Made by a program: the position numbers and the translations under genes. Below, in pieces: positions 1 to 39,413 of a DNA stretch of 39,413 nt. The first letter of the stretch is position 1. Each line of letters begins with the position of its first letter. The stretch lies in NCBI GenBank assembly GCA_003215055.1, contig QCKW01000009.1, positions 1 through 39,413 on the forward strand. The letters run 5' to 3'. This DNA comes from Pelagibacteraceae bacterium AG-410-N23 (GTDB taxonomy: Bacteria; Pseudomonadota; Alphaproteobacteria; Pelagibacterales; Pelagibacteraceae). Under the pieces are notes generated by a model that saw only the letters and a program-made list of their open reading frames with translations, had not been told where the DNA came from and did no database searches.

Positions 1-146
1 AGTTTAAAGGAAGAGAGCTTCAGCATTCACATTTAGGAAATGAACTTATGAATAAAATAAAAGAAGATATGAAAGAAACCGGTAAAGTTGAATCTCAACC
101 TAAATTTGATGGAAAACAAATGATAATGGTTATTCAGCCATTATAG
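1..146 (+). CDS. infC: Translation initiation factor IF-3, C-terminal end (partial)
   Basis: The window opens inside a plus-strand reading frame (first whole codon at base 3) that ends with TAG at 144-146. The 47 visible residues contain GRELQHSHLG near the start and end in QMIMVIQPL, which matches the C-terminal domain of IF-3, the part that binds the 30S subunit and blocks early 50S joining. The next genes are rpmI and rplT, the classical infC-rpmI-rplT order, which supports the call. The start codon and N-terminal domain lie outside the window. The 53 bases to rpmI hold no clear terminator, so cotranscription is likely. Confidence 0.9.
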   Translation, partial: FKGRELQHSHLGNELMNKIKEDMKETGKVESQPKFDGKQMIMVIQPL

Positions 147-199
147 GCTCTAATAGGTGTTGTAAATTTTTGTCATTATATGTATAACGTCGCTCAATT

Positions 200-406
200 A
201 TGCCAAAATTAAAAACAAAAAGTTCAGCAAAAAAAAGATTTAAAATCTCAGCAAGAGGCAAAGTTATAATGGCTCAAGCAGGTAAGAGGCATGGCATGAT
301 TAAAAGATCAAATTCTCAAATTAGAAAATTAAGAGGCACAACAACTATGACAAAACAAGATGGAAAAATAGTCAAATCGTACATGCCCTACAGTCTGAGA
401 GGTTAA
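200..406 (+). CDS. rpmI: 50S ribosomal protein L35
   Basis: This 68-residue, very basic protein begins [14 protein letters not shown], the signature N-terminus of bL35, and has the usual length of about 65 residues. The internal KRHGMIKRS segment fits the L35 AGKRHL-type motif. L35 is a structural protein of the large subunit. It sits between infC and rplT and is one base from the start of rplT, so the two are probably translated together. The ATG at 200 is chosen because it gives the canonical N-terminus; no strong Shine-Dalgarno sequence is visible upstream, which is common in this window. Confidence 0.96.
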
Positions 407-407
407 A

Positions 408-764
408 ATGGCAAGAGTAAAAAGAGGCGTAACCAGCAAAGCAAAACATAAAAAAGTTCTAAAGGCCGTAAAAGGTCAGTGGGGAAGAAGAAAGAATACC
501 ATAAGAGTTGCAAAACAAGCTATGGAAAAAGCAATGCAGTATGCTTACAGGGATAGAAGAAATAAAAAAAGAGACTTTAAATCACTTTGGATACAAAGAA
601 TTAATGCAGGAGTTAGAGCTGAAGGTCTAACATACTCAAAATTTATTAATGGTTTGAATAAATGTGGGATCAAAATTGATAGAAAAATTCTTGCTGAAAT
701 AGCATACGATAGTCCAGAAGCCTTTAAAACCATAGTTCAAAAAGCTCAATCTGCTTTAAATTAA
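408..764 (+). CDS. rplT: 50S ribosomal protein L20
   Basis: The 118-residue product has the L20 N-terminus ([18 protein letters not shown]), a long basic helix, and the globular part with [20 protein letters not shown]. The length is that of typical bL20. L20 binds 23S rRNA early in 50S assembly, and in other bacteria represses the infC-rpmI-rplT operon by binding its leader; that leader would lie outside this window. The gene follows rpmI by one base and is followed after 43 bases by pheS, the usual arrangement in alphaproteobacteria. Confidence 0.97.
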
Positions 765-807
765 TCTTCGCTATTGTTTTATTTTTCTGAAGAAATAATC
801 TGTAATA

Positions 808-1875
808 ATGTCAGATCTAAAAAAAATAAAAGAAGAATTTTTATCTAAATTAAAATCTAAACTAAACCTCCTGGAAGTTAACCAGATAAAAACTGATTTA
901 TTTGGTAAAAATGGGTTAATAACTAATCAGTTTAAAAAGATTGGATCAATACCTGAGTTAGAACGAAAGAATTATGCATCAGAATTAAATCTTATCAAGG
1001 ATGAATTGATGAATTTAATAAATTTGAAAGTAATTGAAGTTGAAATTGCAGAGGTAAATCAAAAGCTACAAAAAGAAAAAATTGATGTCACATTACCAGA
1101 AAGACCAATATCAAGAGGAAAGATACATCCAGTATCTCAAACAATAGATGAAATTTCATCAATATTTTCAGAGATAGGGTTTAGTATTGAGGAAGGACCA
1201 GATGTGGAAAATGAATACAATAATTTCACAGCATTAAATACTCCTGATCATCATCCTGCGAGAGATATGCATGATACTTTTTATTTAGATAAGAATAAAC
1301 AAAAGCTATTGAGAACACATACTTCTCCAGTACAAATTAGAACTATGCTTAAAGATAAACCGCCTTTCAAAATAATTGCACCTGGAAGAACATATAGATC
1401 TGATAGTGATCAAACACATGCTCCGATGTTTCATCAAGTAGAGGGCCTACATATTGATAAAGACATTAATATGGGACATTTAAAAGGATGTCTTAATTAT
1501 TTTATAAAAGAATTTTTTGAAGTTGATAAAATTAAGATGAGATTCAGACCAAGTCATTTTCCATTCACTGAACCATCAGCAGAAGTGGACATAGGTTACA
1601 AAATTAAAGATGGTAAAATTGTTATTGGGGAGGGTGATAAGTGGCTTGAAATTTTGGGATGTGGAATGGTTCACCCTAATGTTTTAAAAAATGTGAAAGT
1701 TGATTCAGATAAATATCAAGGTTATGCGTTTGGGATTGGTATAGACAGGTTAGCGATGTTAAAATATGGAATTAATGATCTTAGAGCTTTTTTTGAATGT
1801 GATTATAGATGGTTAAATCATTTTGGATTTGATCCTTTGGATGTGCCAACAAATTATAGAGGTTTAAGTAGATGA
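808..1875 (+). CDS. pheS: Phenylalanyl-tRNA synthetase alpha subunit
   Basis: The 355-residue protein is the catalytic alpha subunit of the (alpha-beta)2 PheRS, which charges tRNA-Phe. An N-terminal coiled-coil-like helical region (about residues 1-90) is followed by the class II core. Visible motifs include the block with [13 protein letters not shown], motif 2 [21 protein letters not shown], and motif 3 [11 protein letters not shown] near the C-terminus. The length is normal for bacterial PheS. The stop codon overlaps the pheT start in an ATGA junction (1872-1875), so the subunits are translationally coupled. A tRNA-Phe(GAA) gene is also present at 37441. Confidence 0.97.
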
Positions 1876-4281
1876 AGATCACGTTTGATTGGCTCAAAGA
1901 TCACTTGAAAACTAACTTAAAAGAAAAAAATCTTTTGGAGCAACTTACTAATATTGGGCTGGAAGTAGAAAGTGTAGAAAATTTATCAGGTGACAAAGAG
2001 TTATTTAAAATAGCTAAAATTATTAAAACTGAAAAACATCCTAATGCTGATCGACTTAAAATCTGTGATGTTAATGTTGGAGAAAAAGAACTTAAAAAAG
2101 TGGTTTGTGGTGCTTTAAATGCAAAAGAAGGATTAATTACAATATATGCACCTCCTGGTGCAATAATTCCTAAAACTAAAACAAAGTTAGTAGTGGCAAA
2201 AATCAGAGGAGTCACTTCTTATGGAATGCTTTGTTCTGGATCTGAATTAAATTTGACCGATGAGAGTGCTGGGATCATTGAATTATCAAATTCTAAGTAT
2301 GAAAAAAACATTGGTAAAAATTATTTCACAAAATCGAAAACGAAACTTATTGATTTATCCATCACTCCTAATAGACCAGATTGTCTTGGTTTTAGGGGTA
2401 TAGCAAGAGATCTTGCTGCATCTGGTTTTGGTAAATTAAAAGATATTAAAGAGAAAAAAATTAAATCAAAAATAAAACAATCTTTAAAAGTAAAAATTAC
2501 AAAAGAAAAAAATCAAGGATGTAGTGCTTTTGGAAGCTGTTTAATTACTAATGTAAAAAATACTGAAAGCCCCAAATGGCTTAAAGATAAATTGATCTCT
2601 ATAGGTCAAAAACCAATTTCTGCAATTGTTGATATTACAAATTATATAATGCTTGATATCAATCGACCATTACATGCATATGATGCTGATAAGATTGAAA
2701 AAGGCATAATTGTTAGAAATTCCAAACATGGAGAAGTTTTTACAGCATTAGACAATAAAACTTATAAATTAGAAAATGGCATGTGCGTAATTAGTGATAA
2801 TAAAGGTGTTTTAGGATTAGGAGGAATTATTGGTGGAACAAGATCAGGAACAGAATTTGATACAAAAAATATCTTATTGGAGTCAGCTTATTTCGAGCCA
2901 AGCTCAATAAGAAAAACTGCAAAAAAATTAAATCTTGATACAGATGCTAAATTTAGATTTGAAAGAGGTATTGATCCTCTGTCTATCGAAAATGGTTTGT
3001 GTAAAGCTGCTTTATTAATAAAAGAAATATGTGGTGGTGAAATAAGCAAGATAGATTTACAAAAAAATGAAAATTTTAAAAATAAAACTATCAAGTTTGA
3101 TCCTAAGCTTTTTGAAAAAATAACTGGTTTTAAAATTTCCAAAAAAGATATACTTAAAATCCTAGACAATCTTGGCTTTAGATTAAAAAAAGAAAAAAAT
3201 TATTTCAAGTTGATAGTTCCATCATGGAGACCTGATATTTCAAAGCCAATTGATGTGGTGGAGGAACTAGTACGAATATATGGATATAATCACATAATAA
3301 TAAATGAACCAATAAAAGAACGTCACAAACCGACACTAAATAAATCACAGAAATTATTTCATTTTTTACAAAGATCAGTTGCAACCAAAGGCTACTTAGA
3401 AGCAATCACTTGGTCATTTACTGATCCAAAATATAACGATCTTTTTAGAGAAAAGAAAAAGGAAATTAAGATTGTAAATCCTTTAAGTTCTGAAATTGGA
3501 GTTTTAAGAAATTCAATCTTTTCAAATTTAATTTTTTATACACATAAAAATTTAAACAGGGATATAAAAGATTTATCTTTATTTGAAATTGGACCAATAT
3601 TTAGCGGTTCAGCACCAGGTGAACAAGAGACAGTTATTGGTGGTTTAAGATCTGGAAAAATTTCAAGATTGTCTTGGATAGAAAATGATAGAAATGTTGA
3701 TATATTTGATGTCAAAAAAGATGTTATTCAGACATTAATCGAAGCTGGTTACGATAGGTCAAAAATTCAGATAGATGATATAACTCCCAATTATTATCAT
3801 CCTGGAAAGTCTGGAAGAATTTTTTTAAATAAAGATAAGGATAAAATTGTAGGATACTTTGGAGAGATTCATCCAAATATAATAAAAAAAATTGATATTA
3901 AAACAGAGGCATTAGTAGGGTTTGAAATATTTGTGGATAATCTCAAAAAACCTCAAAAATTATTAAAGGATCAAAAAAAAATTGTATCAAGTTTCAGATT
4001 TTCAAAAGTCAGAAAGAGATTTTGCTTTTATAATTGATAAAAACTTTAAATCTCAAGAATTAATAGATGTTATCTCAAACGTTAATTCAGAAATCATCAG
4101 CAATGTAGATATATTTGATGTGTACGAGGGTGAAAAAATTCCAAGTGACAAAAAATCTATAGCGATAAATGTGAGCATTCAATCATTAGATAAACCACTT
4201 AAAGATGAAGATTTAGAGAGAGTTAATAGATTGATAATTGACACTGTTGAAAATAAAACTGGTGCTAAAATTAGATCTTAA
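1872..4281 (+). CDS. pheT: Phenylalanyl-tRNA synthetase beta subunit, split by an apparent frameshift
   Basis: The beta subunit of PheRS carries tRNA-binding and editing domains. The first frame (1872-4037, 721 residues) has the N-terminal EMAP/tRNA-binding domain ([16 protein letters not shown], about residues 52-67), the B3/B4 editing region and the B5 domain, but ends in an out-of-family tail. The missing C-terminal FDX-ACB domain is intact in the +1 frame, from about 3982 to 4281 ([19 protein letters not shown]...). The frames meet at nine A (3973-3981). With eight A the product would be a continuous 802-residue PheT, the normal size. The gene is essential and otherwise undamaged, so a sequencing error or tolerated transcriptional slippage is more likely than true loss. 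lepA follows after eight bases. Confidence 0.9.
3973..3981 (+). repeat. A9 homopolymer at the pheT frameshift point
   Basis: Nine consecutive A follow TC at 3971-3972. Read with nine A, the pheT frame continues for 18 more codons into a non-homologous tail and a TGA. Read with eight, it joins the FDX-ACB domain exactly. This is seen directly in the sequence. Whether the extra base is real cannot be decided here. Confidence 0.85.
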
Positions 4282-4289
4282 GAATTAAA

Positions 4290-6098
4290 ATGAGCAATAT
4301 TGAAAATATCAGAAATTTTGCAATTATAGCTCATATTGATCATGGAAAATCAACGATAGCCGATAGAATTATTCATAAATGTGGAGGCTTATCCGAGAGG
4401 GAAATGAAAGAACAAGTATTAGACTCAATGGATATCGAACGAGAGAGGGGCATTACAATTAAAGCTCAGACAGTTAAATTGAATTATAAAGCAAAAAATG
4501 GAAAAAATTACATTCTTAATATTATTGATACGCCCGGTCACGTAGACTTTAGTTATGAGGTGAGCAGATCTCTTTATGCATGTGAAGGATCAATACTAAT
4601 TGTTGATAGTACTCAAGGCGTAGAAGCACAAACCTTAGCAAATGTATATCAGGCATTAGACATAAATCATGAAATTATTCCAGTGTTAAATAAAATAGAT
4701 TTAGCAGCTTCAGATCTTGAAAGAACAAAAAAACAAATTGAGGATGTTATAGGTATAGATACTGAAAATGCTGTTCCCTGCTCTGGAAAAACAGGCCAAG
4801 GTATTGAGGATATTTTAGAACAGATAATTCACAAGCTGCCAGGACCTAAAGGAGAAACAAACGAAAATTTAAAATGCTTATTAGTTGACAGTTGGTACGA
4901 TACATATCTCGGTGTAGTTATATTAGTAAGAGTGATTAATGGAAAAATTAGAAAGCATATGAAAATTAAAATGCTGTCTACCAATCAAGATTATATTGTT
5001 GAAAAAGTAGGTATATTTACTCCAAAGGCAAAAGATATCGAAGAATTAAATTCTGGAGAAATTGGTTTTATTACCACTGGTATAAAAGTCTTATCAGATA
5101 CAAAAGTAGGAGATACAATTTGTGACGCTACAAAGCCGTTAATAGAAGCTTTGCCAGGATTCAAACCTAGTAAGCCAGTCGTATTCTGCGGATTGTTTCC
5201 TGTAGATAGTTCAGAATACCAGAAATTAAAAGATGGTTTAGCTAAATTACAATTAAATGATTCTAGTTTTTCATTTGAGGCTGAGTCTTCTTCAGCATTA
5301 GGCTTGGGATTTAGATGTGGATTTTTAGGATTATTACATCTTGAAATTGTTACTGAAAGATTAGAAAGAGAGTTTGATGTAAATTTATTAACTACTACTC
5401 CAGGAGTTGTTTACAAGGTAAAATTAAATAATGGAAAGGTTGTTGATTTACAGAATCCATCAAGTCTTCCTGATCCTACTAATATTAATTCTATCGAGGA
5501 ACCGTGGATTAAGGCAACTATAATTACCCCAGATCAATATCTAGGATCTATAATTAAGTTATGCCAAGATAAAAGAGGAATTCAACTCAATCTTAGCTAT
5601 TCAGGAAATAGAGCAGTATTAATTTATGAGCTACCATTAAATGAAGTTGTTTTTGACTTTAATGATAGAATTAAGTCAATGACAAGTGGTTATGCAAGTT
5701 TTGATTATGAAATAATTGAACATAGAGAAGGAGATTTAGTTAAGCTTGGTATTTTAGTTAATAGTGAACCTGTTGATGCACTCGCAATGATGATTCACAA
5801 GGATTTTGCTCAAAAGGCAGGCAGAGATGTTTGTGAAAAATTGAAAGATCTAATACCAAGACATAATTTTATGATTCCAATCCAAGCAGCTATTGGCGGA
5901 AAAATAATAGCAAGAGAAACTATTAAGGGTTTTAAAAAAGATGTATTGACTAAAATTCATGGTGGAGGTGCATCAGATAGAAAAAGAAAATTACTTGAAA
6001 AACAAAAAAAGGGAAAAGCAAGATCTAAACAATTTGGAAAAGTGGAAATACCCCAAGAAGCATTTATTGGTGTTTTAAAAATTAATAATAAAGAATAA
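4290..6098 (+). CDS. lepA: Elongation factor 4 (ribosome back-translocase GTPase)
   Basis: The 602-residue product is a translational GTPase of the LepA/EF-4 family, which acts on stalled or mis-translocated ribosomes. The G1 motif AHIDHGKS (residues 14-21), the G3 motif DTPGH and the G4 NKID are all present. The C-terminal part with [19 protein letters not shown] is the LepA-specific domain that distinguishes it from EF-G. The length is canonical (about 600). It follows pheT by eight bases. The next gene, a glycosyltransferase, starts ten bases downstream on the same strand, so envelope genes may be read through from this translation operon. Confidence 0.97.
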
Positions 6099-6108
6099 CG
6101 ATATTAAA

Positions 6109-6915
6109 ATGAAAAATAAAATAATTGATTGTATAACATTTTTTCAAGAAAATAGACATTTCAATTTAAGATTTAATATTCTCAAAGATGTTGTTGATAA
6201 ATTTTTAGTTTGTGAGTCTATTTATGACCATCGAGGAAATAAAAAAGAAATTAATTTTAATTATGAAAAATATAAAAATAATCATCAAATTGAGCATGTA
6301 GTTTATAAAAAGAAGTTTCCTAACAATAATGATCCTTGGAGAAATCAAGCTATACAAAGAGAATTTATATTAGAAAATCTAGATACAGTAGATCAAAATG
6401 ACTACATTATGTTTTCTGATCCTGATGAAATTCCTAATCCAAAATTACTTAAAGACTTAAAACTTGAGAAAAAATTTGGTATTTTTTTTCAAAAAATATT
6501 TTCATATAAGCTTAATTTATTTAATCCCCATGAGAGCCCATGGGAAGGTACTAGAATCTGTAGAAAAAAAGATTTAAAATCAGTTGATTGGCTTAGACAA
6601 AAAGTTGTAGCAAAAAATTTAAAATATCCATTTTGGAGAATAGATAAAGAAAAAAGTATTCAAATACTCAATAATGGTGGATGGCATTTTAGTTATCTTT
6701 TGAAACCAGAAGAAATATCAAAAAAATTTAAAAGTTTAGCAGAAACTTCATGGGATAATGATAAATTTTCTAACTTAGAAACAATTAAAGAAAAAATTAA
6801 TAAAAAAATTGACCTTTTTGACAGGGGTCACATTTATCATAAAATTGAAATTGATAATGATTATCCAGATTATATTTTAAAGAATAAAGATGAACTTGAA
6901 GAATGGATAATATAA
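6109..6915 (+). CDS. Glycosyltransferase family 17-like protein
   Basis: This 268-residue soluble protein resembles GT17, the family named for beta-1,4-mannosyl-glycoprotein GlcNAc transferase (MGAT3), with bacterial members of mostly unknown acceptor. Support comes from the N-terminal IIDCITFFQENRHFNLRFN, the FLVCES strand, DPWRNQAIQREFI, and the DxD-like acidic motif MFSDPDEIPNP at about residues 100-110, followed by a GGWHFSY segment typical of the family. No signal peptide or membrane helix is seen. It is the first gene of a sugar-modification island and is followed nine bases later by a 2OG oxygenase. The likely job is cytoplasmic assembly of a surface glycan; donor and acceptor are not predictable. 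Confidence 0.72.
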   Translation: MKNKIIDCITFFQENRHFNLRFNILKDVVDKFLVCESIYDHRGNKKEINFNYEKYKNNHQIEHVVYKKKFPNNNDPWRNQAIQREFILENLDTVDQNDYIMFSDPDEIPNPKLLKDLKLEKKFGIFFQKIFSYKLNLFNPHESPWEGTRICRKKDLKSVDWLRQKVVAKNLKYPFWRIDKEKSIQILNNGGWHFSYLLKPEEISKKFKSLAETSWDNDKFSNLETIKEKINKKIDLFDRGHIYHKIEIDNDYPDYILKNKDELEEWII

Positions 6916-6924
6916 ATTTGAATT

Positions 6925-7782
6925 ATGAATGAATTGTTAAATGAAAAATATTATGATTTAGATAGATTTATAAAAGATAATCAAAATAATTATATAAATG
7001 CAAATCCATTTCCAAATATAGTAATTGATGATTTTTTTAATGAGGAATTTCTAAATGATGTCTTAAACGAATTTCCTAATCTTTCAAAAAAACAAAATTC
7101 AGACTCTTATGTGAATCAAAATGAAATTAAATTTGCAAATAATCTTTACAGTGATTTTCCTAAAAATATTAAATTATTATTTGATTTTTTAAATTCAAAT
7201 TATTTTGTGGGGTTTTTACAAAAAATAACAAATATTAATGAAAAACTAATTATTGATGAAAAATTAAATGGTGGAGGTCTTCATGAAATTAAAAAAGGTG
7301 GCTTACTTAAAATTCATTCAGATTTTAATCGTCATCCCATATTAAATCTTGATAGAAGATTAAATGTATTAGTATATCTTAACAAAGATTGGAATGAAGA
7401 CTATGGTGGTCACCTACAATTATGGGACAAAGAGATGCAAAAATGTGAAAAAAAAATTTTACCAATATTCAACAGAATGGTTGTATTTTCAACAACTGAT
7501 TATAGTAATCACGGGCATCCTGATCCACTGAATTGTCCCGATAAAAGATCAAGAAAATCTGTAGCAACATACTACTATTCAAATGGCAGACCTTCAAATG
7601 AAGTTGATAAAATGTATATAAAGAATACAACTTATTTTAAAAATCGTGTTGGACATCATAATGAAACATTTCAAAATGACACTAGTTTGAAAAGATTTCT
7701 GAGAAGTTTAAGTTTTTATCAAAAAATTAAAGAATTCGAAAAAAAATTTTTAAGATTTAGATTTTTCAAAAAAAAGAAATAG
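6925..7782 (+). CDS. 2OG-Fe(II) oxygenase (prolyl 4-hydroxylase-like fold)
   Basis: The 285-residue protein has the jelly-roll dioxygenase signature: IHSDFN gives the iron ligands His131 and Asp133, SNHGHPDPL gives the distal His (196 or 198), and KRSRKS (Arg210) fits the 2-oxoglutarate-binding basic residue. [21 protein letters not shown] is the typical central strand pair. Such enzymes hydroxylate proteins, sugars or small molecules using 2-oxoglutarate and O2. Relatives are common in bacterial polysaccharide clusters, and its position between two glycosyltransferases suggests a sugar or glycan substrate, which is inference. The C-terminal 60 residues are basic and helical. The tRNA-Ser gene begins 17 bases after the stop. 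Confidence 0.8.
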
Positions 7783-7799
7783 GGAAATGAAATTGATTT

Positions 7800-7889
7800 G
7801 GAGAGGTGGCCGAGTGGTTGAAGGCGCACGCTTGGAAAGCGTGTAAAGGGGAAACTCTTTCATGGGTTCGAATCCCATTCTCTCCGCCA
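7800..7889 (+). tRNA. tRNA-Ser (anticodon GGA)
   Basis: A class II tRNA with a long variable arm. The acceptor strand GGAGAGG (7800-7806) pairs with TCTCTCC (7879-7885), followed by discriminator G and an encoded CCA (7887-7889). The anticodon stem is CACGC/GCGTG with loop TTGGAAA, giving anticodon GGA at 7834-7836. The T-loop is TTCGAAT. It lies inside the envelope-sugar island, between the oxygenase and the GT2 gene, and is followed by T-rich sequence that could serve as a terminator. Confidence 0.95.
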
Positions 7890-7954
7890 TTTTTTTTATT
7901 TTTTTTAAATAAAATTAAAGTTAAAACTGAATTTAAAATAAATGACATTTTTAT

Positions 7955-8758
7955 ATGAATAATGAAATTACTACAATCATTACTCTATACAAAACTCCTT
8001 TGAGTAAATTAAGAAATTTAGTTCAATATAAAAATTTTAATCCTATTTTTTTTGAGCAAAATGGATCATTAGAAAAGAAGCAAGAATTAAAAAATATTTT
8101 GAATTTTAAATTTAAATATTTTTTTTCTGAAAAAAATATAGGTTTAAGTAAATCCTCAAATTATCTTTTAACAAAAGTAGAAACAAAATATTGTTTATTT
8201 TCCCAAGCTGATATTAACATAGATGAGAAGTCTATTAAAAAACTAAAAGCCGGATTTGATATAAATAAAGATATAATTTTTGTAGCACCAGAATATTTAG
8301 AAAATACTCAAAATGAGAAAAAATTATCTTTTTCAAAAAAAATAAATTTAGCTTGTGTTCTTTGCGATGTAAAAAAATTAAAAAAAATTGGATTTTTTGA
8401 TGAGGATTTTTTTCTTTATTGGGAAGATATAGATTTGATGGATAGAGTGAATAAAACAGAATATAAAATGATAACTATCCCAGGTTTATCAATTTCACAT
8501 GATGTGAGTAAATCATCGTCAATTAATATCAAAACTGAATTAATTAGAAATTTAAATTTCACATACGGTGATTTAGTTTATCAATTTAAAAGAAAAAAAT
8601 TAAAAAATATCAAAATTTTAAGAAAAATTATTACAAATTTTTTTTTATTTTTCTTTAATATTTTGAAATTTCAACTAAAAACATCAATCGTAAATTTAGC
8701 TGTATTTTGTGGAGTAATAAAATTTTTAATTTATTTAATGAAGTCATTGTATCGATAA
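7955..8758 (+). CDS. Glycosyltransferase family 2 (rhamnosyltransferase-like)
   Basis: The 267-residue protein starts with a GT2-type strand ([15 protein letters not shown]) and has the nucleotide-sugar fold pattern: [15 protein letters not shown], the acidic QADINID near residue 89, and [19 protein letters not shown] at about 150-168, where the EDxD motif is the usual catalytic/metal site of rhamnosyl- and related transferases. The C-terminal 50 residues are hydrophobic and aromatic and may associate with the membrane. It probably adds a sugar, possibly a deoxysugar made through the nearby rml-type genes, to a cell-surface glycan; the donor is inferred from context only. Six bases separate its stop from the preferred ATG of the next gene. 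Confidence 0.8.
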
Positions 8759-8764
8759 TTGATT

Positions 8765-9943
8765 ATGAAAAAATTTTTAGATTTAGGATTACAACCATTA
8801 GCTAATTCGTATTTAACTAAAAAAAATTTGAATTTGAAAGAAAAAAAATTCAGGCTAGAAGTTGGTTTTGATCCAGAAAATTATCTAGTTTCTATATTAA
8901 ACACAGTATCAAAAGAGAAAATGTTTAATAAAGATTACCCATATAAATCATCTGAGTCTTTTACAATGAAAAATTCATTTAGAAATTTATCAAAAAAAAT
9001 TAAGAGAGTTTTCAAGCCAAAAAAGATTCTAGAAATTGGAAGTAATGATGGTGCATTTATTAAGAATTTTAATAAAAATCATGTCATAGGAGTAGAACCG
9101 TGTAAAAATTTAGCATTAATTACAAAAAAAAAAGGTTTTAAAATATTTTCTGAGTATTGGAATTTTGATTTAGCAAAAAAAATAAAAAAGAGAAATAACA
9201 TTGACCTGATATATTCTGCTAACACATTGAGCCACATTAAAAATTATAATGAGATATTTAAAGCTATAAGGTTTACTTTAAGTGATAAAGGAGTTTTGAT
9301 TTTAGAAGATCCTTCGTTACTCGAATGCCTGAAAAAAGGTGCTTATGATCAATTTTATTGCGAACATATTTATGTTTTTTCAACAATTGCAATAAATAAG
9401 ATTTTAAAAAAATTTAATTTGGAAATATTTGATATTGAGAATACTAAAACACACGGTGGTTCTAATCGATATTATATTAAAAAAATCAATAATAATTTTT
9501 ATCAAATTTCAAAAAATGTTAAAAAGAATATAAATAATGAAAAAAAATTTGGATTACACAAATTTTCTACTTATTTAAAATTTGCGAACAAAGTCAAAAA
9601 TTCAAAAAAAAAATTAAACGAAATAGTGAGAAAAATTAAACAAAACCAAGGCAATATAATTGGTTATGGTGCAACAGCTAAATCCTGCACTGTTTTAAAT
9701 TATTGTAACATAAATTATAAAACCATTGATTTTTTTTATGATACGACTTCTTATAAAATAAACAAATATTTACCAGGTAGTAAAATTCAGATAAGAAAAT
9801 ATAAAAAATTAGACTTTAAAAAAAATTGTTATGTTTTTTTAGGAGCTTGGAATTTTAAAGACGAAATATTCAAAAAAGAGAAGACTTTTATTAAGTCTGG
9901 TGGGAAATTTATAACTCATATTCCACACCCAAAAATCATTTAA
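8765..9943 (+). CDS. Sugar C-methyltransferase-like SAM enzyme lacking the zinc-binding cysteines
   Basis: This 392-residue protein follows the layout of NDP-hexose C-methyltransferases (TcaB9/TylC3 type). FLDLGLQPLANSYL comes at the very N-terminus, then the SAM site EIGSNDGAF (residues 90-98), SANTLSHI, EDPSLLE, the catalytic-type YCEH (198-201), and the C-terminal GYGATAKS block near 305. Family members normally begin with a CxxC pair before FLDLG and carry a second CxxC near residue 36. Here the first pair is absent, because an in-frame TAA (8756-8758) lies just upstream, and the second reads FDPEN. The ATG at 8765 is preferred over TTG at 8759. It overlaps rmlC tail to tail by eight bases and contains two A10 runs (9124-9133, 9604-9613). 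Confidence 0.78.
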   Translation: MKKFLDLGLQPLANSYLTKKNLNLKEKKFRLEVGFDPENYLVSILNTVSKEKMFNKDYPYKSSESFTMKNSFRNLSKKIKRVFKPKKILEIGSNDGAFIKNFNKNHVIGVEPCKNLALITKKKGFKIFSEYWNFDLAKKIKKRNNIDLIYSANTLSHIKNYNEIFKAIRFTLSDKGVLILEDPSLLECLKKGAYDQFYCEHIYVFSTIAINKILKKFNLEIFDIENTKTHGGSNRYYIKKINNNFYQISKNVKKNINNEKKFGLHKFSTYLKFANKVKNSKKKLNEIVRKIKQNQGNIIGYGATAKSCTVLNYCNINYKTIDFFYDTTSYKINKYLPGSKIQIRKYKKLDFKKNCYVFLGAWNFKDEIFKKEKTFIKSGGKFITHIPHPKII

Positions 9944-10451
9944 AATCGGTAAAATTTAATCCATTTTTATCTTTATCTGATAGTAAGGGTTTTTTGATCT
10001 TCCAATTAATTTTTAATTGTGGATCATCCCATTTGATAGTTGTCTCACTTTCTTTATGTCTATAATTAGTACATTTATAAAATACACCACATACTTTAGA
10101 CAAACATAAAAAACCATGAGCAAAATTTTCTGGAATGTAAAGAGAAAAGTCAGAGTTTTGAGATATCTGTATTGCAAAATGCTTACCATATGTAGGTGAC
10201 TTTTTTCTAAGATCAACAACTACATCTAAAATTTTTCCATGTACTACAGTTATAATTTTTGCTTGAGGTCTTTTTTTTTGTAAATGAAGTCCTCTAAGAG
10301 TATTTTTTTTTGAAAATGAAAAACAATCAAAGATGAATTTTTTTTTGGTAACATTTTTTTTTTCAACTTCCTTAAAAAAACCTCTTCTATCTGAATGTAT
10401 TTTAGTTTTGATGAGAACCAAATCTTTTATTTTTGTTTTAACTATTTTCAT
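9936..10451 (-). CDS. rmlC: dTDP-4-dehydrorhamnose 3,5-epimerase family protein
   Basis: The 171-residue cupin matches RmlC in length and motifs: DRRGFFKEV at the N-terminus, LRGLHLQ with the catalytic His, VVDLRKKSPTYGKH, IPENFAHGFLCLS, and the C-terminal WDDPQLKINW. RmlC epimerises C3 and C5 of dTDP-4-keto-6-deoxyglucose; relatives epimerise only one carbon for other deoxysugars, so the exact product is open. It is the last gene of a minus-strand trio (rmlA, SDR, rmlC). Its ATG overlaps the SDR stop by one base. Its coding strand carries four A runs of nine or ten (complement of 10271-10279, 10303-10311, 10338-10346, 10354-10363). Confidence 0.85.
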   Translation of the reverse strand: MKIVKTKIKDLVLIKTKIHSDRRGFFKEVEKKNVTKKKFIFDCFSFSKKNTLRGLHLQKKRPQAKIITVVHGKILDVVVDLRKKSPTYGKHFAIQISQNSDFSLYIPENFAHGFLCLSKVCGVFYKCTNYRHKESETTIKWDDPQLKINWKIKKPLLSDKDKNGLNFTDFK

Positions 10452-11329
10452 TAATTAAATTTACTTTGTATTTTATTCAATATATTTGCTTTGGGTTTCC
10501 ATTTTGGTAATATTTTTAATGATGAATTTTTGAATTTCAATATTTTTTCATTTCTATATTTAATCTTAAGTTTTTTATTAAGTTTCACATTAATTTTTGA
10601 AATAAGATAATCAATTTTAAAATTTTTTCTTTGCTTTAGACAATAGTCACCTGGTTTAATATTATTCTGAAGAATTATCATAACTGCATTTATTATATCA
10701 TTCACATGGATTATATTTAATTGAAGTTTTTTAGAGTTTATAAATGTTGTTTTTTTTTGTCTATAATTTTTTATAAGAGTTGGTATTAATTTTTTTCTGG
10801 CATCATCTTCATGAAAACTCTCGTAAAACTTTAAATTATATTGATTTAATTTTTTATTTTGTAATGTGTAATAGTTAAGTATCATTTCAAAAGCGGATTT
10901 AGTAGAAGCATAGAAATTTTTAGGTGAATATGTTTTTCCATCTGAATGTTGCATCATTGTTCCAAAATTTATTATTTTTTTTATTTTTAAAAAAATTGTA
11001 TCTGTGACGATTGTTGGAAAATAGATATTAGATTCTACAAATTTAGAAATTTCATTATGTGAATGGTCATTTTTATATAAAGTTGCAAAATTGATAAAAA
11101 AATCAATTTTTTTCTTCCTCAATTTTTTGTTTATTTCATTCTCATCTTTAAAAAAAATTGATTCATAAGTGTTTTTATATTTTTTTCTCAAATGAGTGAG
11201 ATACTTATTATTTTTATTTTTATTTCTTAAAATATCAATTACTTTGTATTTCTTTGTTAAAATAAATTTTAAAAATACTTTTCCAATAAATCCAGATGTT
11301 CCTGTTAATAATATAGTTTTTATTTTCAA
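10451..11329 (-). CDS. NAD(P)-dependent sugar epimerase/reductase (extended SDR)
   Basis: This 292-residue Rossmann protein begins with the nucleotide-binding TGTSGFIG (residues 9-16) and has the SDR catalytic YASTK in mid-protein (about 141-145), with NFGTMMQ upstream supplying the family Ser/Thr position. It belongs to the extended SDR group that includes RmlD-type 4-ketoreductases and CDP-abequose synthase; the sequence does not settle which. Its position between rmlA and rmlC suggests the final 4-keto reduction of a nucleotide-activated 6-deoxysugar. No rmlB 4,6-dehydratase is in the window, so that step must be encoded elsewhere. The protein is very rich in lysine and asparagine, like its neighbours. 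Confidence 0.78.
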   Translation of the reverse strand: MKIKTILLTGTSGFIGKVFLKFILTKKYKVIDILRNKNKNNKYLTHLRKKYKNTYESIFFKDENEINKKLRKKKIDFFINFATLYKNDHSHNEISKFVESNIYFPTIVTDTIFLKIKKIINFGTMMQHSDGKTYSPKNFYASTKSAFEMILNYYTLQNKKLNQYNLKFYESFHEDDARKKLIPTLIKNYRQKKTTFINSKKLQLNIIHVNDIINAVMIILQNNIKPGDYCLKQRKNFKIDYLISKINVKLNKKLKIKYRNEKILKFKNSSLKILPKWKPKANILNKIQSKFN

Positions 11330-11331
11330 AA

Positions 11332-12192
11332 TTATAATTTTTTTAAATAATTACTGTATTCACAATTCCCGTAAAATTTGATGTTTTCACTGATATCTTT
11401 TTTATTGATCCATTTTTTTATTAGTGAAATTTCTTCTAAGCAAGCTATTTTAATATTTTGCACTTCTTCTACAGATTTGACATAATTTGAAATATTATTT
11501 AAATCTTTTATTTTACCCGCATCTGACCAAATAGCTCCCCTTCCAATCATTTCGAATTTTAATTGATTTAGTTTTTTATATTTTTTTATCAGGTCGGTTA
11601 TTTCTAATTCACCTCTTTTTGATGGTTTTAATTCTTTTGAAAATTTACAAACATTCTTATCAAAAAAATATAATCCAGTAATAGCTTTATTAGAAATAAA
11701 ATTTTTTGGTTTTTCTACAATATTTTGAATTTTATTTTTTTTTATTTTTGCTACTCCATAATTTTCTGGATTTGTTACGTCTTTCAAAAATATTTTTGCT
11801 CCCTTTGTATGTTTAGATGATTTTTCCAATGTTTTTGTTAAATTTTGTCCATAAAAAAAATTATCACCAAGAATCAAAGCAACATTATCTCCACTAATAA
11901 AATCCTCTCCAAGAATAAAAGCTTCTGGTAACCCTCTGGGCTTATTTTGAATTTTATAATTAATATTTATACCTAACCTTGAACCATTTCCTAAAAGGTT
12001 TTTAAAAGAATTAATTTGACCAGGATTTACAATTAAAAGTATATCCTTAATATTCGCTAACATCATGACTGATAAAGGATAAAAAATCATTGGCTTGTCA
12101 TTTATAGGTAGCAACTGTTTATTTACAGCTTTAGTTAATGGGCTTAACCTTGTTCCAGATCCACCTGCGAGAATAATGCCTTTTTTAATCAT
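11332..12192 (-). CDS. rmlA: Glucose-1-phosphate thymidylyltransferase
   Basis: The 286-residue nucleotidyltransferase makes dTDP-glucose from dTTP and glucose-1-phosphate, the entry step to dTDP-deoxysugars. Visible are the pyrophosphorylase loop ILAGGSGTRLSPLT (residues 7-20), KPMIFYPLS, GLPEAFILGEDF, LILGDNFFYG with the metal Asp, and VEKPKNFISNKAITGLYFFD. The usual WLDTG motif reads WSDAG here but keeps the Asp. The length is standard (about 290). It is the first gene of the minus-strand trio, is divergent from gyrB with 82 bases between starts, and is followed two bases later by the SDR gene. Confidence 0.92.
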   Translation of the reverse strand: MIKKGIILAGGSGTRLSPLTKAVNKQLLPINDKPMIFYPLSVMMLANIKDILLIVNPGQINSFKNLLGNGSRLGININYKIQNKPRGLPEAFILGEDFISGDNVALILGDNFFYGQNLTKTLEKSSKHTKGAKIFLKDVTNPENYGVAKIKKNKIQNIVEKPKNFISNKAITGLYFFDKNVCKFSKELKPSKRGELEITDLIKKYKKLNQLKFEMIGRGAIWSDAGKIKDLNNISNYVKSVEEVQNIKIACLEEISLIKKWINKKDISENIKFYGNCEYSNYLKKL

Positions 12193-12250
12193 TTTGGTTT
12201 GTAAATATTAAACATATATTAAAACTTCTATATTTAAATACTTATATTTA

Positions 12251-12259
12251 TGTTATGAT
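12251..12259 (+). promoter_or_regulatory. Candidate extended -10 promoter element for gyrB
   Basis: TGT followed by TATGAT (12254-12259) forms an extended -10 element 16 bases before the gyrB ATG at 12275. A start site about seven bases downstream would leave a leader of roughly ten bases with no Shine-Dalgarno sequence. No convincing -35 box was found, which is acceptable for extended -10 promoters. This is pattern matching only. Confidence 0.4.
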
Positions 12260-12262
12260 TAA

Positions 12263-14335
<2,073 letters not shown>

Positions 14336-14338
14336 ATA

Positions 14339-15619
14339 ATGAAGTTTTTTGAAACTTCTAAACAATATTCGTTAAAAAAATCAATTTACTTAAATTTAAG
14401 GTGGATAGGAATTATTGGTCAACTTATTTCAGTAAACTTAGTATATTTTTACTTTAACTTTGAATTTGATTTTGTTTCTGCGAATTTAATAATTTTAATT
14501 GGTATTATAAGTAATTTTTACCTTATTTTTATCTATAAAAAAACTCAATTAACAGATAGATCCGCTTTTATACATTTGATCATTGATATAGTTCAGTTGA
14601 GTGGACTTATTTACTTAACTGGAGGTATAAAAAACCCATTTATCATTTTTTTAATTATACCAAGCGTATTTGCATCATCAAATTTAGGGTTTAGAACGAA
14701 TTCAATCTTAGTTTTTATCACCACGGTCTCAATAGTTTTTTTATCATTTTTTTCCAAAGATTTACCATCTCCTTTAGGTTATCACTTTCATGTCAGTCCT
14801 TATTATTATTATTCAATACCCATAGCTTTAATAATTGCACTTCTTTTTTTAAATTACTTTGCAATTATCTTTGGAGTAGAGTCAAAATTAAGAAAGGATG
14901 CATTAAATAAGATGGAGGAAATAATGGCTAAAGAGCACGAGATGCTTTCCCTAGGAGGTCAAGCTGCAGCTGCAGCACATTCATTAGGAACTCCACTTTC
15001 AACAATAAAGATTATTACTCAAGAACTATCTAAACAGCTAAAAGATCAAAAAGAAGTGATACAAGATATAGAATTATTATCTAGTCAAGTTGAGAGATGT
15101 AATCAAATACTAAAAAGACTATCACTTAACCCAAATGAAGAAGATGATTTTATAGATGAGGATTTAGCCATGAAAGATTACTTAAAAGAGATAATTCTAT
15201 CCTTTAAAGAAACTAGTAAAAAAGAATTTATTTTTAATATAAGTCAAGATTTAAACTCTAAAAAAATAACTAAATCGATTGAATTGGTTTATGGTTTGAG
15301 AAATTTTATTGGTAATGCAAATAAATTTAGTAAAAGTAAAGTTTTTATTAACTTGAAAAGTGATAGTAACTTTACAGTTGTTACCATCGAAGATGATGGC
15401 AGAGGGTATCCTAGTGATATATTATCTAAAATAGGTGAACCGTATTTAAAGTCTCCTAGATTTATTGATAAAGAAAAAACAGGTTTAGGCTTGGGATTAT
15501 TTATTGGCAAAACTCTTCTTGAAAAAAATTTTGCTTCCGTAAATTGTTGGAATTCGAGGACAAGAAGTGGAGCTGAAGTTATTATAAAATGGAAAAACAA
15601 AGATTTGTTTAATCTTTAA
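14339..15619 (+). CDS. regB: RegB/PrrB/ActS-type redox-sensing histidine kinase
   Basis: This 426-residue membrane kinase has about six hydrophobic segments in residues 20-180, the quinone-site-like GGIKNPF (96-102), and a HisKA box [14 protein letters not shown] with the phospho-His at about 215. The redox-active Cys of the RegB family is present at about 255 ([12 protein letters not shown]). The HATPase domain shows NANKFS, DDGRGYP and [10 protein letters not shown]. RegB with its regulator RegA controls respiratory and energy genes in alphaproteobacteria; no regA is in this window. The residue after the phospho-His is Ser, where RegB homologues usually have Glu. The stop shares the TTAA at 15616-15619 with the convergent cobT stop. 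Confidence 0.87.
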
Positions 15620-17418
15620 TGTAACTTCTTTTTATTATCAAATAATTGACTTAGTTCAGATATCATTACATCTCCTAGTTCATTTACATCGGTTATTTTA
15701 ATTGCACGGTTATAGTATCGTGAGACGTCATGACCAATTCCAATAGCAAGAATTTCAATCGATGTTTTTTCCTCAATAAATTTTACCATTTTTTTTAAGT
15801 GTTTTTCTAAAAAATCTCCTGAGTTAACTGATAGCGTAGAATCATCAACTGGTGCTCCATCAGAGATTACCATAATTATTTTTCTTTCTTCTTTTCTTTT
15901 TTTTATTCGATTAAATGCCCAAGATATTGCCTCACCATCAATGTTCTCTTTAAGCAAACCCTCTTTTAACATTAACCCAAGATTGTTTTTGGCTTGTCTC
16001 CAATGAGTATCAGCACTTTTATAAATTATATGTCTTAGATCGTTCAGTCTTCCAGGAGTTTTAGGTTTACCAGCTTTGTTCCAGAATTCTCTACATTGAC
16101 CACCTTTCCAATTCTTTGTGGTAAAGCCTAGTATTTCAACTTTTACGGAACATCTTTCTAATGTTCTTGATAAAATATCAGCACAAATTGCTGCAATTGT
16201 AATTGGTCTACCTCTCATAGAACCAGAATTATCAATTAATAAAGTTACCACTGTGTCCTTAAAATCCAAATCTTTTTCTTTTTTAAATGATAAAGAATTA
16301 TATGGGTCCATTATTATTCTAGGTAATTTTGAACTATCTAATAACCCCTCTTCTAAGTCAAACTCCCAAGATCGGTTTTGTTTAGCTAACAATTGTCTTT
16401 GTAATTTGTTAGCAAGTTTTGTAATTACATCCTGGAAACCAATAAGTTGTTGATCGAGAGTTTTTCTTAGTTTTAATGCATCATCAAAATTTTCTAAATT
16501 TTCTGCTTTGATAGTTTCATCAAACTTATTTGTAAAAATTTTATAATTTAGGTCATTATATTTAAAAGACTGCTTTTGAACCACACTCTCTTTGCTCTGT
16601 TTATCTGAGTCCGTATCAACTAATTGTTCATCTAACTTATATTCATCTATATCGTAATCTGAGTCCAACCTTGTCTCTGCCTCTTCTTGTTTATTTTGAT
16701 TGTTATTATCATCAGTATCATTTTCTTGATTGTCATTTGATTGGTTATTTGATGAGTTATTTTCATTCTGTTCTTCAGTTTCTTCATTATTATCATTTTG
16801 GAAAATTTCCATAGATTGTAAAATTTCACAAAATTTAGATGAATATATGTCTTGATTTTCTAAATTAGCTTTTAAAAAATCAATATGTTGTTCAATAGAT
16901 TTATCAAATTCTTTTTCCCAAAAATTTAACAATTTTGTAGTTGAAGAATTTAAATTTATATTGTGAAATTTTTTTAGCAAATATAACTCAAAAGCTTCAC
17001 TCACGGGAACATCTTCCTTGTTTTTAATCTGGTCCTTTCTTTTTAATTCAATTATCTTTTCGTAATTACTTTTAATATTTTTTTCTATGCCTTTTAGTAT
17101 TTTGAAACCAAGTAACTCGTACCGAATTTTTTCAGCAATTAAATAAAGAGATTTATAGGATGAATTTGAAGGCAAATTTTTATTCAGTATTTTAATATTT
17201 GAAAATTTTTTTTTTAAAGCATTGGAATCAGACTCTGCTCTCGCTTTTAAAAAGTCACTTTTTGAATTTAAGTTATCTAAATTAAAAAAATCAAACTTTT
17301 TTGAATTTTTGTTTTTATCAAATTCATCATTTATTTTAAAGTCACCAGATATAGCTTTCGCAGTTGAGGTAAGTGCTTGTCTAAGTTTTTCTTTTAAAAT
17401 GTTTTCCTTATTATTCAT
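15616..17418 (-). CDS. cobT: CobT-type cobaltochelatase subunit / VWA protein
   Basis: The 600-residue protein matches CobT: an N-terminal helical part, a strongly acidic Asn/Asp/Glu/Gln-rich linker at about residues 210-275, and a C-terminal von Willebrand A domain with MIDAS motif DNSGSM near residue 395, plus [20 protein letters not shown] and [12 protein letters not shown]. In aerobic cobalamin synthesis CobT and CobS assist CobN in inserting cobalt. No cobN or other corrin gene is in the window, and SAR11 genomes are generally regarded as lacking the full pathway, so another chaperone-like role is possible. It is one base from cobS, downstream in the same operon. Confidence 0.9.
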
Positions 17419-18393
17419 TTAAATTTGAATATTAATTAAGGACTCCGGTAAATCTTCCCCAAAACATCTTTGATAATACTCAGCAATGATATTTTTTTCA
17501 ATTTCATCACATTTGTTTAAAAAAGTAACTCTGAAAGCATAGCCTATATCTTTAAAAATCTCTGCATTTTCTGCCCAATGTAAAACTGTTCTTGGACTCA
17601 TTACAGTAGATATATCTCCTGCTATAAAACCTTTTCTAGTTAAAGAAGCAACTTTGATCATGTTAGAAATTTTTTCTTTACCTTTTGGATTATTATAACT
17701 TTTATTTTTTGCTAAGATAATTTCCATCTCTTTATCAAGACTAAGATAATTCAAAGTTGTTACAATATTCCATCTATCCATTTGGCCTTGGTTTATTTGC
17801 TGAGTACCATGGTATAAACCTGAAGTATCTCCCAGACCAACTGTGTTGGATGTTGCAAACAACCTAAAAAATTTATTTTGTTTAATTACTTTATTCTTGT
17901 CTAGCAAAGTAAAGCTTCCTTCGGCTTCTAAAACTCTTTGGATAACAAACATAACATCTGGTCTCCCAGCATCATATTCATCAAATACTAATGCAACTGG
18001 ATTCTGAATTGACCAAGGTAGAATTCCCTCTTTAAATTGAGTGATTTGTTTTCCGTCCTTTAATGTTATTGCATCTTTACCTATTAGATCTATTCTGCTT
18101 ATGTGGCTATCCAAGTTGACTCTAATGCATGGCCAATTTAGTCTTGCTGCTATTTGCTCTATATGAGTTGATTTACCAGTTCCATGATATCCTTGGACTA
18201 ATACTCTTTTATTAAAGGCAAAACCAGAGATAATTGCAAGTGTAGTGTCTCTATCAAATTTATAATTTTTATCTATCTCAGGAACATATTCATTTTTTTT
18301 TGAAAAAGCATCTACCTCCATTTCAGACTCAACTCCAAAAGTTTGTTTTAATGAGACTTTTATATCTGGTTTGATATCTAAATTAGGTGTCAA
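17419..18393 (-). CDS. cobS: CobS-type AAA+ ATPase
   Basis: This 324-residue MoxR-like AAA+ ATPase has Walker A GYHGTGKS (residues 68-75), Walker [12 protein letters not shown] and sensor-type [15 protein letters not shown]. Its N-terminus ([21 protein letters not shown]) is characteristic of CobS. It partners the VWA protein CobT as an ATP-driven metal-insertase module. Its start overlaps the J-domain gene by 11 bases, and cobT follows directly, so the three genes form one minus-strand operon. An A9 run (complement of about 18293-18301) lies in codons 31-34, in frame. Confidence 0.93.
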
Positions 18394-18910
18394 TTTTTTT
18401 CCTATATGTGTTTTTTAGTTGTGTATAAGCTAAAGTTATTAATTTCAATTTTTCTTCAAATTTTTTATTACCAGAATTCATATCAGGGTGAAATTTTTTG
18501 ACAAGGATTTTGAATTTATCTTGAATTTTTTGCCATTTTATACCGACTGAAACACCCAATATACTGAAAGCTTTAATATCTTTGTTGTCAAATTTAAATT
18601 GACGCATGTAATTAAACTCGCTGTCAAATTTACTCTTATCCGCCTCATCACTAAGCGTATTGTTCCATAATACTTTAAAAAAATTATCGGAAGAACTAAA
18701 GCTTTGAGTTGGTTTATGCCAAGTCATATCTGATTTTAAAAAATTCATGACTTGTTCATCATTCATACCAGAAAAATAATTCCAATTTTTATTAAATTCT
18801 TTTATGTGTTCAAGACATAACATCCTAAATTTTCTACTATTATCTTTTTCAACTGGAGCTTTGTATTCTCCAATTTTTTTACATTTATTCCAGTCACAAA
18901 TTATTTTCAT
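18383..18910 (-). CDS. J-domain (DnaJ-like) protein upstream of cobS
   Basis: The 175-residue protein has a short Cys-containing N-terminus (CDWNKC, residues 5-10; LCLEH at 31-35) followed by NWNYFSGM, a pattern seen in alphaproteobacterial J-domain proteins next to cobS, and a C-terminal J-domain with HPD at 141-143. J-domains stimulate the ATPase of DnaK; the N-terminal part may bind zinc or a client. The start is set at the ATG at 18910 rather than an in-frame ATG 13 codons upstream, because family similarity begins at MKIICDW and the upstream codons run back into bolA. Only 14 bases separate this ATG from the divergent bolA ATG. Confidence 0.85.
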
Positions 18911-18919
18911 GATATAGTG

Positions 18920-18949
18920 TATATATGAATATAAATGAGTTAATTGCAA
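18920..18949 (-). promoter_or_regulatory. Candidate promoter for the J-domain/cobS/cobT operon inside bolA
   Basis: On the minus strand, TTGCAA (complement of 18944-18949) and TATATA (complement of 18920-18925) are separated by 18 bases, close to sigma-70 spacing. The predicted start would lie only a few bases from the ATG at 18910, making the transcript nearly leaderless. The -35 hexamer lies within the bolA coding region. Confidence 0.35.
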
Positions 18950-19185
18950 TTGTTAAAAAAAAAATTGAAAAAAATATTTCTATTGAAAATATTAAAATCG
19001 AAGATAAGTCCTTTATTCACAAAAAACACAAAAATAATCAGAAGGGAAAATTTCATTTAAAAATTGAAATTATCTCAAATGAGTTAAAAAATATGAGTAA
19101 GATTGAAAGTAATAAAAAAATTTATAAAATTTTAGATAAAGAAATGAAAGAATGGATTCATTCTCTTCAGTTATTAATTCACTAA
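18925..19185 (+). CDS. bolA: BolA family protein
   Basis: This 86-residue protein fits the BolA/IbaG family: the early helix (INELIAIVKKKIEKN), the KGKFHLKIEIISNEL strand pair, a SKIESNKKIYKIL helix and the terminal KEWIHSLQL, which corresponds to the IHAL motif. BolA proteins work with monothiol glutaredoxins in Fe-S and redox handling and in some bacteria act on transcription. Divergence from the J-domain/cobS/cobT set is a conserved alphaproteobacterial arrangement. The glycine of the usual HxGH segment is not retained (KKHKNNQKG). The 3' end overlaps aroB tail to tail by 12 bases. Confidence 0.85.
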   Translation: MNINELIAIVKKKIEKNISIENIKIEDKSFIHKKHKNNQKGKFHLKIEIISNELKNMSKIESNKKIYKILDKEMKEWIHSLQLLIH

Positions 19186-20280
19186 TTCTTTTTTTAAAAA
19201 TGATTTTAACTCAATTTTACTATATCGCTTATGATGCAATGGTTTGCTAATTTTTTCTAGTAGTATTAAATTTACCTTATTTGTAGTATTCTTTTTATCA
19301 TTAAGCATAAATCTAATAATTCTATTTAAGTCTTTTAAAGAAAAATAATTTTTAAGATAGAAAGGTAAATTTGATTTTTTGATATGGTTACATATTGAGT
19401 CAAAATCATTTTTATTTAAAAGTTTTTTTTCATAACTTAACTTTAAGGCTGAGACCATTCCAAGAATGACAGCCTCTCCATGATTAAGTTTTCTTGAATA
19501 CTTTAATGTTGCTTCATAGCTATGTGCAAAAGTATGACCAAAATTTAATATTTTTCTAAATTTTTTTTCTTTTTCATCTTTTTGAACCACCTTTTTTTTT
19601 ATATTGCAACTTTTATAAATTGCTCTTTCAATGTAGGGAGATTTCAAGTTAAGAATATAACTAATATTTTTTTTTAGATAGATATAATAATTTTTATCTG
19701 CGATGATTGAATGTTTCAAAATTTCACCATATCCACATATTATTTCTCTTTTTGGTAAAGATTTTAAGAAATCTGTATCACTTAAAACTAGTTTTGGTTG
19801 ATAAAAACTACCAATAAGATTTTTACCATATTTTGTGTTAACTCCAGTTTTACCACCAACAGAAGAATCTACTTGAGATAAAAGAGTAGTAGGAATATTA
19901 ATAAATTGTAATCCTCTCTTATAAAGGCTAGCAGCAAATCCACCTATATCACCTGCTATTCCTCCTCCAACACTTATCAAACAATCTTGCCTTGAAAAAT
20001 TCCTTTTAAGTAAATTTTCAAGAATTAAATTTACAGTATTTTGATTTTTATTTTTTTCAGATGTTGAGATTAAAAGTAAAAAAACTTCTTTTTTAGACAA
20101 TGATTTTTTAATTTTAAAAATCATTTTTTTTGGTACATTTTTGTCAATTACTAAAAGAGCTTTTTCAAATTTGATTGAATTATTATTAAAAAAACTCGAT
20201 GTATCTTTAATTATATTTGAACCAATAATTATAGGATATTTTTCAGTGCTAGTTTTAACTGTCAATTTTATTGGTTTCAT
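19174..20280 (-). CDS. aroB: 3-dehydroquinate synthase
   Basis: The 368-residue enzyme converts DAHP to 3-dehydroquinate, the second step of the shikimate pathway, using NAD and a metal ion. Motifs visible are SVGGGIAGDIGGFAAS (dinucleotide binding), PTTLLSQVDSSVGGKTGVN, GSFYQPKLVLSDTDFLKSLP, the metal-ligand region NFGHTFAHSYEA and LNHGEAV. The length is normal. The aroB start lies 26 bases inside the 3' end of aroK, the common aroK-aroB operon order. Its coding strand includes an A9 run (complement of 19602-19610). Confidence 0.96.
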   Translation of the reverse strand: MKPIKLTVKTSTEKYPIIIGSNIIKDTSSFFNNNSIKFEKALLVIDKNVPKKMIFKIKKSLSKKEVFLLLISTSEKNKNQNTVNLILENLLKRNFSRQDCLISVGGGIAGDIGGFAASLYKRGLQFINIPTTLLSQVDSSVGGKTGVNTKYGKNLIGSFYQPKLVLSDTDFLKSLPKREIICGYGEILKHSIIADKNYYIYLKKNISYILNLKSPYIERAIYKSCNIKKKVVQKDEKEKKFRKILNFGHTFAHSYEATLKYSRKLNHGEAVILGMVSALKLSYEKKLLNKNDFDSICNHIKKSNLPFYLKNYFSLKDLNRIIRFMLNDKKNTTNKVNLILLEKISKPLHHKRYSKIELKSFLKKELVN

Positions 20281-20779
20281 AAATATTTAAAATTTCATTA
20301 ACTATTTCTATTTTTGAGAGATTATCACAATTTATCTTATATAATGATTTTGAGTAAAAGTTTGAACGTTTTTTTATCATATTTATTAATTCATTTTTCG
20401 TTAAATTTTTGACAAGCGGCCTTTTGGAGTTTTTTCTTAATCTTTTTAATAATTGTTCACTACCTAAATTAAGCCAAAAAGACAAATGATTGCTTAAAAT
20501 TTCTTTTCTTATTTTGCTGTTGAGAAAACCACCCCCGCCTAATGCAACAACTATATTTTTTTTTTTTAAAATTTGTAATGTAACTTTTTCCTCAATTTCT
20601 CTAAAAAATTTTTCACCATAATCATTAAATATTTCAGTAATTTTCATTCCCGATTTTTTTTCAATACAATTATCGATATCAAAAAAATCTAATTTAAGTC
20701 TCTTTGATATAAGTTTACCTATAGTGGTCTTACCAGTACCCATCATGCCCAAAAAAACAATATTTCCCTCAGATTTCAT
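20255..20779 (-). CDS. aroK: Shikimate kinase
   Basis: The 174-residue product phosphorylates shikimate at O3. The P-loop GMMGTGKTT lies at residues 11-19, followed by FFDIDNCIEKKSGMKITEIF with the substrate-binding Asp, VVALGGGGFLN, and the lid region KRPLVKN. The ATG at 20779 is preferred to one 21 codons upstream, because family similarity begins just before NIVFLG and the longer form would overlap the divergent small membrane ORF. The coding strand holds a 12-base A run, in frame, encoding KKKN before IVVALGGGG. Confidence 0.95.
   Translation of the reverse strand: MKSEGNIVFLGMMGTGKTTIGKLISKRLKLDFFDIDNCIEKKSGMKITEIFNDYGEKFFREIEEKVTLQILKKKNIVVALGGGGFLNSKIRKEILSNHLSFWLNLGSEQLLKRLRKNSKRPLVKNLTKNELINMIKKRSNFYSKSLYKINCDNLSKIEIVNEILNIYETNKIDS
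20556..20567 (-). repeat. A12 homopolymer inside aroK
   Basis: Twelve consecutive T on the plus strand are twelve A in the aroK coding strand. The reading frame is intact across it in this sequence. Tracts of this length are prone to replication, transcription and sequencing slippage. Confidence 0.85.
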
Positions 20780-20836
20780 ATTATTATTTATTGAAAAAAC
20801 ACAAATATGTCTTAATTTGAAATTACTCAAAGTTAT

Positions 20837-21016
20837 ATGCAATTTATTAAAAAAACAAGTTTAAGTAAAAATATTCTTGGGCTAGTAATAAAATTTACTT
20901 TAATTTTGGCAGTAATCTTAGGAATTGTTTTTATTTTAAATAAAATAGATTTCCCCTCACCTAAAAAAGAGATTGAAAAAATAATTCCAAATGAAAATTT
21001 TAAAACCGTTAAGTAA
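20837..21016 (+). CDS. Small single-pass membrane protein of unknown function
   Basis: A 59-residue ORF starts at ATG 20837, 57 bases upstream of and divergent from aroK, and ends with TAA at 21014-21016. The first 11 residues are basic (QFIKKTSLSK), followed by one clear hydrophobic helix (about residues 13-34, rich in Leu/Ile/Val) and a charged tail with PSPKKEIEKIIP. The topology looks like a small inner-membrane protein. It overlaps the start of the next gene by 26 bases, and that gene encodes a secreted helical protein, so the two may be coupled in expression and function. I do not recognise the family. Confidence 0.6.
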   Translation: MQFIKKTSLSKNILGLVIKFTLILAVILGIVFILNKIDFPSPKKEIEKIIPNENFKTVK

Positions 21017-22763
21017 AAAAATATTACAAATTTTATTTGTTTTATTTTTAAGTTTGTCTGTTAATGCAGAAGAACAACCTGTAGATATTTGGAACATAGA
21101 TAAAGAAGAAGTAAATGCAGAAGATAGTAATAAGACAACAAACAATGATTTAAATGAAAATCAAAAAATTTCTGAAAGTGATATATACAAGATGCAATCT
21201 CAAAATCAAAATAATAAGATTGAACTTGAACAAACTTCAACAGTACAAAAAGTAAAAATAGTTGGATTGTATGACCCTGAAGATTATAGTTTAAATATCA
21301 ATATGTGGCTTAATTCAGATGGTGATCAATTGAAAAATATTTTTAAAAAAATTGATAAAATTGAACTTTCTGATGACGCAAAAGAAATAATGAACATAGC
21401 AATGCTTACAAACGCATACTATCCGAAGAAGAATATATCAGAAAAAGAATATTTAAATATTAAAACCAATTGGTTGATAAAAAATAATAATCTAGAATTG
21501 ATAGAAGATTTTTTAGTTAAAAATCAAATTTTTAATTTGCACTCTAAATTGACAAAATTTTTAATAGATGATTATTTATCAAATTCAAAATTAGATGAAG
21601 CTTGTGAGATATTATCAAAAAATTTAGAACCACTAACAGATGAATATTTATCAAAATTTAATATTTATTGTTTAATACATAATAAAAAAAAAGAAGAAGC
21701 CCAAATTGTGTATGATTTAAAAAAAGAGTTAGGATTCAAAAATAAATATTTTGAAAAAAAAATTGAATTTTTACTTGGATACACTTCAACAGTTGATACT
21801 AGTATCTCTGAAAAAAGTATTCTCGATTTTCATTTAGCTCATAAAACTATTCCAAACTTTATTTTTGAGCCAAAAGAAGGAACAAAGAAAATAATTTGGA
21901 AATATTTATCATCCTCAAACTTGCTGACGTCATTCCAAGAAATAGATATAACTGAGTTAGATAAAATAAATACAATTGAAAAAGCTGTTAATAATAGAAA
22001 TTATCCAGAAAAAGATCTATTTGAACTATATAAGAGGTTTCAGTTTAATATAGGTCAGCTATTAAATGCTCAAAATAATTATAAATTACTTTCAGATATA
22101 GAAGGTAGAGCCCTATTGTATCAAAAAATTCTTCTAACAACTGACATGGTTGAAAAATTAAAATTATTAAAGATGTTAAAAGAATCATTTAAAAAAAATC
22201 AAATAGAAAATGCATTTGATATTGAGCTTAAAAAATTTTTAGCAGAGATGAGTCCATCAGAAATTCCAGATAATCTTACTAGTTTTTATTATACAAATAT
22301 CAAAATTAATAATGATGATGTAAATAAAAAAACAAAATTTAATAATGATGTGTTACATCAATCAAAATTGATTAATTATTTTAATGGTGATTATTCACAA
22401 AACAAAATTGAAAAAGATATTAATAATTTTCTAAAAAAAATAAAAAGAAATAAAAAATATTTTCTTTCAAAAAAGGACATAATCTTTCTAGACTCACTTA
22501 AATCAGATGGTGTTCAATTTGAAAAAAAATATGAAGAAATGTATCAAATAGATGAGTCTGAAATGCCTACTGATATTCAAGTTATGATAAATAATAATGA
22601 AAAGGCGGCTGTATTATTAAGAATTGTTGAGGTAATTGGTCAAGATGACTTGGATAGGATTGATGAGGATACTCTATTTTTTATTATAAGCGCATTAAAC
22701 CAATTGAATATTGATATTCCAAGAAATAAAATTTTACTAAAAGTTCTGCCTTTAAAAGTTTAA
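20991..22763 (+). CDS. Secreted or periplasmic helical-repeat protein, unknown function
   Basis: The 590-residue protein begins with a classical signal peptide (MKILKPLSKK, a hydrophobic stretch, then NAEE with probable cleavage after VNA). A low-complexity Asn/Glu/Gln-rich region covers about residues 35-80. Most of the rest is predicted by eye to be alpha-helical with TPR- or SEL1-like spacing (for example SKLDEACEILSKNL...DEYLSKFNIYCLIHNKKKEEAQIVYDL). No catalytic motif is seen. It overlaps the small membrane ORF upstream and is followed after 24 bases by def. A role in envelope assembly or protein-protein scaffolding is plausible but is inference. Confidence 0.7.
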   Translation: MKILKPLSKKILQILFVLFLSLSVNAEEQPVDIWNIDKEEVNAEDSNKTTNNDLNENQKISESDIYKMQSQNQNNKIELEQTSTVQKVKIVGLYDPEDYSLNINMWLNSDGDQLKNIFKKIDKIELSDDAKEIMNIAMLTNAYYPKKNISEKEYLNIKTNWLIKNNNLELIEDFLVKNQIFNLHSKLTKFLIDDYLSNSKLDEACEILSKNLEPLTDEYLSKFNIYCLIHNKKKEEAQIVYDLKKELGFKNKYFEKKIEFLLGYTSTVDTSISEKSILDFHLAHKTIPNFIFEPKEGTKKIIWKYLSSSNLLTSFQEIDITELDKINTIEKAVNNRNYPEKDLFELYKRFQFNIGQLLNAQNNYKLLSDIEGRALLYQKILLTTDMVEKLKLLKMLKESFKKNQIENAFDIELKKFLAEMSPSEIPDNLTSFYYTNIKINNDDVNKKTKFNNDVLHQSKLINYFNGDYSQNKIEKDINNFLKKIKRNKKYFLSKKDIIFLDSLKSDGVQFEKKYEEMYQIDESEMPTDIQVMINNNEKAAVLLRIVEVIGQDDLDRIDEDTLFFIISALNQLNIDIPRNKILLKVLPLKV

Positions 22764-22787
22764 AAATTATATTAAAATAAGTTTAAT

Positions 22788-23306
22788 ATGGCAGTAAAAA
22801 CAATCTTAACAGAACCAAATAAATTATTAAGACAGATATCTAAACCTGTTAAAGAAGTTGGTAGGGAAGAAATGCAATTAATGGATGACATGCTAGAAAC
22901 AATGTATGCAGCAAATGGCATAGGCCTCGCTGCAATTCAGATAGGTGTTCCAAAAAGAATAATCGTAATGGATCTTAGTAAAGATGAAAATAAAAAAGAA
23001 CCACTATATTTTGTTAATCCTGTAATAAAAAAAAGCGATTCTTCAAAATCTACCTACGAGGAGGGCTGTTTATCTGTTCCAAATCAATTTGCAGAAATAG
23101 ATCGACCAAAAAAGTGTGAAGTTGAATATTTAGATTATAATGGTGAAAAGAAATTATTAAAAGCAGAAGGCTTATTAGCCACTTGTATTCAACATGAAAT
23201 GGATCATCTTGAGGGAATACTTTTTATTGATTATTTGTCAAAATTAAAAAAATCTATGATTATTAAAAAACTATCTAAAGCTAAATCTACACGGATAGTA
23301 GTTTAA
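22788..23306 (+). CDS. def: Peptide deformylase
   Basis: This 172-residue metalloenzyme removes the formyl group from nascent N-terminal fMet. All three active-site motifs are present: NGIGLAAIQIGV (motif 1, with Ile in place of the usual Pro), EGCLSVP (motif 2, metal Cys) and QHEMDHLEGILF (motif 3, HExxH-type metal ligands and Glu). The length is typical. It is followed three bases later by fmt, the enzyme that adds the formyl group to Met-tRNA, the standard def-fmt pairing. Confidence 0.97.
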   Translation: MAVKTILTEPNKLLRQISKPVKEVGREEMQLMDDMLETMYAANGIGLAAIQIGVPKRIIVMDLSKDENKKEPLYFVNPVIKKSDSSKSTYEEGCLSVPNQFAEIDRPKKCEVEYLDYNGEKKLLKAEGLLATCIQHEMDHLEGILFIDYLSKLKKSMIIKKLSKAKSTRIVV

Positions 23307-23309
23307 TTA

Positions 23310-24233
23310 ATGTCAAAAAAAATTATTTTTATGGGTACGCCTCTGTTTGCTGTACCTATTTTAAAATCTTTATACCAGAATGGCTATGAGATAACTGTAG
23401 TTTATACCCAACCTCCACAAAAATCTCACCGTGGACAGAAAATTAATAAGTCACCAATTCAAGGAATTTCAGAAACGTTAAATTTAGAATTTAGGTCTCC
23501 AGAAATTTTAAAAAATAATTATGATGAATATAATTTTATCAAAAACTTAAATGCTGATTTAGCAGTTGTTGTAGCTTATGGTCAAATTATTCCGAAAGAT
23601 TTTTTAGAATTAACAAAAAAAGGTTTTATTAACATTCATGGATCATTATTACCTAGGTTGAGAGGTGCCGCTCCTATTCAAAGAGCAATTATGAATTTAG
23701 ATGAAGAAACAGGAATAAGCATTATGAAGATTGTAGAAGAACTTGATAGTGGACCTTTAGCCAATACATATAAGTTAAAACTAGATAGAAATAATAATGC
23801 ACAAGAAATTTCAGAAAAATTATCTTTGTTAGCAGCAGAAAAAATTTTAGATAACTTGGATGATATTCTTGAAGGTAAAGCAAAATTTATCGAACAAGAT
23901 CATTCAAAAGCAACATATGCAAAAAAAATAAATAAGAAAGAAGGCCAGATTGATTGGAGAATAGGAGCATCAAAAATTATTGGAAAGATAAATGGTTTAT
24001 TTCCTTCCCCAGGAGCTTTTTTTAATTTCAATGGAGAGAGATATAAGATTTTAAAAGCTGAGATTGGTAGTGGTGTGGGCAAAATTGGTGAAGTAATTTC
24101 TGATAATTTAGAGGTGGCTTGTGGTAAAAATCAAACTATTAAAATTCTTGAAATTCAAAGACAAGGAAAAAATCCACAAAAAATCAGTGAGTTTATGCTT
24201 GGATCTAGAATTAAAAAAGGTTCGATGATTTAA
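23310..24233 (+). CDS. fmt: Methionyl-tRNA formyltransferase
   Basis: The 307-residue enzyme formylates initiator Met-tRNA using 10-formyl-THF. The N-terminal IIFMGTPLFAVPIL and the formyl-transferase core INIHGSLLPRLRGAAPIQ are diagnostic, the latter including the catalytic Asn and His. The C-terminal OB-like domain follows from about residue 205. The length matches the family (about 310). It sits between def and truA with one- to three-base gaps, forming a plus-strand translation/tRNA operon. Confidence 0.97.
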   Translation: MSKKIIFMGTPLFAVPILKSLYQNGYEITVVYTQPPQKSHRGQKINKSPIQGISETLNLEFRSPEILKNNYDEYNFIKNLNADLAVVVAYGQIIPKDFLELTKKGFINIHGSLLPRLRGAAPIQRAIMNLDEETGISIMKIVEELDSGPLANTYKLKLDRNNNAQEISEKLSLLAAEKILDNLDDILEGKAKFIEQDHSKATYAKKINKKEGQIDWRIGASKIIGKINGLFPSPGAFFNFNGERYKILKAEIGSGVGKIGEVISDNLEVACGKNQTIKILEIQRQGKNPQKISEFMLGSRIKKGSMI

Positions 24234-24234
24234 A

Positions 24235-24975
24235 ATGTTTAGGTATCAAATATTGATTGAGTACGTTGGTACTAATTTTAGAGGTTGGCAAGTTCAAAAA
24301 AAGAGTAAAACTATCCAAGGACTTCTTCAAGAAAAAATTTCAAGGATGTTGAAGGAAAAAATAATATTATTAGGATCGGGTAGAACAGATACTGGTGTGC
24401 ACGCAATTGAACAGTCAGCTCATTTTGACTGTAAAAAACAAATTAAAGAGTTAGAAAGGTTTTTGAAATCTATTAATCATTTTTTGAATAAAGACGGTGT
24501 AACTGTTCTTAAAATAAAAAGGAGAAATAAAAATTTTCACGCAAGGTTTTCTGCACGAATGAGAATTTATAAATACATTATTATAAACCGTTTTAGTGGA
24601 CCAGTTTTAGAAAAGAATAGAGGTTGGCATATTACAAAAGAACTCGATGTTGCTACTATGAAAAAAGGTGCAAAAAAATTAGTTGGAACAAAAGATTTTT
24701 CAACTTTTAGAGCCTCTAGTTGTAGAGCAAAAAGTCCAGTAAAAACAATGAAAATTGTAAAAATTAAATCTCTTAAAAATAAGATAGAAATAGAATTTAG
24801 ATCCCAATCTTTCTTACAACAGCAAGTTCGTTCAATGGTTGGTTGTTTGAAATATCTTGGAGAGAAAAAATGGTCATTAAAAAAATTTGATAACGTAATG
24901 AAGTCAAAAAAAAGAATTTTATGTGCTCCTCCAGCACCACCTGAAGGACTTTATTTAACAAGAGTTATTTACTAG
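24235..24975 (+). CDS. truA: tRNA pseudouridine(38-40) synthase
   Basis: The 246-residue TruA isomerises uridines 38-40 in the anticodon arm of tRNAs. The catalytic loop GSGRTDTGVHA (catalytic Asp in RTDTG) lies near residue 48, with YVGTNFRGWQVQ at the N-terminus, RMRIYKYII and the late SFLQQQVRSMVG also typical. It is one base downstream of fmt. Its last 21 bases overlap, tail to tail, the SET-domain gene on the other strand, leaving no room for a conventional terminator between them. Confidence 0.96.
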   Translation: MFRYQILIEYVGTNFRGWQVQKKSKTIQGLLQEKISRMLKEKIILLGSGRTDTGVHAIEQSAHFDCKKQIKELERFLKSINHFLNKDGVTVLKIKRRNKNFHARFSARMRIYKYIIINRFSGPVLEKNRGWHITKELDVATMKKGAKKLVGTKDFSTFRASSCRAKSPVKTMKIVKIKSLKNKIEIEFRSQSFLQQQVRSMVGCLKYLGEKKWSLKKFDNVMKSKKRILCAPPAPPEGLYLTRVIY

Positions 24976-25446
24976 TTTTTTTTTATTTTTCATTGCAAAT
25001 TTTTTGTTAATTCGCCATCTAGACTCGGCTCGAACAATATATCCACAGCAATTTTTTGCACCACATTTACATTTGAACTGTTTAAAATCTTTATCAAATC
25101 CGAATCCGTAGTCACAAGTAAATTCTTCACCTTTTTTTATATCTCTAATTGCTGTAATCCAAACTTTGAGTCCTTTTCCGTTATAGTCACAATTATTATC
25201 ACATGAATGATTTATTAAACCCGCAGTGTTCCAAGTAAAATCACCATCAAGTGTATATTTTTTATTTAGTGTAAATAAGTAAATAGGTTTTTTATTATCA
25301 AATTTATCAGACTCATCTACTTCTTTATTTGTAATAATTTTTCCAACATAATTGATTATTTTTGTACCTTCTTTTATATTACACGTAGCATATAGACCAC
25401 GTCCTTTATTATCGATCTTAGATTTTTTAATTCTGTATAATTTCAT
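24955..25446 (-). CDS. SET-domain protein (putative lysine methyltransferase)
   Basis: The 163-residue protein is essentially a stand-alone SET domain. KGRGLYA (residues 14-20) starts the SAM-binding fold, LINHSCDNNC (77-86) and GEEFTCDYGF (106-115, catalytic-type Tyr113) are the two signature motifs, and a post-SET CKCGAKNCCGY (126-136) supplies zinc-ligand cysteines. SET enzymes use SAM to methylate protein lysines and are best known from eukaryotes; bacterial members are scattered and their targets mostly unknown. It is the last gene of the minus-strand rpmH-led run, 31 bases after the deacetylase-like gene. Basic DNA-binding or ribosomal proteins are conceivable substrates, which is speculation. 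Confidence 0.85.
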   Translation of the reverse strand: MKLYRIKKSKIDNKGRGLYATCNIKEGTKIINYVGKIITNKEVDESDKFDNKKPIYLFTLNKKYTLDGDFTWNTAGLINHSCDNNCDYNGKGLKVWITAIRDIKKGEEFTCDYGFGFDKDFKQFKCKCGAKNCCGYIVRAESRWRINKKFAMKNKKKLVNNSC

Positions 25447-25477
25447 GAGGGAGTACTTAAAGTCAAATTAATATTTA

Positions 25478-26407
25478 TCAAGAATATTCTAGTAATGCAT
25501 CAACATGTCTTTTAGTATCTTCTTGGAGAGCTTGTAAATCATAACCACCTTCCAAAATTGAAACAACCTTGCCATTACAAAATTTTTTTGTGGTTTCTAA
25601 TATTCTTTTAGTAATATTATAAAAATCTTCAGGCCCAAGCTTGAGGGAAGCTAGCGGATCTCTGAAATCACAATCAAATCCTGCGCTAACTAATACGAAT
25701 TCAGGTTTAAATTCTTTTAATTTTTTAAGAGCAAATTCAAAAGCATTTAAATATTCCTCTGAGTTTGTGCCGGCTGGTAAAGGTATGTTGCAAATATTAT
25801 TAAATTTACCTTTTTCTTTTTCAGTTCCAGTGCCTGGATAAAAAGGATATTGATGAGTTGAGATGAACAAAACATTTTCATTTTCATAAAATATGTCCTG
25901 CGTGCCGTTTCCATGATGGACATCAAAATCAACTATCGCAACTTTTTTATACTTATATTTATTTAGTAAATATTTTGCTCCTATTGCAATATTATTTAAG
26001 ATACAAAACCCTGCAGCTTTGTTTTGATTACAATGATGTCCAGGAGGACGAATGTTGCAAAAAGCATTTTTGAATTCTCTATTTTGAACACCATCAATAG
26101 CTGAAATAATTGAACCTGCTGCATCAAAAGTAGCTTCTCTACTCCCTGGTGAAATAATTGTATCACCATCTAGGAAAGAAAAACCTTTTGATGGAAAAGA
26201 TTTTTTTACCAAATCTACGTAGTCAGCATCATGCACATCTTTAATAATATCATCTGTAATTAAAGAAGGTTTTTTCCATAATATGTTTTTATTATTTAAT
26301 TTTTTAAAATTTTCATTAATGACAGATACTCTAGCTATTTGTTCTGGATGCCCAGGACCTGTGTCATGGTTTTGGTAAGTAGCAGAAGTAATTAAACCAG
26401 TTTTCAC
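25478..26407 (-). CDS. Histone deacetylase / acetylpolyamine amidohydrolase family protein
   Basis: The 309-residue zinc hydrolase has all class I/II HDAC-type active-site motifs: IRPPGHHC (His124/His125), zinc ligands in DFDVHHGNGTQD (Asp162, His164) and SAGFDCDFRDP (Asp245), and GGYD with catalytic-type Tyr289. Bacterial members deacetylate polyamines, acetoin-pathway or other small molecules, or proteins; the substrate cannot be read from sequence. The start overlaps the dapE stop by four bases (ATGA). The next gene encodes a SET protein, so an acyl-lysine hydrolase-like enzyme and a methyltransferase-like enzyme sit side by side. Confidence 0.9.
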   Translation of the reverse strand: MKTGLITSATYQNHDTGPGHPEQIARVSVINENFKKLNNKNILWKKPSLITDDIIKDVHDADYVDLVKKSFPSKGFSFLDGDTIISPGSREATFDAAGSIISAIDGVQNREFKNAFCNIRPPGHHCNQNKAAGFCILNNIAIGAKYLLNKYKYKKVAIVDFDVHHGNGTQDIFYENENVLFISTHQYPFYPGTGTEKEKGKFNNICNIPLPAGTNSEEYLNAFEFALKKLKEFKPEFVLVSAGFDCDFRDPLASLKLGPEDFYNITKRILETTKKFCNGKVVSILEGGYDLQALQEDTKRHVDALLEYS

Positions 26408-27561
26408 TTAAAATAATTTTGTAAAATATTTTGATATATTTTAGTTAAATTCTTTAAATCTTCTAATGATACTGCTTCATCAACTTTATGCATAGTTTTT
26501 CCAACCAAACCAAATTCTAAACCAGGTGATATAGCTTTAATAAAGCGAAGATCCGAAGTTCCTCCTGTAGTAGATAATTTTGGTTTTATCTTAGTGATTT
26601 TTTTAATAGTATTTTGAATCATATACGTTGTTTTGTTTGGTTTAGTTAAAAAAGCTTCACCAGAAACTCGATAATCAATATTGAATTTTGATTTATACTT
26701 TTTACTAAATTTAACAAAAATTTTATTCAGTCTTTTTTTAATAGAAATCGAGGAATGTTTGTTATTAAACCTAATATTAAATGTTGCCTCAGCTGTAGAA
26801 GGAATAATATTATCTGCAGTGTTATTTATATTTATTTTTGTAACTTCTAAGTTTGTAGGCTGAAAATCTTTTGTCCCTTTATCAAATTGAATATCCTTTA
26901 ATTCTTTTAAAATTTTTATAATAATGGTTGAGGGATTATTTGCTCTGTGAGGGTACGCAACATGACCTTGTAAACCAAATATAGTCAATTTTCCGGTTAA
27001 ACTTCCTCTACGTCCGATTTTTATCATTTCACCTAACTTATTCGGATTTGTTGGTTCTCCCACTAAACAAAAATTTATTTTTTCTTTTTTTCTTTTTAAA
27101 TATTCTACTACTTTTTTTGTTCCATTGACGGCATCACCTTCTTCGTCTCCTGTAATCAGTAAACTAATTGATCCATTAAATTTTCTATTTTTTGACACAA
27201 AAGTACTTACAGCTGAAACAAAAGCTGCAATGGAACTTTTCATGTCATTTGCTCCTCTTCCAATTAAATGACCTTTTTTTATAGATGGTCTGAATGGATT
27301 TATTGTCCAATCTTTTACATTACCTGGAGGCACAACATCTAGGTGACCCGCATAACATAAATTTGGTCCTTTTGTTCCCAATCTTGCATAGAGATTTTTG
27401 ACTGGTTTGAAACCTTTTTCTTTAAACTCTAGTATTATTGTTTTAAAGCCCAATTTTTTTAATTTTTTTTCTAAAAATTTCATTACCCCAGCATCTATAG
27501 GAGTTACAGTTGGAAATCTAATTAGCTCTTTAGCTAATTGTAATTCGTTAATTTTTTGCAT
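26404..27561 (-). CDS. dapE: Succinyl-diaminopimelate desuccinylase
   Basis: The 385-residue M20-family metallohydrolase cleaves N-succinyl-L,L-DAP to L,L-DAP and succinate in lysine and peptidoglycan synthesis. Visible are CYAGHLDVVPPG (metal His and Asp), LLITGDEEGDAVNGTKK (catalytic Glu pair), a dimerisation domain with GRRGSLTGKLTIFGLQGHVAYPH, and the TGGTSDLRFI motif characteristic of DapE. The length is normal. It lies two bases downstream of dapD, so two successive-pathway enzymes of the succinylase branch are adjacent. Confidence 0.95.
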   Translation of the reverse strand: MQKINELQLAKELIRFPTVTPIDAGVMKFLEKKLKKLGFKTIILEFKEKGFKPVKNLYARLGTKGPNLCYAGHLDVVPPGNVKDWTINPFRPSIKKGHLIGRGANDMKSSIAAFVSAVSTFVSKNRKFNGSISLLITGDEEGDAVNGTKKVVEYLKRKKEKINFCLVGEPTNPNKLGEMIKIGRRGSLTGKLTIFGLQGHVAYPHRANNPSTIIIKILKELKDIQFDKGTKDFQPTNLEVTKININNTADNIIPSTAEATFNIRFNNKHSSISIKKRLNKIFVKFSKKYKSKFNIDYRVSGEAFLTKPNKTTYMIQNTIKKITKIKPKLSTTGGTSDLRFIKAISPGLEFGLVGKTMHKVDEAVSLEDLKNLTKIYQNILQNYFK

Positions 27562-27563
27562 AT

Positions 27564-28367
27564 TTAATCTCTTAAAAGATCATTGATTGATGTCTTCGAT
27601 CTAGTTTTTGAGTCGACCGTTTTTATTATATGTACAGCATAAAGATCTTTATGCGTGCCTGGTACTACAACCGAATAAGGTGGTATACGACCTTTTGTAA
27701 TCTCACCATTTGATCTGTTTATAATTTTGGTACTTTGCCCAATGTAGCATCCCATAGAAAGAACACTTCCTTCCTCAACAATAACTCCTTCAACAACTTC
27801 AGACATAGCTCCAACGAAAACATTATCTTCAATGATAGTTGGTAGTGCTTGAGCAGGTTCTAACACTCCTCCAATTCCTGATCCAGCAGATATATGGCAA
27901 TTTTCTCCAATCTGGCAACAGCTACCAGCACGACTAAAAGTATCCATCATTGTTCCAGCTCCAATAAAAGCACCAATGTTTACATAACACGGCATAAGAA
28001 CAGCATTCTTTCCGATAAAAGATCCAGGCCTTACGGGACTATTGGGTGTCATACGGAAGCCTGCAGCTTCATGTTGTTCTTTAGACCAACCAGCAGTCTT
28101 ACCTTTTAATAAATGAGCTTTGTCATACCAACTGCTATATGGACCATTTAAATTTTCCATTGGGTAAATCCTAAAACTCAACATAATAGCTTTCTTCAAA
28201 TGTTGGTGAGTAATCCATTCACCATTTACTTTTTCTGCAACTCGAGATTTACCGCTATCTAAATCACTTATAACTTGATTAATTGCATCTTTAAGTGATT
28301 TATCTGAATTTTGATTTACTTGATCTTTATTTTCCCAAGCATCATTTATAATTTTTTCTAAAGACAT
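27564..28367 (-). CDS. dapD: Tetrahydrodipicolinate N-succinyltransferase
   Basis: The 267-residue protein is a left-handed beta-helix acyltransferase with hexapeptide repeats (GAFIGAGTMMDT, CHISAGSGIGGV, AMSEVVEGVIVEEGSVL), an N-terminal helical domain, and FRIYPMENLNGPYSSWYDK-type DapD core features. It transfers succinyl from succinyl-CoA to tetrahydrodipicolinate. The length is slightly short of the usual 274-284. It precedes dapE and follows the HAD phosphatase gene by three bases in the minus-strand operon. Confidence 0.95.
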   Translation of the reverse strand: MSLEKIINDAWENKDQVNQNSDKSLKDAINQVISDLDSGKSRVAEKVNGEWITHQHLKKAIMLSFRIYPMENLNGPYSSWYDKAHLLKGKTAGWSKEQHEAAGFRMTPNSPVRPGSFIGKNAVLMPCYVNIGAFIGAGTMMDTFSRAGSCCQIGENCHISAGSGIGGVLEPAQALPTIIEDNVFVGAMSEVVEGVIVEEGSVLSMGCYIGQSTKIINRSNGEITKGRIPPYSVVVPGTHKDLYAVHIIKTVDSKTRSKTSINDLLRD

Positions 28368-28370
28368 AAT

Positions 28371-29060
28371 TTACTGACTTTTTAATAACCTTATTTCTCT
28401 AAGAAATAAAGACAGATTTTCAATTTTGTGTGAAATAAAATCTTTATCCGCATCCATCTTCCCAAAATGCTCATCATTAATCAACCAAACAGTTGTACAG
28501 CCTCGTTTATGCCCTATGCTAAGATTCTTTGCAATATCTTCTATGTAAATTGTTTCTTTTGGATTAATACCAAATTTTTTAAGCATAAGATCAAAAGTTT
28601 TTGCCTCAGGTTTAGGAATGTAACCAGCATCTTCTATATCAAATACTTTTTCTCGACCAAATAAGTCATATATTCCAAGATGGGTTAAAATATTTTCTGC
28701 ATGCTCGGCACTTCCATTAGTAAAAATAAATTTCTCCATATCTAATTGTTCTAGTTCTCTTCTCATAACAGTATCTTCTTTCATAAATGAAAGATCGATT
28801 GTATGCACATATTTTAAAAATTCTTGTGGTGGTATGTTATGGTGGATCATAAGGCCATTTAAACTTGTATTGTATTTATAAAAATAATTGGTTTGAAGTT
28901 CTTTTGCTGCATTGATATCTATTTTTAGCCTTTCTGAAATAAATTTAGTCATTCTTTGTGACACTTGACCAAATACCCTCTCTAAGGAATAATTATTGTG
29001 CTTTCCGTAACAAACTCCATCAAGGTCTAGAAGTAAATATTTTTTTTCTTTAAGGTTCAT
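28371..29060 (-). CDS. HAD-family pyrimidine 5'-nucleotidase-like phosphatase
   Basis: The 229-residue HAD protein has motif I LLLDLDGVCYG (nucleophile Asp12 and the DxD acid), motif II FTNGSAEHA, a Lys near IPKPEAKTFD and motif IV YIEDIAKNL. The cap sequence with RVFGQVSQRMTKFISE and the order argB, HAD, dapD match the pyrimidine 5'-nucleotidase (Sdt1-like) genes of alphaproteobacteria. It probably dephosphorylates a nucleotide or a vitamin phosphate; the real substrate is uncertain. The start overlaps the argB stop by four bases. Confidence 0.82.
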   Translation of the reverse strand: MNLKEKKYLLLDLDGVCYGKHNNYSLERVFGQVSQRMTKFISERLKIDINAAKELQTNYFYKYNTSLNGLMIHHNIPPQEFLKYVHTIDLSFMKEDTVMRRELEQLDMEKFIFTNGSAEHAENILTHLGIYDLFGREKVFDIEDAGYIPKPEAKTFDLMLKKFGINPKETIYIEDIAKNLSIGHKRGCTTVWLINDEHFGKMDADKDFISHKIENLSLFLREIRLLKSQ

Positions 29061-29923
29061 AATCTTATAAGTGTTCCTGATCCTTTATCTGAGAGTAATT
29101 CAAATAAGATTGAGTGATTTAGTCGTCCATCTATAATACAAACTCCTTTAACACCATTACTTGCAACATCTAAACAATTGTTAATTTTTGGGATCATACC
29201 ACCACTTATTATTTTATTTCTTATTAATTCATTAATTTTATTTGTATCGATCTCAGGTATTAATTTTTTATTATCATCTAATACACCCTCAACATCGCTC
29301 ATAATAATAAGTCTTCTAGCATTGAGTTTTTTTGCAATAGCACCCGCTGCTGTATCAGCATTGATGTTGAAAACTTGATTATCTTTATCTAGCCCTAAAG
29401 GAGCTATTACAGGAACTTTTTTTTCCTTTACTATCTGTTCTATAATTGATTGGTTTATTTCTTTAGGAGTACCAACAAAACCTAGTTCCTTATTCTCTCG
29501 TTCAACAAGTAGAATATTATTTTTTTTATTTGTTACACTTTGACTATCACAACTATTTTTTTTTAAAGCTTCTGTTATTTCTTCATTAAAGTTAATTAAA
29601 ACTTCTTCTACAACAGTAATTGATTTTTCATCAGTGACTCTTAATCCATTGATAAAATTGCTTTTAATTCCAGACTCATATAATTTTTTTGAAATTCTTT
29701 TACCACCACCATGAATAACGATAGGTATAAAACCTAATTTATTTAGCACTGAAATATCATTAATAAAGTTATTTAATAAATTGTGATCAACTAAAACACT
29801 ACCACCACATTTAATTACTATGTATTCCTCGTTATATTTATCTAAATATTTTTTAACTTCTTCAAAAGAAGGACCTTTTAATGGTAAAATTTTTTTAATT
29901 TCTTCCTCTGTAATCTTTGACAT
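29057..29923 (-). CDS. argB: Acetylglutamate kinase
   Basis: The 288-residue amino-acid kinase phosphorylates N-acetylglutamate in arginine synthesis. Visible are IVIKCGGSVL (ATP binding), VIHGGGKRISKKL (substrate loop), NINADTAAGAIAKKL and MSDVEGVLDD. The length is typical for the family. Its ATG overlaps the yidC stop by one base, and its stop overlaps the HAD gene. In many alphaproteobacteria the GTPase gene engB sits between yidC and argB; here it is absent from this position. Confidence 0.96.
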   Translation of the reverse strand: MSKITEEEIKKILPLKGPSFEEVKKYLDKYNEEYIVIKCGGSVLVDHNLLNNFINDISVLNKLGFIPIVIHGGGKRISKKLYESGIKSNFINGLRVTDEKSITVVEEVLINFNEEITEALKKNSCDSQSVTNKKNNILLVERENKELGFVGTPKEINQSIIEQIVKEKKVPVIAPLGLDKDNQVFNINADTAAGAIAKKLNARRLIIMSDVEGVLDDNKKLIPEIDTNKINELIRNKIISGGMIPKINNCLDVASNGVKGVCIIDGRLNHSILFELLSDKGSGTLIRL

Positions 29924-31605
29924 TAAGTTACAGTTTTAACTGTTGTCCGTTTCATTATAAATACTTGCTGAAGCATGGTAAGTATGTTGTTCACTGTCCA
30001 ATAGATAACCAAGCCACTTGGAAAAGGTGCAAGAATTACAGTTAAGAAGAGCGGGAAGAACATGAATATTTTTGCTTGCATCGGATCTGTTGGTGCTGGA
30101 TTCAACTTTTGTTGAATCCACATACTAACTCCCATTGCGATGGGCCAAGCTCCAATAACTAAAAATGAAGGTACATCATATGGGAGTAATCCAAATAAAT
30201 TAAATAAAGAGGTTGGATCTTTGGCACTCAAGTCTTCTATCCAACCATAGAAAGGCATATGTCGCATCTCTATAGTTACGAATAAAACTTTATACAAAGC
30301 AAAAAATACTGGAATCTGTACTAGTATTGGTAGACATCCAGACATAGGATTTACTTTTTCTTTTTTATAAAGTGCCATCATTTCTTGTTGTAGTTTCATT
30401 TTATCATTTTTGTGAAGCTCTTTTAGTCTCACCATTTCAGGCTGAAGTGCTTTCATTTTTGCCATACTTCTGAATGAAAAATTAGCTAGTGGAAAAAAAG
30501 CTAATCGAATACAAATCGTAATAGCTATAATTGCTAAACCATAATTTCCAAGAAGTTTAAAGAAATAATCAATACCGAAGAAAAGAGGCTTTGTAATGAA
30601 ATATAAAAAACCAAAATCTATTACAAGGTCAAAATTATCAATATTTAAAGATTGCGCATAACCATCGATCACATCTACTCTTTTTGCAGCTACAATTATT
30701 TTTACCTCCTCTTCAAGAGAACTATTTTCGTTTAACGTAAGTGGTTCGGTTGCTATAAAATTTGCTCTAAATTTTTTTTTATAATCAAATGTAGTTTTAA
30801 ATTCCTTGTTACTTGGAGGAATTAATGAGGTTATCCAGTATTTATCTCCAATACCCAACCATCCTTTTTGAGCTACTCTCGAAAACTTTTTTTCTTGTAT
30901 ATCATCATAATCTTCTTCTATTAATTCATCATCCAAATGGGAAACAAACCCTTCATGATTTATATAAAAATCTGTCAGATCTTGAGGAATTTTATTTCTG
31001 ATTATTTGACCATATGAGTAAAAATCGTATTTTTTATTAGTTCCATTAATTACTTTTTGTTTTATTGTGAATAAAAATTTTTCATCTAAAAATATTTCTT
31101 TCTCATATGTAATTCCTTGATTATTAGTCCAAGATAATTTTATGGGAGTTTGATCTGTTAATTTATTATTTCCAACTATTGACCAGACTGTATCTGAATT
31201 AGGAATATCAATATTTTTGTCTGAAGTAACAAAACCACTTTCAATTAAATAACCATCTTCAATATTTCTTGGGGCGAGAAGTATAATTTTTTCATTGCTT
31301 TTAAGTTCAGTATTATAATTTTTAAAAGTTAAATCATCTATTGAAGCTCCCTTTAATGATATTGATCCAATAATATTATTATTTTCAAATTCAATTCTTT
31401 CATTTTGACTTAAAGCTTCTTCTCTTGATATATTTTTGATAGTTTCTTTTTGATCTAAACTTGGTGTATCAGAATTCTGTTCAATCTTTTTTTTTTCAGC
31501 TAAGTTTTGATTTACTGTTGGTTTTTCGGGTATAAAAAATAACGAATACAATACTATTACTGCAGAAGATAAGGCTATAGCTGCGATGACATTTTTAGAA
31601 TCCAT
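29923..31605 (-). CDS. yidC: Membrane protein insertase YidC
   Basis: The 560-residue insertase has an N-terminal membrane anchor (about residues 6-24), a periplasmic beta-sandwich domain (about 60-335) and a C-terminal insertase domain with five hydrophobic segments from about 340 on. The conserved IAITICIRLAFFPLANFSFRSMAKM stretch (containing the functional Arg), NPMSGCLPILVQIPVFFALYKVL and SGLVIYWTVNNIL are diagnostic. It inserts inner-membrane proteins alone or with Sec. It lies between yidD and argB with one-base start/stop overlaps on both sides. Confidence 0.97.
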   Translation of the reverse strand: MDSKNVIAAIALSSAVIVLYSLFFIPEKPTVNQNLAEKKKIEQNSDTPSLDQKETIKNISREEALSQNERIEFENNNIIGSISLKGASIDDLTFKNYNTELKSNEKIILLAPRNIEDGYLIESGFVTSDKNIDIPNSDTVWSIVGNNKLTDQTPIKLSWTNNQGITYEKEIFLDEKFLFTIKQKVINGTNKKYDFYSYGQIIRNKIPQDLTDFYINHEGFVSHLDDELIEEDYDDIQEKKFSRVAQKGWLGIGDKYWITSLIPPSNKEFKTTFDYKKKFRANFIATEPLTLNENSSLEEEVKIIVAAKRVDVIDGYAQSLNIDNFDLVIDFGFLYFITKPLFFGIDYFFKLLGNYGLAIIAITICIRLAFFPLANFSFRSMAKMKALQPEMVRLKELHKNDKMKLQQEMMALYKKEKVNPMSGCLPILVQIPVFFALYKVLFVTIEMRHMPFYGWIEDLSAKDPTSLFNLFGLLPYDVPSFLVIGAWPIAMGVSMWIQQKLNPAPTDPMQAKIFMFFPLFLTVILAPFPSGLVIYWTVNNILTMLQQVFIMKRTTVKTVT

Positions 31606-31856
31606 TATTTTTTTTCCTTCATATCTTTAATAACAGGATCAAAACCATCACCACCGCCTAAAAATTTTATTGGATGACATGAAAAAATTCTTTTTAAACT
31701 TAATATTAAACCTTTTAAAAATCCAAAAGTTTTGAGTGCTTCGATAGAATAGTCTGAACAAGTTGGAAAATACCGACATGAGTTTCCAAATAATGGACTG
31801 ATTAAAAATTTATATCCTTTAATCAATTTTATTAAAAAATAAGTTAAAATATTCAT
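31605..31856 (-). CDS. yidD: Membrane protein insertion efficiency factor YidD
   Basis: The 83-residue protein carries the YidD signature: an amphipathic N-terminal helix ([15 protein letters not shown]), [15 protein letters not shown] with its conserved cysteines, and [15 protein letters not shown]. It is a small membrane-associated helper of YidC. The gene stands in the classical rpmH-rnpA-yidD-yidC order. Its start overlaps the rnpA stop and its stop overlaps the yidC start, each by one base. Confidence 0.96.
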
Positions 31857-32197
31857 TATTTAATTTTTCTAAAATCTTGAATTAAAGTTTCTTTTATATT
31901 TTTAAATTCACTGTTTAACATAGTTGGCTTAGAAATAACAAGGTATGAATATTTTAATTTTATTAACATTTCTTTTACAGCAGAATTAACTATGTTTTTC
32001 AACCTGCGTTTTATTTTATTTCTCTTAACAGCATTTCCAATTTTTTTTTTGACAACAAAACTGATATTTAATTTTTTACTGTTTTTACCTTCTAAATTAC
32101 CAAAAAAAATAGTTACATATTGATTTGAAACTTTTTTTTGTTCTAGTAAAGATTTAAATTCTTTGTTCTTGGAAAGAGCAAGTATTTTGCTTCTCAT
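31856..32197 (-). CDS. rnpA: Ribonuclease P protein component
   Basis: The 113-residue basic protein is the RNase P protein subunit, which helps the RNA subunit trim tRNA 5' leaders. The family RNR motif is visible as [15 protein letters not shown], preceded by the beta strands [12 protein letters not shown]. The length is normal (about 115). It starts four bases after the rpmH stop. Its RNA partner (rnpB) is not in the window. Confidence 0.94.
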
Positions 32198-32201
32198 TAA
32201 T

Positions 32202-32342
32202 TTAACCAGATACTGTTAATTTTTTTCTTCCTCTCGCTCGTCTTCTTGCTAAAAGTTTTTTTCCACCCTTACTCTTCATTTTCGATCTAAATCCATGTTT
32301 TCTTGCTCTTTTGATTTTAGATGGCTGGTATGTTCTCTTCAT
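32202..32342 (-). CDS. rpmH: 50S ribosomal protein L34
   Basis: A 46-residue ORF, starting at ATG (complement of 32340-32342) and ending with TAA (complement of 32202-32204), reads [18 protein letters not shown] and continues with [19 protein letters not shown]. This is unmistakable bL34, with two extra residues at the C-terminus relative to the common 44. It heads the run rpmH-rnpA-yidD-yidC and is preceded by a good promoter match. Confidence 0.97.
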
Positions 32343-32376
32343 AAATAGATGTTTAATTTAAATAAAATTTCGCCTC

Positions 32377-32405
32377 TTTATAGTAATTAAATATATAAAT
32401 AGCAA
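32377..32405 (-). promoter_or_regulatory. Candidate sigma-70 promoter of the rpmH operon
   Basis: On the minus strand TTGCTA (complement of 32400-32405) and TATAAA (complement of 32377-32382) are exactly 17 bases apart. Transcription would start near 32370, giving a leader of about 28 bases before the rpmH ATG. The element lies in the 93-base gap between rpmH and the divergent VTT-domain gene. It is the best promoter match seen in the window but is unverified. Confidence 0.55.
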
Positions 32406-32435
32406 ATATAAGATTTTATCATTACGATATCTTTT

Positions 32436-33158
32436 ATGGAAAAAAGTAACAAAATTAAATTATTAGTAGGCATTTTGTATCTTATATTTATTGGATTTTT
32501 TTTATACTTTCTTTTTTCAAAATTTTCTATCCAAGAGTTAACTAGTTATGAGTTTATAAAATCTAATGCAGATTTTTTCTCAAAACTTAAAAATTCTAAT
32601 TCACTAATGTTGCCATTGCTGTTTCTTTTATTTACTATTTTTTGGGTTTTCCCATTATTGGGTTTTGGCTCACCAATTGCTTTATTAGGAGGTTTTATCT
32701 TAGGCAAATGGTTGGGATTGATTATAGTAGTTTTGGGATTAAGCATAGGAGCCACATTGTTATATCTTTTTGGAAATTATTTTTTAAAAGATTTAGTAAG
32801 AAAGAAATTTTTGAGTCGTTTTAAAAACTTAGAAGAAAAATTTAAGAAATCAGAGTTTAATTATTTATTATTATATAGATTTATTGGAGGAGTTCCTTGG
32901 CAACTCAGTTGTGTTCTACCAGCAATTTTTAATGTGAAAAAAAGTAATTTCTTCTTTGCTACCTTAATAGGAATTATACCTCAAATTTTTTTATTAGCAT
33001 CAATTGGAAGTGGATTAGAGAAAATTATTGATGATAATTTAGAAGTACCAACTATAAAAGATATAATTTACTCATCTGAAATTTACATACCATTGGGTAT
33101 TTTTGCATGTTTAGTAATTATAACACTTTTTTTGAGGAAAAAATTTTATTCAAAATAA
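32436..33158 (+). CDS. VTT-domain (TVP38/TMEM64, DedA-like) membrane protein
   Basis: The 240-residue integral membrane protein has an N-terminal helix (about residues 8-28), then the VTT/SNARE-associated core: LLGFGSPIALLGGFILGKWLG, GATLLYLFGNYFLKD, and the RFIGGVPWQLSCVLPAIFNV block, followed by two more helices and a basic tail. Proteins of this superfamily are lipid scramblases or carriers, and bacterial DedA relatives help flip lipid carriers and keep proton-motive force. The specific substrate is unknown. It is divergent from rpmH and is followed by an intergenic region with a structured RNA candidate. Confidence 0.85.
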   Translation: MEKSNKIKLLVGILYLIFIGFFLYFLFSKFSIQELTSYEFIKSNADFFSKLKNSNSLMLPLLFLLFTIFWVFPLLGFGSPIALLGGFILGKWLGLIIVVLGLSIGATLLYLFGNYFLKDLVRKKFLSRFKNLEEKFKKSEFNYLLLYRFIGGVPWQLSCVLPAIFNVKKSNFFFATLIGIIPQIFLLASIGSGLEKIIDDNLEVPTIKDIIYSSEIYIPLGIFACLVIITLFLRKKFYSK

Positions 33159-33164
33159 ATGTGG

Positions 33165-33237
33165 TGCTCCCATCCTGTACTGACCAGGAAATTAGTCATT
33201 ACCAATGACTTGTTTTACCATTAAAACTATAGGAGCA
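33165..33237 (+). ncRNA. Candidate structured RNA, four-stem cloverleaf
   Basis: By hand, this 73-base intergenic stretch folds into a closed four-way junction. P1 is TGCTCC (33165-33170) with GGAGCA (33232-33237). P2 is TCCTG (33173-33177) with CAGGA (33185-33189). P3 is AGTCATT (33194-33200) with AATGACT (33204-33210). P4 is GTTTTA (33212-33217) with TAAAAC (33222-33227). All pairs are Watson-Crick. It lacks the conserved D- and T-loop bases of tRNA and matches no riboswitch I recognise. It starts six bases after the VTT gene stop, so it could be a 3' UTR element, a small RNA, or a leader for the small genes downstream. No energy calculation or covariation test was possible. Confidence 0.45.
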
Positions 33238-33313
33238 ATTCAACTAAAAAGCTATTTTGCTAATTATTGCCATATTATTTTATTAGTTTATAAATAATTT
33301 AAAAGAGTAATTC

Positions 33314-33397
33314 ATGAAAATTTATACAAAAGAAACTTTAAAAAAAAATAATAAATTAATTTGGAAGGTGCCCTTTGAGCTCAAGGGTAAAATATAG
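33314..33397 (+). CDS. Possible 27-residue small protein or leader peptide
   Basis: ATG at 33314 opens a 27-codon frame ending with TAG at 33395-33397, six bases before the next gene. The peptide is basic (KIYTKETLKK...LIWKVPFELKGKI). The 3' end contains a hairpin, CCCTT/AAGGG around TGAGCTC (33371-33387). GAG at 33305-33307, seven bases upstream of the ATG, is only a weak ribosome-binding match. It may be a genuine small protein or chance; no family is recognised. Confidence 0.3.
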   Translation: MKIYTKETLKKNNKLIWKVPFELKGKI

Positions 33398-33403
33398 AAA
33401 GTT

Positions 33404-33604
33404 ATGGGCATTCACTATGATTATAAAAGCACTAGGTCAGCTAAGCTGATGGAAAAGCAAGCTAAAAGAGAGAAAAAACTTTTAGAAAGAAAAGCTAAAA
33501 GAGAAGCCAAAGAGGGTCCAAAAAAAGATGCAAATAGTACAAATACTTTAGATCCAAATAAACCTTTAGATTTAGATTTTCTTACAAATCCAGAAAAAAA
33601 ATAG
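33404..33604 (+). CDS. Small highly charged protein, unknown function
   Basis: The 66-residue protein starts MGIHYDYKSTRSAKLM and continues as a highly charged Lys/Arg/Glu/Ala helix (about residues 12-42) with a Pro/Asn/Asp-rich C-terminus ending DLDFLTNPEKK. There is no signal peptide, membrane helix or catalytic motif. The long basic helix suggests nucleic-acid or ribosome binding, which is inference. It is followed four bases later by another small basic ORF and then dcd, on the same strand. Confidence 0.6.
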   Translation: MGIHYDYKSTRSAKLMEKQAKREKKLLERKAKREAKEGPKKDANSTNTLDPNKPLDLDFLTNPEKK

Positions 33605-33608
33605 AATT

Positions 33609-33725
33609 ATGATTGATAAGATCAAAGCTAGAAAGGCTAGAGAATCTTTAGCATTACGATCGAATTTGAAAAAAAGAAAATTATTCCTAAAAAAAATAAA
33701 AAAAAAAAATGATACTAAACGATAA
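33609..33725 (+). CDS. Very small basic protein overlapping the dcd start
   Basis: A 38-residue ORF (ATG at 33609, TAA at 33723-33725) reads MIDKIKARKARESLALRSNLKKRK and then a lysine-rich tail. The REsLxxRxNLKKRK pattern resembles tiny alphaproteobacterial proteins with an ALRxNLxRRK motif, as I recall them. It overlaps the dcd start by 17 bases in a different frame, and a 12-base A run lies in the overlap zone. The position, motif and overlap make it likely to be real, but no function is known to me. Confidence 0.5.
   Translation: MIDKIKARKARESLALRSNLKKRKLFLKKIKKKNDTKR
33698..33709 (+). repeat. A12 homopolymer ending in the dcd start codon
   Basis: Twelve consecutive A at 33698-33709; the last is the first base of the dcd ATG. 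The tract also encodes the lysines near the end of the 38-residue ORF. Loss of one A would fuse that ORF in frame with dcd. No Shine-Dalgarno sequence is visible for dcd, so the A-rich leader may itself assist initiation. Confidence 0.8.
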
Positions 33726-34260
33726 GCAAATTAAAAAACTAGCTCAAGAGGAGGAAATGATCAGCCCATTTGTAGGTGAAAGTATATCTATGGGTATTAG
33801 TCATGGACTTAATTCTTTTGGTTATGATTTAAGATGTGGTTCTGAATTCAAAATATTTACTAATATTAAAGGAGCTACAGCAGATCCAAAAAATTTTAGC
33901 GAAGATAATTTTATTACAGTAAAAAATGAAGAATCAATTTTAATTCCACCTAATTCTTTCGCTCTTGCCTCAAGTCTGGAATATTTTAAGATGCCAAGAA
34001 ATGTTACAGGGTTAGTGACTGCAAAATCAACTTATGCAAGATGTGGTCTAGGAGTTCCACCAACAGTTCTTGAAGGAGGATGGCATGGTGTTTTAGTTTT
34101 GGAATTTTCCAACCATACAAGCAATTCAATAAGATTGTATGCAAATAGTGGTGCAGCTCAGATATTATTTTTTCAAGGAGAGCAACCTGATATTTCTTAT
34201 GCAGATAGAGATGGAAAATATCAAGGCCAAACAGGAATTACTTTAGCAAAACCAAAATAA
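33709..34260 (+). CDS. dcd: dCTP deaminase
   Basis: The 183-residue trimeric enzyme deaminates dCTP to dUTP for thymidylate synthesis and belongs to the dUTPase fold. Visible are SFGYDLRCG near the N-terminus, FALASSLEYFKMP, the active-site KSTYARCG (Ser and Arg), and VLEFSN with the catalytic-type Glu. QGQTGITLAKP is a typical C-terminus. The segment GVPPTVLEGGW is a little longer than in E. coli Dcd. murA follows after three bases. Confidence 0.9.
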   Translation: MILNDKQIKKLAQEEEMISPFVGESISMGISHGLNSFGYDLRCGSEFKIFTNIKGATADPKNFSEDNFITVKNEESILIPPNSFALASSLEYFKMPRNVTGLVTAKSTYARCGLGVPPTVLEGGWHGVLVLEFSNHTSNSIRLYANSGAAQILFFQGEQPDISYADRDGKYQGQTGITLAKPK

Positions 34261-34263
34261 TTT

Positions 34264-35538
34264 ATGGATAAATTTTCTATCACTGGTCCTTGTCGAGTGA
34301 TGAAAGGTGAAGTTTCAATTTCAGGCTCTAAAAATGCTACTTTACCAATACTTGCTGCAACGCTGTTATTTGACAAACCTGTAATTATCAAAAACCTTCC
34401 TAAGGTAAGAGATATTTATACAATGTTAAATTTATTAAAGTCTCTTGGTTCAAATATTGAGTTTTTGGAAAATAGAAAAACAGTAAAAATTACAAAGATT
34501 AAAAAACAAAAACAATTTGGATCATATTCGATTCTAAAAACAATGAGAGCTGGAATACTGATCTTAGGACCGTTAGTTTCAAAGTATCATAAGTCAATTT
34601 GTAGTTTTCCTGGTGGATGTATTTTAAATGGTAATTCTGGTAGGCCAATTAATTTACATTTAGAAGCTTTAAAAAAACTTGGGATGAAATATGAAATAAT
34701 AAAAGGATATATTCATGCGAAATCTAACGGTAAATTAAAAGGTAATAAAATTAAGTTTCCTAAAATAAGTGTTGGGGCAAGTCAGCAGCTAATCATGAGC
34801 GCAGTTTTGGCTAAAGGCAAGACAGTTCTATACAACTTAGCATGTGAACCAGAAATTATAGATTTAACAAAATTTTTGATTTCTGCAGGTGCTAAAATTA
34901 AATGGATTAATAAAAGAACATGTCAAATAATTGGAGTAAATTCTCTTAACGAAACAAAATATTCAGTGATGGGCGATAGAATCGAAACAGGAACTTTTTG
35001 TGTTGCTGCTACTTTAGCAAGAGGAGACTTGTTAATTAAAAATTTTGACCCAAAGTTAATTAAAACTGAATTAAATATATTAAAAAAAGTTGGTGCAAAA
35101 ATTAAATTATTTAAAAATAGTGTTCATATTAAAGGACCAGAAAAAATCAAAAGTATAAAAAATATTACTACCAAGGAATATGATGGATTTCCTACGGATC
35201 TTGCCCCTCAATTTATGGTCCTTCTGTGTAAGGCTAATGGGACAAGTTCAATAACAGAAAATATATTTCAGGGAAGGTTTTTACATGCAATGGAACTTCA
35301 GAGACTTGGAGCTAAAATAAGTATAAAAAATAGAACTGCTAAAATAGAAGGTAATACAAACTTTATAGCAGCAGAAGTAATGTCGAGCGATCTGAGAGCA
35401 TCAGCTGCCTTAGTGCTTGCTGGTATAGTTTCAAAAGGTAATACAATAGTAACGAGAGTATATCATTGTGATCGAGGTTATGAAAATTTTGAAAATAAAT
35501 TAAAGAAAATTGGTGTAAAGATTAAAAGATTAAAATAA
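34264..35538 (+). CDS. murA: UDP-N-acetylglucosamine 1-carboxyvinyltransferase
   Basis: The 424-residue EPSP-synthase-fold enzyme adds enolpyruvate from PEP to UDP-GlcNAc, the committed step of peptidoglycan synthesis. GSKNATLPILAATLL (Lys and Asn of the active site), FPGGCILNGNSGRPINLH with the catalytic Cys, GASQQLIMSAVLA, GDRIETGTF and the C-terminal DLRASAALVLAG are all present. The retained Cys predicts a fosfomycin-type active site. The last base of the stop codon is the A of the next ATG (TAATG). Confidence 0.96.
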   Translation: MDKFSITGPCRVMKGEVSISGSKNATLPILAATLLFDKPVIIKNLPKVRDIYTMLNLLKSLGSNIEFLENRKTVKITKIKKQKQFGSYSILKTMRAGILILGPLVSKYHKSICSFPGGCILNGNSGRPINLHLEALKKLGMKYEIIKGYIHAKSNGKLKGNKIKFPKISVGASQQLIMSAVLAKGKTVLYNLACEPEIIDLTKFLISAGAKIKWINKRTCQIIGVNSLNETKYSVMGDRIETGTFCVAATLARGDLLIKNFDPKLIKTELNILKKVGAKIKLFKNSVHIKGPEKIKSIKNITTKEYDGFPTDLAPQFMVLLCKANGTSSITENIFQGRFLHAMELQRLGAKISIKNRTAKIEGNTNFIAAEVMSSDLRASAALVLAGIVSKGNTIVTRVYHCDRGYENFENKLKKIGVKIKRLK

Positions 35539-35927
35539 TGAAATATTTAGCTAAGATAATAGCAAATGATCAAGAAGGATTACAGATGATTTCAGCTTGT
35601 AGTTCAGCAGCTAAAGTCAAAATTTCAGATATTAAGTACTTAGCATCTAATAAAGTATTTTTATTGTCACTCGAGAGAATTAAAGTTGAAAATGAAAATG
35701 ACGATAAAAAGGTTTATAGTATATTGAGATTTGATTTTGTTGATAAAGTAAGATCAAGGAACATTGATCAATCAAACCAAGAAGAAGTTTTAGAGTTAGT
35801 AGGTATAGATTATTTGAAAAATAATGATGTTTATGAAATAAATCTTATTTTTAATAATAATGCATATATTGCTTTAAATACTGAAACCATTGAAGCAAGA
35901 TTAGAGGATCAAAGTGAAATTAAATAG
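35538..35927 (+). CDS. DUF2948 family protein
   Basis: The 129-residue protein resembles DUF2948, a small alphaproteobacterial family usually found between murA and hisD, the same position as here. It begins KYLAKIIANDQEGLQMISACSSAAKVKISDIKYL and has a central FDFVDKVRSRNID strand. No signal peptide, membrane helix or catalytic motif is seen. The function is unknown. The start overlaps murA by one base and hisD begins two bases after its stop, so it is cotranscribed with both. Confidence 0.8.
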   Translation: MKYLAKIIANDQEGLQMISACSSAAKVKISDIKYLASNKVFLLSLERIKVENENDDKKVYSILRFDFVDKVRSRNIDQSNQEEVLELVGIDYLKNNDVYEINLIFNNNAYIALNTETIEARLEDQSEIK

Positions 35928-35929
35928 TT

Positions 35930-37216
35930 ATGAAGATATTAAATAGTAACAGCAAAAATTTTGATAAATCGCTGAATAATTTGCTTTATAAAAGAAAAAA
36001 GAAACTTAAATCAAGTTTTGTCTCAGTAACAAAAATAATTAACGATGTTAAAAAAAATGGGGATAAAGCTTTATTAAAGTATGAAAGAAAATTTAATAAA
36101 AATAATATTATAGAGCCATCTGATAAGCAGATAAGTAAGTCAATTAAATCTTTAGATAAAAAAGTAAAAAAGGCAATCGATGATGCTTACAACAGAATTT
36201 ATAAATTTCACTCCTTACAAAAATTTAAAAATATTTCATATACAGATAAATATAAAAATAAAATTGATTACAAGCATTTACCGTTAGAGTCTGTCGCAAT
36301 TTATGTTCCAGGTTCTACTGCATCTTATCCCTCAACAGTTTTGATGAATGCTATTCCAGCTATTGTAGGAAAGGTAAAAAGAATAGTAATGATCAATCCC
36401 GGATATAAAGGAAATCAAAATCCAGCTGTATTGTATGCAGCAAAGAAATGTAAAATTAAAGAAATTTATTCCATTGGTGGAGCTTCCGCGATTGCAGCTG
36501 TGGCTTATGGAACTAAAAAAATTAGGCCCGTAAATAAAGTTATAGGGCCTGGTAATCAATTTGTATCTGCAGCAAAAAAAGAAGTTTCAGGTGATATTGG
36601 TATAGAGGCAATGACTGCTGGCCCGTCTGAAGTTTTAATTGTTGCAGATAAAAGTTCTAACCCTGAGTGGTTAGCAAGTGATTTATTAGGACAAGCAGAG
36701 CATGATCAACTAGCTCAATGTATTTTGATTTCAAAAGATAAAAATATATTAGAAAAGACCAAAAAAGAGGTATTTGAACAACTTAAAAATCTTCCAAGAT
36801 CATCAATTGCAAAAAAAAGTTTAATGATGAATGGAATATTAATTTATACAAATTCAGATAAAAAAATTATAGAAATCACAAATAAAATTGGACCTGAGCA
36901 CCTTGAGTTAAATGTAAAAAATTATAAGTCATTTGTTGCTAAGATTAAAAATGCAGGCTCTGTTTGTTTAGGAAAATATGCAGTAATGGCAATGACAGAC
37001 TATGGTGCTCCTGGGAGCAATCATGTATTACCAACTAATATGACTAGTAAATATTCTAGTGGATTAAATGTTTCTGAGTTTATGAAAAAAATTTCATATA
37101 TAAAACTATCAAAAAAGGGTATTGATAAACTTGGACCATCAGCTATAACTCTGGCAAATTATGAAGGTTTAGTAGGTCATGCTCAATCTGTAATTAAAAG
37201 AATAGGGAGAAAATAA
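35930..37216 (+). CDS. hisD: Histidinol dehydrogenase
   Basis: The 428-residue zinc enzyme performs the last two steps of histidine synthesis, histidinol to histidine, with NAD. The core shows [64 protein letters not shown], the zinc-ligand region [12 protein letters not shown] and IGPEHLEL, and a C-terminal [13 protein letters not shown]. The length is normal. It is followed two bases later by infA; histidine tRNA and hisS lie about 1 kb further on. Confidence 0.97.
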
Positions 37217-37218
37217 AT

Positions 37219-37434
37219 TTGTCAAAACAAGATTTACTTCAATTTAAGGGCAAGGTAAAAACTTTACTAAAAAATGCTATGTTTGAAGTTGAACTAGAAA
37301 ATGGACATACAGTGACGGCACATACTGCAGGAAAACTTCGTAAAAATAGGATTAGAGTTCTTCAAGGTGACTCCGTTACTGTTGAAATGACCCCATATGA
37401 TTTGACAAAAGGAAGAATTATATTTAGAGGATAA
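37219..37434 (+). CDS. infA: Translation initiation factor IF-1 (TTG start)
   Basis: The 71-residue OB-fold protein is IF-1: [41 protein letters not shown] and [11 protein letters not shown] are diagnostic. The start is TTG at 37219, two bases after the hisD stop. No ATG gives the canonical [11 protein letters not shown]-terminus, so TTG is accepted as the genuine, rare initiator. Weak initiation could limit IF-1 relative to HisD. tRNA-Phe begins six bases after the stop. Confidence 0.95.
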
Positions 37435-37440
37435 TTTTAT

Positions 37441-37514
37441 GGGACTGTGGTGTAAGTGGTCTGCACGAACGCCTGAAAAGCGTTAGGTTATAAGTTCGAT
37501 TCTTATCGGTCCCA
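37441..37514 (+). tRNA. tRNA-Phe (anticodon GAA)
   Basis: The acceptor GGGACTG (37441-37447) pairs with CGGTCCC (37507-37513, one G-T pair), the D-stem is GTGT/GCAC, and the anticodon stem is AACGC/GCGTT with loop CTGAAAA, giving GAA at 37475-37477. The T-arm is ATAAG-TTCGATT-CTTAT and the discriminator is A (37514). The following bases are CCT, so the terminal CCA is not encoded and must be added after transcription, unlike tRNA-Ser and tRNA-His here. It may be cotranscribed with infA. Confidence 0.92.
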
Positions 37515-37609
37515 CCTTAAAATCTCTTGATTAAATTATCATCTTGAAATTAATTTAAAACAAATTAACCTTAAATTAATAATAAATAAAAAAAGGATAA
37601 AGAAATAAG

Positions 37610-37822
37610 ATGAGTACATTAAAAGGAACCGTAAAGTGGTTTAATGGTAAGAAGGGCTTTGGTTTTATCGAAAGAGAAGATAAAGAGAAAGATGCTTTCG
37701 TTCATGCATCAGCAGTAAAAGCTGCAGGTATGAGATATTTAAATGAAGGTGATAAATTAGAATTTACATTAGAGGAAGGTCCCAAGGGTCCTTCAGCAGT
37801 AAATTTAAAAAAATTAGACTAA
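37610..37822 (+). CDS. Cold-shock domain protein
   Basis: The 70-residue CspA-type OB-fold protein starts MSTLKGTVKWFNGKKGFGFI, with RNP1 KGFGFI at about residues 15-20 and RNP2 DAFVHAS at about 28-34. It binds single-stranded RNA and DNA and typically acts as an RNA chaperone. AAGGAT (37593-37598) at 12 bases before the ATG is one of the few clear Shine-Dalgarno sequences in the window, consistent with high expression. The 95-base AT-rich region upstream presumably holds its promoter. A stem-loop terminator follows the stop. Confidence 0.95.
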   Translation: MSTLKGTVKWFNGKKGFGFIEREDKEKDAFVHASAVKAAGMRYLNEGDKLEFTLEEGPKGPSAVNLKKLD

Positions 37823-37838
37823 TTTTTCTAAATATTTT

Positions 37839-37878
37839 AAAGGGCGTTTTATCTCTTAAATAGATATACGTCCTTTTC
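37839..37878 (+). terminator. Intrinsic terminator after the cold-shock gene
   Basis: AAAGGGCG (37839-37846) pairs with CGTCCTTT (37869-37876) over eight bases with one G-T pair; an inner TATCT/AGATA pairing extends the hairpin. A short T-rich tract follows. It lies 17 bases after the stop codon at 37820-37822. Confidence 0.65.
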
Positions 37879-37922
37879 ATTTAGGGGTTGCATAATTTTA
37901 ATTTTTGTCTAAAAAACAATTC

Positions 37923-38024
37923 ATGATTAAAAATGATATAACAAAATACACTACTAAGAGTTCTCTCGAAATTGTAGATAGAGGAACAAGGATTGGTGTG
38001 CATACTTATTTCCATGCTGGCTAA
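37923..38024 (+). CDS. Possible 33-residue small protein
   Basis: ATG at 37923 opens a 33-codon frame ending with TAA at 38022-38024, between the cold-shock terminator and tRNA-His. The peptide (MIKNDITKYTTKSSLEIVD...GVHTYFHAG) has balanced composition, unlike the poly-Lys/Asn products of random frames here, and the stretch is visibly richer in G and C than its flanks. A hairpin overlaps its stop codon. The region could instead be part of a non-coding RNA. No family is recognised. Confidence 0.35.
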   Translation: MIKNDITKYTTKSSLEIVDRGTRIGVHTYFHAG

Positions 38025-38031
38025 AGCTAGC
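38016..38031 (+). terminator. Hairpin overlapping the stop of the 33-residue ORF
   Basis: GCTGGC (38016-38021) pairs with GCTAGC (38026-38031) around a TAAA loop that contains the stop codon TAA. A T-rich stretch follows. It may be a weak terminator or an RNA-stabilising stem. Confidence 0.35.
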
Positions 38032-38093
38032 GATTTATCATTTATAATATAATTTAAAATCCACACAAAATAATATAAAAATAAAGAGGATAA

Positions 38094-38168
38094 GCCCGGG
38101 TGGTGTAATGGTTAGCACGGAAGTTTGTGGAACTTTAAGTTTGAGTTCGACTCTCAGCCCGGGTACCA
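38094..38168 (+). tRNA. tRNA-His (anticodon GTG), alphaproteobacterial type with A73
   Basis: Acceptor GCCCGGG (38094-38100) pairs with CCCGGGT (38158-38164), with G1-T72 as a wobble pair. The D-stem is GTGT/GCAC, the anticodon stem GAAGT/ACTTT with loop TTGTGGA, giving GTG at 38127-38129, and the T-arm TTGAG-TTCGACT-CTCAG. The discriminator is A (38165) and CCA is encoded (38166-38168). The genomic base before G1 is A, so no G-1 is encoded. This matches the known alphaproteobacterial tRNA-His lacking G-1 and C73. hisS starts four bases after the CCA. Confidence 0.92.
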
Positions 38169-38172
38169 AAAA

Positions 38173-39413
38173 ATGAATAAAGAAAAAAAATTAATTCCTG
38201 GATTACCTTCAGGATTTGAAGATCGTTGGGATAAAAAACTTCTTCTCAAAAAAAAGCTTTTAAAAGCTATTGAGAAAAATTTTATAAAATTTGGAGCAGT
38301 AGCTCTGGAAACCCCTTCGTTTGAAATTAGTGAAAATATAGGATCTTTTTTGGCAGAAGATAATGCCAATCCTATGTCTGATGTATTCTCATTTCAAGAT
38401 GGAGAAAAAAGCATCACTCTTAGGTATGATCTTTCGAGCCCACTAGCTAGATTCGTTGCTCAAAATAATCAAGAGCTTCCATCAATTTTTAAAAGATACG
38501 CTATTCAAAATGTTTTTAGAAATGAAAAGGCTGGTAATGGAAGGTATAGAGAATTTATGCAAGCAGATTTTGATATAGTAGGAAATGTTAATTCTGCTCA
38601 AGCAAATGCAGAGCTTTGTAATTTAATATCGAGCACTTTGTTAGATTGTGGTTTAAAAAAAGAACAATTTACAATTAATGTAAGTAATAGAAAAATAGTT
38701 CAAGGATTAATCGATGATTTAGAAATATCAGAAGATAAACAATTAAAAGTGATTAGGGCAATTGATAAATTAGATAAACCAGGTTTTGGTCTTAAAGGTG
38801 TTGAAGATCTTCTTAAAAAAGAGAGAAAAGATAAAAGTGGTGCGATCACCAAGGGAGCAGAATTAAATGATGAGCAAGCTTCTCAAATACTTAATTTTTT
38901 AAAAATTAAAGATTTAAAAGAATTAAAAGAAACTTTAAAGAATCCTTTGTCCCAAGAAGGTATAAAAGAATTAGAGCAAGTATTTGAAGTATTGGGTTAC
39001 AGTTCAAATTTAAATCAGGTCAAAACTAGTTTTACAATTGTCAGAGGATTAGCCTATTATTCAGATTTTATTGTTGAAACAAATCTAAATTTTAAAGTTA
39101 CAAATAACACAGGTAAAGAGGTTGATATAGGCAGTATTTGTTCTGGAGGAGCCTATGCAAAATTAATCTCAAGATTTAAAGGTGTAGATATTCCAGGTAC
39201 TGGAATTAGTTTCGGAGTTGATCGACTGTTATTTGCTTTAATGCAATTGGATCAAATAAAAGTAGATAGTCAAAAACCAGTTTTAGTTTGTGTAATGGAT
39301 GAAAAATATCTAAAAAATTATTATGAAATTTTAGACCTATTAAGAAATAACAATATAAATGCTGAAATTTTTTTAGATATAAAGAAAAATTTAGGTAAGC
39401 AACTAACTTTAGC
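38173..39413 (+). CDS. hisS: Histidyl-tRNA synthetase (3' end beyond window)
   Basis: The frame from ATG 38173 is open to the window edge (413 codons visible). It is a class II synthetase of HisRS type: LIPGLPSGFEDRW at the N-terminus, LRYDLSSPLARF, motif 2 FRNEKAGNGRYREFMQADFDIVG near residue 115-137, the histidine-binding region VRGLAYYSDF near 290 (Ala where RGLDYY is common), and motif 3 GISFGVDRLLFAL near 345. This divergent pattern suits the derived alphaproteobacterial HisRS that pairs with A73 tRNA-His. It lies immediately downstream of that tRNA, with no separate leader. Confidence 0.93.
   Translation, partial: MNKEKKLIPGLPSGFEDRWDKKLLLKKKLLKAIEKNFIKFGAVALETPSFEISENIGSFLAEDNANPMSDVFSFQDGEKSITLRYDLSSPLARFVAQNNQELPSIFKRYAIQNVFRNEKAGNGRYREFMQADFDIVGNVNSAQANAELCNLISSTLLDCGLKKEQFTINVSNRKIVQGLIDDLEISEDKQLKVIRAIDKLDKPGFGLKGVEDLLKKERKDKSGAITKGAELNDEQASQILNFLKIKDLKELKETLKNPLSQEGIKELEQVFEVLGYSSNLNQVKTSFTIVRGLAYYSDFIVETNLNFKVTNNTGKEVDIGSICSGGAYAKLISRFKGVDIPGTGISFGVDRLLFALMQLDQIKVDSQKPVLVCVMDEKYLKNYYEILDLLRNNNINAEIFLDIKKNLGKQLTL

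Follow-up and report, generated by a model that had tools for sequence, protein, structure and literature searches.

A one-base frame break in pheT of a Pelagibacteraceae draft genome, most likely a technical indel

The pheT gene in the window, the whole stretch of 39,413 nucleotides analysed here (contig C9 of a draft genome of 923,408 bases in 36 contigs, 79.8% complete), is interrupted by a one-base frame break. Its product, the beta chain of phenylalanyl-tRNA synthetase, is required in SAR11-type marine bacteria to charge a tRNA with its amino acid. The break is real as sequence, and the deposited pheT in all likelihood carries a technical one-base indel with, most likely, no biology beneath it; an artefact is the most likely origin because the same draft has the same kind of extra base in several other important genes. 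The surplus base, at or next to an A run, would have arisen in whole-genome amplification, sequencing or assembly, and in the living organism pheT is very probably uninterrupted, with about 802 codons.

Reading frames of pheT and the site of the break

The upstream frame of pheT, identified from the list of open reading frames and by homology (positions 1872–4037, forward strand), encodes 721 amino acids, and its stop codon (4035–4037) precedes the FDX-ACB domain. The downstream frame, open in the +1 phase of the same strand from 3982 to 4281, contains this domain (PF03147; 3994–4275; E-value 2.1e-26 in a profile search), which bears out the preliminary description on both points and is the sole match to PF03147 within the 923-kb draft genome. 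Residues 1–719 of PheT align with full-length pheT at 57–79% identity in genomes of the same genus and at up to 86% among named loci. Length-wise homology and a C-terminal FDX-ACB domain are both present, but they are not contained in one continuous reading frame. Intact genes adjoin pheT on the same strand, where pheS (808–1875; PF01409, E-value 4.9e-101, and PF02912) overlaps its start and lepA (4290–6098; PF06421, LepA_C, E-value 4.5e-43, with GTPase domains) lies downstream.

A run of nine A residues (3973–3981, forward strand), read directly from the sequence and compared with the nearest relatives, is positioned at the break. When one base is dropped, the two halves of pheT fuse into 802 residues, the commonest open-frame length of the gene among relatives. 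The preliminary description had proposed one A too many in this run; the restoration of 802 residues agrees with that proposal, while the placement of the base is less certain. The site in the nearest relatives reads, for example, AAA AAG GTT TAT CAA GTG, and in the alignment the window is one base longer than the sister group between the A run and TAT. To judge from the letters themselves, the extra base may belong to the A9 run or to the TTG directly after it, the second placement fitting the alignment about equally well; on general grounds the extra base is likely an A. A +1 shift, here as in the other breaks of the draft, could also reflect two missing bases, one extra base being the simpler reading. 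Six of the seven events kept by the frame model in the window were read from their flanks as gene junctions or gene starts, and the pheT break is the sole within-gene frameshift accepted there.

pheT and its FDX-ACB domain in relatives

pheT was matched in 87 of 101 genus genomes, namely the genome of the window and 86 others, and by our own count from the table it forms a single open frame of 786–815 codons in 79 of these 86. The remaining seven comprise two genomes with frameshifts elsewhere in the gene (G023 and G024) and five partial matches, where those of G072 and G081 lie at contig ends, those of G004 and G044 are each spread over two contigs, and the fifth is that of G013. A break at the window's site occurs in none of the 86 (for the seven without a full frame, the site was judged from open-frame lengths, and in G023 and G024 from the mapped shifts).

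A scan of named genomes covered the best 80 of 271 relatives, picked by similarity to the query and not as a random sample, and in all 79 readable loci among them pheT is one frame of at least 760 codons, the nearest being that of AG-447-E22 (86% identity). No examined relative is broken at the site, which is the outcome of the comparison of pheT across related genomes that the preliminary description had suggested. The titles of these 80 relatives name Pelagibacteraceae or Pelagibacterales, and all 80 carry AG-, AH- or SAG-MED names, with 24 of them also saying MAG. We take AG- and AH- to be single-cell genome codes, and the draft genome, like its nearest named relatives, probably comes from a single amplified cell, the MAG titles counting against this.

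In a wider domain search, FDX-ACB is present in 323 of 399 genomes. Among the matches listed, 12 open frames of pheT are shorter than 760 codons, of which seven lie at contig ends, four contain frameshifts (G024, G156, G107 and G134) and one contains an internal stop (G381). The last of these (stretch L037) shows homology across 802 residues in a single frame, with its internal stop at about residue 441. A search of viral contigs for DNA of the same species returned none.

Identity to the closest intact relative is 85% in the FDX-ACB part and 87% upstream of it, and the differences within FDX-ACB amount to 0.063, 0.032 and 0.326 at the first, second and third codon positions, respectively. The window keeps 39 of the 42 FDX-ACB columns that are invariant in 29 relatives. 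The comparison with the nearest intact relatives therefore gives no sign of decay downstream of the break, an absence equally compatible with a technical error, a bypass and a very recent mutation. Relaxed selection on FDX-ACB was also considered, as the domain first looked fast-evolving (3 of 121 upstream windows were as divergent, and it ranked 1 of 30); it was ruled out because in five chosen near intact relatives, which rank 2–6 of 80, FDX-ACB likewise stands further apart from the wider genus.

One-base breaks elsewhere in the draft and in other genomes

The draft genome was sampled as the window plus 24 stretches of 20 kb (about 519 kb), which were screened with a frame model and by homology, the latter covering 224 kb of the 519 kb. 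Homology was relied on because many events of the frame model were ordinary gene junctions, and genuine shifts with a stop close by were lost under a strict filter. Five further conserved genes were accepted, each shifted by +1 at a homopolymer or next to one. murG (L050:4757; A8 or T6) matches TIGR01133 at positions 6–93 and 80–344 in different frames; among 16 other matched genomes, 15 hold murG in one stop-free frame, and the G008 frame (354) contains one stop. aceA (L056:1028; A7) matches PF00463 at 12–468 and 462–526 in two frames. Stretch L106 contains two breaks, one in lgt (near 5845; T6), where PF01790 is matched at 1–168 and 166–238, and one in a methyltransferase gene (near 6339; T9), where PF02636 is matched at 1–48 and 47–243. 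An ABC permease gene (L052:1468; T8) lies in two frames with PF00528 in the second piece, and its homologue in G012 is one frame of 641 codons. Homology clusters in L102, L109 and L112 were set aside from their flanks as short shadow, tRNA-side or antisense frames, and model events in L103, L104 (three) and L108 were set aside as gene junctions by flank reading.

Coding runs of at least seven bases in the sample number 1418 for A and 378 for T. Two of the accepted breaks lie at A runs (pheT and aceA), three at T runs, including a T6, and one is ambiguous (murG), so that no preference for sense-strand A runs is seen. As the breaks occur at both A and T runs, a mechanism at the RNA level that prefers A is disfavoured, and an error in DNA handling is favoured. 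The six breaks in 519 kb correspond to a rate of at least 1.2 per 100 kb. For a single-cell workflow, 3.0 indels per 100 kbp were reported on benchmark cultures (PMC5712423, PMC8443664); in the portions of these papers available here, the indel rate is given without a homopolymer or insertion bias.

Shifts in pheT were also read in five other genomes, eight in total, of which seven are +1 and one is −1, all at A runs as read. G023 (L043) has three shifts in the one gene, the third being −1, and G107 (L038) has two; the others lie in G024 (L032), G156 (L033) and G134 (L039). In G107, 103 kb screened by homology gave no frameshift besides those in pheT. A biased biological process producing only insertions at sense-strand A runs was entertained and dropped, as pheT is itself rich in A and poor in T runs and the draft genome has T-run cases; the same idea is contradicted by the opposite direction of the breaks in polA of G026 and in G012.

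Among the 101 genomes searched, 86 matched polA and 2 of them have it broken, with one base extra in G001 and one base missing in G026, while alaS (88 matched) and glyS (80 matched) show no clear break (in this comparison contig ends were checked for some of the partial rows, and the one-stop glyS rows of G079, G047, G063 and G054 were left out). In G024, a +1 shift close to a T run divides a cytochrome c assembly gene (L083 near 7036, reverse strand), with PF01578 matched at 36–92 and 111–212.

Of the single-contig genome G012 (1,343,202 bases), 380 kb were sampled, and 220 kb of these were run through the frame model. In waaA the frame is moved by −1 at an A10 run, in tmk it is moved by −1 with PF02223 matched at 1–74 and 73–182, and in an ADP-ribosylglycohydrolase-like gene it is moved by −1 at an A9 run with one supporting homologue; nadK and a PMT-like gene show −1 shifts judged by eye alone. 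The breaks lie in L065 near 4740 (reverse strand), L070 near 643 (forward), L071 near 6542 (reverse), L072 near 133 (forward) and L073 near 3026 (reverse). Five −1 shifts in G012 against six +1 shifts here suggest that direction belongs to the project and not to the organism, where the statement for G012 rests on the five breaks read, the remaining frame-model events having been partly examined. Where looked at, the G012 breaks are at or near A runs, and −1 is the direction that transcriptional insertion could correct. G012 would suit a test of slippage better, error still being the likelier explanation there. Control screens gave no cluster in G045 (33 kb) or G058 (37 kb), and two clusters in a third control, G003 (69 kb), were rejected, as they lie in short shadow frames.

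A technical indel and its alternatives

The breaks resemble the residual indels of amplified single-cell or draft assemblies in being single-base, in lying at or beside homopolymers, in their rate of at least 1.2 per 100 kb and in affecting essential and dispensable genes alike, and the one in pheT is absent from relatives. The other single-base homopolymer shifts in the same assembly, in five further genes, together with the intact relatives, support the homopolymer error that had been put forward as one of two explanations in the preliminary description, and we infer a technical origin for the breaks in the draft genome as a whole. Against a technical indel, all six accepted shifts are insertions, for which the cited work offers no account, and the shifts of pheT in five other genomes may point to something peculiar to this gene.

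A real and recent loss-of-function mutation in the sampled cell or strain, with no bypass, is very improbable. Runs of A mutate readily, and the undecayed downstream part of pheT is as expected of a recent event; however, well-studied bacteria cannot do without PheT, MurG or Lgt, and a lineage with pheT, murG and lgt all broken would not persist. Nor does the draft offer a substitute, as a single pheT match was found in it, although a second copy may lie in the part that is missing at 79.8% completeness. Less probable still is a real frameshift that is bypassed, where RNA polymerase would slip on the A9 run and bring some transcripts back into phase, yielding enough full-length PheT. For insect endosymbionts, frameshifts at long A runs are reported to be corrected by slippage in 12–50% of transcripts, and up to six additional bases can arise at a run of nine A or T, so that a gain of two would be possible (PMC5009743); dnaX, dnaG and pth of B. 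vafer are candidates for such correction (PMC3017870). The present case shares with Buchnera and Blochmannia a one-base shift at or beside a nine-A run, an important gene, intact halves and an abundance of long A tracts in coding regions (A9 alone occurs 193 times in those of the sample), and its downstream FDX-ACB part is free of decay, which is equally expected of an artefact. Rescue of pheT would, however, need one A to be lost or two to be gained, and in the transcription of Buchnera 151 of 157 insertions but 16 of 57 deletions fall in homopolymers, where insertions are the predominant change (PMC5574713). The reported endosymbiont frameshifts are partly conserved between species (PMC3017870), whereas the shift in pheT is kept in 0 of the 79 readable loci among the best 80 relatives and in 0 of the 86 genus genomes. 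Slippage would also have to bypass the breaks in murG, lgt, aceA and others, some of which lie at T6 or A7. The unfavourable direction, the lack of the break in all examined relatives and the occurrence of companion breaks at T or short runs separate this case from Buchnera and Blochmannia, and they leave transcriptional slippage, the second explanation of the preliminary description, unsupported. With a programmed ribosomal frameshift in mind, too, a shift at this site is seen in none of the relatives examined. The relatives here, titled Pelagibacteraceae or Pelagibacterales, also belong to groups that are free-living and marine, unlike those endosymbionts.

More doubtful again is the broader proposition that a free-living SAR11-type bacterium tolerates several real one-base homopolymer insertions in essential genes, as in pheT, murG and lgt, through slipping of the RNA polymerase or the ribosome on A and T runs that is frequent enough to bring the frame back. 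A literature search for transcriptional slippage in SAR11 found no report; if true, slippage rescue in SAR11 would extend a phenomenon of insect endosymbionts to abundant ocean bacteria. The least credible reading is a truly split PheT, consisting of the chain of 721 amino acids and a separate FDX-ACB chain started from the TTG at 3982. This TTG opens the downstream frame, and a Shine-Dalgarno-like AAGGA (3966–3970) ends 11 bases upstream; however, the AAGGA falls within a Lys-Asp codon pair common in relatives, and no examined relative is split at this site.

A technical indel being the preferred reading, the case counsels caution, as essential genes in drafts of this AT-rich genus contain frameshifts at homopolymers, the direction of which may differ by genome. 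A broken essential gene in such a draft should not be taken for slippage or for gene loss without the reads.

Long homopolymers are frequent in the window, which contains 26 runs of A or T of at least nine bases. The A12 tract of aroK noted in the preliminary description is real (20556–20567, T12 on the forward strand), and its view that long tracts as such are tolerated agrees with the relatives, which hold in-frame runs of up to A9, A10 and A11 at the position of the pheT break. In the sample of the draft genome, coding runs of A7–A10 exceed the expectation from synonymous shuffling, while coding runs of at least 11 A (36 against 47.7 expected) and of at least 10 T (9 against 18.7) fall below it.
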